Below are positions 1 through 64,000 of a stretch of 64,000 bases of DNA, piece by piece. Origin of the DNA: Ectopseudomonas mendocina (GTDB lineage Bacteria > Pseudomonadota > Gammaproteobacteria > Pseudomonadales > Pseudomonadaceae). The notes below the pieces were generated by a model. It did no database searches, was not told the DNA's origin, and was given only the letters and a program-made list of their open reading frames with translations. Each line of letters starts with the position of its first letter. The first letter of the stretch is position 1. The stretch is taken from NCBI RefSeq assembly GCF_008041835.1, contig NZ_VRYE01000007.1, positions 1 through 64,000 of the forward strand. Direction: 5' to 3'. The position numbers and the translations under genes are program-made.

Positions 1-87
1 AAAAGAGTCATAAGGCTTTCAGCCGTTTTTGTTTTTGCGTTCCTGAGAAATCCGGGTTAGGCTTGATCGCCGGCTTTTTTATGCACG

Positions 88-927
88 TTATTCGGGGTCG
101 GCACCGATCACAGCAGGTCGACCGCGCTCGGGAAAGAACAGGCGCTGCAATTCACTGCCCGGACTTTCCGCACGCATAAAGGCTTCCCCGACGAGGAAGG
201 CATAGACCTCGTTGATATCCATCAGCTCGACATCGGCGCGGTTGAGAATGCCGCTCTCGGTCACCACCAGGCGGTCACGGGGAATACGCGGCAGCAGGTC
301 GAGGGTGGTTTCCAGGCTGACATCAAAGGTGTGCAGGTTGCGGTTGTTGATGCCCACCAGTGGTGTGTCCAGGGTATTCAGCGCTCGCTCCAGCTCGGCG
401 CCGTCATGCACCTCCACCAGCACGTCGAGGCCGACGTCCTTGGCCACCGAAGCCAGCTCGGCCATGCGCACGTCATCCAGGCAGGAAACGATCAGCAGCA
501 CGCAATCGGCGCCGAGCGCACGGGCTTCGACGATCTGGTACGGATCGACCATGAAGTCCTTGCGGATCACCGGCAGCGCACAGGCCGCGCGCGCCTGTTG
601 CAGGTACTGGTCGGCACCCTGAAAGAAGTCGATATCGGTCAGCACCGACAGGCAGGTGGCGCCACCGGCCTCGTAGCTGCGGGCGATATCTGCCGGGACG
701 AAGTCGGCGCGCAGCACACCCTTGCTCGGCGAGGCCTTCTTGATCTCGGCGATCACCGCCGGCTGCTTGCGCGCCGCCTGCTCGAGCAGTGCGCGGGCGA
801 AGCCTCGCGGTGCGTCGGCACTGCGTGCAGCAGCCTCGACTTCGGCCAGGCTGACCTGGGCGCGCCGCGCCGCCACTTCCTCGAACTTACGGGCGACGAT
901 CTTCTCCAGTACGGTTGGTACGCTCAC
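88..927 (-). CDS. trpC: Indole-3-glycerol phosphate synthase
   Basis: 279 residues, the usual length. It closes the indole ring of tryptophan by converting carboxyphenylamino-deoxyribulose phosphate to indole-3-glycerol phosphate in the cytoplasm. Family motifs of the TIM barrel are visible: the [10 protein letters not shown] loop, [21 protein letters not shown], the GINNRNL strand and the TESGI phosphate-binding segment. Its ATG overlaps the stop of trpD by 4 bases (ATGA), so it is the last gene of a translationally coupled trpG-trpD-trpC operon. The 87 bases beyond the stop hold T-rich tracts but no convincing terminator for this strand. Identification is secure. Confidence 0.97.
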
Positions 928-1970
928 CCTTCGTTCTCCTGTTTGAATACCGCGGTAAAGGACACCAGCTCTTCCAGCTTCTCGCGCGCCAGGCCGGTGT
1001 GCAGGGCGTCATGGGCCAGCTGCATACCTTCGCGCAGGCTGCTGGCATGATCCGCAGCGTAGAGCGCTGCGCCAGCATTGAGCACGATCATATCGGCGGC
1101 CTTCTGACCGTTGTCGGTCTTGCGCCGGCCGAGGGCATCATGGATCAGCGCCAGCGACTGCTCGGCGTTGTCGACGGTCAGGCCGATCAAGCTCTGACTC
1201 TTGATAGCGAAATCCTCAGGCTGGATGCGGTACTCGCTGACCACGCCATTCTTCAGCTCGGCGACGAAGGTCGGCGCGGCCAGGCTGACCTCGTCCAGGC
1301 CATCCTGCGCGTGCACCACCAGCACGTGCTCGCTACCCAGGCGCTGCAATACTTCAGCCATCGGCCGGCACAGCGCCTGGCTGAACACGCCGATGACCTG
1401 ATGCTTGGCGCCCGCCGGATTGGTCATCGGGCCGAGCATGTTGAAGATGGTGCGCAGGCCCAGCTCGCGACGCGGGCCAATGGCGTGCTTCATCGCGCCG
1501 TGATGAGACGGGGCGAACATGAAGCCGACGCCAACGCTCTCGACGCAGCGCGCCACCTGCTCGGGCTTGAGCCCCAGGTAGACACCGGCGGCCTCCAGCA
1601 GGTCAGCACTGCCGCTCTTGCCGGACACCGCACGGTTGCCGTGCTTGGCCACCTTGCCGCCCGCCGCCGCGACGACGAAGGCCGCCGCGGTGGAGACGTT
1701 GAAGATGTTCATGCCATCGCCACCGGTGCCGCAGGTGTCGACCAGGCGCTCGGCGTCGATTTCCACTGGCGAGGCCAGCTCACGCATGACGCTGGCAGCA
1801 CCGACGATCTCGTCGATGGTCTCGCTCTTCATGCGCATGCCCATGAGAAAGGCGCCGATCTGCGCCTCGGTGCACTGGCCGGTCATGATCTCGCGCATGA
1901 CCGCCTGCATTTCCTCGGTGGTCAGATCGAGCTGGGCGACGATGCGGTTGAGGGCTTCCTTGATGTTCAT
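924..1970 (-). CDS. trpD: Anthranilate phosphoribosyltransferase
   Basis: 348 residues. It transfers phosphoribose from PRPP to anthranilate, the second step of tryptophan synthesis. The N-terminal helical domain is followed by the glycine-rich PRPP-binding motif [14 protein letters not shown], the [15 protein letters not shown] segment and the ARxLG-like [21 protein letters not shown] block typical of TrpD. Start ATG overlaps the trpG stop by 4 bases and its stop overlaps the trpC start, so all three genes are coupled. Nothing unusual seen. Confidence 0.97.
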
Positions 1971-2563
1971 GCGCGCACGCCTCCGGTCTGCTTGAGGAAG
2001 TTGGCGAACAGTTCGTGGCCCTGCTCGGTGAGGATGGACTCGGGGTGGAACTGCACACCCTCGACGTTCAGGGTCTTGTGGCGCAGACCCATGATCTCGT
2101 CGACTGAGCCGTCTTCATGCTGGGTCCAGGCAGTGATTTCCAGGCAATCCGGCAGGGTTTCGCGCTTGACCACCAGAGAATGATAGCGGGTCACGGTGAG
2201 CGGGTTATTGAGGCCGGCGAACACGCCCTTGTCCTCATGGAACACCGGGCTGGTCTTGCCGTGCATCACCTGGCGCGCGCGCACCACGTCGCCGCCGTAG
2301 GCCTGACCGATGCTCTGGTGGCCGAGGCAGACACCGAGGATCGGCAGCTTGCCGGCGAAATGCAGGATGGCCTCGATGGACACGCCCGCTTCGGTCGGCG
2401 TACAGGGGCCGGGAGAGACGACGATGCGCTCGGGCTTGAGTGCTTCGATTTCAGCGATGGTCAGTTCGTCGTTGCGAATCACGTGCACGTCGGCGCCCAG
2501 TTCACCCAGGTACTGCACGACGTTGTAGGTAAAGGAATCGTAGTTGTCGATCATCAGCAGCAT
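1967..2563 (-). CDS. trpG: Anthranilate synthase component II (glutamine amidotransferase)
   Basis: 198 residues. Class I glutamine amidotransferase that supplies ammonia to TrpE for anthranilate formation. The nucleophile Cys79 sits in the [11 protein letters not shown] elbow, the oxyanion segment is VVSPGPCTP, and the His-Glu pair is in [15 protein letters not shown] ribosome site precedes the ATG. It is first in the trpGDC operon, separated by about 130 bp from a Trp-rich leader peptide. Its partner trpE lies 7.5 kb away in the same orientation, the split arrangement usual in Pseudomonas. A PabA-like role in folate synthesis is possible for the family but the operon favours tryptophan. Confidence 0.96.
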
Positions 2564-2694
2564 GGTATGCGTTGCCTCTTGATGTAATGCCTTGGTGGCC
2601 CCGAAGAACAGGTTTCACGTCCGAGCACGGCTCGAGGACAGGGGAAACAACGGGAGCGAACGATAACGAACCGGCCGGGCCGGCAAGGGAAAGG
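2564..2694 (-). promoter_or_regulatory. trpGDC leader region downstream of the leader peptide (attenuator candidate)
   Basis: Noncoding transcribed leader between the leader-peptide stop and trpG. Read on the minus strand it holds a GC-rich self-complementary block near 2668-2683 and a hairpin at 2619-2639 (GTCC/GGAC outer and GAGC/GCTC inner stem with a 2-nt bulge). I see no long U tract, so it is not a textbook intrinsic terminator. Attenuation of trpE and trpGDC has been reported in P. putida; placing the mechanism here is inference from the leader peptide. Confidence 0.45.
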
Positions 2695-2739
2695 TCAGGC
2701 GCGCCAGCGCCAACGGGCCAGGGCCTTGAGGAGACGCAT
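2695..2739 (-). CDS. trp leader peptide upstream of trpGDC
   Basis: Too short for normal gene finding. Reads [14 protein letters not shown], 14 residues with two Trp codons separated by one Arg codon, then TGA. The last eleven residues ([11 protein letters not shown] plus the surrounding codons) are nearly identical at DNA level to the leader in front of trpE. Alternating Trp codons just before the stop are the hallmark of an attenuation leader: ribosome stalling at TGG when charged tRNA-Trp is scarce would alter folding of the downstream RNA. No strong ribosome site is visible. Conserved duplication at two trp loci makes this call much stronger than the peptide alone. Confidence 0.85.
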   Translation of the reverse strand: MRLLKALARWRWRA

Positions 2740-2790
2740 CAGAAGGGTGCTGCTGAAGGTCACAGGGGTATCTCGCTTCACGATTGCCGC

Positions 2791-2819
2791 ACAGTAGCCC
2801 AGCTCATGGCCAGGCGCAA
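2791..2819 (-). promoter_or_regulatory. Candidate sigma70 promoter of trpL-trpGDC
   Basis: On the minus strand TTGCGC (2814-2819) and TACTGT (2791-2796) are separated by exactly 17 bp, about 50 bp before the leader-peptide ATG. Each hexamer matches the consensus at four of six positions. The trpE leader has a similarly placed pair, which supports it. Confidence 0.45.
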
Positions 2820-2833
2820 CCGTGAACGGCGGT

Positions 2834-3496
2834 TCAACGTACGCGACGCGCATAAGCAGCCAGCACGGTGCGTTCGGACTGCACCAGGTAGGCATCAAGC
2901 GCCTGCGCAGCCTCCTGAACCTGACCGGCTTCGAGGCGCTGGAGAATTGCCGCATTCATGTCGATGTAGGGCGAATGAAGGAGCTCGGCATCGTTGAGCA
3001 GACCGAAGGCCAGGCGCAGCTCGGCGGACAGATGGGCATAGAAGGTATTGAGGCGCTCACTGTCGGCCAGTTCGACGATGGCGGCGTGAAACGCCATGTT
3101 GGCGGTCCCCGCGCCGCTCCAGTCCTGCGCCTCACGGCAACGTTCGGCTGCGGCCACGGCCTGTGCCATGCGCTGCACGGCGGGATGTTTGGGGTAGGCC
3201 TGAGCCAGTGCCTGACATTCGATGAACCGGCGCACTCGGTATATATCGATGATCGAGGCCATATCCGGTATGGCGACGAACACTCCACGATTGGGCTCGT
3301 GCTTGAGCAGACCTTCCTGGGTCAGCACACGGAAAGCTTCGCGCAGGGTATTGCGAGAAATATCCAGGCTTTCACTCAGCGCAGCCTCTGACAGGCGCTG
3401 ACCAGGCACCAGCTCACCATCGACCAGCTTGCGGCGGATTTCGGCCGTCACTGTTTCGCCAAGAGTGCGCGGGTTGTCGGGCATGTCTTTGCTCAT
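2834..3496 (-). CDS. GntR-family transcriptional regulator (FCD subgroup)
   Basis: 220 residues from the chosen ATG; an upstream in-frame extension to 3607 is unlike the family and is left out. The N-terminal winged helix carries SEAALSESLDISRNTLREAF, characteristic of GntR, followed by an all-helical FCD ligand domain with the expected His and Asp residues (AFHAAIVELA). It is divergent from the transporter-pxp operon, with a 274-bp shared control region containing a perfect ATTGTT/AACAAT palindrome. It most likely senses an organic acid linked to 5-oxoproline metabolism and controls that operon. The ligand and the sign of control are unknown. Confidence 0.85.
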   Translation of the reverse strand: MSKDMPDNPRTLGETVTAEIRRKLVDGELVPGQRLSEAALSESLDISRNTLREAFRVLTQEGLLKHEPNRGVFVAIPDMASIIDIYRVRRFIECQALAQAYPKHPAVQRMAQAVAAAERCREAQDWSGAGTANMAFHAAIVELADSERLNTFYAHLSAELRLAFGLLNDAELLHSPYIDMNAAILQRLEAGQVQEAAQALDAYLVQSERTVLAAYARRVR

Positions 3497-3657
3497 CGTT
3501 CCATCCATTGTGCTTGGTGGGGCTGCCGGGCTCGCAGATGCTCCATGAGTCCGCCCCCCGAAGCAAGCGCTGCCGGGTGTCACCAGTTGCACAGCAATGG
3601 AACACAAGCGGGTAATTAGGTAACAAATAGTGCATTTTGATGAACCATAAAATATTT

Positions 3658-3670
3658 ATTGTTGAACAAT
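3658..3670. promoter_or_regulatory. Candidate GntR operator
   Basis: ATTGTT-G-AACAAT is a perfect 6-bp inverted repeat. A wider pair of arms, TTGTTGA at 3659-3665 and TCAACAA at 3685-3691, overlaps it. It lies between the divergent gntR and transporter genes and upstream of the sigma54-type promoter, a plausible site for the FCD-GntR protein. Assignment is by position only. Confidence 0.45.
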
Positions 3671-3712
3671 ATGCTCAGCATTAATCAACAACACAGCCCG
3701 ACTCGAAGGGTC

Positions 3713-3729
3713 TTGGCACAGTGATTGCC
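3713..3729 (+). promoter_or_regulatory. Sigma54 (RpoN) -24/-12 promoter of the pxp operon
   Basis: TTGGCAC-AGTGA-TTGCC matches the RpoN consensus: the GG at 3715-3716 and GC at 3727-3728 are exactly 10 bp apart and TGGCAC/TTGC are both intact. It is 42-58 bp upstream of the transporter ATG. Sigma54 control fits use of 5-oxoproline as a nitrogen source; the required activator is not encoded nearby. Confidence 0.7.
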
Positions 3730-3770
3730 TTGTCATGGACAACAGATCCTCCCCCATCCAGGAGCGCCCC

Positions 3771-5006
3771 ATGCAAGCCCAGACCACCGCTGACTTCGCC
3801 CGCTCACGCCGCTCATCATTGATCGCGGCCATTTTCCTGATGGCCACTTCGGCCATTGGCCCCGGCTTCATCACCCAGACCGCCACCTTCACAGCAACCA
3901 TGGGCGCCGCCTTTGCCTTCGGCATCCTTGCTTCGATCCTCATCGACTTCGTTGTCCAGCTGAACGTCTGGCGTATCGTCACCCTGACCCGCATGCGCGC
4001 CTCGGACCTGGCCAACGCGGCAATTCCCGGTAGCGGCTATGTGCTGGCGGTGCTGGTGATCTTCGGCGGGCTGGTGTTCAACGTCGGCAACATCGCTGGT
4101 GCCGGCCTGGGCCTGAATGCGCTGATGGGGCTGGATCCGAAATGGGGCGGCGGCCTCAGTGCGCTCGTCGCCATCGGTATCTTCCTGTCCAAGCGCGCAG
4201 GCATCGCAGTTGACCGTCTGATCGTGGTGCTGGGCCTGCTGATGATCCTGCTCACCCTGTTCGTCGCCATCGCCTCCAATCCGCCCCTGGGCGAAGCGTT
4301 GCGCCAAACTGTGTGGCCGGACACGATCAACTTCGCCACCATCACCACCATCGTCGGCGGCACTGTGGGCGGCTATATCACCTACGCCGGCGCACACCGC
4401 CTGCTGGATCGCGGCCTGGTCGGCGAGGAGCATGTGAAGGAAGTTACCAAGGCAGCGCTGAGCGGTATCGCGGTTACCGGCGTAATGCGCTACATCCTGT
4501 TCCTGGCGATTCTCGGCGTAGCCGCCAGCGGCGTGGTCATCGACACCTCAGGCCAGGGCGCCAACCCGGCGGCACAAGCCTTCCAGGCGGCGGCGGGTCA
4601 ACTCGGCCTGCGCGCTTTCGGCCTGGTGCTCTGGGCTGCGGCCATCACCAGCGTGATCGGCGCGGCCTATACCTCCATGTCCTTCATCACCGCCTTCATG
4701 CCTGGCATCAGCGAACGGGGGCGTAACCGCGCTACGGTGTTGTTCATTGCTCTGTCGCTGAGCGTTTATCTCATGCTCGGCACTGCGCCAGCCGCTCTGC
4801 TGGTGTTCGCTGGCGGCTTCAACGGCCTGATTCTGCCGATTGGCCTGAGCATCTTCGTCTACGTCGGCTGGCGTCGATCCGACCTGATGGGCGGCTACCA
4901 CTATCCACGCTGGCTGCTGACCCTGGGTGCCGTTACCTGCATCCTGACCTGGTACATGGCGGTCAAATCGGTCGGCCCGATTTTCGCCTTCCTCAACGTG
5001 GCCTGA
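3771..5006 (+). CDS. NRAMP-family-like transporter of the 5-oxoproline operon
   Basis: 411 residues, about eleven hydrophobic segments, inner membrane. The ATG at 3771 is chosen because AGGAG precedes it; an in-frame ATG at 3735 lies too close to the promoter. Sequence is NRAMP-like, but the TM1 metal motif DPGN is replaced by GPGF (residues 30-33) and the TM6 MPH motif is replaced by YAGAH (about 205-209). The residues that hold Mn or Fe are therefore missing. First gene of an operon with pxpA, 16 bp apart, so its cargo may be 5-oxoproline or another small organic substrate rather than a metal. That is inference; database names for relatives say divalent metal transporter. Confidence 0.8.
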
Positions 5007-5022
5007 CTCCAGGAGACCCAAC

Positions 5023-5793
5023 ATGCCAACCATCGACCTCAACAGCGACCTGGGCGAGAGCTTCGGCCAGTGGTGCATGGGCGACGATGCCGCAATGCTC
5101 GACATCGTCACCAGCGCCAACGTCGCCTGTGGTTTCCACGCCGGCGACCCGGCCGGCATCCTGCGTACCCTCAGGGCCGCAGCGGCCAAGGGCGTGACCA
5201 TTGGCGCCCATGTCGCCTACCCGGACCTGGTCGGCTTCGGCCGCCGCAACATGGATATCGCCAGCTTTGATCTGACTGCCGACGTGATCTACCAGATCGG
5301 CGCCCTGCAGGCCCTGGCCACTGCCGCCGGTACATCGGTGCGCTACGTGAAGCCCCATGGCGCGCTGTACAACACCATCGCCCACGACACGCGCCAGGCT
5401 CTGGCGGTGATCGAGGCGATCCGCGCCGTCGATGCACGCCTGGTGCTGGTCGCCCTGGCTGGCTCGCCGCTGGTCGAGCTGGCCCGTGGCGAAGGCCTGA
5501 CCTGCATCGCCGAGGCCTTCGCCGACCGTGCCTACACGCCGCAGGGCACCCTGGTCTCGCGCCGCGAACCCGGTGCCGTGCTGCATGACGCCGAGCAGGT
5601 GGCCCAGCGCATGCTGCGCCTGGTGCAGACCGGTGAGATCGAAGCCATCGACGGCAGCGTCACGCGCATCGAAGCCGACTCCATCTGCGTGCACGGCGAC
5701 AGCCCCGGTGCCATCCAGATGGCCCGCGAGGTGCGCCAGTTGCTGGAGCAGTCCGGCGTATCCCTTCAACCCTTCGCCGGAGCCGCCCGATGA
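5023..5793 (+). CDS. pxpA: 5-oxoprolinase subunit A (LamB/YcsF family)
   Basis: 256 residues. With PxpB and PxpC it forms the bacterial ATP-dependent 5-oxoprolinase that opens pyroglutamate to glutamate. The family signature is clear: [12 protein letters not shown] at the N-terminus, [20 protein letters not shown] and VKPHGALYN, with conserved Asp and His residues of the barrel active site. AGGAG lies before the ATG. The stop overlaps the next gene by 4 bases (ATGA). Strongly recognised. Confidence 0.95.
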
Positions 5794-6596
5794 ACGCCAT
5801 CCAACGCGCCCAGCAGGCGGCCATTGCCGCCGCCCGCCAGGCCCGCGCCGAGTACCGCAACGGCCGCGTCGCGCCTACGGCCGGTATCGCGCCGGGCATG
5901 ACCCAGGCCAACCTGATCGCCCTGCCCCGCGACTGGGCCTATGACTTTCTGCTCTACGCCCAGCGCAACCCCAAGGCCTGCCCGGTGCTCGACGTGAGTG
6001 ACGCCGGCAGCCCGCACACGGTACTGGCCGAAGGCGCCGACCTGCGCACCGACCTGCCGCTGTACCGCATCTGGCGTGATGGCAAGCTGGCCGAGGAAGT
6101 CAGCGACGCCACCGCCGCCTGGGCCGAATACCCGGATATGGTGGCGTTTCTGATTGGCTGCAGCTTCACCTTCGAGACCGGCCTGCAGGAGGCCGGAATC
6201 GAGGTACGGCACATAGCAGATGGCTGCAACGTACCGATGTACCGTACCAACCGCGCCTGCCGTCCGGCGGGTCGCCTGCATGGCGAGATGGTCGTGTCGA
6301 TGCGGCCGATCCCGGCGGATCGCGTGGCCGAGGCGGCCGGCATTTCCGGGCGTTATCCTTCGGTGCACGGCGCACCGGTGCATATCGGCGAGCCGGATCG
6401 GCTCGGCATCAAAGACCTGCAGGCGCCGGATTTCGGCGATGCGGTGCGCATCGAGCCCGGCGAAGTGCCGGTGTTCTGGGCCTGCGGCGTGACGCCCCAG
6501 GCGGCGGTCATGGCCTCCGGCGTCCCCTTCGCCATCACCCACTCGCCGGGCCATATGTTCATCACTGACGTGCCTGACAGCACGTACCACGTATAG
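5790..6596 (+). CDS. DUF1445 family putative hydro-lyase
   Basis: 268 residues, family of putative hydro-lyases related to mammalian D-glutamate cyclase. Recognisable blocks are [41 protein letters not shown] and the C-terminal [16 protein letters not shown] segment. It sits between pxpA and pxpBC and overlaps pxpA by 4 bases, so it is coupled to 5-oxoproline breakdown. D-glutamate cyclase makes 5-oxo-D-proline from D-glutamate, so a role in D-Glu/5-oxoproline interconversion is a reasonable inference; the actual substrate here is untested. Confidence 0.85.
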
Positions 6597-6605
6597 GACA
6601 AGCCC

Positions 6606-8219
6606 GTGCGTTTTCTCCCAGCCAACCTCGATACGCTGCTCGTCGAACTGCAGGATCTCGACGAAACCCTGGCGCTGTTCGACGCGCTGCAGGCCGAGCC
6701 TATCGCCGGGGTCGAGGAAATCGTCCCGGCGGCCCGTACCCTGCTGATCCAGTATCGGCCCAGCGCCGTCGACCGCCAGGCGTTGATCGATGACATCGCC
6801 CGCCGCGACCTGAGCCAGCGCAGCACCCGCGAGAGCCGCCGCGTTGAAATTCCCGTGCATTACAACGGCGAAGACCTCGACGAAGTGGCCAGCTTGCTGG
6901 GCATCAGCCGTGAGGAAGTGGTACGCCGCCACACCAGCGCCGATTACGAAGTGGCCTTCTGCGGCTTCGCCCCCGGCTTCGGCTACCTGACCGGCGGCGC
7001 CGACTTCCAGGTGCCGCGCCGGCAGACGCCGCGCACGCGCATTCCAGCCGGCGCCGTGGCCCTCGCGGGCAACTTCAGCGGCGTGTATCCCAAGGCCAGC
7101 CCCGGTGGCTGGCAGATCATCGGCGTCACGCCGTTGCAGATGTGGGATTTGCAGCGCGACGAGCCGGCTCTGCTGCGCCCTGGCTACAAGGTGCGCTTTC
7201 AGGATGCCGGCCCGCTGCCGGCAGGTGGTCTGCCCGCCCATAAACAAACGACAGCCAGCAAGCCGCCGGCCGGTGCCCATCTTGAAATTCTCAGCCCCGG
7301 CCTGCAAACGGTGCTGCAGGATCTTGGCCGCGCAGGTCATACCGACCAGGGCGTGTCGATGTCCGGCGCCCTGGATCGCGGTGCCCTACGCGCGGCCAAT
7401 CGCACAGTGGGCAATGACTCGGCCTGCGCCTGCCTGGAAGTGGTGCTCGGCGGTCTGAGCTTCCTCTGCCACGGCCGCACGCTCATCGCCATTACCGGCG
7501 CGCAAACGCCCATCACCGTGACCACCGCCAGCGGCCTGCAATGGCAGCCCGGTAATTACCAGCCTATCGAACTGGATGACGGCGACCGCGTCAGCCTCGG
7601 CGCGCCCCAGGCCGGGCTGCGCAGCTACCTGGCGATTCGCGGCGGCTTTCAGGTGGCGCCGGTGCTGGGCAGTTTGTCCTACGACAGCCTGGCCCAGGTC
7701 GGCCCACCGCCGCTCAAAGTCGGAGACCGGCTGGGTTTCGAGGCAATCAGCGCCGGTAGCAGCGTGTCGACGAACGAAAGCCCCGCATTCGATCTGCCGA
7801 CCGCCAAGGACGTGATCACTCTGGATGTGGTCATGGGCCCGCGCAGCGACTGGTTCACCCCGGCGGCCATCGAACGCCTGAGCAGCCAGCTGTGGCGCGT
7901 CACCCCGCAATCCAACCGGGTCGGCATTCGCCTCGAGGGCGAGGTGCCGCTGGAGCGCTGCAAGCATGGCGAGTTGCCCAGCGAAGGCACTTCACTGGGC
8001 GCCATTCAGGTGCCGGCGAGCGGCCAGCCGGTGCTGTTTCTCGCCGACCACCCGCTGACCGGTGGCTACCCGGTGATTGCCGCCGTGGCCAGCCACCACC
8101 TGGATCTTGCCGGGCAAATCCCGATCAACGCGCAGATCCGCTTCAACCCAATCGAGGCGTTCGCCGAACTGCAGGCCGACGTACTCCTTTCCACTGCCGA
8201 CGCGAAAGAGATCCCATGA
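6606..8219 (+). CDS. 5-oxoprolinase subunits B and C, fused (PxpBC; KipI-KipA)
   Basis: 537 residues with a GTG start 9 bp after the previous stop, behind AGGA. Residues about 1-210 are the PxpB/KipI (AHS1) domain, with [13 protein letters not shown] and [14 protein letters not shown]; about 220-530 are the PxpC/KipA (AHS2) domain, with [14 protein letters not shown] and VAGVYP-like blocks. In many bacteria the two are separate genes; here they form one chain. AHS1/AHS2 are also the allophanate hydrolase-associated halves of urea carboxylase, relevant because a biotin carboxylase follows. The stop overlaps the next ATG. Confident identification. Confidence 0.93.
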
Positions 8220-9946
8220 AAAAAGTATTGATCGCCAACCGTGGTGAAATCGCCGTGCGTATCGCCCGCGCCTGCCGTGATTACGGTGTGGCCTCCGTGG
8301 CCGTGTACGCCAATGCCGATATCGACGCCCTGCATGTGCGCCACGCCGACGAAGCCTACGCCCTGAACGGCGAGCGCCCGGCCGACACCTACCTGAATAT
8401 CGACAAGCTGCTGGCCATCACCAAGCGTGCCGGCGCCGATGCCGTGCACCCCGGCTACGGATTTCTCTCCGAGCGCGCCGACTTCGCCCGTGCCGTGCAA
8501 GGCGCCGGGCTGATCTGGATCGGCCCGAACCCGGACACCATCGATGTGCTTGGCGACAAGGTCGAGGCGCGCAAACTCGCCCAGCAGGTCGGCGCGCCCC
8601 TGGTGGCCGGCACCCCCGGCCCGGTGCAGAGCGCCGCCGAAGTGCTGGCCTTCGCCGAGCAACATGGCCTGCCGATCGCCATCAAGGCCGCATTCGGCGG
8701 TGGCGGGCGCGGCATGAAGGTCGCCTGGCGCATGGACGAAGTGGCCGAGCTCTATGCTTCGGCGGTGCGTGAAGCCGAGGCCGCTTTCGGCCGTGGTGAG
8801 TGCTTCGTCGAGCAGTTCCTCGACCGCCCAAGGCATATCGAAGCGCAGGTGATCGCCGATAGCCACGGTAACGTGGTGGTGGTTGGCACCCGCGACTGCT
8901 CGCTGCAACGGCGCAACCAGAAACTGGTGGAGGAAGCGCCAGCGCCCTTTATCAGCGATGAGCAGCGCCAGCGTATTCATCAGTCCGCTCATGATATTTG
9001 TGCCAAAGCCGGCTATGTCGGCGCCGGCACCGTGGAATACCTGCTCAGCGCCGACGGCACCCTGTCATTCCTGGAAGTGAATACCCGCCTGCAGGTCGAG
9101 CACCCAGTCACCGAAGAAACCACGGGCGTCGACCTGGTAATCGAACAGTTGCGCGTCGCCGACGGCCTGCCGCTTTCATTCCGTGAAACGCCGACGCCGC
9201 GCGGCCACAGCTTCGAGTTTCGTATCAACGCCGAAGACGCCGGCAAGGGCTTTCTGCCCACCCCCGGCAAGATCAGCGAATTCCGCGCCCCGAGCGGCCC
9301 CGGTGTGCGCCTGGACAGCGGCGTGGAAAGCGGCTCCAGCGTGCCTGGCACCTTCGACTCGATGATGGCCAAGCTGATCGTCACCGGCGCCACCCGCGAA
9401 CAGGCCATCGCCCGCGCGCGCCGCGCCCTGGCCGAGTTCCAGATCGAGGGCATCGCCTCGGTACTGCCCTTCCACCGCGCGGTGATGGATCACGACGATT
9501 TCACCGGCGGGCACTTCGCCGTGCACACGCGCTGGATCGAAACCGACTTCGCCAAGCAGATCACCCTGGCACCGCGCACCTTGCCAGTGGCCGGAGAGGC
9601 GGTGCTGCGCACCTTTATCGAGATCGATGGCAAGCGCCATGAACTGGGCCTGCCGAGCGCGCTGCTGCAAGGCCTGGCTCCATTGGGCGGTAACGTCCAG
9701 GCGGCGCCTCAGGCCTCGGCACATGCCGCCGAAAAAGGCCTGGTCAGCGCACCGATCTCCGGCAACCTGCATGCCTGGCTGGCCGAGGACGGCGCCCAGG
9801 TCAAAGCCGGCGACGTGATCGCGGTGATGGAGGCGATGAAGATGGAAACCCAGGTCACCGCGCCGGCGGACGGCACCCTGCGCATTCGTGAGCAGGCCGG
9901 CGCCTATCTGGACGCCGGAGCAGCGCTGGCCAAGCTCGAGGGCTGA
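8216..9946 (+). CDS. Biotin carboxylase with C-terminal biotin carboxyl carrier domain
   Basis: 576 residues from the ATG that overlaps the pxpBC stop (ATGA). Residues 1-450 are an ATP-grasp biotin carboxylase: [24 protein letters not shown], the GGGGRGMKV glycine loop, [14 protein letters not shown]. The C-terminal 75 residues form a lipoyl-type BCCP with EAMKMET; Lys542 is the biotinylation site. No carboxyltransferase of the acyl-CoA type is present, but the AHS domains of PxpBC resemble the carboxyltransferase part of urea carboxylase. Likely the ATP-using partner of the pxp enzymes or a fifth operon product making a urea-carboxylase-like complex. Annotated elsewhere simply as acetyl/propionyl-CoA carboxylase alpha chain. 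Confidence 0.9.
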
Positions 9947-9992
9947 GATCGGCCCCAGGTATCGCTGCGCTCCACCCAGGCTGCGGTTTGTC

Positions 9993-10053
9993 TGTAGGAG
10001 CCGGCTTGCCGGCGATGCTCTTAAAACGTATCGCCAGCAAGCCGGCTCCTACA
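9993..10053. repeat. REP-like inverted repeat
   Basis: Perfect 17-bp arms (TGTAGGAGCCGGCTTGC at 9993-10009 and its complement at 10037-10053) around a 27-bp centre. It lies between the convergent biotin carboxylase and trpE genes. The same GTAGGAGC family recurs at 11758 and in the array at 39045. It may act as a bidirectional transcription or mRNA-end barrier. Confidence 0.8.
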
Positions 10054-10073
10054 TCAAAACGACTTATGCTGCC

Positions 10074-11552
10074 TCAGCGCGAGCCCTGCTCCGCCAGGGC
10101 CACGGCCTTGAACATGGCGCGGCGCTTGTTCAGAGTTTCTTCCCACTCAAGGGCTGGCACCGAGTCAGCGACGATGCCGGCGCCGGCCTGGACGTGCAGC
10201 TCGCCGTCCTTGATCACGGCGGTACGAATAGCAATCGCCGTGTCCATATTGCCGTTCCAGGCGTAGTAACCGACCGCACCGCCGTAGACGCCGCGCTTGA
10301 CCGGCTCCAGCTCGTCGATGATTTCCATCGCGCGAATCTTCGGCGCACCGGACAGGGTGCCAGCCGGCAGGATGGCGCGCAGGGCGTCCATCGAAGTCAG
10401 GCCTTTTTTCAGCTCGCCGGTGACATTGGAGACGATGTGCATGACGTTGGAGTAGCGCTCGATGACCATCTTCTCAGTCAGTTTCACCGAGCCAACTTCC
10501 GAGACGCGGCCCGTGTCGTTACGGCCCAGGTCGATGAGCATCAGGTGCTCGGCGATTTCCTTGGCATCGGCCAGCAGGTCTTCTTCCAGCGCCAGGTCGG
10601 CCTCTTCGGTCGCACCGCGCGGGCGGGTGCCGGCGATTGGCCGCACGGTGACCAGATTGTCCTCGACGCGCACCAGCACCTCGGGCGACGAACCCACCAC
10701 GTGGAAATCGCCGAAGTTGAAGAAGTACATGTACGGCGTCGGGTTGATGCAGCGCAGCGCGCGGTACAGGTCGATGGGCGCGGCCTTGAAGGGGATCGAC
10801 ATACGCTGGGAAATCACCACCTGCATGCAGTCGCCGGCCAGGATGTAATCCTTGATCGAATCCACCGCTCGCTCGTAATCCTCACGGCTAAAGCTGGAGC
10901 GGAACGCCGGCTCGACGCCTGCCGGCTTGTTCAGATCCACACCCAGGCGCGGCGTGAACGGCTGACGCAGCTTGTGCAGGATGTCCTGCAACTGCTGCTG
11001 GCCACGGGCGAAGGCATCGGCTTCGGCTGGGTCGGCCAGGACGATGGCGTGCATCTTGCCGGCCAGGTTATCGAACACCACCACGGCATCGGAGACGTTG
11101 AGCAGGATATCCGGCGTGCCCAGCGCGTCGGGGTTCACCCCGGCGGCCAGCTTGGGCTCGACGTAACGCACGCTGTCGTAGGCGAAGTAGCCGACCAGGC
11201 CGCCGTTGAAACGCGGCAGGCCGGCGATGGTCGGCACCTTGTAACGCGCCTTGAACTGCTCAACGAAGGCCAGCGGGTCGGCACATTGGTGGCGCTCGAC
11301 TTCGACGCCGTCGGTGGTGATCACCACCTCGTGGCGGTGCACGCGCAGCACGGTGCGCGCCGGCAGGCCGATGATCGAGTAGCGCCCCCATTTCTCACCA
11401 CCCTGCACCGATTCGAGCAGGTAGGAGTTGGGCGCATCGGCCAGTTTCAGGTAGATCGACAGCGGCGTGTCGAAGTCGGCGATGGTTTCGCAGGCAAGCG
11501 GAATGCGGTTGTAGCCTTCAGCGGCTAAACGCAGGAATTCTTCATGGGTCAT
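10074..11552 (-). CDS. trpE: Anthranilate synthase component I
   Basis: 492 residues. It makes anthranilate from chorismate with ammonia from TrpG. The start is the ATG of MTHEEFLRL, 6 bp after GAGG, and matches Pseudomonas TrpE; a longer in-frame ORF reaches 11636 but overlaps the leader peptide. The N-terminal half carries the LLES tryptophan feedback motif (SYLLESVQ); the C-terminal chorismate-binding half has [19 protein letters not shown] and [14 protein letters not shown]. Preceded by its own Trp-rich leader, so expression is expected to follow charged tRNA-Trp. Confidence 0.96.
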
Positions 11553-11617
11553 GATCAGCCTCATGGCTCGGGGTAAACAGTCGGGTGCAAACGGGCCGCA
11601 CGCAGCGGCAGGAAATG

Positions 11618-11662
11618 TCAGGCGCGCCAGCGCCAACGGGCCAGGGCCTTGATGACTTTCAT
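11618..11662 (-). CDS. trp leader peptide upstream of trpE
   Basis: Reads [14 protein letters not shown] then TGA: 14 residues, two Trp codons, almost the same as the leader before trpGDC 8.9 kb away. The stop is 65 bp before trpE. Downstream a GCCGC/GCGGC hairpin (11595-11609) may be part of the attenuator; no U tract follows it. Conservation of the peptide at both loci argues strongly that it is real. Confidence 0.85.
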
Positions 11663-11725
11663 CCAGAGTTTGCAGGTGACCACCACGGTGCGATCTCGAC
11701 AGGCGGGGGAATAGGGAGAGCTGCC

Positions 11726-11754
11726 AAGGTAGCGCAGCCGCTCAGGCTAAGCAA
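11726..11754 (-). promoter_or_regulatory. Candidate sigma70 promoter of trpL-trpE
   Basis: TTGCTT (11749-11754) and TACCTT (11726-11731) on the minus strand are 17 bp apart, about 64 bp before the leader ATG. Spacing and position parallel the pair in front of trpGDC. Confidence 0.5.
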
Positions 11755-11757
11755 CCC

Positions 11758-11813
11758 GTAGGAGCCCGCTTGCGGGCGATCAAGCGAATCATTGCCCGCA
11801 AGCGGGCTCCTAC
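11758..11813. repeat. REP-like inverted repeat
   Basis: Perfect 20-bp arms (GTAGGAGCCCGCTTGCGGGC at 11758-11777, complement at 11794-11813) with a 16-bp loop, placed between gph and the trpE promoter. Same repeat family as 9993-10053. Confidence 0.85.
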
Positions 11814-11825
11814 GCACAAATGCGA

Positions 11826-12506
11826 TTACAGCAACTCGGCCAGGCTATCGACCACCAGGCTTGGCCGCTCTTCAGCAATCGGCCGGCCGTGGTTGTAGCC
11901 GTAACTCACGGCGATGCAAGGCACCGCGGCAGCGCGCGCGGCCAGCACGTCGTTGCGCGAGTCGCCGATGAACAGCGATTGCGATGCCTCGACGCCAGCC
12001 AGACGCATCACCTGCAGCAGTGCCGCCGGGTCGGGCTTCTGCTGCGGCAGGGTATCGCCACCGATGATCCAGCGGAAATAGCCGCCCAGGCCAACCTGCT
12101 CCAGCAGCGGCGCGACGAAGCGCTCCGGCTTGTTGGTCACCACTGCCAGTTCGACGGCAGCGGTGCTCAAGGCCTCCAGTAGTTCATGCACGCCCGGGTA
12201 CAGCACGGTCAGGTTGTGGCAGTCGGCGTAGATATCGAGAAAGCGCGCCAGCGCCTCTTCCGTCTCGGCCTCGCCCACTGCTGCGTGATCCAGGCCACCG
12301 GCAAGGGCGCGGCGCACCAGCACGCGAGCGCCATTGCCGACCCAGTCACGGACCTTTTCCACACCAGCCGGCGTGCGCCCCAGTTCGACCAACATACGGT
12401 CGACCGCCGCGGCCAGATCCGGCACCGAGTCGATCAGCGTGCCGTCCAGGTCGAACATCACCAGGCGCGGCAGCTCCCCGCCGCACAGCTCGCGCAGCGG
12501 TTTCAT
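11826..12506 (-). CDS. gph: Phosphoglycolate phosphatase
   Basis: 226 residues, HAD superfamily. It removes phosphate from 2-phosphoglycolate arising from DNA repair and side reactions. Motif [11 protein letters not shown] with the nucleophile Asp, motif [11 protein letters not shown], the motif III Lys in [12 protein letters not shown] and motif [11 protein letters not shown] are all intact. Its ATG overlaps the stop of rpe by 4 bases, so the two are co-transcribed, the order conserved in Pseudomonas between rpe and trpE. Confidence 0.93.
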
Positions 12507-13177
12507 CCACGCACCTGGGCCAGTTCGGCCCGCATGGCGTCGATCACCGCCTTGTAGTCCGGCTGGTTGAAGATCGCCGAGCCGGCGACGAAGGTGTCGG
12601 CGCCCGCTTCGGCGATCTCGCGGATGTTCTGCACGTTGACGCCGCCGTCGATTTCCAGGCGGATCTCGCGGCCGCTGGCGTCGATCAGCGCGCGGGCTTC
12701 GCGCAGCTTGTCGAGAGTGCCAGGGATGAACTTCTGCCCGCCGAAGCCGGGGTTGACGCTCATCAGCAGAATCATGTCGACCTTGTCCATCACGTACTTG
12801 AGCACGTCCAGCGGGGTGGCCGGATTGAACACCAGGCCAGCTTTGGCGCCGCCGTTCTTGATCAGTTGCAGGGAGCGGTCGACGTGCTCGCTGGCTTCCG
12901 GATGGAAGGTGATGTACGAGGCGCCGGCTTCGATGAAGTCGCCGATGATGCGATCCACCGGTTTGACCATCAGGTGCGCGTCGATGGGTGCGGTGATGCC
13001 GTACTTGCGCAGCGCCGCGCAGACCATCGGGCCGATGGTCAGGTTGGGCACGTAGTGGTTGTCCATGACATCGAAATGGACGATGTCCGCCCCGGCGGCG
13101 AGTACGTTGTCCACTTCCTCACCCAGACGGGCGAAGTCGGCGGAAAGGATCGACGGGGCGATGGCGAAGGGTTGCAT
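12503..13177 (-). CDS. rpe: Ribulose-phosphate 3-epimerase
   Basis: 224 residues, TIM barrel. It interconverts ribulose-5-phosphate and xylulose-5-phosphate in the pentose phosphate pathway. The N-terminal [13 protein letters not shown], the [17 protein letters not shown] metal-binding segment, [16 protein letters not shown] and EIDGGVN signature are all present. First gene of the rpe-gph pair, downstream of the agt operon, from which a terminator-like hairpin separates it. Confidence 0.96.
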
Positions 13178-13278
13178 GGCGCACCTCTAAAGGCTTGGGT
13201 CACGGTGGCGCGCATTGTAGCGGCTCAGCGGCTATCTGGCAGCGCCACTGGATCAGGCGCGCAAATTCGTCTCATGGC

Positions 13279-13311
13279 AAAAGGCCCCGCCGGTTTCCCG
13301 GCGAGGCCCTG
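13279..13311 (-). terminator. Terminator-like hairpin after the agt operon
   Basis: On the minus strand GGCCTCGCCGG/CCGGCGGGGCC form a strong stem with a short purine loop followed by TTTTG. It starts 20 bp after the agtD stop and precedes rpe. Confidence 0.8.
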
Positions 13312-13330
13312 AACATGCAGCTACGGCGAT

Positions 13331-14158
13331 TTATTCCGGCGCCGAAGTTCGCAGCTTCTCGCTACGTCCGCGCAGCCATTCCAGAGTCAGCAACAGCAGG
13401 ATGGAAAAGCCGATCAACAGTGTGGCTGCGGCAGCGATAGTCGGCGACAGGTTCTCGCGGATGCCACTGAACATCTGCCGTGGCAGGGTGGACTGCTCGG
13501 GGCCCGCGAGGAACAGGGTCACCACCACTTCATCGAACGAAGTGGCGAAGGCGAACAGCGCACCGGAGATCACCCCCGGCGCAATCAGCGGCAGGGTCAC
13601 CCGGCGAAACGCTGTCAGCGGCGAAGCACCGAGGCTGGCAGCCGCGCGCACCAGATTATGGTTGAACCCCTGCAGCGTGGCCGACACGGTGATGATGACG
13701 AAGGGCACGCCGAGCACGGCATGCACGAGGATCAGCGACAGGTAGCTGTTACCCATGCCCAGCGGCGCGAAGAACAGGTAACTGGCGACACCGATGATCA
13801 CCACCGGGACGATCATCGGCGAGATCAGCAGGCTCATCACCAAAGCCTTGCCACGGAACTCGCCACGGGTCAGGCCGATGGCCGCCAGGGTGCCGAAGAC
13901 CATGGCCAACAGGGTGGCGGCCGGGGCGATGATCAAGCTGTTCTTCAGCGAGCGCATCCAGTCGGCGGACATGAAGAAGTCTTCGTACCAGCGCAGCGAG
14001 AAGCCCTGCAGCGGGTAGACCAGAAAAGTGCCGGAGTTGAACGACAGCGGCACGATCACCAGTACCGGCAAAACCAGAAACAACAGCACCAGGCCGCAGA
14101 GAATGCGCAGGCCGTAGTACCAGAGGCGCTCGATGGGTGACATATAGGGGCTGAGCAT
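13331..14158 (-). CDS. agtD: ABC importer permease, PotC type
   Basis: 275 residues with six hydrophobic helices; inner membrane. The binding-protein-dependent transport EAA loop is visible as AAASLGASPLTAFRRVTLPLIAPG. Distal gene of a four-gene importer (ATPase, binding protein, two permeases) of the spermidine/putrescine class. Position next to rpe and to the two-component pair matches agtABCD of P. aeruginosa, which takes up 4-aminobutyrate and 5-aminovalerate; the symbol is taken from that synteny. Confidence 0.85.
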   Translation of the reverse strand: MLSPYMSPIERLWYYGLRILCGLVLLFLVLPVLVIVPLSFNSGTFLVYPLQGFSLRWYEDFFMSADWMRSLKNSLIIAPAATLLAMVFGTLAAIGLTRGEFRGKALVMSLLISPMIVPVVIIGVASYLFFAPLGMGNSYLSLILVHAVLGVPFVIITVSATLQGFNHNLVRAAASLGASPLTAFRRVTLPLIAPGVISGALFAFATSFDEVVVTLFLAGPEQSTLPRQMFSGIRENLSPTIAAAATLLIGFSILLLLTLEWLRGRSEKLRTSAPE

Positions 14159-14183
14159 GGCTGTGACTCCATTTAGCGTTTAG

Positions 14184-14331
14184 CTCCCCTCACCCGCTTG
14201 CGGGAGAGGGGCTGGTGGAGAGGGCGCTCTTCTTGCGCCCTCCTCCCGAGTTCGGTTACCGAGAAGCAGTGGTGCTGAAACAAGCACCCTCTCCCGCCCT
14301 TCGGGCACCCTCTCCCATCAATGGGAGAGGG
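14184..14331. repeat. Intergenic palindromic repeats between the two agt permease genes
   Basis: Several short palindromes built from CCCTCTCCC-type words, ending in a perfect hairpin CCCTCTCCCAT/ATGGGAGAGGG (14308-14318 and 14321-14331). It sits inside the operon between agtC and agtD and probably affects mRNA stability or relative expression. Confidence 0.65.
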
Positions 14332-14362
14332 TCATCAGATGGCCTGCTGCGCAGGCCGTTTT

Positions 14363-15610
14363 TTAGCCAAGCCTCAGCTTGCTGGCGCCAACCAGCCAGC
14401 TGTACACCACGTACAGCACCAGCGTCGCAGCCAGCAGCAGACCGCCGAGGGCCGTGGCCATGCCCCAGTTGATGGTGGTGTTGGTATAGAAGGCGACGAA
14501 GTAGCTGATAATCTGGTCGTTCGGGCTGCCCAGCAGCGCCGGGGTGATGTAGTAGCCAATCGACAGAATGAACACCAGCAGACAACCGGCGCCGACACCG
14601 GCCAGGGTCTGCGGGAAGTACACCCGCCAGAAGCTGGCGAACGGGTGGCAGCCGAGCGACACCGCCGCACGCATGTAGCTGGGCGAGATGCCCTTCATCA
14701 CGCTGTAGATCGGCAGGATCATGAACGGCAGCATGATGTGGACCATGGCCACGTACACACCGCTGCGGTTGAACACCAGTTGCAGTGGTTGCTCGATGAT
14801 ACCCAGCGATATCAGCGCGCTGTTGATCAGCCCTCCCGACTGCAACAGCACGATCCAGGCCGCGACGCGCACCAGGATCGATGTCCAGAACGGTAGCAGC
14901 ACCAAGATCATCAGCAGGTTGCCCTGGCGCGTCGGCAGGTTGGCCAGCAGGTAGGCCAGCGGGTAAGCCAGCACCAGGCAGATGGCGGTGATCACCAGAC
15001 TCATCCAGAAGGTGCGGGCGAAGATGTCTAGGTAGATGGCCTGATCCGGCGTGGCCTTGGCCAGTTCGCCGAGGTCGTCGATGCGGTGATCGAGCGCGGC
15101 CAGCAGGTAGTACGGCGTAACCGACGAGGCATTGCGGCGGATCACCTGCCAGTAGGCGGGGTCACCCCAGCGCTCGTCCATGTCGAGGAAGGCTTCCTGG
15201 TAGGACGCCGGCTCCTCGCGCAGCGGCAGCTTGCGTGCGGTGGCGCTGACCAGACTGCGGAAGCCCGCCAGCTCCATATTCAGGCGCTTGGACAGATCGC
15301 CCAGGCTCTGATTGCGCCGCGCTTCGAGCATATCGCTGGCAATCGCCCGGTACACCGCCTCGTCCGGCAGGCCACGGCCATCCCAGGCAGCAATCGCCTC
15401 GACGGTGCGTGGCAGGCTGCCGACCACTTCCGGGTTGTCCACACTGCGCATGAGCAGCGCGCCGATAGGCAGCAGGAAGGTGAGCAAGAGAAACAGCAAC
15501 AGCGGCAGGATCAGTGCCTTGGATTTCAGGCGATTGAAACGCTCAGCACGGGCCAGTCGCTGCTTCAGGCTGGGCCCGGGCAGCGCGGTGGCGGACAATT
15601 CGCTGGCCAT
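14363..15610 (-). CDS. agtC: ABC importer permease, PotB type
   Basis: 415 residues from the ATG behind GGAG; a slightly longer in-frame start at 15628 lacks a ribosome site. One N-terminal helix, then a long soluble stretch of roughly 140 residues, then five to six helices with the EAA loop MRAAVSLGCHPFASFWRVYFPQTLAG. The insertion between the first helices makes it longer than typical PotB. Works with agtD as the heterodimeric channel. Confidence 0.87.
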   Translation of the reverse strand: MASELSATALPGPSLKQRLARAERFNRLKSKALILPLLLFLLLTFLLPIGALLMRSVDNPEVVGSLPRTVEAIAAWDGRGLPDEAVYRAIASDMLEARRNQSLGDLSKRLNMELAGFRSLVSATARKLPLREEPASYQEAFLDMDERWGDPAYWQVIRRNASSVTPYYLLAALDHRIDDLGELAKATPDQAIYLDIFARTFWMSLVITAICLVLAYPLAYLLANLPTRQGNLLMILVLLPFWTSILVRVAAWIVLLQSGGLINSALISLGIIEQPLQLVFNRSGVYVAMVHIMLPFMILPIYSVMKGISPSYMRAAVSLGCHPFASFWRVYFPQTLAGVGAGCLLVFILSIGYYITPALLGSPNDQIISYFVAFYTNTTINWGMATALGGLLLAATLVLYVVYSWLVGASKLRLG

Positions 15611-15700
15611 GGACAACTCCGCAGGCAAGAAAAAATTCAGTCGGCCCCAGCGCAGTGGGGCCAGATAGGTCGCTTGGGCTACCCTGAAAAGCTATTTACA

Positions 15701-15767
15701 GTCACTCCCGCGAAGGCGGGAGCCCAGGGATTTCGCACCCCTGGATTCCCGCCTTCGCGGGAGTGAC
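15701..15767. repeat. Inverted repeat (REP/MITE-like) between agtB and agtC
   Basis: 21-bp arms with the word CACTCCCGCGAAGGCGGGA at 15701-15721 and its complement at 15747-15767. A long perfect stem just after the binding-protein gene could protect the 3' end of agtB message and allow it to be made in excess over the permeases. Confidence 0.8.
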
Positions 15768-15785
15768 GGCTTTTTCAGAGCTTCC

Positions 15786-16817
15786 TTAACGGGCCGCCCA
15801 GGCGTTGAAACGATGCTCCAGCTGCTCGCCGTAGTCAGCCCAGAAGGTCACGTCGATGGCCACCTGGTTGGCGATGTTTTCCGGGGCGGTCGGCATCAGG
15901 CTCAGACGCTCCGGCGGCAGCAGCTCGATGGCCTGCTTGTTGGCCGGGCCGTAGGCGATGTTCTCCGAATAGGTCTTCTGCGCTTCAGGCGTAACCGAGA
16001 AGGCGATGAACTGCTTGGCCAGCTCGGTATTCTTCGCGCCACGCGGAATGGCCCAGGAGTCGAAGTCGTAGATGCCGCCGTTCCACACCACCTGCAGGTT
16101 GCTCTCGTCCTGTACCGCGGCGATGCGGCCGTTGTAGGCCGAGCTCATCACGACGTCACCGGAGACCAGGTACTGCGGCGGCTGAGCGCCGGCTTCCCAC
16201 CACTGGATATTGGGCTTGAGTTCGTCGAGCTTCTTGAACGCGCGATCCTGGCCTTCCTTGGTGGCCAGCACCTTGTACACGTCCTTGACCGGCACGCCAT
16301 CGGCCATCAGGGCGAATTCCAGGGTGTACTTGGCGCCCTTGCGCAGGCCGCGCTTACCGGGGAATTTCGCCACATCCCAGAAATCGGCCCAGCTGGTCGG
16401 CGCCGCGCTGAGTTTGTCGGCGTTGTAGGCGAGCACCGTGGACCACACGAAGAAGCCCACGCCGCAGGGCTGAATGGCGCCATCGATGAAGTTGGCCTCA
16501 TCGCCGAACTGCGCCGGGTCGAGTTCTTCGAACAGGCCTTCGTCGCAACCGCGAGCCAGTTCCGGCGACTCCACCTCTACCAGATCCCAACTCACACTGC
16601 GGGTGTCGACCATGGCTTTGACCTTGGCCATTTCACCGTTGTATTCACCGCCCAGCACCTTGTTGCCGGTTTCCTTCTCGAAGGGTTCGTAGAAGGCCTT
16701 GACCTGCGCCGCCTTGTTCGCGCCGCCGAAGGAAACCGCCGTCAGATCCACCGCCAGTGCCGGCATGGCACAGCTAACGCCCAGGGCCAATGCCGCCAGC
16801 TTCAGGGATTTCGTCAT
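15786..16817 (-). CDS. agtB: ABC importer periplasmic substrate-binding protein
   Basis: 343 residues. Start is the ATG behind GAGGAG; the ORF extends upstream without a ribosome site. A Sec signal peptide MTKSLKLAALALGVSCAMPALA precedes the mature polyamine/iron-type binding fold (VDLTAVSFGGANKAAQVKAFYEPFEK, VEVESPELARGCDEGLFEE, FPGKRGLRKGAKYTLEFALMADG). In P. aeruginosa the syntenic protein binds 4-aminobutyrate and 5-aminovalerate. It follows the ATPase gene by 53 bp and precedes the permeases. Confidence 0.88.
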   Translation of the reverse strand: MTKSLKLAALALGVSCAMPALAVDLTAVSFGGANKAAQVKAFYEPFEKETGNKVLGGEYNGEMAKVKAMVDTRSVSWDLVEVESPELARGCDEGLFEELDPAQFGDEANFIDGAIQPCGVGFFVWSTVLAYNADKLSAAPTSWADFWDVAKFPGKRGLRKGAKYTLEFALMADGVPVKDVYKVLATKEGQDRAFKKLDELKPNIQWWEAGAQPPQYLVSGDVVMSSAYNGRIAAVQDESNLQVVWNGGIYDFDSWAIPRGAKNTELAKQFIAFSVTPEAQKTYSENIAYGPANKQAIELLPPERLSLMPTAPENIANQVAIDVTFWADYGEQLEHRFNAWAAR

Positions 16818-16870
16818 TCTTATCAGCTCCTCTGTGTTACGGGGTAAAGGTGAAGCACTGCGCGAAGCGC

Positions 16871-17968
16871 TCACTCGGCTTGGAGTGGATCCAGCGCGCG
16901 GACATGCTCGACAGACCAGCCGAGCGGAACCAGGTCACCAACCGTCAGCGCCGGATCGAGTTCGGCGACGGGTTGCTTGACGTAGAAATCGGACTTGCCG
17001 CAGACCTCCAGGCGAATGCGCACGTGGTCGCCCAGGTAAATGAACTCGGCGATACGCCCGGAGAAACGGTTCGGGCAGGCTTCGCTGTGGCCGTTGAGAC
17101 GGATACGCTCGGGGCGGATCGACAGGCTCACCGCCTCACCGACGGCACCGACGTTGACCGCCGTGGCGCGCACTTCCTCACCGCGCGCCAGGCGCACCAC
17201 GCACTGCTCGCCATCGCGGCTGACCAGCTCGCCAGCCAGGCGATTGTTCTCGCCGATGAACTGGGCAACGAAAGTGTTGTGCGGCGCTTCGTAGAGTTCG
17301 CGCGGCGGAGCGATCTGCTGGATCTCGCCCTGATGGAACACGGCCACGCGGTCGGACATGGTCAGCGCCTCGCCCTGATCGTGGGTCACGTAGACCACGG
17401 TCACGCCCAGGCGCTGGTGCAGGTGCTTGATCTCCATCTGCATGTGTTCGCGCAGTTGCTTGTCCAGCGCGCCGAGGGGTTCGTCCATCAGCACCAGTTG
17501 CGGCTCGAACACCAGCGCACGGGCCAGGGCCACACGCTGCTGCTGACCACCGGAAAGCTGACCCGGATAACGGTTGCGGAAAGTGTCGAGCTGCACCATC
17601 GACAGGGCGCGCTTGACCCGCTCGCTGATGTCGGTGCGCGACATGCCGCGCACGCTCAGCGGGAAAGCCAGGTTCTCGGCCACGGTCATGTGCGGGAACA
17701 ACGCGTAGTTCTGGAACACCATGCCGATGTCGCGCTTGTGCGGCGGCAGTTTGTTCAGCGAGCGGCCATCGAGGAGGATTTCGCCAGCGGTCGGCGTCTC
17801 GAAACCGGCCAGCATCATCAGGCTGGTGGTCTTGCCGGAACCGGACGGGCCGAGCAGGGTCAGAAACTCACCCTTGCGGATATCCAGGTTGAGGTCTTTG
17901 ACGATCAGCGTTTCGCCGTCATAGCTCTTCTGTACGCCACGGAAGCTCACCAGTACATCGTTTGCCAT
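16871..17968 (-). CDS. agtA: ABC importer ATP-binding protein, PotA type
   Basis: 365 residues. Walker A GPSGSGKTTS, signature LSGGQQQRVALARAL, Walker B QLVLMDEPLGALD, switch His in YVTHDQ, then a C-terminal TOBE domain (about 240-365). First gene of the importer operon. The ATG at 17968 is used; a GTG codon precedes it in frame. An AAGAACAA Crc/Hfq-type motif lies just upstream of the ribosome site, and a GTAGGG/CCCTAC palindrome further upstream is a likely response-regulator site. Confidence 0.9.
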   Translation of the reverse strand: MANDVLVSFRGVQKSYDGETLIVKDLNLDIRKGEFLTLLGPSGSGKTTSLMMLAGFETPTAGEILLDGRSLNKLPPHKRDIGMVFQNYALFPHMTVAENLAFPLSVRGMSRTDISERVKRALSMVQLDTFRNRYPGQLSGGQQQRVALARALVFEPQLVLMDEPLGALDKQLREHMQMEIKHLHQRLGVTVVYVTHDQGEALTMSDRVAVFHQGEIQQIAPPRELYEAPHNTFVAQFIGENNRLAGELVSRDGEQCVVRLARGEEVRATAVNVGAVGEAVSLSIRPERIRLNGHSEACPNRFSGRIAEFIYLGDHVRIRLEVCGKSDFYVKQPVAELDPALTVGDLVPLGWSVEHVRALDPLQAE

Positions 17969-17990
17969 CACACCACACCCTTGTTCTTGT

Positions 17991-17998
17991 CTCAGGCA
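17991..17998 (-). promoter_or_regulatory. Crc/Hfq catabolite-repression (CA) motif before agtA
   Basis: On the message strand AAGAACAA fits the AANAANAA rule for Hfq/Crc translational repression in Pseudomonas, and it lies directly 5' of the AAGGG ribosome site, 23 nt before the ATG. Location is right for blocking initiation when preferred carbon sources are present. Confidence 0.55.
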
Positions 17999-18081
17999 GA
18001 TGACTCAAGAGTAGGTCGACAAGAGCGGGTGAAAAATCGGGCAGAATGACAAGCTGATATCAGGCGCGAGGAAATTCTTGC

Positions 18082-18097
18082 GTAGGGATTGCCCTAC
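18082..18097. promoter_or_regulatory. Palindrome in the agtR-agtA intergenic region, likely response-regulator site
   Basis: GTAGGG-attg-CCCTAC, extended by TTG and AAA flanks. TAGGG-N4-CCCTA sites are typical for NarL/FixJ-type regulators in Pseudomonas. Placed 114 bp upstream of agtA, it suits activation by AgtR. The rest of 17969-18266 shows no gene; a further weak inverted repeat lies around 18142-18240. Confidence 0.5.
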
Positions 18098-18266
18098 AAA
18101 TTCCGAGTGATCACCTCGGTTTTCGAAGGTGCATCATGGGTCATCCATGGGCAGGCTGGACATCGCTTTTCATGTCCACCGATGCGGATGTACCCATACC
18201 GCAACGCTGGATGAAAAGAGCCTCATCCATGCCTGCCATACAGTCGCGTGCTGCGGGAGTGTCCGA

Positions 18267-18896
18267 TCAGACCAGGCGATGCTCCATCGCATAGCGCACC
18301 AGATCGGCCATCGAATGGGCGCCGAGCTTCTGCATCAGTCGCGCCTTGTGCGTGCTCACGGTCTTGTTGCTGATGGCCAGGTGCAGAGCGATGTCGTTGA
18401 CGCCTTCGCCGCGTACCAGACGCTCGAACACCGAGAATTCACGCTCGGACAGTTGCGCATGGGGCGGACGCGAATCGGTCAGGCCGACCTCGAAGACCAT
18501 GCGGTCGGCCAATGCGGGGTCGATATAACGCCCACCGCTGGCCACCTTGCGAATGGCGGTGATCAGCAGCGCCGGATCGCTGTCCTTGGTGGCGTAACCG
18601 GCAGCGCCAGCCTTGAGCGCACGGGCCGCCATCTGCGCCTCGTCGTGCATCGACAGCACCAGAATCGCCGGTGCCTCGGTCAGCGCGCGAATGCGCGGAA
18701 TGGCCTCCAGACCGTTGACGCCCGGCATGGAGATATCCAGCAGTACCACGTCGCAAGGCGTACGGCGCAGCACTTCGATCAACTGTTCACCATTGCAGGC
18801 TTCACCCGCCACTTCGAGGTCGCGGGCCATGCCGATCAGTTGCTTGATGCCTTCCCGCACGATGGTGTGGTCTTCGGCTACCAGTACCCGAATCAC
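18267..18896 (-). CDS. agtR: NarL/FixJ-family response regulator
   Basis: 209 residues from a GTG behind AGGAGG. The GTG overlaps the kinase stop by 4 bases (GTGA), so the pair is coupled. Receiver domain about 1-120: phospho-acceptor Asp in DVVLLDISMPGVNG, conserved Thr/Ser and Lys (ATKDSD). The C-terminal LuxR helix-turn-helix has LSEREFSVFERLVRGEGVNDIALHLAISNKTVSTHKARLMQ. By synteny it activates agtABCD downstream. Unlike its kinase the gene is intact. Confidence 0.9.
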   Translation of the reverse strand: MIRVLVAEDHTIVREGIKQLIGMARDLEVAGEACNGEQLIEVLRRTPCDVVLLDISMPGVNGLEAIPRIRALTEAPAILVLSMHDEAQMAARALKAGAAGYATKDSDPALLITAIRKVASGGRYIDPALADRMVFEVGLTDSRPPHAQLSEREFSVFERLVRGEGVNDIALHLAISNKTVSTHKARLMQKLGAHSMADLVRYAMEHRLV

Positions 18897-21298
18897 GCTG
18901 CGACCTCCTCTTCCAGATTGATGCGCGCACACAGGGTAGAGCCCTCGCCCGGCCGGCTGTCAATCTGCAACTGGCCACCGAGCATGAGCATGCGTTCCTG
19001 CATGCCAACCAGGCCGAACGACTGCCCGGGCTTGCGCAGTGTCGGATCGAAACCCTTGCCATCGTCGACCACCGACAGACACAAGGCTCTGTCCTCCAGC
19101 CACAGGCGCACCTCGACGCTGTGCGCGCTGGCATGGCGCATGACGTTGGTCAGCGCCTCCTGGAGGATGCGGAACAGGCCGATGGCCTGCGCGTCGGGCA
19201 GGCGTGGCAGGTGCTCCGGCACTTCAACCAGACAGGGAATCTGCGTGCGCTCCTCGAAGCGGCGTACCTGCCATTCGATGGCCGAGGCAATGCCGGCATC
19301 GAGAATCGGCGGGCGCAGCGCCGTGGCCACATAACGCACCAACTGGAACAACTGGGCGATCAGGCGCTTCGTGCTCGCCAGGCGCTCGTCCAGCTCGGGC
19401 ATCTGCCCGGCGCATACCAGCTCGCACATCGCCGTCTCCAGCTTGAGTACGGTCAGCACCTGGCCCAGTTCGTCATGCACTTCGCGGGCAATACGCTCCT
19501 TCTCTTCTTCACGCACGCTTTCCAGATGCGCCGACAACTGGCGCAGGCGCGCCCGCGAATCGGCCAGCGCCAGCTCGGCCAGCTTGTTCTCGGTGATATC
19601 CCAGAGAATGCCGTCCCACACTACCCGGCCATTGCCCAGCGGCCGCGCGGTGGTGCGGATATCGGCCCACAGCACCTCCTGCTTGGCGGTGATGATGCGC
19701 CCCTGCCAGTACCAGTCACTCTCGCTTTCCAGCGCCAGCGTCTGACTGTTCAGGTAGCTGGGGAGATCCTGCGGGTGCACCAGGCTGCGAATACCCCGTT
19801 CATCACGCTGCAGCTCATGCGCCGGCCAGCCGACCATGTCCTGACTGGCCTCGCTGATGTAGGCGAAGTTGACCACCGCTCCCGGCCCGGCCCGCTCCAG
19901 ACGAAACACCAGGCCAGGCACGTTACCGGCGATACCCTTGAAGCGCGCCTCGCTTTCCTCCAGCGCCGCACGCGCTCGGCGGCGCTCGGTGACGTCGCTG
20001 AGAAACACCACCAGGTACTCGGCCTGGCGATAACGCAGGAAGCTCAGGGAAACATCCGCCGGCATGCGACTGCCATCGGCACGCAGACAGTCCACCTCGA
20101 AACTGGGTGAGCCCTCGGCCTGCTGGCGCACGCGCTTCCACAGATTGAGCCAGCGGTCCATATGCAGGCCGGGCTCCAGCTGACTCAATGGCTTGTCCAC
20201 CAGCTCACCGGGGGCGTAACCGAGCATGCGTTCGGCGGCACGGTTGGCATAGCGCAGGTGACTGTCCCAGTTGACCCAGAGGATGCCGACCGTGCTGTGG
20301 TCGATGGAGAACTGGCTCAGGCGCAATGCCTCGGCCGCCTGTAGGTGACGATCCAGCTCACTGCGCGCGCCCAGCAGCCCGCGCTCGAGCGTGCGCGTCT
20401 GCTGACGCTGGCGATAGAGCGCGGTGGCGCCAATCAATAGCAACAGTGCGAGAAACAGCGCGAGAGTCTTCCAGAAGCCGACGAAGTCAGTGGATTGTGG
20501 ATAACGCAGCGGCATCCAGGTTTCGCGCAGCTCATCCAACTCACGGGCAGGCAGCGCCTGCAGGGTCAGGTCGACGATGCCGGCCAGCAACGGCTGATCA
20601 CGACGCGTGGCCAGGCGCAGCAACTGCGGCAAACCAATATCGCCAACGATACTCAGGCTGGCGAAACGCGATTCACGCAGCAACAGGCTGAGACTTGCCT
20701 CGTCCAGCACCGCGTAGCTGACCTCCTGATTCAGCACCAGCAGCAACGCGGCACGGTCCGAAGGCGCCGCACGCAGGCGCAGGTTGGTATGGGTGCGCTC
20801 CAGGTATTCGGCCGCCTGACTCGGTGAGCGCAGGGCGACCATCTGCTCCAGCGGCAGTTGATCCAGATCGACCGCGCCACTGCCACTACGCTCGCCGACC
20901 ACCAGATGCGGCACACGCAGATAGGGCATGGAATAGTGCCAGATGCGCAGACCTGCCGGTGTTTGCTGCAGGCCCGGTGCCAGGTCGATCTCACCGGCGC
21001 GCGCCGCCTGCTCCAGCGCTTGCTGGTTTGGATAAAGACGCTAGTCAGGCGCCACGCCCATCCCCTCGAGCAGACGCTGCATCAGCTCGACATTGGCGCC
21101 GGTCAGTTGCCGGTTCCGCCCCCGCTGCACCCAGGGCGCCTGTTGGATCAGGCCTACGCGCAAAACCGGATGCTCACTGAGCCAGGCACGTTGCGCGGCA
21201 TCGAACGCCGGGCGCAGTGGCATACGCGCGCTCTCGGCCCAGGCGGTGGAAACAGCCAGCATCAGCAGCAGGACGAGGGAACGAAGAAGGGAATTCAT
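18893..21298 (-). pseudogene. agtS: Sensor histidine kinase AgtS, interrupted by an in-frame amber codon
   Basis: One continuous frame of about 801 codons encodes a signal peptide (start at 21298, MNSLLRSLVLLLML), a periplasmic family-3 solute-binding sensor domain, a membrane helix near residue 275-295, two PAS domains, a HisKA_3 dimerisation box (IAREVHDELGQ, phospho-His) and an HATPase domain (EALTNVMRHA, DDGKGFDP, GLVGMQERM). TAG at 21041-21043 (codon 86) breaks the sensor domain; reading frame and homology continue unbroken on both sides. The 3' part from an ATG at 20929 could still give a 678-residue protein without signal peptide. Either a recent nonsense mutation or a sequencing error. 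The syntenic P. aeruginosa pair AgtSR senses 5-aminovalerate/GABA. Confidence 0.85.
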
Positions 21299-21413
21299 AC
21301 ACGGCGAATCCGGTGACGCGCCCCCCCCTACCTTACTCCAGTCTTGCGCCAATCGCCTGACAAAAGCGGAGCCCGGCATTAGGCTCTGTAGCAGACGATC
21401 AGGAGCCTCATCG

Positions 21414-22403
21414 ATGCGCCTTCATTCACTAGCACTGCTCGGTTTCTGCCTGCTCTCCTGTTCCGTGGCCTGGGCCGAGGAGCCGACCGAGAATGCGCCG
21501 GCTGATAGCGCCGACGCCCCCGCGGCGAGCGAACGCCCGCTGTTGCCCGAACGCAGCGTCAGCGAGGCGCAGACGCTGGAGCACCGCCTGGACAAACGTG
21601 AACAGCAGATGCTGCAGGCCGGCGCCGAAAGTTTTCTCGCCCTGTGGCTGCCTGCCAATGTCGGCGAACCCCATGGAGCAGTGATCCTGCTGCCCGGCGA
21701 TGTGGAAAACGCCGATGGCGCTGCGGCTATCGGCCCGCTGCGGCGCAAACTGCCCGACGCCGGCTGGCACAGCCTGAGCCTGACCCTGCCAGACCCGGAC
21801 GGTGACCCGCTGCCACTGCGCACTGCCGCCACTGCAACAGCGGCACCGCAAAGCGATACCACCACTACCGAGAGCGCTCCTGCCGCCGAAAGCCCGCCCG
21901 ACGCGACCGTAGACGAGGCTGCACAACCAGCCGACAGCGGCGCGATCAGCCCGGAGCAACGGCGTCAGGCGCATGTCGAGCGGGTCATGGCACGCATCGA
22001 TGCCGCCATCGCCTTCGCCAACCAGCAGCAGGCCAAGGCAATCGTCCTGCTCGGTCATGGCAGTGGCGCTTACTGGGCTGCGCGCTACCTGAACGAACGC
22101 CAGCCGGACAACGTGAAGAACCTGCTGATGGTGGCGGCGGACTTACCAGCAGGGTTCGCCCCGCCGCTGGACGAACTGGTCACCCAACTGCCGGTGGCCA
22201 CCGGCGACTTCTTCTACAAGGATCAGGCCAACGAGCGCAAGGCCGCGCTTGAACGCCTGCAGGCCAGCAAACGCGCCAAGCTGCCCAACTACATCCAGGT
22301 AGCGATGAAAGCCCTGCCGGGCAACCTGGACGTGCAGCACGAACAACTCTATCGCCGCCTGCGTGGCTGGCTACAGAAGCACACCAACGCCGCAGGCAGC
22401 TAG
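21414..22403 (+). CDS. DUF3530 family exported protein, alpha/beta-hydrolase-like
   Basis: 329 residues, start chosen behind AGGAG. Signal peptide MRLHSLALLGFCLLSCSVAWA, then a low-complexity Ala/Glu/Pro stretch. A second Ala/Pro/Thr-rich linker occupies about residues 140-180. The fold resembles an alpha/beta hydrolase: HGAVILLPGDVENADG is the first strand and turn, and LLGHGSGAYWAARYL holds a G-x-S-x-G nucleophile elbow. Function unknown; conserved next to djlA in Pseudomonas. It ends 1 bp before the convergent djlA stop, so the two genes share no terminator. Confidence 0.8.
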   Translation: MRLHSLALLGFCLLSCSVAWAEEPTENAPADSADAPAASERPLLPERSVSEAQTLEHRLDKREQQMLQAGAESFLALWLPANVGEPHGAVILLPGDVENADGAAAIGPLRRKLPDAGWHSLSLTLPDPDGDPLPLRTAATATAAPQSDTTTTESAPAAESPPDATVDEAAQPADSGAISPEQRRQAHVERVMARIDAAIAFANQQQAKAIVLLGHGSGAYWAARYLNERQPDNVKNLLMVAADLPAGFAPPLDELVTQLPVATGDFFYKDQANERKAALERLQASKRAKLPNYIQVAMKALPGNLDVQHEQLYRRLRGWLQKHTNAAGS

Positions 22404-22404
22404 C

Positions 22405-23166
22405 CTAGCGGATACCCCGGCGCTGACGAATCAGCGCATAGGCCTGATGCAGTTGGCGCGTGGTGTCGGTGGCTTCACGAATGCGCTCAGGCGAGGCGCC
22501 GGAGCCGGCCAGTTTGTCAGGGTGATGGCGGCTGAGCAGGCGCCGGTAGGCGCGCTTGATCTGCTCAGGCTCGCTGCCTTCATTCACGCCCAACAGGCGC
22601 AGCGCCTCCTGGTAACTGCCGCCAGCCGGTGCCGGTTGCTGACTGCGACGCGGCGCGTATTCCTCGCCCAGGCTATCGAGGCGGGTGCTGTCCCAGCCAA
22701 GCCACTTGCCCCAGAGCAGAATCAGCTCATGCTCACTGGCCGATACTCGTCCATCGACCCAGGCCATGCGCCAGCAGGCCCGCAGCATGGCATCGGCGCG
22801 CTCGCGCTGGCGCTGCAGCGGCGCACGCAGGTTGTCACGCCCGGTCTTGCCCCGAGCAAAAGCCTCGATGGCGCGGCGCTGGGCTGCGGCGTCCAGGCCA
22901 AGTCGCTGCATTTCCGAGCGTGTCTGCTGGATATGGCTCTGCACCACCCGACCATCACTCTTGGCCAGACGCCCCAGCATCAGAAACAGCAGGTCGTCAT
23001 CCGACGGCGCCGCACGACCGCCCAGACGCTCGCGCAGATTGTCCCAGCCATGAAGGCGCAGACGACGGTCCAGCACCTGCCCGAGCAGACCGCCCAGCAG
23101 AGCACCAGGGATGCTGGCCAGGGCCAGTCCGGCCGCAGCGCCTAGCAGGGTCGCCGGCCAAAGCAC
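22405..23166 (-). CDS. djlA: DjlA-like co-chaperone (TerB + DnaJ domains)
   Basis: 253 residues. An N-terminal glycine-rich membrane helix (LLGAAAGLALASIPGALLGGLLG) anchors it; residues about 55-160 form a TerB-like helical domain; the C-terminus is a J domain with YQEALRLLGVNEGSEPEQIKRAYRRL and the HPD tripeptide in SRHHPDKL that stimulates DnaK. It directly abuts murU, starting 0 bp after its region, in the conserved djlA-murU-amgK group. Identification by domain order and HPD is firm; the client is unknown. Confidence 0.88.
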   Translation of the reverse strand: MLWPATLLGAAAGLALASIPGALLGGLLGQVLDRRLRLHGWDNLRERLGGRAAPSDDDLLFLMLGRLAKSDGRVVQSHIQQTRSEMQRLGLDAAAQRRAIEAFARGKTGRDNLRAPLQRQRERADAMLRACWRMAWVDGRVSASEHELILLWGKWLGWDSTRLDSLGEEYAPRRSQQPAPAGGSYQEALRLLGVNEGSEPEQIKRAYRRLLSRHHPDKLAGSGASPERIREATDTTRQLHQAYALIRQRRGIR

Positions 23167-24860
<1,694 letters not shown>

Positions 24861-24984
24861 CTAGGGGTCTCCGACGGCGCTAGCCGTTGCGCGGGTCATG
24901 CTTTATTATCCAGCATCTTTTTCAGCCCATCGAGAGGCGTGCGGCCCCTGGGCCGATAGCGCGCAGGAAGCCCGGACTAACAAG

Positions 24985-27747
24985 ATGGCAGTAAAATACC
25001 CCGCGTTCCGCAAGAAATTTCCGCTGCTGGTTACCGGCAGCCTCCTGGCCCTACAGCCCGCGTTCAGCCTACAGGCCTTCGCCGCTGAGCAATACAACTG
25101 CCAGGCTTCGCCTACGGGCGGCTGGGCTTGTGCGCCGAAATCAGCAGCCAGCGCCCTGCCCCCGCGCCCGCTGCACAGCCGTGATGCTGTCAGCACCGGT
25201 GGTGCCACCAGCCAGGCAGTAGCCAAGCAGGAGGCTGCGCCGGTGCTGGTCACCGAGAGCAAGGGCCGCGCCCTCGCCTCGCGCAGCCCCGATTACAGCC
25301 ACCTGGACTGGGTCCCGCGCGAGAAGCTGACCGCAGCGCAACTGGCCGAAGCCGGCCCCTACTGCGCAGGCGCCTATGTCGAGCCGCTGCGCCCGGGCAT
25401 GGATGACACCACGCCGCTGGACGAATCGCCGATGTATGTATCGGCCAAGGCATCGCGTTTCGAGCAGGAAAAACAGATCGCCACCCTCGCCGGTGACGTC
25501 GTCCTGCGCCAGTCCGGCATGCAGGTCGAGGCCGACGAAGCCAGCCTGCACCAGACGGAAAACCGTGGCGAGTTGGTCGGCAACGTACGCCTGCGCGACA
25601 AGGGCATGCTGGTGGTCGGCGACCGCGCCGAATTGCAACTGGATAACGGCGAAGCCCGTATCGACAACGCCGAATACGTGATGCACCAGGCTCACGTGCG
25701 CGGCAGCGCGCTCTACGCCAAGCGCGAAGAGACCGCGATCATCCGCCTCAAGGATGGTACCTATACCCGTTGCGAACCGGGCGACAATGCCTGGCACCTG
25801 AAGGGCAACAACGTCACCCTGAACCCGGCGACCGGCTTCGGCACCGCGACCAACGTGACGTTGCGGGTCAAGGACATTCCGGTGTTCTACACCCCGTACA
25901 TTTACTTCCCGATCGACGACCGTCGCCAATCCGGTTTCCTGCCGCCGAGCATCGGCACGTCGAGCAGCAACGGCTTCTCGCTGCAAACGCCGTACTACTT
26001 CAACCTGGCGCCGAACTACGACGCCACGCTGTACCCGACCTACATGGCCAAACGCGGCCTACTGATGGAAGGTGAGTTCCGCTACCTGACCGAGAGCAGC
26101 GAAGGCCAGATCGGCGCTGCCTACCTCGACGACAGCGAAGACGAGCGCAAACTGCAGTCCGAGTACGAAGATCAGCGCTGGATGTACAGCTGGCAGCACA
26201 AGCAGGGGCTGAATTCGCGCCTGCTCGCCGAGGTCGACTACACCGACATCAGCGACCCGTACTACTTCCAGGACCTGGATACAGATCTGGGCATTGAAAC
26301 AACAACCTACATCAACCAGCGCGGTACCCTGACCTATCGTGGTGACAGTTACACCGCTCGCCTGAACCTGCATGCTTACGAGCTGGCCAATATCACCGAC
26401 GTGACACCGTACGATCGTCTGCCGCAGATCACCCTGGACGGCAAACTGCCCTTCAACCCGGGCGGGCTGGAGTTCACCTACGGTTCAGAGCTGGTTCGTT
26501 TTGACCGCAGCCTGCGAAACGGCGAGTTCATCAACAAAGACGGCGTTTCCGAAGGTCCGTGGCACGATGTGAATATTTCTGGCCTGGCTCGCGCCAACGG
26601 CACGCGACTGCACCTTGAACCCGGCGTGAGTCTGCCGCTTGACTGGAGCTGGGGCTTCGTCAAACCGCAAGTTAAGTACCTGCAGACCAATTACGATCTG
26701 GATCTCGACCAACGCGGTAAAAATACACTTCTGCCAAACGAGCAATACAGCAGCAGCCAGAACCGTGGCATAGGCCTGTTCAGCGTCGATAGCGGCCTGT
26801 ACTTTGACCGCGACACAACGTTATTCGGTCGCGAAGCACGTCAAACCCTTGAACCGCGCTTGTTCTACCTCTACGTCCCTGAAGAAGATCAGACCGACAT
26901 CCCGGTATTCGACAGCAGCGAAAGCACCTTTAGCTATGCGTCGCTTTGGCGTGAGAATCGCTTCAGCGGCAAGGATCGTATCGGCGACGAGAACAAGATA
27001 TCCCTCGGCGTGACCAGCCGCTGGATCGAGTCCAACGGTTTCGAGCGTCAGCGCATCAGCCTTGGCCAGGCCTTCTATTTCGAGGACCGCAAGGTACAGA
27101 TGCCAGGCATCGACTACCGCACCCGCGAAGAAGCTCAGTCGTCGGTCTCGCCGTACGCCTTGGAGTACATGTACCGCTACAATCAGGACTGGCGTTTCAC
27201 CTCGAGCTTCAATTGGGATCCGGACAGTCACCGCACCCGTTCCGGCAGCGCCATGTTCCACTATCAGCCTGCCGACAACCCGCGCAAGATCATCAACGCT
27301 GGCTACCGCTATCGTAATGACACCCTCAACTACGACCAGAGAACCGGTCGCTGGTTGTACGGCGGTGATTACGGTGAGCCGACAGACCCCTATTACGTCA
27401 AGAACTACTACAAGATCGACCAGCATGACTTCTCTGTTATCTGGCCGCTGGCTCCGCAGTGGAGCCTGATCTCGCGCTGGCAGTACGACTATGGCCGCAA
27501 CCGTACCCTCGAAGCCTTCGGTGGTTTCGAATACGACAGCTGCTGCTGGAAGCTGCGCCTGATCAACCGTTACTGGATCGATTACGACGAAGTCAGCCTC
27601 AACCCGTCGCGCAACGACGAGCCGGACCGCGGCATCTTCCTGCAGATCGTCCTCAAGGGCCTCGGCGGCGTCGTTGGCAACAAGGTGGAAACTTTCCTCG
27701 ACCAAGGCATTCAAGGTTACCGTGAACGTGAAGACCAAGCTTTCTGA
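24985..27747 (+). CDS. lptD: LPS-assembly outer membrane protein LptD
   Basis: 920 residues from the ATG of [11 protein letters not shown]; upstream in-frame codons lack family similarity. Signal peptide about 1-33, an extended Pseudomonas-type N-terminus, an OstA/LptA-like beta-jellyroll (about 150-290) and a 26-strand barrel ending in aromatic strands. With LptE it inserts LPS into the outer leaflet. Cysteines for the inter-domain disulphides are visible at YNCQAS, GWACAP, PYCAG and near the C-terminus at DSCCWKL. Its last codons overlap surA, which encodes the chaperone that folds this barrel. Confidence 0.96.
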
Positions 27748-29020
27748 TCGCCTGCGCCCCCTGCTATTGGGCGCAGCACTGCTGGCAGCAATGGCTCAGG
27801 CCCAGGTTCGCCCACTGGATCGCGTCGTGGCCATCGTCGACAACGACGTGGTCATGCAGAGCCAGCTCGAGGCTCGCCTGCGTGAAGTACAACAGACCAT
27901 CGACAAGCGCGGTGGCGCCCTGCCTCCGGAGAACGTACTCAGCCAGCAGGTGCTCGAACGCCTGATCATCGAGAACATCCAGCTGCAGATCGGCGAGCGC
28001 TCCGGCATTCGTATCACCGACGAAGAGCTGAACCAGGCCATGGGCACCATCGCCCAGCGCAACGGCATGAGCCTGGAGCAGTTCCGCGACGCGCTGGCTC
28101 GTGATGGCCTGTCCTATGCCGATGCTCGTGATCAGGTGCGTCGCGAGATGATCATCAGCCGTGTGCGTCAGCGCCGCGTGGCCGAACGCATCCAGGTCAC
28201 CGACCAGGAAGTGCAGAACTTCCTCGCCTCCGACCTGGGCAAGATGCAGCTGTCGGAAGAGTTCCGTCTGGCCAATATCCTGATTCCGGTTTCCGAGGGC
28301 GCGTCCTCCAGCGAAATCCAGGCCGCCGAGCGCCAGGCGCAGGAGGTGTATCAGCAGCTGCAGCAAGGCGCAGACTTCGCGCAACTGGCAATTGCCCGCT
28401 CGGCCAGTGAAACCGCGCTGGAAGGCGGCGAGATGGGCTGGCGTAAAGCCGGTCAGCTGCCGCCACCGTTCGACAGCATGATCAGCCAGCTCAATCCGGG
28501 CGAAGTCACCGAGCCGGTGCGTACACCGGGCGGCTTCATCATCCTCAAACTGATCGAGAAGCGCGGTGGCGACACTCAGGTGCGTGACGAAGTGCATGTT
28601 CGTCACATTCTGATCAAGCCCAGCGAGATTCGCAGCGAAGAAGAAACCCGTCGCCTGGTCGAGCGCCTGCATCAGCGCATCGTCGATGGCGAGGATTTCG
28701 CCGAACTGGCAAAGAGCTTCTCGGAAGATCCGGGTTCTGCACTCAATGGCGGCGACCTGAACTGGATCGACCCCGAGGCGCTGGTGCCCGAATTCCGCGA
28801 AGTGATGAACAACACTGCCAGTGGCGAGCTGTCCAAACCGTTCAAGAGTCCTTACGGCTGGCACGTGCTGCAAGTCATGGGCCGCCGCGCCACTGACAGC
28901 AGCGCGCAGTTCCGCGAACAACAGGCCGCAAACCTGCTGCGTAACCGCAAGTACGACGAAGAGCTGCAGGCCTGGCTGCGCCAGATCCGCGACGAAGCCT
29001 ACGTCGAAACCAAGCTGTAA
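27728..29020 (+). CDS. surA: Periplasmic chaperone/peptidyl-prolyl isomerase SurA
   Basis: 430 residues from a GTG that overlaps the end of lptD by 20 bp; this start gives the signal peptide [20 protein letters not shown] and the usual Pseudomonas length. The N-terminal chaperone helices ([19 protein letters not shown]) are followed by two parvulin domains, about 170-275 ([11 protein letters not shown]) and 285-380 ([11 protein letters not shown]). It escorts outer membrane proteins, including LptD, to the Bam complex. Coupling to lptD by overlap makes biological sense. A second GTG two codons earlier is an alternative start. Confidence 0.95.
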
Positions 29021-29038
29021 AAGTCGTTTCGAACGCAA

Positions 29039-29066
29039 GAGCCCGGCCCAGCGCCGGGCTTTTTCG
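29039..29066 (+). terminator. Intrinsic terminator after surA
   Basis: AGCCCGGC-ccag-CGCCGGGCT stem followed by TTTTTC, 20 bp after the surA stop and 50 bp before pdxA. Confidence 0.88.
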
Positions 29067-29117
29067 TTTCCGGCCCGGCAGCGTAAACTGGCGCCCCACG
29101 CCACACCGAGAGCCATC

Positions 29118-30113
29118 ATGACTGCGCAGCCCTGCTTTGCCCTCACCCCTGGCGAGCCCGCTGGTATCGGCCCCGATCTCTGCCTGCTGCTGGCCCGGCA
29201 GGCGCAGCCAGCGCCTCTGGTCGCCATCGCCAGTCGCGAGCTACTGGCAGAACGTGCTAAGCAGCTGGGGCTGAATATCGAATTGCTGACCGTCGGCCCG
29301 CAGCGATGGCCAGACAGCCCCGCAGCGGCTGGCAGCCTCTACGTCTGGGACACGCCCCTGGCGACGCCTGCCACACCCGGCAAACTGACGCCCGCCAACG
29401 CCGCCTATGTGCTGCAGACCCTCACCCGCGCAGGCCAAGGCTGCCTGGACGGAACATTTGCCGGGATGATCACGGCGCCCGTACACAAGGGTGTGATCAA
29501 CGAAGCGGGTATCGCCTTCTCTGGCCACACCGAGTTTCTCGCCGAACTGACCCACACCCAGCAGGTGGTGATGATGCTGGCGACCCGCGGCCTGCGCGTG
29601 GCGCTGGTCACCACTCACCTGCCACTGAAGGATGTCGCAGCAGCCATCACCGCCGAACGTCTGGAGCGTGTGACCCGCATCCTGCATGCCGATCTGCAAA
29701 GCAAGTTCGGCATCGCCAAGCCGCGCATCCTGGTGTGCGGGCTCAATCCGCATGCAGGCGAAGGCGGGCATCTGGGACGTGAGGAAATCGAGATCATCGA
29801 ACCGACGCTGGAGCGTCTGCGCAGCGAAGGCATGAACCTGATCGGCCCGCTGCCGGCCGACACCCTGTTCACCCCCAAGTATCTCGACCATGCCGATGCC
29901 GTACTGGCCATGTACCACGACCAGGGCCTGCCCGTGCTCAAGTTCAAGGGCTTCGGTGCGGCGCTCAATGTCACGCTGGGCCTACCGATCATCCGCACCT
30001 CGGTGGATCATGGTACTGCCCTGGATCTGGCCGGTACCGGCAAGGTGGACATCGGCAGCCTGCAGGTGGCACTGGAAACCGCCTACCAGATGGCCGCCAG
30101 CCGCCGGGAATGA
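29118..30113 (+). CDS. pdxA: 4-hydroxythreonine-4-phosphate dehydrogenase
   Basis: 331 residues from ATG at 29118 ([20 protein letters not shown]). NAD-dependent dehydrogenase of the DXP-dependent pyridoxal phosphate pathway. Metal-binding His residues are in [20 protein letters not shown] and [12 protein letters not shown]; the substrate loop is [12 protein letters not shown], and [13 protein letters not shown] closes the site. Length and order (surA-pdxA-rsmA-apaG-apaH) are as in enteric and pseudomonad genomes. Confidence 0.95.
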
Positions 30114-30225
30114 ACCACTGAGACCACAGCCCGCGCCCGCGGCGCCATTCGCTGGTAGACTGTGCGACTTTCTTTTTGCATCCAGCCTCGAGCAAAACGC
30201 CTCGAGGCGCTGCGCGGAGCCGTAC

Positions 30226-31035
30226 ATGTCCGAATACCAACACCGCGCGCGCAAGCGCTTCGGCCAGAACTTCCTGCATGATGCCGGGGTGATCGACCGC
30301 ATCCTGCGCGCCATTCGCGCCAAGGAAGACGAACGCCTGCTGGAAATCGGCCCAGGCCAGGGTGCCATTACCGAAGGGTTGCTCAGCAGCGGTGCGCAGC
30401 TCGACGTGATCGAACTCGACCTCGACCTGATCCCCATCCTGCAAGGCAAGTTCGGCGACAATCCGCGCTTTCGCCTGAATCAGGGCGACGCGCTGAAATT
30501 CAACTTCGCCCGCCTCGAAGCGGCGCCGCGCAGCCTGCGCGTGGTCGGCAACCTGCCCTACAACATCTCCACGCCGCTGATTTTCCATCTGCTGGACAAC
30601 GCGCCACTGATTCGCGACATGCACTTCATGCTGCAGAAGGAAGTGGTCGAGCGCATGGCCGCCGGCCCGGGCGGTGGCGATTGGGGGCGGCTGTCGATCA
30701 TGGTGCAGTACCACTGCCGCGTGGAGCATCTGTTCAATGTCGGCCCCGGCGCCTTCAACCCGCCGCCCAAGGTGGACTCGGCCATCGTCCGCCTGGTGCC
30801 GCATGAAACCCTGCCGCATCCGGCCAAGGATCATCGCCTGCTCGAACGCGTGGTGCGTGAGGCCTTCAACCAGCGCCGCAAGACCCTGCGCAACACGCTC
30901 AAGCAGCTGCTGCCCGCCGAGGCCATCGAGGCTGCCAGTGTCGATGGCAGCCTGCGCCCCGAACAGCTGGATCTGGCTGCCTTCGTTCGTCTGGCCGACC
31001 AGTTGGCCCTGCAGCCCTCGGTTGCGGCGGACTAA
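30226..31035 (+). CDS. rsmA: 16S rRNA (adenine1518/1519-N6)-dimethyltransferase
   Basis: 269 residues; the ATG at 30226 gives [19 protein letters not shown], the standard N-terminus (also called ksgA). SAM-binding motif [17 protein letters not shown], catalytic motif [13 protein letters not shown], and the C-terminal helical RNA-binding domain with [11 protein letters not shown]. It dimethylates two adenines in helix 45 and acts late in 30S assembly; loss gives kasugamycin resistance. Confidence 0.96.
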
Positions 31036-31064
31036 ACTGCATTAACGCTCAACGGATTCATCGC

Positions 31065-31445
31065 ATGTCCGACCCTCGTTATCAGATCGACGTCAGCGTC
31101 ACCACCCGCTACCTGGCTGCGCAATCGCAACCGGAGCAGAACCGCTACGCGTTCTCCTACACCATCACCATCGTCAACAACGGCGAGCTACCGGCGCAAC
31201 TGCTGTCGCGTCACTGGATCATCACCGACGGCGATGGCCGCGTGCAGGAAGTCCGGGGCGCCGGGGTGATCGGCCAGCAACCGCATATCGAGCCCGGCGC
31301 CAGCCACACCTACAGCAGCGGAACGGTCATGACCACCCAGGTCGGCACCATGCAGGGCAGCTACCAGATGCTCGCCGAAGACGGCAAACGCTTCGACGCA
31401 ACCATCGCGCCGTTCCGCCTGGCTGTGCCGGGGGCCCTTCACTGA
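31065..31445 (+). CDS. apaG: ApaG (DUF525) protein
   Basis: 126 residues, single immunoglobulin-like domain. Characteristic [41 protein letters not shown] and the glycine-rich [20 protein letters not shown] strands are clear. Biochemical role unresolved; family members bind nucleotides or pyrophosphate. Its TGA shares one base with the apaH start (TGATG), so they are translationally coupled. Confidence 0.94.
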
Positions 31446-32263
31446 TGGCGGTGTATGCCGTCGGCGACCTGCAGGGTTGCCTGAAACCGCTCAAGTGCCT
31501 GCTCGAACAGGTGGCCTTCGATCCCGCGCAAGACCAGCTGTGGCTGGTCGGCGATCTGGTCAACCGCGGCCCGCAGTCGCTGGAAACCCTGCGTTTTCTC
31601 TACTCCATTCGCCATGCGATCACCTGTGTACTGGGCAACCATGACCTGCACCTGCTGGCTGTCGCACACAATATCGAGCGCCTGAAGAAAGGTGACACCC
31701 TGCGCGAGATTCTCGACGCGCCGGATCGCAATGACCTGCTCGATTGGCTGCGCATGCAGAAGCTGGTGCACCACGACGCCGAACGCAAGGTGACCCTGGT
31801 ACATGCCGGCATCCCGCCGCAGTGGACACTGAGCAAGGCGCTGCGCCGTGCTGCCGAAGTCGAAGAGGCGCTGCGTGACGACGCCCGTCTGCCGCTGTTT
31901 CTCGACGGCATGTATGGCAACGAGCCGGCCAAGTGGAGCAAGGAGCTGCATGGCGTCACCCGCCTGCGGGTGATCACCAATTATTTCACCCGCATGCGCT
32001 TCTGCACCGCAGACGGCACGCTGGATCTGAAGACCAAGGAAGGCGTGGGCAGCGCACCGCCCGGCTTCGCGCCCTGGTTCAGCCACCCGCAGCGCAAGAT
32101 GCGCGGCGAGAAGATCATCTTCGGCCACTGGGCAGCACTGGAAGGCCATTGCACCGAGCCCGGCCTCTACGCACTGGACACCGGCTGTGTCTGGGGCGGC
32201 GCGATGACCCTGCTCGATGTCGACAGTGGCGCCCTGCATCGCTGCACCTGCCCCAAGGCATAA
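31445..32263 (+). CDS. apaH: Symmetrical bis(5'-nucleosyl)-tetraphosphatase
   Basis: 272 residues, metallophosphoesterase. It splits Ap4A to two ADP and limits alarmone and Np4-capped RNA in stress. Dimetal motifs are [32 protein letters not shown] and VHAGIPP, with late FGHWAALEG. Gene order rsmA-apaG-apaH is conserved. Confidence 0.95.
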
Positions 32264-32295
32264 GCCTGCCCTTCATCCGGTAAAGGTTCCTGAAC

Positions 32296-32625
32296 ATGAG
32301 CGAATTCAAACGCATCTCCCCACAACAGGCACAAGAACTGCGTGCACAGGGCGCCGTGGTGGTCGACATTCGTGACCCACACAGCTTCGCCAATGGCCAT
32401 ATCAGCGGCTCGCGCCATCTGGACAACCACTCACTGCATGACTTCATCACCCACGCCGACCTCGACGCACCGCTGATCGTCTCGTGCTACCACGGCAACT
32501 CCAGCCAGGGCGCTGCCGCCTATCTCGCAGGCCAGGGCTTTTCTGAGGTTTACAGTCTCGACGGTGGTTTCGAGCTGTGGCGCGCCACCTACCCAAGCGA
32601 GACGGCGCAAAGTTCCGAAGAATAA
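32296..32625 (+). CDS. glpE: Thiosulfate sulfurtransferase GlpE
   Basis: 109 residues, single rhodanese domain. Active-site loop CYHGNSS with the persulfide-forming Cys, and [15 protein letters not shown] as the CH2A motif. It transfers sulfane sulfur from thiosulfate to cyanide or thioredoxin-like acceptors in the cytoplasm. In Pseudomonas it sits after apaH and away from glp genes. Followed by a perfect 11-bp hairpin without a T tract. Confidence 0.92.
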
Positions 32626-32634
32626 ATTTCTTCA

Positions 32635-32667
32635 GGCGGCAGGCCCCGTCCGCCCTGGCCTGCCGCC
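32635..32667. other. Perfect hairpin between glpE and prkA
   Basis: GGCGGCAGGCC (32635-32645) and GGCCTGCCGCC (32657-32667) make an 11-bp stem 10 bp after glpE, without a following U run, so it may be an mRNA 3'-end stabiliser or processing site. The remaining 240 bp to prkA contain no ORF; TTGACG near 32713 and a CTATTCT box nearby could be part of a stationary-phase promoter. Confidence 0.55.
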
Positions 32668-32907
32668 ACTTCCCGACGCACGGTAACATCCCGTTATCGT
32701 TGTTGTGCCCTTGACGCGCTGCAGAACGAACTATTCTCTTACTCAGGCCATCCCACTGAAGGTAGAGCCGGCCAACCGGCATCGGGCCATCGGTAACGAC
32801 TTTTAGGTTTGGGGGATTGTTCCCGACTTCTTTGGAGCCGGCGCCACCCAGCACCTGCACGCACGACCGATCCCGAGCCAGCTTTCAGCATCGAGCGAGG
32901 TGAAGTC

Positions 32908-34830
32908 ATGAGCATTTTCAGTCACTTCCAACAACGTTTCGAGGCGACCCGCCAGGAGGAGTACTCTCTGCAGGAGTACCTCGAACTGTGCAAGCAGGAT
33001 CGCAGCGCCTATGCCACTGCGGCCGAGCGTCTGCTGATGGCCATCGGTGAGCCCGAACTGCTGGACACCTCCAGCGACCCACGTCTGTCACGCATCTTCT
33101 CCAACAAGGTGATCCGCCGCTATCCGGCCTTCGCCGATTTCCATGGCATGGAAGAGTGCATCGACCAGATCGTTTCCTACCTCCGCCACGCGGCGCAGGG
33201 GCTGGAAGAGAAGAAGCAGATCCTCTACCTGCTGGGCCCGGTGGGCGGCGGTAAATCCTCGCTGGCTGAAAAGCTCAAGCAACTGATGGAGAAGGTGCCC
33301 TTCTATGCCATCAAGGGTTCACCGGTATTCGAGTCTCCGCTGGGGCTGTTCAACGCCACCGAAGACGGCGCCATTCTCGAAGAGGACTACGGTATCCCAC
33401 GGCGCTACCTCAGCTCGATCATGTCGCCCTGGGCGACCAAGCGCCTGCAGGAGTTCGGCGGCGACATCAGCCAGTTCCGCGTGGTCAAGCTGTATCCGTC
33501 GATCCTCAACCAGATCGCCGTGGCCAAGACCGAGCCGGGCGACGAGAACAACCAGGACATCTCCGCCCTGGTCGGCAAGGTGGATATCCGCAAACTGGAG
33601 GAATACCCGCAGAACGACGCCGACGCCTACAGTTACTCGGGCGCGCTGTGCCGGGCCAACCAGGGCCTGATGGAGTTCGTCGAGATGTTCAAGGCGCCCA
33701 TCAAGGTCCTGCACCCGTTGCTGACCGCTACCCAGGAGGGCAACTACAACAGCACCGAAGGCCTGGGGGCGATTCCCTACAGCGGCATCCTGCTGGCCCA
33801 CTCCAACGAATCGGAATGGCACAGCTTCCGCAACAACAAGAACAACGAAGCCTTCATCGACCGTATCTATATCGTCAAGGTGCCCTACTGCCTGCGCGTC
33901 ACCGATGAAATCCGCATCTACGACAAGCTGCTGATCAACAGCTCGCTGGCCAAGGCGCACTGCGCGCCGGACACCCTGAAGATGCTCGCCCAGTTCAGCG
34001 TACTGAGCCGCCTCAAGGAGCCGGAGAACTCCAACATCTACTCGAAGATGCGCGTCTACGACGGCGAGAACCTCAAGGATACCGATCCAAAAGCCAAGTC
34101 GATCCAGGAGTACCGAGACAGTGCCGGCGTGGACGAAGGCATGAACGGCCTGTCGACCCGCTTCGCCTTCAAGATTCTCTCCAAAGTGTTCAACTTCGAC
34201 CCGCACGAGGTGGCGGCCAACCCGGTGCACCTGCTCTACGTGCTGGAGCAGCAGATCGAGCAGGAGCAGTTCCCCGCCGAGGTACGCGAGCGCTACCTGC
34301 GCTATATCAAGGAATACCTGGCGCCGCGCTACATCGAGTTCATCGGCAAGGAAATCCAGACTGCCTATCTGGAGTCCTACAGCGAGTACGGGCAGAACAT
34401 CTTCGACCGCTACGTGCTGTATGCCGACTTCTGGATTCAGGATCAGGAATACCGCGACCCGGAAACGGGCGAAATCCTCAACCGCGTGGCGCTCAACGAG
34501 GAACTGGAGAAGATCGAGAAGCCGGCCGGCATCAGCAACCCGAAGGATTTCCGCAACGAGATCGTCAACTTCGTGCTGCGCGCCCGCGCCAACAACAATG
34601 GCAAGAACCCCACCTGGCTCAGTTACGAGAAGCTGCGCGTGGTGATCGAGAAGAAGATGTTCTCCAACACCGAGGACCTGCTCCCGGTCATCAGCTTCAA
34701 CGCCAAGGGCAGCAAGGAGGATCAGCAGAAACACAACGACTTCGTCAAACGCATGGTCGAGCGCGGCTACACCGAGAAGCAGGTGCGCCTGCTGTCGGAG
34801 TGGTACCTGCGCGTACGTAAATCGCAGTAA
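32908..34830 (+). CDS. prkA: PrkA-family serine protein kinase (YeaG)
   Basis: 640 residues, the normal length; ATG at 32908 (MSIFSHFQQRFE). An AAA+ domain with Walker A LLGPVGGGKSSLAEKL fills the N-terminal two thirds; the C-terminal third (about 400-630) is the PrkA domain related to cAMP-dependent kinases. In enterics YeaG, with YeaH, acts in nitrogen-starvation and stationary-phase physiology under RpoS and NtrC control. Here it heads the conserved prkA-yeaH-ycgB group. A CTATTCT box near 32735 resembles a sigmaS -10 element, which is suggestive only. Confidence 0.94.
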   Translation: MSIFSHFQQRFEATRQEEYSLQEYLELCKQDRSAYATAAERLLMAIGEPELLDTSSDPRLSRIFSNKVIRRYPAFADFHGMEECIDQIVSYLRHAAQGLEEKKQILYLLGPVGGGKSSLAEKLKQLMEKVPFYAIKGSPVFESPLGLFNATEDGAILEEDYGIPRRYLSSIMSPWATKRLQEFGGDISQFRVVKLYPSILNQIAVAKTEPGDENNQDISALVGKVDIRKLEEYPQNDADAYSYSGALCRANQGLMEFVEMFKAPIKVLHPLLTATQEGNYNSTEGLGAIPYSGILLAHSNESEWHSFRNNKNNEAFIDRIYIVKVPYCLRVTDEIRIYDKLLINSSLAKAHCAPDTLKMLAQFSVLSRLKEPENSNIYSKMRVYDGENLKDTDPKAKSIQEYRDSAGVDEGMNGLSTRFAFKILSKVFNFDPHEVAANPVHLLYVLEQQIEQEQFPAEVRERYLRYIKEYLAPRYIEFIGKEIQTAYLESYSEYGQNIFDRYVLYADFWIQDQEYRDPETGEILNRVALNEELEKIEKPAGISNPKDFRNEIVNFVLRARANNNGKNPTWLSYEKLRVVIEKKMFSNTEDLLPVISFNAKGSKEDQQKHNDFVKRMVERGYTEKQVRLLSEWYLRVRKSQ

Positions 34831-34914
34831 GCGGCCTCAGGCGACAGGCCGCAGGCTCCAGGCGAAAGCGCTTGCAGCCTGGGGCCTGAGGCCTGCAGCG
34901 CCCGGAGGGCTTGT

Positions 34915-36186
34915 ATGAGCTACGTGATCGACCGACGCCTCAACGGCAAAAACAAGAGTACGGTGAACCGCCAGCGCTTCCTGCGGCGTTACCGTGAACA
35001 CATCAAGAAGGCGGTGGAGGAAGCCGTCAGCCGGCGCTCCATTACCGACATGGAGCACGGCGAGCAGATCAGCATTCCCGGCCGTGATATCGACGAGCCG
35101 GTGCTGCACCATGGCCGCGGCGGCAAGCAGACCATCGTCCACCCCGGCAACAAGGAATTCACCGCCGGCGAGCGCATCCCCAGGCCGCAGGGTGGTGGCG
35201 GTGGGCGCGGCAGTGGCAAGGCGAGCAACTCCGGCGAAGGCATGGACGAGTTCGTCTTCCAGATCACCCAGGAGGAATTCCTCGACTTCATGTTCGAGGA
35301 CCTGGAGTTGCCCAATCTGGTCAAGCGCCACCTGACCGGTGCGGAAACCTTCAAGACCGTGCGCGCCGGTATCAGCAACGAGGGCAACCCTTCGCGCATC
35401 AACATCGTGCGTACGCTGCGCTCGGCGCACGCGCGGCGCATTGCCCTGTCCGGTTCCAGCCGCGCCAAGCTGCGCGAAGCCAAGGCCGAGCTGGAGCGCC
35501 TGCGCCGCGAAGAGCCGGACAACTTCGGCGATATCCAGGCCATCCAGGAGGAAATCGAACGCCTCAGCGCACGTATCCATCGTGTGCCGTTTCTCGACAC
35601 CTTCGACCTCAAGTACAACCTGCTGACCAAGCAGCCCAACCCAAGCTCCAAGGCGGTGATGTTCTGCCTGATGGACGTCTCCGGCTCGATGACCCAGGCC
35701 ACCAAGGATGTGGCCAAGCGCTTCTTCATCCTCCTGTACCTGTTCCTCAAACGGAACTACGACAAGATCGACGTGGTGTTCATCCGCCACCACACCAGTG
35801 CCAAGGAGGTGGACGAGGAGGAGTTCTTCTACTCCCGCGAGACCGGCGGCACCATCGTCTCCAGCGCCCTGAAGCTGATGCAGGAGGTGATGGCCGAGCG
35901 CTACCCGGTCAACGAATGGAATATCTATGCCGCCCAGGCATCGGACGGCGACAACTGGAACGATGACTCGCCGGTATGCCGGGATATCCTGATCAACCAG
36001 ATCATGCCGTTCGTGCAGTACTTCACCTACGTCGAGATCACCCCACGTGAGCACCAGGCGCTGTGGTTCGAGTACGAACAGGTGGCCGAGGCCTTCGCCG
36101 ACAGCTTCGCCCAGCAGCAACTGGTGTCCGCCGCGGACATCTACCCGGTGTTCCGCGAACTGTTCCAGCGCCGTCTGGTGAGTTGA
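34915..36186 (+). CDS. yeaH: YeaH/DUF444 von Willebrand-type protein
   Basis: 423 residues behind GGAGGG. A basic N-terminus ([24 protein letters not shown]) precedes a glycine-rich linker (about 95-105, [10 protein letters not shown]) and a coiled region; the C-terminal vWA domain has the MIDAS-like [13 protein letters not shown] and a distant [10 protein letters not shown]. Works with PrkA, probably as regulator or adaptor in stationary phase; molecular role unknown. The 84 bp before it hold imperfect GGCCTGAGG palindromes. Confidence 0.93.
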
Positions 36187-36195
36187 GGAGTTGCC

Positions 36196-37761
36196 ATGAG
36201 CGCCACCGCCAAGAAACGCCAACCGATCTCCACCGGCTCGGAATGGACCTTCGACCTGATTCGCCAATACGACAAGGAAATCGCGCGCATTGCCGAACGT
36301 TATGCGCTGGACACCTACCCCAACCAGATCGAAGTGATCACCGCCGAGCAGATGATGGATGCCTATGCCTCGGTCGGCATGCCGCTGGGCTATCACCACT
36401 GGTCGTACGGCAAGCACTTCCTCGCCACCGAAAAAGGCTACAAGCGCGGGCAGATGGGCCTGGCCTACGAAATCGTGATCAACTCCGATCCGTGCATCGC
36501 CTACCTGATGGAGGAGAACACCATCTGCATGCAGGCGCTGGTCATCGCCCATGCCTGCTATGGCCACAATAGCTTCTTCAAGGGTAATTACCTGTTCCGC
36601 ACCTGGACCGATGCCAGCTCGATCATCGACTACCTGGTGTTCGCCAAGCAGTACATCATGCAGTGCGAGGAGCGCTACGGCATCGATGCGGTTGAAGAGC
36701 TGCTCGACTCCTGCCACGCCCTGATGAATTACGGCGTCGGCCGTTACAAGCGCCCCTACCCCATTTCTGCCGAGGAAGAGCGACGCCGGCAGAAGGAGCG
36801 CGAAGAGCACCTACAGAAGCAGATCAACGACCTGTGGCGCACCATTCCCAAAAGTGCGGACAAGGGCGGCGAGAAGGACAGCAAGCGTTTCCCCGCCGAA
36901 CCGCAGGAAAACATCCTCTACTTCCTCGAAAAACACGCGCCGCTGCTGGAACCCTGGCAGCGCGAGGTGATCCGCATCGTGCGCAAGATCGCCCAGTACT
37001 TCTACCCGCAGCGCCAGACCCAGGTGATGAACGAAGGCTGGGCCACCTTCTGGCACTACACGCTAATGAACGACCTGTACGACGAAGGCCTGGTCACCGA
37101 CGGTTTCATGATGGAGTTCCTGCAGTCGCACACCAGCGTGGTCTACCAGCCACCGTTCGACAGCCCCTACTACAGCGGCATCAACCCCTATGCCCTGGGT
37201 TTTGCCATGTACCGCGACATCCGCCGTATCTGCGAAAACCCGACCGAAGAGGACAAACGCTGGTTCCCCGACATCGCCGGCAGCGACTGGCTGACCACCC
37301 TCAAGTTCGCCATGACCAGCTTCAAGGACGAGAGCTTCATCCTGCAGTTCCTCTCGCCCAAGGTGATTCGCGACTTCAAGCTGTTCGGCATCCTCGATGA
37401 CGACCAGAAGGACGAGCTGCTGGTGCCGGCCATCCATGACGAGTCCGGCTACCGCACCATCCGCGAGCTGCTCGCAGCGCAATACAACCTGGGCAACCGC
37501 GAACCCAACGTGCAGATATGGAACATCGACCGCCGTGGCGACCGCTCGCTGACCCTGCGCCACCAGCAGCACGACCGCAAACCACTGGGCGACTCCACTG
37601 GCGAGGTGCTCAAGCACCTGCATCGGCTGTGGGGCTTCGATATCCATCTGGAGGTGTGCCAGGGCGATCAGTTGATCACCACTCAGCATGTGCCACCGCG
37701 TGGCAGCTCGGAGGGCGAAAGCGACTACCCGAGGCTGGATCTGATAATCCCGCCGATTTGA
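36196..37761 (+). CDS. ycgB: SpoVR family protein (YcgB)
   Basis: 521 residues, GAGGAG ribosome site, 9 bp after yeaH. All-family blocks are present: WTFDLIRQYDKEIARIAERY, SYGKHFLATEKGYKRGQMGLAYEIVINSDPCIAYLMEENT, and FYPQRQTQVMNEGWATFWHY with a conserved His/Glu pair. Related to Bacillus SpoVR of spore cortex formation; in Gram-negatives it is a stationary-phase, sigmaS-dependent gene, recently linked with YeaG/YeaH. Enzymatic activity unknown. Confidence 0.94.
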   Translation: MSATAKKRQPISTGSEWTFDLIRQYDKEIARIAERYALDTYPNQIEVITAEQMMDAYASVGMPLGYHHWSYGKHFLATEKGYKRGQMGLAYEIVINSDPCIAYLMEENTICMQALVIAHACYGHNSFFKGNYLFRTWTDASSIIDYLVFAKQYIMQCEERYGIDAVEELLDSCHALMNYGVGRYKRPYPISAEEERRRQKEREEHLQKQINDLWRTIPKSADKGGEKDSKRFPAEPQENILYFLEKHAPLLEPWQREVIRIVRKIAQYFYPQRQTQVMNEGWATFWHYTLMNDLYDEGLVTDGFMMEFLQSHTSVVYQPPFDSPYYSGINPYALGFAMYRDIRRICENPTEEDKRWFPDIAGSDWLTTLKFAMTSFKDESFILQFLSPKVIRDFKLFGILDDDQKDELLVPAIHDESGYRTIRELLAAQYNLGNREPNVQIWNIDRRGDRSLTLRHQQHDRKPLGDSTGEVLKHLHRLWGFDIHLEVCQGDQLITTQHVPPRGSSEGESDYPRLDLIIPPI

Positions 37762-37818
37762 GCGCCTGCGCACCCGGCACGTTCTTCGGTATCCTCTGCG
37801 CTTCGTGGAGGAATACAC

Positions 37819-39039
37819 ATGCAGATCTACAAAGTCGGCGGCGCGGTGCGCGACCGCTTGCTTGGCCGCCCGGTCAGTGAAGTGGACTGGGTCGTGGTCG
37901 GCGCCAGTGCCGAACAGATGCTCGAACTCGGCTATCGCCCGGTAGGCGCTGACTTTCCGGTGTTTCTGCACCCGCAGACGAGCGAGGAATACGCGCTGGC
38001 CCGCACCGAACGCAAGAGCGGGCGCGGCTATGGCGGCTTTACCTTCCACGCCAGCCCCGATGTCACCCTGGAACAGGATCTGATCCGCCGCGACCTCACC
38101 GTCAACGCCATGGCCGAGGATGATCACGGCAACTTGATCGATCCCTACGGTGGCCAGCATGATCTTGAAGCCCGCATCCTGCGCCACGTTTCGCCGGCAT
38201 TCGCCGAAGATCCGCTGCGCGTACTACGCGTCGCCCGCTTTGCCGCCCGCTATGCGCCGCTCGGTTTCAGCGTCGCGCCCGAAACCCTGGCACTGATGCG
38301 TCAGTTGGCCGAATCCGGCGAGCTGACCCACCTCACCGCCGAACGCAGTTGGAAGGAAATCTCCCGCGCCCTGATGGAGCCGCGTCCAGACGTGTTCGTC
38401 CAGGTACTGCGCGACTGCGGCGCCCTGGCAGCCCTGCTGCCGGAAGTGGACGATCTGTTCGGCGTACCGCAACCGCAAACACACCACCCGGAGATCGATA
38501 CCGGCGTGCATGTGCTCAGCGTCCTGCGCCAATGTGCCGAGCACGACCAGCCGCTGAACGTGCGCTGGGCCTGCCTGCTGCATGACGTCGGCAAAGGCCT
38601 GACACCGGAAGCCGAGTGGCCACGGCATATCGCCCATGAGCACAAGGGGCTGCGCCTGATCCAGGCGATCAACGCGCGCTGCAAGGCGCCGCGTGACTGC
38701 GCCGAGCTGGCCATGCTGGTCGGTGAGTTTCATACCCACGGTCATCGCGCGCTGGAGTTGCGACCCTCGACACTACTGGAACTGCTGCAACGCTTCGACG
38801 TGTTCCGCCGCCCGCAGCGCTTCGTCGAATTCGTCGCCGCCTGCGAGATGGACGCGCGTGGCCGCCTGGGTCTGGAGCAGCGCGATTATCCACAAGCGGC
38901 TTACCTGCTCGGTGCTGCCGAAGTAGCACGGCAGGTGCCGGTCAAACCGCTCGTGGAGAAGGGATTCAAAGGGGCGGAGCTGGGCGAAGCGCTCAACCGC
39001 GAGCGCCTGCAAGCGCTCAAGATCTACAAGGACCAATAG
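37819..39039 (+). CDS. cca: Multifunctional CCA tRNA nucleotidyltransferase
   Basis: 406 residues behind GGAGG. Class II CCA-adding enzyme repairing tRNA 3' ends. The nucleotidyltransferase head has [22 protein letters not shown] (two catalytic Asp in EVDW region), [12 protein letters not shown] and the base-selecting [18 protein letters not shown]-terminal HD domain ([26 protein letters not shown]) gives phosphohydrolase activities found in gammaproteobacterial enzymes. Confidence 0.95.
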
Positions 39040-39044
39040 CCTTG

Positions 39045-39352
39045 TTGGCGCCGCGCAGCGAATCGTGGCCAGGCCGTAAATCTTTCTAAACGGCCACAAT
39101 CGCTTTCGCCCCGGGGCGGGGCTCTTACACCAATATGCGCCCTCCCTGTAGGAGCCGCGCCTCGCGGCGAATCTTGGCCAGGCCGCAAATCTTTCTAAAC
39201 GGCCACAATCGCTTTCGCCCCCGGGGCGGGGTTCCTACACCGATATGCGCCCTCCCTGTAGGAGCCGCGCCTCGCGGCGAATCGTGGCCAAGCCGCAAAT
39301 CTTTCTAAACGGCCACAATCGCTTTCGCCCCCGGGGCGGGGCTCCTGCACAG
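39045..39352. repeat. Three tandem 110-bp repeats (REP-type array)
   Basis: Fills the 374-bp gap between cca and folK. Copies start near 39045 (5' part degenerate), at 39148 and at 39258; the last two begin with GTAGGAGCCGCGCCTCGCGG and share CTTTCTAAACGGCCACAATC and a GGGGCGGGGCTCCTAC-like end. Each copy is itself bounded by inverted GTAGGAGC/GCTCCTAC words. No gene lies here. Confidence 0.9.
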
Positions 39353-39413
39353 GCGCGCGATCAAACAGAAACAGGCCGCAGCCCGGATGCAATCCAGGGC
39401 GATTTGAGGCCGC

Positions 39414-39947
39414 CTACGCAGGGCGCGCCTGCAGCAACTCTGGCGGCGTCAACTCGGTGCCACGCCACTGGAATGCCGCTGGCCACAACTGCTGATCGAT
39501 CTGCGCCGAGGCCCACAGCTCGGCGAACGAACGACCATCGACAGGGTGCTGCAGTTGCGGCGCCAGCAGCGCCAGCGGCCAGAGCACGAAGGCGTTCTTG
39601 AGAATCTCCGCGCGCGGCAGGATCAGGCCGTTGAAGTTGCCGACCTGCTCGCCAAACAGCAGCACATCGATATCCAGCGGCAAGCCCTTGCGATCCGGTG
39701 CATAGCGGCCATTGTCGGCCTCGATGAATTTCAGCCGGCGATCCAGCTCCAGCAGTGACAGCTCGGTATCGCCAACTACTACCAGATTGAAGAAGTTGCC
39801 GCTCTTGATGCCCACCGCATGGCTTTCGAACACCGGCGAACAGCGCATATCACTGAGCAGCCCCGCCAGTGCATCGAGGCCGGCAACGAGGTGTGGCTCA
39901 CGCTCGATATTGCTGCCAAGGCCGAGAAAGACACGAGTCAGAGACAT
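39414..39947 (-). CDS. folK: 2-amino-4-hydroxy-6-hydroxymethyldihydropteridine pyrophosphokinase
   Basis: 177 residues. It pyrophosphorylates 6-hydroxymethyl-dihydropterin for folate synthesis. Signature motifs are VFLGLGSNIERE, FFNLVVVGDT, the KFIEADNGR loop and RKGLPLDIDVLLFG with the two metal-binding Asp. Its start overlaps the folB stop by 10 bp, so folB-folK are coupled and act in consecutive steps. The C-terminal tail of about 20 residues is less conserved. Confidence 0.93.
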   Translation of the reverse strand: MSLTRVFLGLGSNIEREPHLVAGLDALAGLLSDMRCSPVFESHAVGIKSGNFFNLVVVGDTELSLLELDRRLKFIEADNGRYAPDRKGLPLDIDVLLFGEQVGNFNGLILPRAEILKNAFVLWPLALLAPQLQHPVDGRSFAELWASAQIDQQLWPAAFQWRGTELTPPELLQARPA

Positions 39948-40294
39948 CCGCGCTCGATCTCCACGCCCACGCCGCCGCGTGCGGCTGGCACTGCGCCGGG
40001 CTTGGTCAGCTTCAGACGCATCCAGGGAATGTTGAACTCGTCCATCAGGGTCTGCACCAGCCGTTCGGCGAAGGTCTCGACCAGGATGAACTGCGACTCG
40101 GCCGCAAAGGCCTGAATGCGCGTGGACACGCTGGCGTAGTCGAGTGCCAGGTTGAGGTCATCAGCGGCTGCGGCCGGACGATTATCCCAGGCCATCTGCA
40201 AGTCCAGACGCAGGCACTGGCGAATGTCGCGCTCCCAATCGTAGGCGCCGATCACCGTGTCGACTTCCAGCCCCTCGATAAATACTCTGTCCAC
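39938..40294 (-). CDS. folB: Dihydroneopterin aldolase
   Basis: 118 residues from a GTG behind GGAG; a longer frame to 40387 overlaps the divergent plsY and has no family similarity. It cleaves dihydroneopterin to the FolK substrate. Blocks DRVFIEGLEVDTVIGAYDWERD, the catalytic-Glu region and LVETFAERLVQTLMDEF are typical. Divergent from plsY with only 74 bp between starts. Confidence 0.93.
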   Translation of the reverse strand: MDRVFIEGLEVDTVIGAYDWERDIRQCLRLDLQMAWDNRPAAAADDLNLALDYASVSTRIQAFAAESQFILVETFAERLVQTLMDEFNIPWMRLKLTKPGAVPAARGGVGVEIERGCL

Positions 40295-40368
40295 CACACT
40301 CTCCGCGCCACGACAAGGGCGCTGCACCTCGTTAGAATCGGGCCACCCCATGCCCTGGAATGGCCACC

Positions 40369-40938
40369 ATGTTCTGGCTTCTGGCAATCCTTGCCTACCT
40401 GCTCGGTTCGCTGTCCTTCGCCATCCTGCTCAGCCGACTTGCCGGCGGGCCGGATCCGCGCGCCAGCGGCTCGGGCAACCCCGGCGCCACCAACATGCTG
40501 CGCGTCGCTGGCAAGAAGCTCGCCGTGATGACGCTGCTCGGCGACCTGCTCAAGGGCGTCCTGCCCATCCTGATCGCCAAGTTGTTCGGCCTCAGCCTGC
40601 ATCAGCAAGCCTGGATCGGTCTGGCGTCCGTCGTCGGCCACCTTTACCCGTTGTACTTCCGTTTTCGTGGCGGCAAGGGCGTCGCCACTGCCGCCGGCAT
40701 GCTGCTTGGTCTCTATCCGCCCGCCGCCTTGCTCGCCCTGGCCGCCTGGGCGCTGGTCTTTCTGCTGACCCGTACCAGTTCGCTGGCTTCGCTGATCGCG
40801 ACACCGCTGACGTTACCGCTGCTGGCCTGGCAACAACCGGCGGCCTTGTTACCGGCCTGCGTACTGACCGGGCTGATCGTCTGGCGGCACCGCAGCAACC
40901 TGCGTGATCTGTTCGCCGGCCGCGAGCGGCGCTTCTAA
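40369..40938 (+). CDS. plsY: Acyl-phosphate glycerol-3-phosphate acyltransferase
   Basis: 189 residues from the second ATG ([20 protein letters not shown]), the Pseudomonas length; an ATG three codons earlier is possible. Five membrane helices. The three cytoplasmic PlsY motifs are visible: [11 protein letters not shown], the [12 protein letters not shown] phosphate loop and the late TRTSSLASL segment. It acylates glycerol-3-phosphate with acyl-phosphate to start phospholipid synthesis. Convergent with tsaD. Confidence 0.93.
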
Positions 40939-40992
40939 GCAGGCGCTCTCACCACAAATCGTGGCGCAAGCATGGCCCACGCGATAAACGAC

Positions 40993-42018
40993 TTAAATCG
41001 CCGGCAGCGACTCCATCGGCCAACGCGCCTGTACCTTGATCGCCAGATCCTCATGCTGCCCGGCCAGCAAGCGCTGGCAACCGGCGTAGGCGATCATCGC
41101 GCCATTGTCGGTGCAGAAACGTGGCCGTGCGTAGAACACCTTGCCTTTCATCTCACCCAACATCCGTTCCAGATGCTCGCGCAGCGCCTTGTTGGCACTC
41201 ACGCCACCGGCGATGACCAGGCTGTTCAACCCGCTCTGCTTGAGCGCGCGCTTGCACTTGATGGTCAAAGTCTCAACCACCGCCTGCTGGAAGGCCAGGG
41301 CGATGTCGCGACGGGCTTGGTCGAGGTCGTCATCGCTGTCACGGCATTGCTGCCAGGTATTCAGGGCGAAGGTCTTCAGACCGCTGAAACTGAAATCCAG
41401 CCCCGGACGGTCGGTCATCGGCCTGGGGAAGACGAAGCGTCCCGGCATCCCCTGTTCGGCCAGTTTGGCGATCTCCGGGCCGCCCGGATAATTCAGGCCC
41501 ATCAGCTTGGCCGTCTTGTCGAATGCTTCACCGGCCGCGTCGTCCAGCGATTCGCCGAGCAACTGGTACTGGCCGATGCCATCGACGCGCACCAGTTGGG
41601 TATGACCACCGGAGACCAGCAAGGCGACGAACGGAAAGGCCGGCGGCTGCTCTTCCAGCATCGGCGCCAGCAGATGACCTTCCATATGATGCACGCCCAC
41701 GGCCGGCACACCCCAGGCAAAGGCCAGCGCCTGCGCGCAGGAGGCGCCCACCAGCAGTGCGCCGACCAGTCCCGGCCCGGCCGTGTAGGCCAGGGCGTCG
41801 ATATCGCCGGGTTGTTTGCCCGCCTCATCCAGCACCTGGCGGATCAGTGGCAGCATGCGCTTGACGTGATCGCGAGAAGCCAACTCGGGCACCACGCCGC
41901 CATAAACGCGATGTAGGTCGATCTGGCTGAACAGGGCGTCGGCCAGCAGACCGCGCTCGCTGTCATACAGCGCGACGCCGGTTTCATCACAGGAGGTTTC
42001 CAATCCCAGTACGAGCAT
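40993..42018 (-). CDS. tsaD: tRNA N6-threonylcarbamoyladenosine synthase component TsaD
   Basis: 341 residues from [14 protein letters not shown]; the ORF extends eleven codons upstream without similarity. It transfers the threonylcarbamoyl group to A37 of ANN-decoding tRNAs, with TsaB and TsaE. Metal-binding His pair in [27 protein letters not shown] and [18 protein letters not shown] are as expected. Divergent from rpsU in the classic tsaD/rpsU-dnaG-rpoD arrangement. Confidence 0.96.
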
Positions 42019-42221
42019 GGAGCTTGAGCCTTGATTTGCCGCGTGGAACAAAGGCGCGCATGATAAGCGCCGCCCGGCGGAGCGGCCAGCGCTTTTCGAT
42101 CAGAGGCCTTTGCATTCCTCGGCGCGAGGCGGTAACATCCGCAACCCTTGAAAACCGACGCATCCCGAGCCATCTGCCGGGCACGCGTTGAAACCGGTAA
42201 TTGAAGATAGGTACGACCTGG

Positions 42222-42437
42222 ATGCCAGCCGTCAAAGTTAAAGAGAACGAACCCTTCGACGTAGCCCTGCGTCGTTTCAAGCGCTCCTGCGAAAAAGCCG
42301 GTGTACTGGCTGAAGTTCGCAGCCGCGAATTCTACGAAAAGCCGACCGCCGAGCGTAAGCGCAAGGCCGCTGCCGCTGTTAAGCGTCACGCCAAGAAAGT
42401 GCAGCGCGAGCAGCGTCGCAGCGTTCGCCTGTACTAA
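42222..42437 (+). CDS. rpsU: 30S ribosomal protein S21
   Basis: 71 residues ([20 protein letters not shown]), the exact family length, very basic C-terminus. It helps mRNA recruitment on the 30S subunit. First gene of the rpsU-dnaG-rpoD operon; a strong hairpin after it would leave rpsU in excess over dnaG. The 200-bp divergent region to tsaD contains its promoter, which I could not place exactly. Confidence 0.97.
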
Positions 42438-42457
42438 TCCGTACACGCAACGCCCGA

Positions 42458-42487
42458 ATGCCCGGTCTGTGCCGGGCATTGCTTTTT
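42458..42487 (+). terminator. Terminator/attenuator between rpsU and dnaG
   Basis: AATGCCCGG-tctgt-GCCGGGCATT stem and GCTTTTTC tail 20 bp after rpsU. In the enteric operon a terminator at this position lowers dnaG expression. Confidence 0.88.
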
Positions 42488-42567
42488 CAGGAACTCCGCC
42501 TCACCTCGGGTGAACAGCGGAGTTTTCTGCTTTCTGAGTGCCCACCCGGGCAGTATTCTGAGCGTCT

Positions 42568-44571
42568 ATGGCCGGCCTGATCCCGCAATCCTTCATCGAT
42601 GACCTGCTCAACCGCACCGACATCGTCGACGTGGTGAGTTCGCGCATCCAGCTGAAGAAGACCGGCAAGAACTACAGCGCCTGCTGCCCGTTTCACAAGG
42701 AAAAGACCCCCTCCTTCACCGTCAGCCCGGACAAGCAGTTCTACTACTGCTTCGGCTGCGGCGCCGGCGGTAATGCCCTCGGCTTCGTCATGGACCACGA
42801 TCAACTGGAGTTCCCCCAGGCGATCGAGGAGCTGGCCAAGCGCGCCGGCATGGATGTACCACGCGAGGAAAGCGGCCGCGGACACAAACCCAGGCAGCCC
42901 GTCGACTCACCGCTCTACCCGCTGCTCAATGCCGCCGCCGAGCACTATCGCCAGGCACTGAAAAGCCATCCACAGCGCAAGTACGCGGTGGATTACCTCA
43001 AGGGCCGTGGCCTGACCGGCGAGATCGCCCGTGACTTCGGCATCGGTTTCGCGCCGCCCGGCTGGGACAACCTGCTCAAGCATCTGGGCGCCGACGCCCT
43101 GCAGCAGAAAGCCATGATCGACGCCGGCCTGCTGATCGAGAACGCCGAAAACGGCCGGCGCTATGACCGCTTCCGCGACCGCATCATGTTCCCCATCCGC
43201 GACAGCCGCGGCCGGGTCATCGCCTTCGGCGGCCGCGTACTGGGCGACGACAAGCCCAAGTACCTCAACTCACCGGAAACCCCGGTGTTCCACAAGGGCC
43301 AGGAACTCTACGGCCTGTACGAGGCGCGCAAGCACAACCGTGATCTTGACGAAATCATGGTGGTCGAAGGCTACATGGACGTCATCGCCCTCGCCCAGCA
43401 GGGCCTGCGCAATGCCGTGGCGACCCTGGGTACGGCCACCAGCGAAGAACACCTCAAGCGCCTGTTCCGCATCGTGCCCAGCGTGCTGTTCTGCTTCGAC
43501 GGCGACGCCGCCGGGCGCAACGCCGCCTGGCGCGCCCTGGAGTCGACCCTGCCCAGCCTGCAGGACGGCCGCCGCGCGCGCTTCCTGTTCCTGCCCGACG
43601 GCGAAGACCCGGACACCCTGGTACGCGCGGAAGGCACCGACGCCTTCCGCGCCCGCATCAACCAGCACGCACAACCGCTGGCCGACTACTTCTTCCAGCA
43701 ACTGTGCGAAGAAGCCGACCCGCGCTCGCTGGAAGGCAAGGCGCACCTGGTGACACTGGCCGCGCCGCTGATCGACAAGATCCCCGGCAACAACCTGCGC
43801 GCGCTGATGCGCCAGCGCCTGAGCGAGATCACCGGCCTCTCCGGCGAAGCACTGAGTCAGGTCGCTGGCAGCGCAACGCGCAGCCACGCACCGAGCACCA
43901 GCAGCCAGACGCCCGGCAGCGATTACCCGGATTACGGCGACATCCCCGACAGCGCCTACTACGACTCCCTGCGGGACGTCGGCGGCTACGAGCAACCTGC
44001 GCCCCCCCAGCAGCACTACGAGCGCAGCAACGAAAGCGGCAAAGGCAGCTGGAAAAAGGACAGCAGCGGCAAGTGGCACAAAAAGGGCAAAGGCGACTTC
44101 GCGCCACGTGCCCCGCGCACGCCCGTGAGCGTCGAATCCCCACATCTGATCGCCCTGCGCACGCTACTGCACCACCCGCATCTGGCGCAAAAGGTCGAGG
44201 ATGTCAGCCACTTCGCCGACGAAGAAGACACCTACGCCCAACTGCTCGTCGCGCTGGTCGGCGCCCTGCAGAAAACGCCCAACCTGCGCTCGCTGCAACT
44301 GATCGCTCGCTGGCACGGCACCGAACAGGGCCGCCTGCTGCGGGCACTGGCGGAAAAGGAGTGGCTGATTCAGGGCGACAACCTTGAACAGCAGTTTTTC
44401 GACACCATTACTACACTTGCAAACAGTCAATCGCAGAGGCGGCGTGAAAAGGCGCTCCGCAGCATCATTCATAAAAGCCCCAGCGAGCTCACCGACGAGG
44501 AAAAGACCTTGCTCAGAGAGCACTACAGCATCACCTCCTCGCCGGGCAGCAAGTCCCCAGCTGGCGCCTAA
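42568..44571 (+). CDS. dnaG: DNA primase
   Basis: 667 residues. It makes RNA primers at the fork. N-terminal CHC2 zinc ribbon (CCPFHKEKTPSF, YYCFGCGAGG), RNA polymerase core with the TOPRIM signatures MVVEGYMDVIAL and LFCFDGDAAGR, then a low-complexity Ser/Gly/Gln/Lys linker (about 435-510) and the C-terminal helicase-binding domain that docks on DnaB. No ribosome site of note; low expression is expected behind the attenuator. Confidence 0.96.
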   Translation: MAGLIPQSFIDDLLNRTDIVDVVSSRIQLKKTGKNYSACCPFHKEKTPSFTVSPDKQFYYCFGCGAGGNALGFVMDHDQLEFPQAIEELAKRAGMDVPREESGRGHKPRQPVDSPLYPLLNAAAEHYRQALKSHPQRKYAVDYLKGRGLTGEIARDFGIGFAPPGWDNLLKHLGADALQQKAMIDAGLLIENAENGRRYDRFRDRIMFPIRDSRGRVIAFGGRVLGDDKPKYLNSPETPVFHKGQELYGLYEARKHNRDLDEIMVVEGYMDVIALAQQGLRNAVATLGTATSEEHLKRLFRIVPSVLFCFDGDAAGRNAAWRALESTLPSLQDGRRARFLFLPDGEDPDTLVRAEGTDAFRARINQHAQPLADYFFQQLCEEADPRSLEGKAHLVTLAAPLIDKIPGNNLRALMRQRLSEITGLSGEALSQVAGSATRSHAPSTSSQTPGSDYPDYGDIPDSAYYDSLRDVGGYEQPAPPQQHYERSNESGKGSWKKDSSGKWHKKGKGDFAPRAPRTPVSVESPHLIALRTLLHHPHLAQKVEDVSHFADEEDTYAQLLVALVGALQKTPNLRSLQLIARWHGTEQGRLLRALAEKEWLIQGDNLEQQFFDTITTLANSQSQRRREKALRSIIHKSPSELTDEEKTLLREHYSITSSPGSKSPAGA

Positions 44572-44638
44572 AGCCAAAACCGGGGTATAATCCTCGGCTT
44601 GTTTTCAGCCCGCCAAGACCTTCAGTGGATAGGGTGTT

Positions 44639-46486
44639 ATGTCCGTAAAAGCGCAACAGCAATCTCGTTTGAAAGAATTGATCAGCCGCGGTCGCGAGCA
44701 GGGTTACCTGACGTACGCGGAGGTCAATGACCACCTGCCGGAAGACATTTCCGATCCGGAACAGGTGGAAGACATCATCCGCATGATCAACGACATGGGG
44801 ATCAACGTATTCGAGAGTGCTCCGGATGCGGACGCCCTGTTGTTGGCCGAAGCCGACACCGACGAAGCCGCAGCCGAAGAAGCTGCAGCCGCCCTCGCCG
44901 CCGTTGAGACCGATATCGGCCGCACCACCGACCCGGTGCGCATGTACATGCGCGAAATGGGAACCGTGGAACTGCTGACCCGCGAGGGCGAGATCGAAAT
45001 CGCCAAACGCATCGAGGAAGGCATCCGCGAAGTCATGAGCGCCATCGCTCACTTCCCCGGCACCGTTGACAGCATCCTCGCCGAATACAACCGCGTCACC
45101 ACCGAAGGCGGCCGCCTGGCCGAAGTCCTCAGTGGCTACATCGACCCGGATGACGGCAGCGTGCCTGACGAAGCCGCCGCCCCCGTTCCCGTCAAGGAAG
45201 GCGCCGCTGCTGAAGCAAGCGACGACGAAGAAGAAGACGAGAGCAGCGACGACGAGGAAGAAGAAAGCGATGGCGGCCCGGACCCGGAAGAAGCGGCTCG
45301 CCGTTTCACCGCCGTGGCCGAGCAGCAGGACAAAGTCCTCAAGGCGCTGAAGAAGCATGGTCGTGGCAGCAAGCAGGCCACCGAAGAGCTGGCCACCCTG
45401 GCCGAGCTGTTCATGCCGATCAAGCTGGTGCCCAAGCAATACGACGCCCTGGTTGCCAAGGTGCGCGACGCCCTCGACCGTCTGCGTGCGCAAGAACGCG
45501 CCATCATGCAGCTGTGCGTCCGTGATGCGCGCATGCCGCGTGCCGACTTCCTGCGCCTGTTCCCGGGCAACGAAATCGACATGGACTGGGCCGCCGACCT
45601 GGCCAAGGGCAAGGCCAAGTACGCCGAAGCCCTGGGCAAGCTGCAGGGCGACATCCAGCGCTGCCAGCAGAAGCTGGCTGACCTGGAAGCCGAATGCAGC
45701 CTGAGCCTGGCCGAGATCAAGGACATCAACCGTCGCATGTCCATCGGTGAGGCGAAGGCTCGCCGCGCCAAGAAGGAAATGGTCGAGGCCAACCTTCGCC
45801 TGGTCATCTCCATCGCCAAGAAGTACACCAACCGTGGCCTGCAGTTCCTCGACCTGATCCAGGAAGGCAACATCGGCCTGATGAAGGCGGTGGACAAGTT
45901 CGAATACCGTCGCGGCTACAAGTTCTCGACCTACGCCACCTGGTGGATTCGCCAGGCAATCACCCGCTCGATTGCCGACCAGGCGCGCACCATCCGTATC
46001 CCGGTGCACATGATCGAGACCATCAACAAGCTCAACCGCATCTCCCGCCAGATGCTGCAGGAGATGGGTCGCGAGCCCACGCCGGAAGAGCTGGGTGAGC
46101 GCATGGAAATGCCCGAGGACAAGATCCGCAAGGTATTGAAGATCGCCAAAGAGCCGATCTCCATGGAAACCCCGATTGGCGACGACGAAGACTCGCATCT
46201 GGGCGACTTCATCGAGGACAGCACCATGCAGTCCCCGATCGACGTAGCCACGGTCGAAAGCCTCAAGGAAGCCACTCGCGAAGTGCTGGCCGGCCTCACC
46301 GCCCGTGAAGCCAAGGTGCTGCGCATGCGCTTCGGTATCGACATGAACACCGACCACACCCTTGAGGAAGTGGGCAAACAGTTCGACGTTACCCGTGAGC
46401 GTATCCGTCAGATCGAAGCCAAGGCGCTGCGCAAACTGCGCCACCCGACGCGAAGCGAGCACCTGCGCTCCTTCCTCGACGAGTGA
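44639..46486 (+). CDS. rpoD: RNA polymerase primary sigma factor (sigma70)
   Basis: 615 residues. Region 1.1 (1-80), region 1.2 [14 protein letters not shown], a long non-conserved acidic insertion rich in Asp/Glu (about 180-225), region 2.4 [15 protein letters not shown] that reads the -10 box, and region 4.2 [29 protein letters not shown] for the -35 box. Third gene of the macromolecular synthesis operon; a TATAAT at 44586-44591 in the 67-bp gap to dnaG may be an internal promoter -10. Confidence 0.97.
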
Positions 46487-46490
46487 TACC

Positions 46491-46518
46491 AAAACCCCCG
46501 GCCCAAACCGGGGGTTTT
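46491..46518 (+). terminator. Intrinsic terminator after rpoD
   Basis: AAAACCCCCGG/CCGGGGGTTTT perfect 11-bp stem with 6-nt loop, 4 bp after the rpoD stop. Symmetric, so active in both directions. Confidence 0.92.
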
Positions 46519-46569
46519 GCTTTGTGAAGCAGATTGCACACGAAACCTTTATCCAGCCAGATCAAGCGG

Positions 46570-46599
46570 TTGGCGCTGGCGAGAACGCGCCGGTATAAT
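46570..46599 (+). promoter_or_regulatory. tRNA promoter (sigma70)
   Basis: TTGGCG (46570-46575) and TATAAT (46594-46599) with 18-bp spacing; the expected start is a few bases before the truncated tRNA at 46614. It is the only promoter seen ahead of the intact tRNA at 46686, so it now drives that gene through the tRNA remnant. Confidence 0.75.
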
Positions 46600-46613
46600 T
46601 CGCCGACCTCTGA

Positions 46614-46654
46614 GGGCCTATAGCTCAGTTGGTTAGAGCAGAGGACTCATAATC
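46614..46654 (+). pseudogene. Truncated tRNA-Ile(CAU): 5' half of the resident gene
   Basis: Acceptor 5' strand GGGCCTA, D arm GCTC-AGTTGGTTA-GAGC, anticodon 5' strand GAGGA, loop CTCATAA and two bases of the 3' strand match a tRNA-Ile2 gene; after TC the sequence becomes unrelated. Variable, T and 3' acceptor strands are missing, so no tRNA can form. The cut in the anticodon arm is a classic integrase crossover position. This marks the left junction of the accessory island. Confidence 0.85.
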
Positions 46655-46685
46655 AGGTTGCCAGTGTAGGAAGATACAAGTTTTC

Positions 46686-46762
46686 GGGCCTTTAGCTCAG
46701 TTGGTTAGAGCGCGCGACTCATAATCGCTCGGTCCCCGGTTCGAGCCCGGGAAGGCCCACCA
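46686..46762 (+). tRNA. tRNA-Ile(CAU), lysidine-modified isoleucine type
   Basis: 77 nt with encoded CCA. Acceptor GGGCCTT/AAGGCCC, D stem GCTC/GAGC, anticodon loop CTCATAA (CAU at 46720-46722), T stem CCCGG/CCGGG around TTCGAGC. The context CGACTCATAATCG resembles tRNA-Ile2 rather than elongator or initiator Met, so C34 would become lysidine and read AUA. C27-T43 is a mismatch at the base of the anticodon stem. Differs from the truncated resident copy upstream in anticodon and T stems, hence probably brought by the island. Confidence 0.9.
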
Positions 46763-46765
46763 ACC

Positions 46766-46786
46766 CCTTGGTTTCCAAGGCTTTTT
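46766..46786 (+). terminator. Terminator after tRNA-Ile
   Basis: CCTTGG-ttt-CCAAGG stem followed by CTTTTT, 3 bp after the tRNA 3' end. Confidence 0.85.
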
Positions 46787-46934
46787 CTGGAAACCAGCCT
46801 TTACCCGACCGCCCCGCCATCCAGCCCCCCCCAAGGGGGCCAGGATTGGCGGTGGTGCAATCGGGGCCAGCTCTCCCCAAAAGTCGGTGGTGCAGATGGA
46901 GGTGCAAACACCCTCCCAGCCCAGCCGGGGTTAC

Positions 46935-47073
46935 CAGGCCGTTGAAAAACTACCTACGTTGCCATTGCTGCGTTAAAAACAGCCTCAAAATGCTCATTTA
47001 CAGCACGTAAACTGCGCTTTTTCGGCTGTTTTTGCCTTGCACTGGCTGCCTCGCCTACGTTTTTCAACGGCCT
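46935..47073. mobile_element. 139-bp MITE with terminal inverted repeats
   Basis: Ends AGGCCGTTGAAAAAC and GTTTTTCAACGGCCT form a perfect 15-bp inverted repeat, with internal complementarity (AAAACAGCC/GGCTGTTTT). GTTAC flanks both sides (46930-46934 and 47074-47078), the expected 5-bp target duplication. No coding capacity; moved by a transposase elsewhere. It landed beside the stop codon of the minus-strand gene remnant. Confidence 0.8.
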
Positions 47074-47074
47074 G

Positions 47075-47376
47075 TTACACCCCAGCCACCCCCAGCCCAG
47101 CGCGGGCCAGCCGGACGCCTTCGCTTGCAAGGTCGCTGGCAAGCCGGAACAACTCGGCGGTGATGACCGGGCGTAGCGGGTCCAGCCGAAGAAGACCTCC
47201 GGGGTAGATTCACCGATGATGGTCAGGCTGGGGGCACGAACTACGGCGGTGTTCTTCTCCTTGTCGCTGTATGCCTGCACCCCGACGAAGCCATCCGGCC
47301 CACTGCGCGAATACAGCGCCAGCAGTTCGCTATGCAGGGCTTGTTCTGCACCGGATGCCTTGGGCGTCGTGATGCG
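47075..47376 (-). pseudogene. Remnant of a DUF3987 gene, frameshifted
   Basis: Minus-strand residues SRSGPDGFVGVQAYSDKEKN and APSLTIIGESTPEVFF are the diagnostic DUF3987 segment, a family of primase/helicase-like proteins carried by plasmids and integrative elements. The frame then leaves homology; in the next frame a 36-residue tail (LDPLRPVITAELFRLASDLA onward) continues to a TAA at 47075. The 5' part is lost near 47376. A decayed replication gene of the island. Confidence 0.65.
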
Positions 47377-47686
47377 CTTGACGGTGGAAAAACGAGAGCT
47401 GTACGAGGCCCAGGCGATGGCAGCAGAGCTACCGCTGAGCACCTACCTACGCAACCGGCTGGAGCGCGAAGATGCCGTCATGGATGAGTTGCAGATGCTC
47501 AGGCGAGCAGTCGAGCGGATGACAGATCTGGCACCTGGAGAGCCCCAAGGCAGTAACTGCCTGCAAGGCATGGATGGCGTACTGCTGGAAATGTTGCTGA
47601 CCTTGGGACAACTGGGCGGCGCTAAAAACGACCTAGCGCAGAAGGAAATTGCGCGTCAGGGCTATGAAGTATGGAGCGCAACGTGA
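47372..47686 (+). CDS. Small RHH-like protein, plasmid-mobilisation accessory type
   Basis: 104 residues from the ATG of MRLTVEKRELYEAQAMAAEL. The first 35 residues resemble a ribbon-helix-helix mobilisation protein (sheet, then ELPLSTYLRNRLEREDAV), followed by a helical tail LLEMLLTLGQLGGAKNDLAQ. Relaxosome accessory proteins of MobC/TraJ type share this design. No relaxase is nearby, so it is either an orphan or the C-terminal part of a larger gene cut at the junction with the DUF3987 remnant. Family assignment is tentative. Confidence 0.45.
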   Translation: MRLTVEKRELYEAQAMAAELPLSTYLRNRLEREDAVMDELQMLRRAVERMTDLAPGEPQGSNCLQGMDGVLLEMLLTLGQLGGAKNDLAQKEIARQGYEVWSAT

Positions 47687-47835
47687 GCGAATTATTTACG
47701 TGCAGGCACCAAACAATGCACTGAGGCTGATAGGTCGCATCACAACGCACAGCACTACCTCCCCACCATGATTTGCACCGACTGGTGGGCACTTTGTTAG
47801 AATCCCAACTTTCTCGCTGTCGGAGCAATACCGTG

Positions 47836-50800
47836 ATGGAACATCTGGATACCTTCCTGGCCCGCTGGCAAAAGGCCGGTGGTACTGAGCGCGCCAACTA
47901 CCAGTTGTTCCTCACCGAGCTGTGCAGCCTGCTGGGCCTGCCACTGCCGGAGCCGGCCGGCGACGACACCCGTGACAACGCCTATGTGTTCGAGCGCCGC
48001 GTGGTCATCAACCAGCCGGACGGCAGCAGCAACAACGGCTTCATCGACCTCTACAAGCGCGGCAGCTTCGTGCTGGAGGCCAAACAAACCGGCAAGACCC
48101 TGGACAGCTCCGGCTGGGACAAGGCCATGCTCAAGGCACACAACCAGGCCGACCAGTACGCCCGCGCCCTGCCCGCCGAAGAAGGTCGCCCGCCGTTCAT
48201 CTTAGTCGTGGACGTAGGCCGCAACATCGAACTGTATGCCGAGTTCAGCCGCTCCGGTGCCACCTACACGCCCTACCCGGACGCCCTCAACCATCGCATC
48301 CGCCTGGAAGACCTGCGTAAGGAAGACGTTCGCGAACGCCTGCGCGCCGTCTGGCTTGATCCGCTCTCACTCGACCCGTCCCGCCGCTCGGCCCGCGTCA
48401 CCCGCGAAATTGCCGATCAGCTGGCCAAACTGGCCAAGTCGCTGGAGGCCGATGGCCATCCGCCGCAACTGGTCGCCAGCTTCCTCATGCGCGCCCTGTT
48501 CACCATGTTCGCCGAGGACGTGGGCCTGCTCCCCGAGCGTGGTTTTACCGAGCTACTGCAACGCCTGAAGAACAAGCCGGACACCTTCGCGCCGATGCTC
48601 GAACACCTCTGGCAAGCCATGAACAGCGGTGGCTTCTCGCCGATCCTGGAAAGCACCTTGCTCAAGTTCAATGGCGGTCTGTTCGCTGAAGCCCAGGCTA
48701 TTGCCCTCGACCGCGACCAGATGGACCTGCTGCTCAATGCCTCCGAGGCCGATTGGCGTTATGTCGAACCGGCCATCTTCGGCACCCTGCTGGAACGCGC
48801 GCTCAACCCCCGCGAGCGCCACAAGCTCGGCGCCCACTACACGCCCCGCGCCTATGTTGAGCGCCTGGTACTGCCCACCGTCATCGAGCCGTTGCGTGCC
48901 GAATGGAAGGAAGTGCAGGTTGCCGCGCTCACCTATGAAGGCCAGGGCAAGCACAAGGAGGCCGTCGCCGAAATCCGCGCCTTCCACCGCCACCTGTGCG
49001 AGGTACGCGTACTCGATCCGGCAGCTGGCAGTGGCAATTTTCTTTATGTCACCCTGGAGCACATGAAGCGCCTGGAAGGCGAAGTGCTCAACCTGCTGCA
49101 CGACTTGGGCGAATCCCAGGGCCTGCTGGAACTGGAAGGTGTCACCGTCGACCCGCACCAATTCCTTGGCCTGGAAATCAACCCGCGTGCCGCCCGCATC
49201 GCCGAAATGGTGCTGTGGATCGGCTACCTGCAATGGCACTTCCGCACCCACGGCAAGGTCAACCCGCCCGAGCCGGTGCTGCGGGACTTCCACAACATCG
49301 AACACCGCGATGCGCTGATTGCCTATGACGCGATGGAGTTGCTGCGTGACGAAGCCGGAAACCCCATCACCCGTTGGGACGGCATCACCACCAAGACCAG
49401 CCCGATTACCGGCGAACAGGTGCCGGATGAGTCGGCGCAGGTGGAGCAGTACATCTACCGCAACCCGCGCAAGGCTGAGTGGCCGCAGGCGGAGTACATC
49501 GTGGGAAATCCGCCGTTTATTGGTGCCTCAACCATGCGCCGCGCTCTGGGAGATGGCTATGTCGATGCCGTGCGCGCCACCTGGAAGGAAGTGCCCGAGT
49601 CGGCGGATTTCGTCATGCACTGGTGGCATATCGCGGCTGAAGCCGTGCGCGCCGGGAGCGCCCGGCAGTTTGGCTTTATTACCACCAACAGCATCAAACA
49701 GACCTTCAACCGCCGCGTTGTACAGGCGCAGCTTGAAGCCAAGAACCCACTGAGTTTGATCTTTGCCATCCCTGACCACCCCTGGGTGGATGCCGGAGAT
49801 GGTGCGCAAGTGCGTATCGCTATGACCGTGGGCAGTGGAATTGATGGCGCTGGCCGACTGCTTCAGGTTCGCGAGGAAAATAGCAGCGATCAGGATCAGG
49901 ACGAGATAGAGGTCAACCTACAAGAACAGCAGGGCCGGCTCTTTGCTGATCTGAAAACCGGGGCGGATGTTGCGAGCAGTCAGCGTCTCAACGCCAACGC
50001 CGGAATTAGTAATCGTGGTGTTTGCTTGTTTGGTTCAGGATTCATCGTTAGCCAAGACGAAGCGAACGCACTTGGGCTTGGAAAAATTCATGGCCTTGAA
50101 AAACACATCAGGCATTACCGCAACGGGAAGGATCTGACTCAAACATCGCGCAATGCGATGGTAATTGACCTCTTCGGCTTAACCGCAGATGCAACACGTC
50201 AGTCGTTTCCAGAGGTTTACCAGTGGGTACTGGAAAAGGTGAAGCCGGAGCGCGATCAAAACAAGCGCGACAGCCGTAGAATCAACTGGTGGCTCTTTGG
50301 TGAAACAAACCCGAAAATTCGTCATCAGCTAGCTGGCCTCCCTCGCTATATCGCTACGGTCGAGACAACCAAGCACCGGGTGTTTCAATTTCTTGATGCG
50401 GAGATCTTGCCAGATAACATGCTGGTCAATATCGCCTGCGACGACGCTGCATATTTGGGGGTGGTTTCCAGCCGCCCACATAGTGCTTGGGCGTTGGCCG
50501 CAGGTGGCCGTCTTGGCGTCGGCAACGACCCGCGCTACAACAAAACCCGTTGTTTTGAAACCTTCCCCTTCCCGGACGCCACGCCAGAGCAACAGGCACA
50601 AATCCGCGACCTAGCCGAACGCCTCGACGCCCACCGCAAACGCCAGCAGGCACAGCACCCCGAGCTGACCCTGACCGGCATGTACAACGTGCTGGAAAAG
50701 CTGCGGGCCGGCGAGCCGCTGACCGCCAAAGACAAGACCATCCACGAACAGGGCCTGGTTTCCGTGCTACGCGAGCTACACGACGAACTGGACCGCGCCG

Positions 50801-51291
50801 TATTCGCCGCCTACGGCTGGGATGATCTGGCCGAGCAACTGGTCGGCAAACCCGGCGCCACCACGCCACTGCCGGACAAATCCGAAGCCCAGGCCGAAGC
50901 CGAGGAAGAACTGCTGCGCCGCCTGGTAGCCCTCAACGCCGAGCGCGCTGCCGAGGAAGCACGCGGCCTGGTGCGCTGGCTGCGCCCCGAGTACCAAAAC
51001 CCAAGCGCCGCCGTCGCGCCGGAGCAAAGCGAAGCCGAGCTGGACGACACAACGGACTCCCAATCAGCCCCTGCCGCCGCAGCCGCCCCCGGAAAACTCA
51101 CCTGGCCCAAGCAAATGCGCGAACAGGTCGCTGCCGTGCGCCACGCACTCAGCCAGAGCCCACTACCAGCCGACGCCCTCGCCGCCCAGTTCAAACGCTC
51201 ACCCAAGGTCGCTGTTCAGGCCGTACTGGATGCCCTGGAAGAGCTGGGCATGGTGCAGCAAGACGCAGACCAGTATCGTCTGGCCAGCTGA
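47836..51291 (+). CDS. Type IIG/MmeI-like restriction-modification protein
   Basis: 1151 residues in one chain. N-terminal PD-(D/E)xK nuclease candidate: Asp71 in GFIDLYKRG and Glu81-Ala-Lys83. A helical connector (about 170-360) leads to a gamma-class adenine methyltransferase with SAM motif [12 protein letters not shown] (about 393-404) and catalytic NPPFIG (Asn558). The C-terminal part holds a target-recognition region, [10 protein letters not shown], a Glu/Ala-rich linker and a winged-helix-like tail ([18 protein letters not shown]). Such enzymes cut and methylate with one polypeptide. A GTG three bases earlier is an alternative start. The next genes, a HipA-like kinase and DUF3037 protein, follow at 18 bp. 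A methylase-only role, as in DISARM or BREX, is the alternative. Confidence 0.85.
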
Positions 51292-51309
51292 TGCATAAGG
51301 GAGTCGGCA

Positions 51310-52053
51310 ATGGCCGAGGGTAATTACATAGAAGCTGTGGAGATCATCCGGCGACTGGAGGGCGGCATGACACGTCCCTTCCTATGCCGAGCCAGCAACG
51401 GTAAACACTATGTGGCCAAGGGCTTGGAGCTACCATCCGCCGAACGCATTGCCGAGCTGCTGTGCGCCCGCCTGGCCGCTGACTTCGGCTTGCCCATCCC
51501 CGAGCACGGCTATATCTACATTGACCCCGCCCTGCTGCGCTACAACCCAGAAGCACGCAGCGACCTGGGGCCTGGTGACAGCTTCGCCTTGGCCTATGTC
51601 GCGGACGCTGCAGACCTGCTCTATTCGCAAGCACTGCAGGTTCCTGTCGACCTGCAAAAAGCTGTTTTCACCTTTGATTGCTGGGTTGGCAACGGTGATC
51701 GTCAGCTAGGGCCGCTGGGCGGCCGCCCCAATCTGCTGATGTGCAGCACAGACAATCAGTTGCAGCTGATCGACCACAACCAGGCGTTTCACTGGCCGCA
51801 GGATGCCCAAGAGCTTGCTGAAAGCCATGTGTTTGGCCCAAGCAATCGGGCATGGCACCTGGATCTGGTCGACAAAGTTGAATACAGCCAGCGGATGCAC
51901 GAAACTGCCAAACGCTTTCGTGACCTATGCTCAGACATACCCGATGAATGGTGTGAATCTATCGGCGAACAGGGACTCGACATTCTGCTCGAAGAAATCG
52001 AAAGTAACCTGATGCGCTGCAATTCGGACGAGTTCTGGAGCGTCCTGCAATGA
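51310..52053 (+). CDS. HipA-like kinase
   Basis: 247 residues, about half of HipA and without its N-terminal subdomain. Kinase landmarks: HYVAKGLE with Lys37, ERIAELLCARLAADFGLPIPE helix, catalytic-type GNGDRQ (Asp130) with Asn141 in GRPNLL, and metal-binding Asp155 in LIDHNQAF. This short family is typically found next to DUF3037 genes, as here (4-base overlap). It starts 18 bp after the restriction-modification gene. It is not accompanied by a HipB antitoxin, so classical HipA persistence is unlikely. Substrate unknown; co-location with a restriction enzyme suggests defence. Confidence 0.8.
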   Translation: MAEGNYIEAVEIIRRLEGGMTRPFLCRASNGKHYVAKGLELPSAERIAELLCARLAADFGLPIPEHGYIYIDPALLRYNPEARSDLGPGDSFALAYVADAADLLYSQALQVPVDLQKAVFTFDCWVGNGDRQLGPLGGRPNLLMCSTDNQLQLIDHNQAFHWPQDAQELAESHVFGPSNRAWHLDLVDKVEYSQRMHETAKRFRDLCSDIPDEWCESIGEQGLDILLEEIESNLMRCNSDEFWSVLQ

Positions 52054-52859
52054 AATACGCCTGTCTTTACAGCATCGTGCGCTTCGCGCCTTTTGCCGAA
52101 ACCGAAGAGTTTGCCAATGTCGGCATCGTTCTCTCGGCCCCGGCTATCGGCCGCATGGAGTACAGGCTCGCCCGTAAAAACCTGAAACGGGTCAATCATT
52201 TCTTCGAGTGCAACAACCTGTTCGCCAAGGCCATGGAAATAGCCCAGAACGAACTGGACGCCGTGCAAGCGATGACGAAAGAAGCCCAGGAATCGCAGAT
52301 CGTTAACCACTTCCGCTTCCTGACAGAGCCCAAGGAATCGCTGATTCGCTTCAGCTCCATGCGCTCGATCCTGGTGGAAAACTTTGACGCGACCCTTGAT
52401 GAGCTGTTTGGCCGCTATATCGACCGCCAAGGCATGGCGCGTGATCGTCGTGAGGAAGTCATGGTGCGTGAAATTCGCACCCTGTTCACGGAAGCTTCTA
52501 TCCGTAGCTTCCGCGATGACACCCTGACTGGTGATCTAACCAAGCTTCACCTACCTCTGGTTCACCGCAATGAAGTCGTTGCCGCCATCAAGCCTTTAGC
52601 TTTTGATCAGGCCGAACCAAGCGCAATCCTCGACCACTGCGATCAGTGGCTGATGAAGTTCGCGCGTGCTGAGCGGGAAGGGGTTATTCAGCTGGAAAAC
52701 GTGCTCATACCTGTTGCGGCCCCGGCAGAGAGCGATTCGCCCCGCCACCGCAGAGCGGTGCAGATAGCCAAGGACAGCATCCAGGAACGCGGCCTGCAGC
52801 TGGTCGACTATCAGAACACCCAAAAAATCGCTGCCTTCGCGCAGCGCTACGCTCAATAG
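52050..52859 (+). CDS. DUF3037 family protein
   Basis: 269 residues. The N-terminal block YACLYSIVRFAPFAETEEFANVGIVLSAP is diagnostic of DUF3037. The remainder is mostly helical with charged stretches. Its ATG overlaps the kinase stop by 4 bases (ATGA), so a 1:1 partnership is likely: regulator, substrate or antitoxin of the HipA-like kinase. No enzymatic motif recognised. A perfect 13-bp terminator follows, ending the three-gene unit. Confidence 0.82.
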   Translation: MKYACLYSIVRFAPFAETEEFANVGIVLSAPAIGRMEYRLARKNLKRVNHFFECNNLFAKAMEIAQNELDAVQAMTKEAQESQIVNHFRFLTEPKESLIRFSSMRSILVENFDATLDELFGRYIDRQGMARDRREEVMVREIRTLFTEASIRSFRDDTLTGDLTKLHLPLVHRNEVVAAIKPLAFDQAEPSAILDHCDQWLMKFARAEREGVIQLENVLIPVAAPAESDSPRHRRAVQIAKDSIQERGLQLVDYQNTQKIAAFAQRYAQ

Positions 52860-52880
52860 CCCAGGCAGCTTTCCTGCTCA

Positions 52881-52915
52881 GCACAAGGCCCGGTAAATCC
52901 GGGCCTTGTGCTTTT
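52881..52915. terminator. Strong bidirectional terminator
   Basis: GCACAAGGCCCGG-taaat-CCGGGCCTTGTGC, perfect 13-bp stem, then TTTTATT on the plus strand. Lies between the convergent DUF3037 and RelE genes. Confidence 0.93.
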
Positions 52916-52979
52916 ATTCTTGCGTTACACCATGCGCCAAAGAAGCTCTTCAATTGCACGCAAGCGGGTTACGCTGGTT

Positions 52980-53246
52980 TCAGCGGTAAATTTCTCGGCG
53001 GTTGCCAAGCTGTAGGACGAGTATCCGCAAGGCTCCGTCCTGGATGTCGCAGATCACCCGGAAGTCTCCTACACGATACCGCCACAAGCCACCCAATGGG
53101 CCTGTAAGCGCCTTGCCAGTGGTTCTCGGGTCATCCCGGCTGGACACCCGCTCATCCATAAAGTCAAGAATGCGCTTCGCTGACTGTTTGTCGAGCTTAC
53201 GCAACTGTGTTTTGGCCGTGTCGGTGTAATCAATCGTCCAAGCCAA
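52980..53246 (-). CDS. RelE/ParE-family toxin
   Basis: 88 residues. Fold markers: WTIDYTDTAKTQLRKLDKQ at the N-terminus, GLWRYRVGDFRVICDI core strands and LVLQLGNRREIYR C-terminus, with Arg and Tyr residues used by ribosome-dependent mRNases. Its start overlaps the antitoxin gene by 17 bp. Closest to RelE rather than ParE by the C-terminal RREIYR motif, though function is not proven. Confidence 0.9.
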   Translation of the reverse strand: MAWTIDYTDTAKTQLRKLDKQSAKRILDFMDERVSSRDDPRTTGKALTGPLGGLWRYRVGDFRVICDIQDGALRILVLQLGNRREIYR

Positions 53247-53457
53247 GGTCTTTCCTTACGTCCGCAGCAGAGTGAACGGCCTCTGTTTTTTTACGGACAC
53301 GCTCCAGGACTTCAGCCGCGAGGTAGTAGTCCTCAAGGTCAGCCAAGCCGTTATCGATGATTTCACGCAGATAATACGCCTTGGTACGCCCAGTGCTGGC
53401 CGCCAGAAAATCTAGGCGCTGCTCAACTTCGGGTGCCAATCTGATGGAAGTGGCCAT
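53230..53457 (-). CDS. Ribbon-helix-helix antitoxin of the RelE toxin
   Basis: 75 residues from MATSIRLAPEVEQRL behind GGGG. N-terminal RHH DNA-binding segment (ATSIRLAPEVEQRLDFLAAS, GRTKAYYLREII) and a C-terminal toxin-binding tail (LERVRKKTEAVHSAADVRKD). First gene of the pair, as usual for RelBE. An ATG five codons upstream is possible. Likely autorepressor of the operon. Confidence 0.9.
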   Translation of the reverse strand: MATSIRLAPEVEQRLDFLAASTGRTKAYYLREIIDNGLADLEDYYLAAEVLERVRKKTEAVHSAADVRKDLGLDD

Positions 53458-53798
53458 GTCTAATAACCCCATGCGATACGTGTATTCACATTATCACAAA
53501 TCTACGCACTGGCACTCAAGCAAGGGAAGACACGATGCTTAGCGTATGCTTCTTCCGAATTCTGAGGGCTCCCCACGTCTTGCCTGGCCGACGCAGCTAG
53601 CCTGTAGCCCAAGAGCTACATCTTTCGGCACTTCACCCGTTTCTGATGCCCAGGGGCTACAAATGACTGCTCTCCACGATGTTTCTGAGATGCTGAAAGA
53701 GGCGCGAAGCTTAGCCGTCCTCAGTCCATGAACAGTGGACGTACTGCTCACAGCCTCGGTGAGTGCCAAATCAGGTAAAGGTCATCACCCGCTGCGAA
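53458..53798. other. Intergenic sequence without a supported gene
   Basis: Short ORFs on both strands have no recognisable similarity. A 22-codon frame (start 53663, MTALHDVSEMLKEARSLAVL) could be the N-terminus of a lost gene. The promoter of the RelE/RHH pair should lie in 53458-53540, but no clear hexamers were picked out. Confidence 0.4.
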
Positions 53799-53858
53799 TT
53801 TTCGCCACGCGAAAAATCATGACCACATAGTCACACCCTCATTTTCGCGACGCGAAAA
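53799..53858. promoter_or_regulatory. Twin operators upstream of the addiction-module gene
   Basis: TTTTCGC-CAC-GCGAAAA (53799-53815) and TTTTCGC-GAC-GCGAAAA (53842-53858): two perfect 7-bp inverted repeats with 3-bp centres, 43 bp apart. Such paired palindromes are typical autoregulatory sites of toxin-antitoxin operons. They end 24 bp before the ATG at 53883. Confidence 0.75.
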
Positions 53859-53882
53859 TCTAGACTACCGAGGAATATCCCC

Positions 53883-54104
53883 ATGAGCAGCGAGCTGCTG
53901 ACACCCTATGACCCTGCCAAATACCTGATCGATGATGAAGACATAGAGGTGTTTCTGGCCGACCCGGAAGGAACCGGCGATGCCGGCTACATAGCGCGCG
54001 CAAGAGAAGTAGCCGAGCGAGCTAAGGCTCTGAATCAGGCGAGAAAAGAAGCCTGCAGCGACAGCGACTATACCGACCTCAGCAAGAATCAACGCGGCGC
54101 CTGA
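53883..54104 (+). CDS. Truncated addiction-module antidote protein
   Basis: 73 residues behind GAGG. The first 50 residues (YDPAKYLIDDEDIEVFLADP, GDAGYIARAREVAERAKALN) match the N-terminus of the HigA-like antidote family, normally about 100 residues with a C-terminal helix-turn-helix. Here the helix-turn-helix is replaced by about 20 unrelated residues, and no toxin gene precedes it. Yet the twin operators are intact. Probably a decaying module or a DNA-binding-deficient antitoxin. Confidence 0.6.
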   Translation: MSSELLTPYDPAKYLIDDEDIEVFLADPEGTGDAGYIARAREVAERAKALNQARKEACSDSDYTDLSKNQRGA

Positions 54105-54135
54105 AACTCGAGCCTGAAAGGATGCCTAGAGCCGA

Positions 54136-54166
54136 GTGAGCCGAATAGCCGGAATATTCGGCTCAC
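54136..54166. repeat. Perfect 12-bp inverted repeat
   Basis: GTGAGCCGAATA (54136-54147) and TATTCGGCTCAC (54155-54166) with a 7-bp centre, flanked by a half copy TGAGCCGA near 54171. No U tract, so more like an operator than a terminator. It lies 93 bp upstream of the split NERD-like gene. Confidence 0.75.
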
Positions 54167-54258
54167 GCAATGAGCCGATTGTCGCCATTGAATAGGTTCG
54201 TCCATTTACGCTGACTTTCGGTACTATCCGGTTAACTCAGGATTACCAAGGATAGGAA

Positions 54259-54348
54259 ATGGACTTCACACCCATCATCGCTCAGGTCTGGGGCATGCTG
54301 ACCTGGTTTATCCCAGCCGCACTGCTGATCGGCCTGCTCAAGTCGTAA
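54259..54348 (+). pseudogene. 5' fragment of a NERD-nuclease-like gene split by IS66
   Basis: Reads MDFTPIIAQVWGMLTWFIPA then ALLIGLLKS and a stop created by the IS66 end. It is an N-terminal membrane helix. Joining across the insertion sequence and removing one target copy gives LLKSPWAKGHMGELLVRLF, the conserved start of nuclease-related-domain proteins carried on integrative elements. Ribosome site AGGA precedes it. Confidence 0.75.
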
Positions 54349-54375
54349 GCGTCCGCCGAACTCACCTTGCGTGAT

Positions 54376-55902
54376 TCAGGCAGGTACCCACTGATGCGGC
54401 AGTAGTTGGCCGATCTCACTCGCCCGCTGCGTCGGCAGTCGTGTCAGCACGTCCTTGAGATAGGCATACGGATCATGTCCATTCATCCGCGCCGACTGGA
54501 TCAGGCTCATGATCGCCGCCGCGCGTTTGCCGCTGCGTAGCGACCCGGCAAACAACCAGTTCGAGCGCCCCAGTGCCCATGGCCGGATCTGGTTCTCGAC
54601 CTGGTTGTTGTCGATGGGCACAGCTCCATCCTCCAGGTAGCGCGTCAGCGCTACCCAGCGTTTGAGGCTGTAATCCAAGGCTTTTGCCGTGGCTGATCCG
54701 TTGGGCACAAGATCACGCTGGGCCAGCATCCAGTCATGCAGCGTATCGAGGATCGGTGAGGCCTTTTCCTGCCGTATTCGCCAGCGCTCTTCATCGCTCA
54801 TGTCCCGTGCCTGCCGCTCGATTTCGTATAAACCGCCCATCGCGTGCAGTGCCTGTTCAGCCAACTGGCTTTTGTTCGCCGCGTGAAGATCGAAGAACTT
54901 GCGGCGGGCGTGGGCCATGCAGCCAATTTCGGTGATGCCCTGCTCGAAGCTGGCCTTGTAACCGGCGAAGTCGTCGCAGACCAGCTTGCCGTTCCACTGA
55001 CCCAGAAAATTGCGCGCATGCTCACCAGCACGGCTGGGGCTGAAGTCGTACACCACGGCCTTCAGATCGGTGAAGGGCGTGGTGCTGTAGGCCCAGACGT
55101 ATGCCCGATGGGTTTTCTTCTCGCCTGGGGTGAGCATTTGCACCGGGGTTTCGTCAGCGTGGATCACGCGTTGGGCCAGCACGGCTTCGCGCAGGGCATC
55201 GACCAGCGGCTGGAGCTGCACGCCGGTTTGTCCGACCCACTGGGCCAGTGTCGAGCGAGCGATGGCCAGGCCGGCACGGGCAAAGATTTTCTCCTGCCGG
55301 TACAGCGGCAGGTGGTCGGCGAATTTGGCCACCATCACGTGAGCCAGGAGGCCGGCGGTGGGGATGCCCTTGTCGATCACCTGGGCCGGCACAGGGGCCT
55401 GGATCAGGGTTTCGCACTGGCGACAGGCCCATTTGCCACGCACGTGCTGCTCAACGGTGAACACGCCCGGCGTGTAATCCAGCTTTTCGCTGACGTCTTC
55501 ACCGATGCGTTGCAGCTGGCAGCCGCAGGCGCACTGGGTGTTCTCCGGCTCGTGACGAATCACGGTTCGCGGAAATTGCGCGGGCAGCGCTGTGCGCTTG
55601 GGTTGTTGGCGCGGTTCGGCTGGAGCAACCGGAGGATTGACGGCTTTCAACTCCGCCTCGATGGCGGCGATGTCGGTGTCGAGCAGGTCATCCAGCAGGC
55701 TGCCCTGGTCAGGGCTCAGCTGCTCGCTGCGCTTGGCGAACTTGTGCCGCTTGTACCAGGCGATTTCGTGGGTGAGCTGCTCGATGATGGTTTGATCACG
55801 GTGGATCTTTTTGCCCATCGAATCGACCTGCGTGAGCAACTGCGCGGCCAGGGCGCGCAGTTGCTCAGCTGTCAGTTGGTCGAGATTGGGCGAGGAAGTC
55901 AT
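54376..55902 (-). CDS. tnpC: IS66 transposase TnpC
   Basis: 508 residues. N-terminal coiled coil (LRALAAQLLTQVDSMGKKIH) then a zinc-finger-like CACGCQLQ/CRQCE region, the DDE core (HADETPVQM, CDDFAGYKAS, and the late VENQIRPWALGRSNWLF with Glu) and a C-terminal domain SVKMNGHDPYAYL-like. Full length for the family. Confidence 0.95.
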   Translation of the reverse strand: MTSSPNLDQLTAEQLRALAAQLLTQVDSMGKKIHRDQTIIEQLTHEIAWYKRHKFAKRSEQLSPDQGSLLDDLLDTDIAAIEAELKAVNPPVAPAEPRQQPKRTALPAQFPRTVIRHEPENTQCACGCQLQRIGEDVSEKLDYTPGVFTVEQHVRGKWACRQCETLIQAPVPAQVIDKGIPTAGLLAHVMVAKFADHLPLYRQEKIFARAGLAIARSTLAQWVGQTGVQLQPLVDALREAVLAQRVIHADETPVQMLTPGEKKTHRAYVWAYSTTPFTDLKAVVYDFSPSRAGEHARNFLGQWNGKLVCDDFAGYKASFEQGITEIGCMAHARRKFFDLHAANKSQLAEQALHAMGGLYEIERQARDMSDEERWRIRQEKASPILDTLHDWMLAQRDLVPNGSATAKALDYSLKRWVALTRYLEDGAVPIDNNQVENQIRPWALGRSNWLFAGSLRSGKRAAAIMSLIQSARMNGHDPYAYLKDVLTRLPTQRASEIGQLLPHQWVPA

Positions 55903-55963
55903 GCCGCTGATTGTGCCAGAGCAGGCGCTCAGCGCAGATACACCGATGGGCTAATGGCTGGTG

Positions 55964-56299
55964 CTACAGCACTGTGATTGCGCCGGCTGCACCAACGCGC
56001 TGCCAGGGCAAACCCAGAACCAACGCCTGAAGTTGCTCGCCGTCGAGTTCGACTTCCGAACCGTGGCGGATGCCTGGCCAGTGAAACTTGCCCTGGTTCA
56101 ATCGTCGTGCGGCCAGCCAGATACCCACGCCGTCATGCACCAGGACTTTCATGCGGTTGGCGCGACGATTGGCGAAGAGATAGGCGCAGTGGGGCTTCGC
56201 GGCACCGAACACCGCCACCACGCGGGCCAACGCGGTTTCAGTACCCGCGCGCATGTCCATGGGTTCGGTGGCGAGCCAGATGGTATCGATGCGGATCAC
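55964..56299 (-). CDS. tnpB: IS66 accessory protein TnpB
   Basis: 111 residues with the family pattern IWLATEPMDMRAGTETALARV, PHCAYLFANRRANRMKVLVHDGVGIWLAARRLNQGKF. Required for IS66 transposition; biochemical role unclear. The start overlaps the tnpA stop (ATGA). Confidence 0.94.
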   Translation of the reverse strand: MIRIDTIWLATEPMDMRAGTETALARVVAVFGAAKPHCAYLFANRRANRMKVLVHDGVGIWLAARRLNQGKFHWPGIRHGSEVELDGEQLQALVLGLPWQRVGAAGAITVL

Positions 56300-56613
56300 T
56301 GGGTGAGCCCACGGACAAAGCGGGCGCAGCCTTCAGGGTCGGAGGCTGGCCATTTGACGGTGATCGCTTGCTCGCCAAGCGGTAGCTCGATCATCACCGA
56401 TGCTTCAGTCGACCGTTTAGGCGCAGCCCTCACTGGAACGAATGCCGGCAACGCAGCTGGCAGTTGATCTCGATAAAGCGGTAGCCACTTGCGAATGACG
56501 TTGGCGTTGATGCCGTGGCGGATGGCAACGCTGGAGACGGTCGCGCCGGGTTGCAGGCACTCCTGAACAACCTGGGCCTTGAATGGTTTGGGGTAAGAGC
56601 TTCGTTGGCGCAT
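56296..56613 (-). CDS. tnpA: IS66 accessory protein TnpA
   Basis: 105 residues. N-terminal helix-turn-helix typical of IS66/IS3 OrfA proteins (YPKPFKAQVVQECLQPGATV, AIRHGINANVIRKWL). First gene of the element, probably binding the ends or the promoter. Confidence 0.93.
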   Translation of the reverse strand: MRQRSSYPKPFKAQVVQECLQPGATVSSVAIRHGINANVIRKWLPLYRDQLPAALPAFVPVRAAPKRSTEASVMIELPLGEQAITVKWPASDPEGCARFVRGLTQ

Positions 56614-56713
56614 GGGAATCCCGGCGATAAGGGCTATCGCGTCCGCTTAAAAATACGCGGACACCATCGCCCTTAATGCTGGAGTTCGGAAGGTGACTTG
56701 GCTGGACGCTTAC

Positions 56714-56848
56714 CTCAAGTCCCCATGGGCAAAGGGTCATATGGGCGAACTCCTGGTGCGGCTATTTGCCCATTGGCAGCTGGATAAGCAAATCCGCCGA
56801 GCTGCTCGACGCGTTGAAAAAGCATGTTCAGCACTTAGACCCGAATAG
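56714..56848 (+). pseudogene. 3' fragment of the IS66-split NERD-like gene
   Basis: Continues in frame from the left fragment through the duplicated CTCAAGTC: LKSPWAKGHMGELLVRLFAH, then WQLDKQ. After that homology ends and the frame stops at 56846-56848, so the gene had already lost its NERD catalytic body, replaced by sequence belonging to another reading frame. Confidence 0.7.
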
Positions 56849-57263
56849 ATCCGAGGTGATTGCTAGGTACAAGGCGCTGGCCGGCGACGATACGTGCCTT
56901 TCGCAGGCTGAGAGGGATTTACAGGCAGCGTATGGAGACCCGCAAAAGAGGCAGGCATGGTGCCGGCAATTTCTTGAGGCGAGCCCGCACCAGCTAGAAG
57001 AAGTAGGTCCATTTCTCAATCTGGCCAATCCGTCCGAGCTTGGGGAATGGCTGAGTCGCGAGAGAATATTGGCCGGGGCCTCCGAAATGGAAGAGGCCTA
57101 TATCAGGCTCGTTGCGGATATTTTTCGACGTCCGGATCAAGACGATAACCCAGTCCATCGGCGTGAAGTAAGTGAACATGTAGACCGGTTCACCACCGAG
57201 TGGGAGGGTGCACTCCACACCATCGCACCAACCGGTCTCTTCGAAATCGCTGAGAATCCATAA
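56766..57263 (+). CDS. Uncharacterised ORF, likely C-terminal part of a lost gene
   Basis: 165 residues. The first ten codons lie out of frame inside the NERD-like remnant, so the true N-terminus is probably missing. From about residue 10 the sequence (SAELLDALKKHVQHLDPNRS, RYKALAGDDTCLSQAERDLQ) looks like a genuine soluble helical, charged protein ending in FEIAENP. No family recognised and no clear ribosome site. Codon use is less GC-rich than the flanking operons, consistent with foreign origin. May be expressed as a fragment or dead. Confidence 0.45.
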   Translation: MPIGSWISKSAELLDALKKHVQHLDPNRSEVIARYKALAGDDTCLSQAERDLQAAYGDPQKRQAWCRQFLEASPHQLEEVGPFLNLANPSELGEWLSRERILAGASEMEEAYIRLVADIFRRPDQDDNPVHRREVSEHVDRFTTEWEGALHTIAPTGLFEIAENP

Positions 57264-57328
57264 GCCGCTGAAGCTCATGAAGCGCTCTAGTTCAATGCAT
57301 TCAGCACTTCAGGAAAACTGCCCGGCCA

Positions 57329-58216
57329 TCACTCCGCCGGCGTTGCCGTGAGGTTGGCCCGCAGGATCTCGATGAACTCCAGTACCAGTTGCGAAGGCGC
57401 CTCGTGGGTCGGGTGCAGCAGGGCCACTTCATAGCGAATCGACGGGCGAAACGGACGCAGCACCAGCCCACTGGTGAACGGACGACTCACCACCGGATCG
57501 ATGATGCCCACCCCCAGGCCAGCGGCGACCAGCTCGCAGGCGGTGGAGAAGAATTCGGTTTCCGCCACCACGTTCCAGGATGCGCCGTACTCGGAAAATG
57601 CCGTGGCCAGTTGCTGGTGGATCGGGTCGCCCTTGAACAGGGACACGAACGGTACACCGCTCAGGTCGGCCGGCGTGATGCTGGGCAACATGGCCAGCGG
57701 ATGGCTGGCCGGCATCATGCATTGGCACTCATAGGAGAACACTTCCATGTTCGCCGTCGGGTAGTCCAGCGGCAGCTCGGCAATGGCGATATCGAACTGC
57801 TGGGTGGCCATCAATTCGCGTACCGATTGCGAGTTGCGGCTGATGATCTTGATCTGCAAGCCGGGGCGTTCCCGAGCGAATTCGGCCATCAGCCGCGGCA
57901 GCAAACTGATCGAGACACTGGCATAGGCGGCTACCGCCAGATGCCCGCGTTTACCCAGACGAATCTCCTGGGCATGACGCGTGGCCTTCTCCACCGCTTC
58001 CAGCGCGCGGTTGGCCTCGACGTAGAACAGGCGCGCCTCGGGAGTGGGCTGCAAACGCCCGCCACGGCGCACGAAGAGGGTCAGACCGATCTCATGCTCG
58101 AGGATGGCGATGGTGCTGCTGATGGCTGGCTGGGATATGCCCAGCAGCTCGGCCGCACGGGTCATGGTGCCGTGGAGCATAAGGGTTCGGAAGCATTCGA
58201 GCTGACGGATTCGCAT
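57329..58216 (-). CDS. LysR-family transcriptional regulator
   Basis: 295 residues. N-terminal winged helix MRIRQLECFRTLMLHGTMTR with AELLGISQPAISSTIAILEH; C-terminal periplasmic-binding-like co-inducer domain (PRLMAEFARERPGLQIKIIS, FDIAIAELPLD). Divergent from the DUF1989-transporter-amidase operon, with a LysR-type T-N11-A palindrome immediately upstream of its own start. Probably activates that operon in response to the imported substrate. Confidence 0.92.
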   Translation of the reverse strand: MRIRQLECFRTLMLHGTMTRAAELLGISQPAISSTIAILEHEIGLTLFVRRGGRLQPTPEARLFYVEANRALEAVEKATRHAQEIRLGKRGHLAVAAYASVSISLLPRLMAEFARERPGLQIKIISRNSQSVRELMATQQFDIAIAELPLDYPTANMEVFSYECQCMMPASHPLAMLPSITPADLSGVPFVSLFKGDPIHQQLATAFSEYGASWNVVAETEFFSTACELVAAGLGVGIIDPVVSRPFTSGLVLRPFRPSIRYEVALLHPTHEAPSQLVLEFIEILRANLTATPAE

Positions 58217-58223
58217 GGCGATC

Positions 58224-58242
58224 CTATAAATTTAACTTATAG
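58224..58242. promoter_or_regulatory. LysR-type operator (T-N11-A)
   Basis: CTATAA-N7-TTATAG, perfect 6-bp arms, AT-rich, 8 bp upstream of the lysR start and about 95 bp before the DUF1989 gene. Fits the standard LysR autoregulatory site. Confidence 0.65.
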
Positions 58243-58335
58243 TTAAGCCAAGTTATATTATTGGTTTTCCCATGTCACGCTGTGATTTCCTTGGTCATGC
58301 GTTGTTCAAGACCGATAACAAAGGAGCATCCACAC

Positions 58336-58953
58336 GTGACCGACACCCCAGTTTCCGCGACATTCACCGCCATTACCCGCCTGGCCCCACGCCATGGCGT
58401 AGCGGTGAAACTGACCAGCGGGCAAACCATCCGCATCACCAACACCCACGGCCATCAAGTGGTCGACACCTGGGCCTTCGCCCAGGACGATGTGGCCGAG
58501 TGCATGTCCATGGAACACAGCCGCGCCTCACTGCTGCGCCTGATCCCGCAGGTCGGTGATACCTTCCTGAGCAACCGTCGCCGGCCGATGCTGACCCTGA
58601 CCGAAGACACCACGCCAGGCATTCACGACACCCTGATCGCCGCCTGCGATATCCACCGCTATCGTCAGTTGGGCGCCGAGGGCTATCACGACAGCTGCAC
58701 CGACAACCTGGCCAACGCGCTGGAAGCCATCGGCCTGCACATTACCGATACGCCCTGCCCGCTCAACCTGTTCATGAACGTGCCCGTCGACAGCGACGGT
58801 CGCCTGGCCTTCGTGCCGCCCGTCAGCAAACCGGGCGACCATGTCACCCTGCGGGCGGAAATGGACCTGGTGATCGTGTTTTCCGCCTGTCCGCAGGACA
58901 TGACGCCCGTAAACGGCATGATGCCCACCGAAGTGCACTACCAGGTCCAATGA
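58336..58953 (+). CDS. DUF1989 (urea carboxylase-associated) family protein
   Basis: 205 residues from a GTG behind AAGGAG; longer in-frame ATGs upstream overlap the control region. Family blocks: IRITNTHGHQVVDTWAF, MSMEHSRASL, CDIHRYRQLGAEGYHDSCTDN (Cys/His residues that could bind metal), CPLNLFMNVPVDSDGRL and HVTLRAEMDLVIVFSACPQD. Relatives CgdA/CgdB are carboxyguanidine deiminase subunits in guanidine utilisation. Here a single copy stands with a transporter and an amidase and without urea carboxylase, so the substrate is likely another amidino or amide compound. Confidence 0.85.
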   Translation: MTDTPVSATFTAITRLAPRHGVAVKLTSGQTIRITNTHGHQVVDTWAFAQDDVAECMSMEHSRASLLRLIPQVGDTFLSNRRRPMLTLTEDTTPGIHDTLIAACDIHRYRQLGAEGYHDSCTDNLANALEAIGLHITDTPCPLNLFMNVPVDSDGRLAFVPPVSKPGDHVTLRAEMDLVIVFSACPQDMTPVNGMMPTEVHYQVQ

Positions 58954-59039
58954 CCGACAGGCCAAGACAAAAATAAAAAGTCTCAGCCTTTTGCCCTCAA
59001 CCCGAGCTGCCACAAAAACCAAGCCATGAGGTCACTACC

Positions 59040-59891
59040 ATGATCACGCTTCCTCGCAAACACATCGCCGTTGCCCTGTTCAGTGCCTGGACCGCCCTCA
59101 GCGCGTCCTGGGCCAATGCCGACGACCTGCTCGCGCAGATCCAGTCCAGCAAACGCATCACCATCGCCACCGAGGCCCGCTACGCACCGTTCGAATTCGT
59201 CGAAGGCGGCAAGATGGTCGGCTACGACATCGACCTGATGAACTACGTGCTGGCCGACCTGCCAGGCGTCAAGCTCAAGCACCTCGACCTGCCCTGGCAG
59301 GGCGTGCTGCCTGGCCTGGATCGCAAGAAGTTCGACTTCGTGGTCAGTGCCGCCACGGTCAACAAGGCCCGCGCCGAACAGTTCGCCTTCACCATTCCGA
59401 TTGCCGATGCGACGGTGAAACTGCTCAAGCGCGAAGGGGATGATTCGATCAAGTCGCTGGACGATCTCAACGGCAAGATCGTTGGCTCGCAGACCGGCTC
59501 CGGGCAGATCCTCGCCCTGCAGGCCTTCGACAAGCAGCTCAAGGCCGAGGGCAAGCCAGGCCTGAAGGAACTGCGCCAGTACATCGCCTATGACGAAGCC
59601 TACGCCGACCTGGCGGCGGGGCGTCTCGACGGGGTCGCCCAGGCGCTGCCGAACATCGGCCCGCTGCTCAAGGCACGCCCTGGTCTGTTCGCCACCCTGC
59701 CGGATCCGCTGGGGCCGAAAACCTACTTCGCCTGGGTGGGCCGCAAGGATGCCGACAGTGCATCGCTGGTGAAATTCTTCAATGATCGCCTGGTCCGCGC
59801 CAACCAGGACGGCACCATGCAGAAGCTGCAGCAGAAATGGTTCGGCTTCACCATGGACCTGCCGACCGAAAGCCCTGAACCGGAAATCTGA
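59040..59891 (+). CDS. ABC importer binding protein, family 3 (polar amino acid type)
   Basis: 283 residues. Signal peptide MITLPRKHIAVALFSAWTAL onward to SWANA, then the SBP_bac_3 fold: ITIATEARYAPFEFVEGGKM, GYDIDLMNYVLADL, PWQGVLPGLDRKKFDFVVSA, and GKIVGSQTGSGQILALQAFD. Arg/Asp residues that bind alpha-amino acids are partly present. An A-rich AAAAATAAAAA tract about 60 nt upstream might be a Crc/Hfq site but is not next to the ribosome site (GAGG). Confidence 0.92.
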   Translation: MITLPRKHIAVALFSAWTALSASWANADDLLAQIQSSKRITIATEARYAPFEFVEGGKMVGYDIDLMNYVLADLPGVKLKHLDLPWQGVLPGLDRKKFDFVVSAATVNKARAEQFAFTIPIADATVKLLKREGDDSIKSLDDLNGKIVGSQTGSGQILALQAFDKQLKAEGKPGLKELRQYIAYDEAYADLAAGRLDGVAQALPNIGPLLKARPGLFATLPDPLGPKTYFAWVGRKDADSASLVKFFNDRLVRANQDGTMQKLQQKWFGFTMDLPTESPEPEI

Positions 59892-59900
59892 GGTCACCCC

Positions 59901-60557
59901 ATGAACGAGTTCATTGAACGGCTGATGATGTATCTGCCGGCACTCGGGAATGGTCTGCTGGTAACCCTGGGGCTGTGCCTGGTGGCCATGCTCCTGGGGT
60001 TTGCGCTGGGTGTCGCACTGTACCTGTGCGGCTCCAGCCGCTCACCGGCGCTGATCTGGTTTTCCCGTGGCTACGTCAGCTTCTTTCGCGGCACGCCGCT
60101 GCTCGCGCAGTTGCTGTTGTGCTTCTACCTGCCGACCAGCCTGGACATCGACCTGCCGGGCGTCGTGGCGGCCATCGTGGTGCTGTCGCTGAACACCGCG
60201 GCCTATCAGTCGCAGATTCTGCGCAGTGGCTTCGAGGCGATTCCCAAGGGCCAACTGGAAGCCGCCGCCGTCTTCGGCCTGAGCCGCTGGCAGACCCTGA
60301 CTCGCGTGCAGATCCCGCAGGTTCTGCAACTGGCCTCGCCGGCCCTGGTGTCGGAACTGATCGACGTGATCAAGGCCTCGGCCGTGGTCTCGGTGGTCGC
60401 CATGACCGACCTGATGCGCGTCAGCCAGCAACTGGTCGCACAAACCTATCGGCCGCTTGAGGTCTACCTGGTGGCCGCCCTGTTCTACCTGGCGCTGACC
60501 AGCGTGCTCGCGCTGGCCGGCAGGGCTCTGGAGCAATACTGGCAGAGGCGCGCGTAA
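59901..60557 (+). CDS. ABC importer permease (polar amino acid type, first)
   Basis: 218 residues, five helices. Contains FFRGTPLLAQLLL and the EAA loop EAAAVFGLSRWQTLTRVQIPQ of HisQ/HisM-type permeases. Stop and next start share one base (TAATG), so the two permeases are coupled and probably form a heterodimer. Confidence 0.92.
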   Translation: MNEFIERLMMYLPALGNGLLVTLGLCLVAMLLGFALGVALYLCGSSRSPALIWFSRGYVSFFRGTPLLAQLLLCFYLPTSLDIDLPGVVAAIVVLSLNTAAYQSQILRSGFEAIPKGQLEAAAVFGLSRWQTLTRVQIPQVLQLASPALVSELIDVIKASAVVSVVAMTDLMRVSQQLVAQTYRPLEVYLVAALFYLALTSVLALAGRALEQYWQRRA

Positions 60558-61204
60558 TGGAAGAAGTACTGACTTACCTGCCCGACTTCCTCAATGCCCT
60601 GTGGGTCACGGTGCAGATCAGCCTGCTCGCGGCCCTGCTCGGTGGCATCCTCGGCTTCGTCCTCAATGGCTTGCGGGTAGCCTGGGCACCGCTGGTCCAT
60701 GTCTACCGTGTGTATGTCTGGTTGATTCGTGGCACGCCATTCCTGGCGCAACTGATGCTGGTGTACTTCGGCCTGCCCGTGCTCGGCCTAACGCTCAGCG
60801 CAGTGGAAGCGACCATCGTGTCGCTGGCCCTGTACAGCTCGGCGTACTTCGCCGAACTGCTGCGCACGGCGTGGAACAGCATTCCGCGTGGCCATGTCGA
60901 GGCGGCCCACGTGCATGGCATCGGTGCCTGGCGCGTGTTCTGGCATATCCAGACGCCTCAGGCGCTGATGTTCTGCCTGCCACTGCTGGGCAACCAGGTG
61001 ATCCTGACCATCAAGGAAAGCGCAGTGGCCTCGATCATCACCGTCCCGGAGCTGACCCAGACCGCCGGCGCCATCGTTTCCAACACCTTCTCCTATGTCG
61101 TGCCCTACGCCCTGCTGGTGATCGCCTATTGGCTGCTCACCCAGACCGTCGGCACCCTGTTCGGCTTGGCCGCCCAGCGCGCCAATCGCATTCTCAGAGG
61201 TTGA
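60557..61204 (+). CDS. ABC importer permease (polar amino acid type, second)
   Basis: 215 residues, five helices. IRGTPFLAQLMLVYFGLPVL and EAAHVHGIGAWRVFWHIQTP correspond to the family signatures. Followed after 2 bp by the ATPase gene. Confidence 0.92.
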   Translation: MEEVLTYLPDFLNALWVTVQISLLAALLGGILGFVLNGLRVAWAPLVHVYRVYVWLIRGTPFLAQLMLVYFGLPVLGLTLSAVEATIVSLALYSSAYFAELLRTAWNSIPRGHVEAAHVHGIGAWRVFWHIQTPQALMFCLPLLGNQVILTIKESAVASIITVPELTQTAGAIVSNTFSYVVPYALLVIAYWLLTQTVGTLFGLAAQRANRILRG

Positions 61205-61206
61205 AC

Positions 61207-61998
61207 ATGAATCCGTCTCCGATCATCGAACTGCGTGGCCTGGGCAAATCCTACGGCGACCATCGGGTGCTCAAGGGTATCGACCTGAACGTGATGCCCG
61301 GTGAGATCGTCTCCCTGATCGGCCCCTCCGGGTCGGGCAAGACTACCGCCCTGCGCTGCATGAACTTTCTCGAAGCCTACGACGAGGGCGAGGTGCTGAT
61401 CCACGGCCGTCTGCTCGGCTACAAGAACGACGGGCGCAGCCTCAAGGACCGCCAGAGCGCGGCACAACTGGCCGAGGTTCGCCGGCCGCTGGCCATGGTG
61501 TTCCAGCAGTTCAACCTGTGGCCGCACATGAACGTGTTGGGCAACGTGATGGCGCCCCTGTTGCTCGGCAAACGCATGGCCAAGGCCGAGGCCCAGACCC
61601 TGGCCGAACAGGCCCTGCATCGTGTAGGCATGAGCCACAAGCTGGACGCCTATCCGGGGCGCCTGTCCGGTGGCCAGCAGCAGCGGGTCGGTATCGCCCG
61701 CGCCCTGGCCGTGCAACCGGAGCTGCTGCTGCTCGACGAGCCGACCTCGGCCCTCGACCCGGAACTGGTGGAAGAAGTGCTGCAAGTCATCCAGTCGCTG
61801 GCCCAGTCCGGCATGACCATGGTGATGGTGACCCACGAGATGAGCTTCGCCGAGAAGATCTCCACCCAGGTGGTGTTCATGGAAGCCGGCCAGGTGGTCG
61901 AGCGTGGTGCGCCAGCGCAGTTGTTCCGCCAGCCGACCACCGAACGCCTGCAGCAATTCCTCAAACCCTGGCTCAACCGCGGCACCGCGGCCGCATGA
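61207..61998 (+). CDS. ABC importer ATP-binding protein (polar amino acid type)
   Basis: 263 residues from MNPSPIIELRGLGKSYG. Walker A GPSGSGKTTALR, Q loop VFQQFNLWPHM, signature LSGGQQQRVGIARAL, Walker B LLLLDEPTSALDPE, switch His VTHEMSFA: a HisP/GlnQ-type ATPase. Its TGA overlaps the first possible amidase ATG (ATGA). Confidence 0.94.
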   Translation: MNPSPIIELRGLGKSYGDHRVLKGIDLNVMPGEIVSLIGPSGSGKTTALRCMNFLEAYDEGEVLIHGRLLGYKNDGRSLKDRQSAAQLAEVRRPLAMVFQQFNLWPHMNVLGNVMAPLLLGKRMAKAEAQTLAEQALHRVGMSHKLDAYPGRLSGGQQQRVGIARALAVQPELLLLDEPTSALDPELVEEVLQVIQSLAQSGMTMVMVTHEMSFAEKISTQVVFMEAGQVVERGAPAQLFRQPTTERLQQFLKPWLNRGTAAA

Positions 61999-63377
61999 GC
62001 GAAGCACGCGGCGGAGAACGACCGAGCATGAGCACGCTGCTGGACGAGGCGTATCGCCTGGGCGAGGGCCTGACTGACCCATTGCAACTGACCCGCCAGG
62101 CGCTGGCCGCTGCGGCCTCGTCAGCGCATGTGTTCATCGCCCTGTGCGAAGAGCGGGCACTGCGCCAGGCCGAGGCTTCGGCGGCGCGGCGCCTGCGCGG
62201 GCAGCCCCTGAGCCCGTTCGACGGCATCCCCTATGCCGTCAAGGACCTGGTGGATATTGCCGGCATGCCGACCAGTGCCGGCTCGACACTGTTCGCCGAC
62301 GGCCCGCTCGCGGCGCGGGACGCACCGGTGATCGCCGCGCTCAGCTCGCTGGGGATGATTCCGATCGGCAAGACCAACCTCAGCGAGTTCGCCTACTCCG
62401 GGCTGGGTCTGAACCCGAACTTCGGTACCCCGGTGGCAGACGCTGCCGTCGATGAACCCCGTGCCCCCGGTGGCTCCTCGTCAGGCTCGGCGATTGCCGT
62501 GCAACGCGGCATCGTCAGCGTCGCGCTGGGTACCGATACGGCGGGCTCTGTGCGCATTCCCGCCGCGTTCAACGGCCTGGTCGGCTACCGTGCCTCCTGC
62601 AACCGCTACCCCATGCAAGGCGTGCGAGCGCTGGCGCAAACCCTGGACACCCTGGGGCCTATCGCCAACAGCGTGGCCGACTGCATTGCCTTCGACGGTG
62701 CCTTGCGCGGCACGCTGGCCAGCCTGCCCGTGCCTCTGCGCCTGGCGGGCATCCAGTTTGTCGTGGAGGAAACGGTTCTGCGGGACCCGCTTCTGCAACC
62801 TGCCGTGCGCGACAACCTGCTGGCATGCATGGAGCACCTGCGTGCAGCGGGGGCAGTGGTCGAAGTTCGCGCGCTGGAATCCGTGGCCCGTACCCGCCAA
62901 TTGATCGCCGAGCATGGCTGGCTGGGCGCAGTGGAAGCCTGGCAAAACTACAGGGAAGCGGTCGAAGGCCCGCACGCGATGCAGATCGACCCGCGCGTTC
63001 GCCAGCGCCTGCTGGCCTCCAGGGCCGTCGGCGAGCGCGAGGCACTGCTACGCCAGGGCCGCGACCAGTTGATGGCCGGGCTCGAGTTCGAATTGGGCAA
63101 CAGCGTGCTGGTCATGCCCACCGTCTGGCATGTGGCGCCGCCTCTGGCCGCGCTGGAACAGGACGACGCGCACTTCGCCCTGACCAACCTGCAGACCCTC
63201 AACCTGACCATGATCGGTAGCCTGCTGGACATGCCCGGCATTGCCATGCCCTCAGGCGTCGATGCCCAGGGCCTGCCCACCTCGATGCTGTTTTCGCTGA
63301 CGCAAGGCCAGGACGACAGCCTGCTGGCCATCTGCCTGGCGGTCGAGCAAGCCTGTAGGCCGGCTTCAACCACGTGA
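61995..63377 (+). CDS. Amidase (amidase-signature family)
   Basis: 460 residues from the ATG overlapping the ATPase stop; an ATG at 62028 behind GGAG would give 449. The Ser-cisSer-Lys triad is visible: Lys in YAVKDLVDIAGMPTSAG, Ser in RAPGGSSSGSA and the nucleophile Ser in GTDTAGSVRIPAAFNG. It hydrolyses a C-N amide bond. Last gene of the DUF1989-ABC-amidase operon, so it should act on the imported compound or on the product of the DUF1989 protein. Resembles AtzE/allophanate-hydrolase-type amidases in general layout, but the C-terminal allophanate hydrolase domain is absent. Confidence 0.9.
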   Translation: MSEARGGERPSMSTLLDEAYRLGEGLTDPLQLTRQALAAAASSAHVFIALCEERALRQAEASAARRLRGQPLSPFDGIPYAVKDLVDIAGMPTSAGSTLFADGPLAARDAPVIAALSSLGMIPIGKTNLSEFAYSGLGLNPNFGTPVADAAVDEPRAPGGSSSGSAIAVQRGIVSVALGTDTAGSVRIPAAFNGLVGYRASCNRYPMQGVRALAQTLDTLGPIANSVADCIAFDGALRGTLASLPVPLRLAGIQFVVEETVLRDPLLQPAVRDNLLACMEHLRAAGAVVEVRALESVARTRQLIAEHGWLGAVEAWQNYREAVEGPHAMQIDPRVRQRLLASRAVGEREALLRQGRDQLMAGLEFELGNSVLVMPTVWHVAPPLAALEQDDAHFALTNLQTLNLTMIGSLLDMPGIAMPSGVDAQGLPTSMLFSLTQGQDDSLLAICLAVEQACRPASTT

Positions 63378-63384
63378 ACACAGG

Positions 63385-63406
63385 GCGCCCGGCGGACGGG
63401 CGCTTT
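63385..63406 (+). terminator. Hairpin after the amidase gene
   Basis: GCGCCCG-gcgga-CGGGCGC followed by TTTCG, 8 bp after the stop. Weak T tract. Confidence 0.65.
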
Positions 63407-63422
63407 CGTGCAGGCAACAAAA

Positions 63423-63446
63423 AACCCGCCGAGGCGGGTTCTTTTC
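63423..63446. terminator. Intrinsic terminator, second after the amidase operon
   Basis: AACCCGCC-ga-GGCGGGTT followed by CTTTTC and preceded by an A tract, hence bidirectional. Ends the operon if the first hairpin leaks. Confidence 0.85.
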
Positions 63447-63651
63447 AGACCATTCCGACATCCTGTCAGCAGCCATCCTGGCAATGGTCGATCGTCCATG
63501 ATCCTGAGCGCGTCCTGCGCTTCAGTGATGGGTGAAGATTAAGCCTGTCTCCGGGTGATCAACAGAGCGAATCGCAGGCAGGCCGTGTAAGCCTTTCGCT
63601 ATAGCTGTGCCGAGAAAACGCCCCTTACATCCCGCAAACACCCGAAAACAG
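63447..63651. other. Noncoding stretch before the IS21-type end
   Basis: No ORF with recognisable similarity, no RNA gene and no clear repeat seen. Confidence 0.4.
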
Positions 63652-64000
63652 TGGGTCGCCTGCGGATTCCACGCCATTCGGACACTCAGCCCACGCTGAT
63701 CCGGACACCTGTTCCACGCTCATTCGGACAGGCAGTCGGAGCGCAGCGACGCAGGGGTGGCATTGTTAGTCCGGGTTGGCTGGCGTCGTCAATTTCTGCG
63801 TCCGTTTGCGCATTGATTCACCCTTCAGATTGATCCGATAAGCGTTGTGCACCAGGCGGTCGAGGATGGCATCGGCCAGGGTCGGATCGCCGATCAGTTC
63901 GTGCCAGTTGTCCACCGGCATCTGGCTGGTGACCAGGGTCGAGCGCTGGCCGTAGCGATCATCCAGTAGCTCCAGCATGTCGCGCCGCTGTTCGGCGGTG
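63652..64000. mobile_element. IS21-family insertion sequence, one end only
   Basis: Begins around TGGGTCGCCTGCGGATTCC and carries three direct copies of a C-CACGC-N2-ATTCGGACA-like unit (near 63670, 63690 and 63712), the multiple terminal repeats used by IS21 transposases. The istB gene follows on the minus strand and runs out of the window. The exact outer base is estimated. Confidence 0.75.
63766..64000 (-). CDS. istB: IstB-type ATPase of IS21 family, C-terminal part
   Basis: Partial: the 5' end lies beyond the window. Visible residues include [20 protein letters not shown] followed by [20 protein letters not shown] and [16 protein letters not shown], the sensor and C-terminal part of the AAA+ helper that activates the IstA transposase. 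The C-terminus KLTTPANPD is normal for this group, so the gene is probably whole. Confidence 0.92.

Follow-up and report, generated by a model that had tools for sequence, protein, structure and literature searches.

A candidate defence operon of an MmeI-like restriction-modification gene and a HipAD kinase–DUF3037 pair in Ectopseudomonas mendocina

Published HipAD pairs and the identity of the locus

HipAD is an anti-phage pair described in the literature, with HipA as the toxin and a DUF3037 protein (HipD) that holds HipA back. In the Retron-Sda1 pair, deletion of the kinase abolishes defence and deletion of the DUF3037 gene is toxic. In DS-6A, a catalytic mutant loses defence, and DS-6B is reported to contain an extra DUF1829.

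The window is a 64,000-nucleotide stretch of an Ectopseudomonas mendocina contig (NZ_VRYE01000007.1). An ORF check of the window finds three open reading frames in the order restriction-modification (RM) gene, HipA_2 kinase gene, DUF3037 gene (Table 1). The layout proposed in the initial annotation, a 1151-residue RM protein followed after 18 bp by a kinase, a 4-bp overlap with the DUF3037 gene, and a strong terminator, is confirmed.

By its sequence, the kinase–DUF3037 pair is HipAD (DS-6, PADLOC PDC-M66). In particular, the kinase matches Pfam HipA_2 (E 9e-81) and the PADLOC profile PDC-M66A, and is 35% identical to the kinase of a named HipAD. HipD matches Pfam DUF3037 (E 8e-23) and the profile PDC-M66B, and across residues 1-266 it shares 34.7% identity with the HipD of Escherichia phage PhiR5_1, a relative deposited as 'HipD antitoxin' adjoining 'HipA toxin'. 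The 4-bp overlap is the commonest pair spacing, found in 105 of 189 pair loci (a count that includes repeats and collapses to 78 clusters at 90% HipD identity, with each ORF begun at its earliest possible start). The initial annotation held that the pair has no known function, which does not stand, since the pair is the published HipAD/DS-6/PDC-M66. Its proposal of a defence role, with the kinase as toxic effector and the DUF3037 protein as brake, is supported by the Retron-Sda1 deletions and the DS-6A mutant. Toxicity, the antitoxin role, phage defence, and the requirement for kinase activity are published for these homologues and would apply to the window pair by analogy.

Table 1 Features of the locus in the window
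Feature	Coordinates	Strand	Description or basis
tRNA-Met after rpoD	46686..46762	+	ARAGORN; context
Conserved 40-bp leader	47796..47835	+	-10-like TTAGAAT and ribosome-binding region of the RM gene
MmeI-like type IIG restriction-modification protein, 1151 aa	47836..51291	+	Pfam, PADLOC, motifs
HipA_2 kinase (HipA of HipAD), 247 aa	51310..52053	+	Pfam, PADLOC, AlphaFold2 model
HipD, 269 aa	52050..52859	+	N-terminal DUF3037 (about 7-124); predicted C-terminal restriction-endonuclease-like domain (about 130-269)
Intrinsic terminator	52880-52912	+	14-pair stem and T tail (terminator scan)

Anatomy of the three genes

The RM gene starts with ATG at 47836 and stops at 51291; the frame is likewise open from a TTG start at 47773. 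The Pfam domains MmeI_N, MmeI_hel, MmeI_Mtase, and MmeI_TRD lie on one chain, which scores 1600 bits against PADLOC PDLC03627 and matches the MmeI structure 5hr4 (E 3.5e-43). The PD-(D/E)XK (D71, E81, and K83), SAM-binding (DPAAGSGNF at 394), and NPPF (N558) motifs of MmeI-like type IIG enzymes are all intact. Alignment columns of the TRD (about residues 660-900) are 50-80% identical, compared with mostly 80-100% elsewhere in the protein. Since the TRD appears to be exchanged, each RM copy probably reads a different recognition site.

The kinase retains the conserved residues K37, E49, N128, D130, N141, and D155. D130, N141, and D155, named as catalytic in the initial annotation, are invariant in alignments of 15 and 43 sequences. 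The AlphaFold2 model (pLDDT 92.8) matches HipA (4pu4, Z 12.4) and HipT (8ezr, Z 12.2), and a sequence search of solved structures with the kinase gives 0 matches. Identity between the kinase and the aligned relatives, both distant and phage-borne, is only 24-38%; therefore, its target may differ. As the initial annotation noted, no HipB-like gene lies directly beside the kinase gene, the neighbours being the RM and DUF3037 genes.

In the predicted model, the C-terminal half of HipD has an alpha-beta-beta-beta-alpha-beta core by DSSP order. Its best fold matches are BsoBI (Z 8.4), Cdn1 (8.1), XPF (7.7), and Card1 (7.6), with Ecl18kI also matched, all at moderate Z. GTPases and other folds are matched as well at Z about 6 to 8, and therefore the nuclease-like assignment is based on the top-ranking matches and the topology. 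A whole-protein Foldseek search finds no match at E ≤ 0.001. The canonical PD-(D/E)XK acids are absent: none of 46 relatives has an acidic residue at 179, two positions ahead of the conserved K181, and all 46 have one at both 135 and 195. The C-terminal domain, predicted to be restriction-endonuclease-like and probably inactive, suggests what HipD may sense, an idea open to experiment. Pfam gives DUF3037 alone for the window HipD, and DUF1829 is not among the 25 of 34 Pfam families listed for 46 HipD relatives.

The leader coincides with the upstream border of homology among close relatives (blastn, 1073 bp upstream of the RM gene), as compared by eye in seven RM loci, two of which lack the pair. 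A promoter scan of the leader finds no full sigma-70 match, so we infer its promoter activity; for the same reason, a separate promoter may lie within the RM 3′ end, which is kept in four RM remnants. The region contains 7 terminator-like sites, compared with 6.4 in shuffles, and the one in Table 1 has the longest stem. Its sequence is conserved in six loci (the window and L022-L026) and absent from the five others compared (L027, L092, L104, L105, and L107). The tRNA-Met after rpoD is likely an insertion hotspot; in L027 (P. sp. GM21) and L023 (S. stutzeri 4C29), the related pair likewise has rpoD upstream. The RM, hipA, and hipD genes likely form one operon, as the initial annotation proposed, and would be co-transcribed. 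The recurrence of the three in this order in other Pseudomonadaceae is more than chance.

Occurrence of the pair with and without RM genes

Among 298 Pseudomonadaceae genomes, nine loci have a strong kinase match, with the upstream RM gene intact in five, broken in three, and missing in one. The five intact trios are those of the window, P. jinjuensis, S. stutzeri 4C29, S. xanthomarina, and G202, whose contig ends inside hipD. The gene order and a 16-18 bp spacing are retained where identity falls to 75% for the RM and 61% for the kinase. This recurrence of the trio with the conserved leader, and a terminator shared by the closest relatives, are new here. A DNA search of E. coli genomes gives 0 matches.

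In four relatives without an intact RM gene, intact pairs follow RM scars of 807, 397, 163, and 63 bp. The RM gene of G153 is split, the remnant in G003 is the sole match to the window RM in that genome, and G110 has another intact RM (70%) elsewhere in its genome. The dN/dS between pairs of RM-less lineages is 0.07-0.19 for the kinase and 0.08-0.22 for HipD, indicating purifying selection. Because intact, selected pairs sit behind RM scars, the pair is probably independent of the RM, and HipAD can probably do without it. For the same reason, HipA is probably not silenced by the RM; selected pairs behind scars or no RM make this candidate unlikely.

Nor does the RM family generally carry the pair, which adjoins 5 of 11 full-length RM homologues in the family (window included) and 0 of 8, 50-63% identical, in the class sample. 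The slot behind the RM varies, holding Mrr then SIR2 in G226, Mrr in G048 and G018, and an IrrE-domain protein with DUF4411 in G584. In L022, L023, L025, and L026, the pair is followed by a metallophosphoesterase gene and a NERD gene. These shared genes past the terminator weaken the idea of a cassette with two sharp borders; therefore, the three genes may belong to a defence island larger than themselves.

Beyond the family, a complete RM operon adjoins the pair at 4 of 18 distant genome loci, three of type I (G575, G981, and G1031) and one MmeI-like (G828), in support of a wider association with RM genes. In G575 and G1031, the kinase frame overlaps the RM gene. No complete RM operon is found at the other 14, one of which has a methylase remnant, RM detection being limited. 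A further sample of distant loci has an RM at 1 of 4. N6-methylase matches lie no more than 5 kb from 3 of 14 pairs, where uniform placement predicts 0.17 (P 6e-4), a calculation that ignores defence-gene clustering. RM linkage is seen in more than one part of the pair's tree. An exclusive association of the pair with RM genes is rejected by the loci where no complete RM was found and by copies in viral contigs, where the pair often follows a cI-like gene. In a plasmid collection, HipD relatives occur in 20 records, at least two of them chromosome-sized.

Function and comparison with known systems

The locus is likely a compact defence operon in which two systems, RM and HipAD, each work on their own, probably read from the single leader and closed by the single terminator. 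The RM would methylate host DNA and cut unmodified phage DNA. HipA, a short HipA-type protein kinase, would halt growth, and HipD would bind and silence it until infection lifts the block and infected cells shut down. The two systems would share transcription and often mobility, with HipAD not depending on the RM. The two layers of the initial annotation, restriction first and shutdown second, are kept as the best reading. Its built-in machine fired by RM failure is not, given the intact pairs behind decayed RMs, the 14 of 18 distant loci where no complete RM was found, the viral-contig pairs that often follow a cI-like gene, and the RMs without the pair.

It is unlikely that the pair landed once behind an RM in a Pseudomonadaceae island and is transcribed by incidental read-through, with no joint function. 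The variable slot, the absence of the pair from all eight class RMs, and the metallophosphoesterase and NERD genes of four relatives, which imply a larger island common to them, are consistent with such chance. However, one leader and terminator enclose all three genes, order and spacing persist at considerable divergence, and RM linkage recurs elsewhere in the pair's tree. Post-segregational killing that stabilises a mobile element, with defence secondary, would account for pairs that outlive the RM and for the plasmid-collection records, but is highly improbable, as homologues defend against phage and lose defence upon kinase deletion or mutation.

PrrC and RloC are guards of type I RM. HipAD could similarly monitor the RM: HipA would be freed once a phage anti-restriction protein bound or disabled the enzyme, and the second layer would fire only upon an attack on the first. 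The placement of HipAD 3′ of the RM genes in operons of differing types (the window clade, G828, G575, G981, and G1031), the excess of nearby N6-methylases over uniform expectation, and the predicted fold of HipD point this way. Nevertheless, selected pairs persist without an adjacent intact RM, in G003 without any other match to the window RM in the genome, most distant loci of both samples have no complete RM found, and the chance calculation ignores defence-gene clustering; we regard this guard as improbable. Doubtful, too, is a general guard behind DNA-surveillance genes, in which the degenerate restriction-endonuclease-like HipD domain senses DNA or phage proteins disarming an RM (or, in prophages, disarming the repressor system) and then frees HipA. 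If true, a single exchangeable sensor-toxin pair would back up RM of types I and IIG as well as lysogeny modules.

A widespread toxin-antitoxin defence pair is thus tied to restriction enzymes at more than one place in its tree. Close pairs with intact, decayed, or no RM are natural comparisons that can separate RM-dependent from independent triggering.

Like MmeI and other type IIG/IIL enzymes, the window RM carries nuclease, methyltransferase, and TRD on a single chain with D71, E81, and K83. Unlike them, it is linked to HipAD, and it is longer than MmeI (1151 versus 919 aa), extending about 200 residues past the end of the alignment. The kinase shares its predicted fold with the HipA and HipT of HipAB and HipBST, but has a DUF3037 protein in place of an adjacent HipB, and its 247 residues align to residues 150-426 of the HipA chain. 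As in PrrC and RloC, a toxin gene travels with an RM operon; however, HipAD is intact beside decayed or absent RM, and its toxin is a kinase, whereas PrrC and RloC are anticodon nucleases. As in HipAD/DS-6, a HipA_2 kinase gene is directly followed by a DUF3037 gene that overlaps it. The PhiR5_1 copy lies after cI, whereas the window copy makes up the 3′ portion of an operon that begins with an RM gene, and DS-6B, by its description, has the DUF1829 that Pfam does not report in the window HipD. A parallel in arrangement is the Retron-Sda1 locus, where a HipA-like kinase and DUF3037 pair also lies beside another defence gene and acts alone; the partner there is a retron reverse transcriptase, and in the window it is an RM.

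Composition of the trio

The RM protein matches the Pfam MmeI N, helical, methyltransferase, and TRD domains and the PADLOC type IIG profile PDLC03627 (1600 bits), and the solved MmeI structure (5hr4) aligns with it (E 3.5e-43). It belongs to the MmeI-like type IIG group. The kinase is a Pfam HipA_2 protein (E 9e-81), and DUF3037 is matched in the third protein (E 8e-23). PADLOC profiles PDC-M66A and PDC-M66B match the kinase and the DUF3037 protein, respectively, and the latter is 34.7% identical to HipD of PhiR5_1 over residues 1-266. The pair belongs to HipAD. Rechecking of the ORFs, terminator, and motifs confirmed the coordinates and residues of the initial annotation.

The kinase model (pLDDT 92.8, pTM 0.90) matches HipA (4pu4; Z 12.4, 3.5 Å, 193 residues) and HipT (8ezr; Z 12.2, 3.8 Å, 194 residues), with slightly higher scores against CtkA (Z 14.3) and PI4K type II (Z 13.9). 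The HipD model (pLDDT 90.9, pTM 0.55) appears to comprise two domains. The C-terminal half follows a helix-strand-strand-strand-helix-strand order, and its best structural matches are BsoBI (Z 8.4, 2.6 Å, 120 residues) and Cdn1, at moderate Z. Next come XPF, Card1, Hef, and Ecl18kI (Z 7.4-7.7), alongside some unrelated folds. The six named proteins have PD-(D/E)XK folds. Foldseek alone gives no significant match for the HipD model. K181 is retained in 44/46 relatives, and all 46 have an acidic residue at both position 135 and position 195. The position two before K181 is acidic in 0/46, which makes a canonical PD-(D/E)XK active site unlikely.

At two other loci (L083 and L084), the gene after a HipA_2-related kinase encodes a shorter DUF3037 protein (~130 aa) that lacks the nuclease-like C-terminal half. 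These are a different subfamily of the kinase-DUF3037 pair.

Recurrence and borders in Pseudomonadaceae

HipA_2 has some match in 20 of 298 family genomes, nine of them strong (E below 1e-60). An intact full-length RM lies directly 5′ of the pair at five of the nine strong loci: the window, P. jinjuensis (G068), S. xanthomarina (G204), S. stutzeri 4C29 (G096), and G202, where the contig stops within hipD. The RM is broken at three (G003, G110, and G153, where it is split and the N-terminal portion lies ~84 kb distant) and absent from the 12 kb viewed around the distant pair of G118.

The flanks of the window trio (1.07 kb 5′ and 1.44 kb 3′) were compared with 17 locus files, some of them duplicates of one place. 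Similarity to other RM loci begins 40 bp ahead of the RM gene. This leader contains TTAGAAT ~33-39 bp 5′ of the start codon and also precedes two RMs that lack the pair. On the other side, homology spans ~71 bp including the terminator in six loci, then stops. A clean 3′ border was not found for the trio: metallophosphoesterase and NERD-domain genes lie 3′ of the pair in the close relatives L022, L023, L025, and L026, the NERD gene lies 5′ of the RM remnant in L024, and pieces of a NERD gene persist in the window. Judged by these neighbors, the trio in close relatives forms the conserved leading part of a larger island. At three loci (the window, S. stutzeri 4C29, and P. sp. GM21), rpoD is nearby.

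Features of the trio and its surroundings in the window
Feature	Position	Strand	Remarks
tRNA-like stretch, first copy	46614-46654		41 bp; not called by ARAGORN
tRNA-like stretch, second copy	46686-46726		tRNA-Met, called by ARAGORN; 88% identical to first copy, 72 bp apart; possibly a mark of insertion at tRNA-Met
RM gene	47836-51291		
HipA_2 kinase gene	51310-52053		
hipD	52050-52859		
Terminator	52880-52912		
ParE-family toxin and upstream partner	52980-53472	-	Pfam ParE_toxin E 1.4e-12; small partner (80 aa) without a Pfam hit; second toxin-antitoxin-like pair of the island, just beyond the terminator
NERD-gene pieces	54259-54345 and 56714-56800		either side of the IS66-family element; gene alignable at full length in L022-L026
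IS66-family element	54345-56713		transposase Pfam DDE_Tnp_IS66 E 3.6e-109
Inverted repeats of the element	54345-54371 and 56687-56713		

Separability and RM linkage beyond the family

Intact pairs in L026, L024, plasmid pMPC6-328K, and P. sp. GM21 directly follow remnants of the RM 3′ end, which measure 807, 397, 163, and 63 bp, respectively. A genome-wide search with the window RM protein, which covered G003 and G110 among these sources, found no match elsewhere in G003, the source of L024 (E <= 0.001), and a second full-length RM (70% identity) in G110, the source of L026. Seven P. syringae-group plasmid records show ~90% identity across the whole HipD. At the three loci examined, no RM was seen in 1.5 kb upstream, and by eye only a short stretch before the start codon is common. 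Between RM-less lineages, the kinase has a dN/dS of 0.07-0.19 and HipD one of 0.08-0.22 (Nei-Gojobori, uncorrected for phylogeny).

The pair accompanies 5/11 full-length RM homologues in the family sample, 0/8 in the class sample (window aside), and 0/4 plasmid RM loci viewed out of 382 records with a match. A P. fulva plasmid carries an RM 90.6% identical to that of the window, without the pair and adjoining an IS1182-type transposase, and the 78% RM of G226 precedes an Mrr enzyme and a SIR2 protein. The position following the RM gene in this family is a variable cargo site for defence-like genes. Occupants include Mrr (Pfam; L136, L137, and L141), with SIR2 (PADLOC) next in L136, and an IrrE-domain protein with DUF4411 in L071. 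Within the clade, identity is 50-80% in the TRD (columns 660-900) versus 80-100% in most other parts of the RM, which suggests that target specificity is exchanged beside a constant HipAD pair.

A survey of distant pairs covered 14 genomes with full-length-type pairs. It excluded G475 (4.5-kb contig), G837 (stop in the HipD frame, kinase not found adjoining), and genomes whose DUF3037 match was weak or short (G309, G461, G503, G520, G570, G921, G937, G1019, G1023, and G1027). RM genes were recognized as P0001-like ORFs (resembling the window RM), as N6_Mtase matches, and by eye in part of the ORF lists, a procedure that other RM types may escape; L088 and L093 offer little sequence on one side of the pair. 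RM genes lie at the pair in 4/14 genomes: HsdM-HsdS-HsdR then the pair in G575; HsdR-HsdM-HsdS, a 301-aa gene, then the pair in G981; an MmeI-like RM (64% identical to that of the window), a 266-aa gene, then the pair in G828; and a short methylase remnant 87 bp 3′ of the pair in G323. N6_Mtase matches, searched in these 14 only, lie <=5 kb from the pair in 3/14, against an expectation of 0.17 if placement were uniform (P 6e-4, a significance overstated because defence genes cluster).

In a further sample of four new loci, with the adjacency test fixed at the time of the search and before neighborhoods were viewed, G1031 reads HsdR-HsdM-HsdS-HipA-HipD with start-stop overlap, and RM genes were not seen at the other three. 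Over both samples, RM linkage is present as a complete operon at 4/18 distant loci and as a remnant at 1/18; no complete operon was seen at 14/18, the remnant locus included, within the limits of RM detection. RM-linked pairs are interspersed among unlinked ones in the HipD tree. Several supports are low, so a single ancient RM association may account for G575, G1031, and G323.

No intact RM adjoins the pair at the seven plasmid pair loci viewed, out of 20 records. HipD relatives are encoded in 161 viral stretches, 80 of which were retained; no P0001-like ORF occurs at any retained locus having a recognized pair. The gene 5′ of the kinase begins, by eye, like a CI-type HTH repressor in ~38/57 viral cluster representatives listed. 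In viral contig L219, a gene with a DnaQ-type exonuclease-like start overlaps hipA by 4 bp from the 5′ side, a possible further co-transcribed partner.

Mechanism and comparison with known HipAD systems

The trio is likely one operon with two layers. The RM would restrict incoming phage DNA, and phages passing restriction would meet HipAD-mediated arrest. This reading builds on the observed anatomy and motifs, the kept order and leader, the separability of RM and pair, and the occurrence of the pair beside other RMs; we infer the transcription, activity, and trigger. The toxin, antitoxin, and defence roles of the window HipAD would be those of its published homologues, from which they are carried over. 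Alternatively, HipAD may monitor the RM enzyme and free HipA when it is disabled, RM inactivation being one trigger. Against such a guard function, the pair is kept under selection where no intact RM adjoins, and for the same reason HipD alone is probably sufficient to silence HipA. Restriction followed by arrest, as initially proposed, is retained for the two-layer operon, with the pair probably not dependent on the RM. The guard function is the most interesting test of the RM-HipAD arrangement.

The pair had been said to have no known function; in fact, it corresponds to PDC-M66A/B, published as HipAD (DS-6), with antiphage homologues. According to PMC12548924, a HipA-like/DUF3037 pair adjoining Retron-Sda1 protects against phage Bas51, defence is lost upon kinase deletion, toxicity results from DUF3037 deletion, and the tested retron parts are dispensable. 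PMC13092281 gives DS-6 the same architecture, renames it HipAD citing Brenes and Laub 2025, reports that defence requires a predicted catalytic residue, and presents AlphaFold3 predictions of HipA-HipD contacts and, more weakly, HipD-DNA contacts. PDC candidates were discovered via 'guilt-by-embedding', as stated in PMC12988326 and PMC10855318, so an association of such candidates with further defence systems is in itself nothing new.

Full-text literature searches (preprints outside, few subscription papers inside their scope) yielded no account of an RM-HipAD operon, in agreement with the initial annotation. The new part is this arrangement and its recurrence. In phage record PV340545 (PhiR5_1), genes named 'HipA toxin' and 'HipD antitoxin' lie 3′ of cI with a 4-bp overlap; HipAD thus sits after cI in PhiR5_1, whereas the window pair sits after an RM gene.
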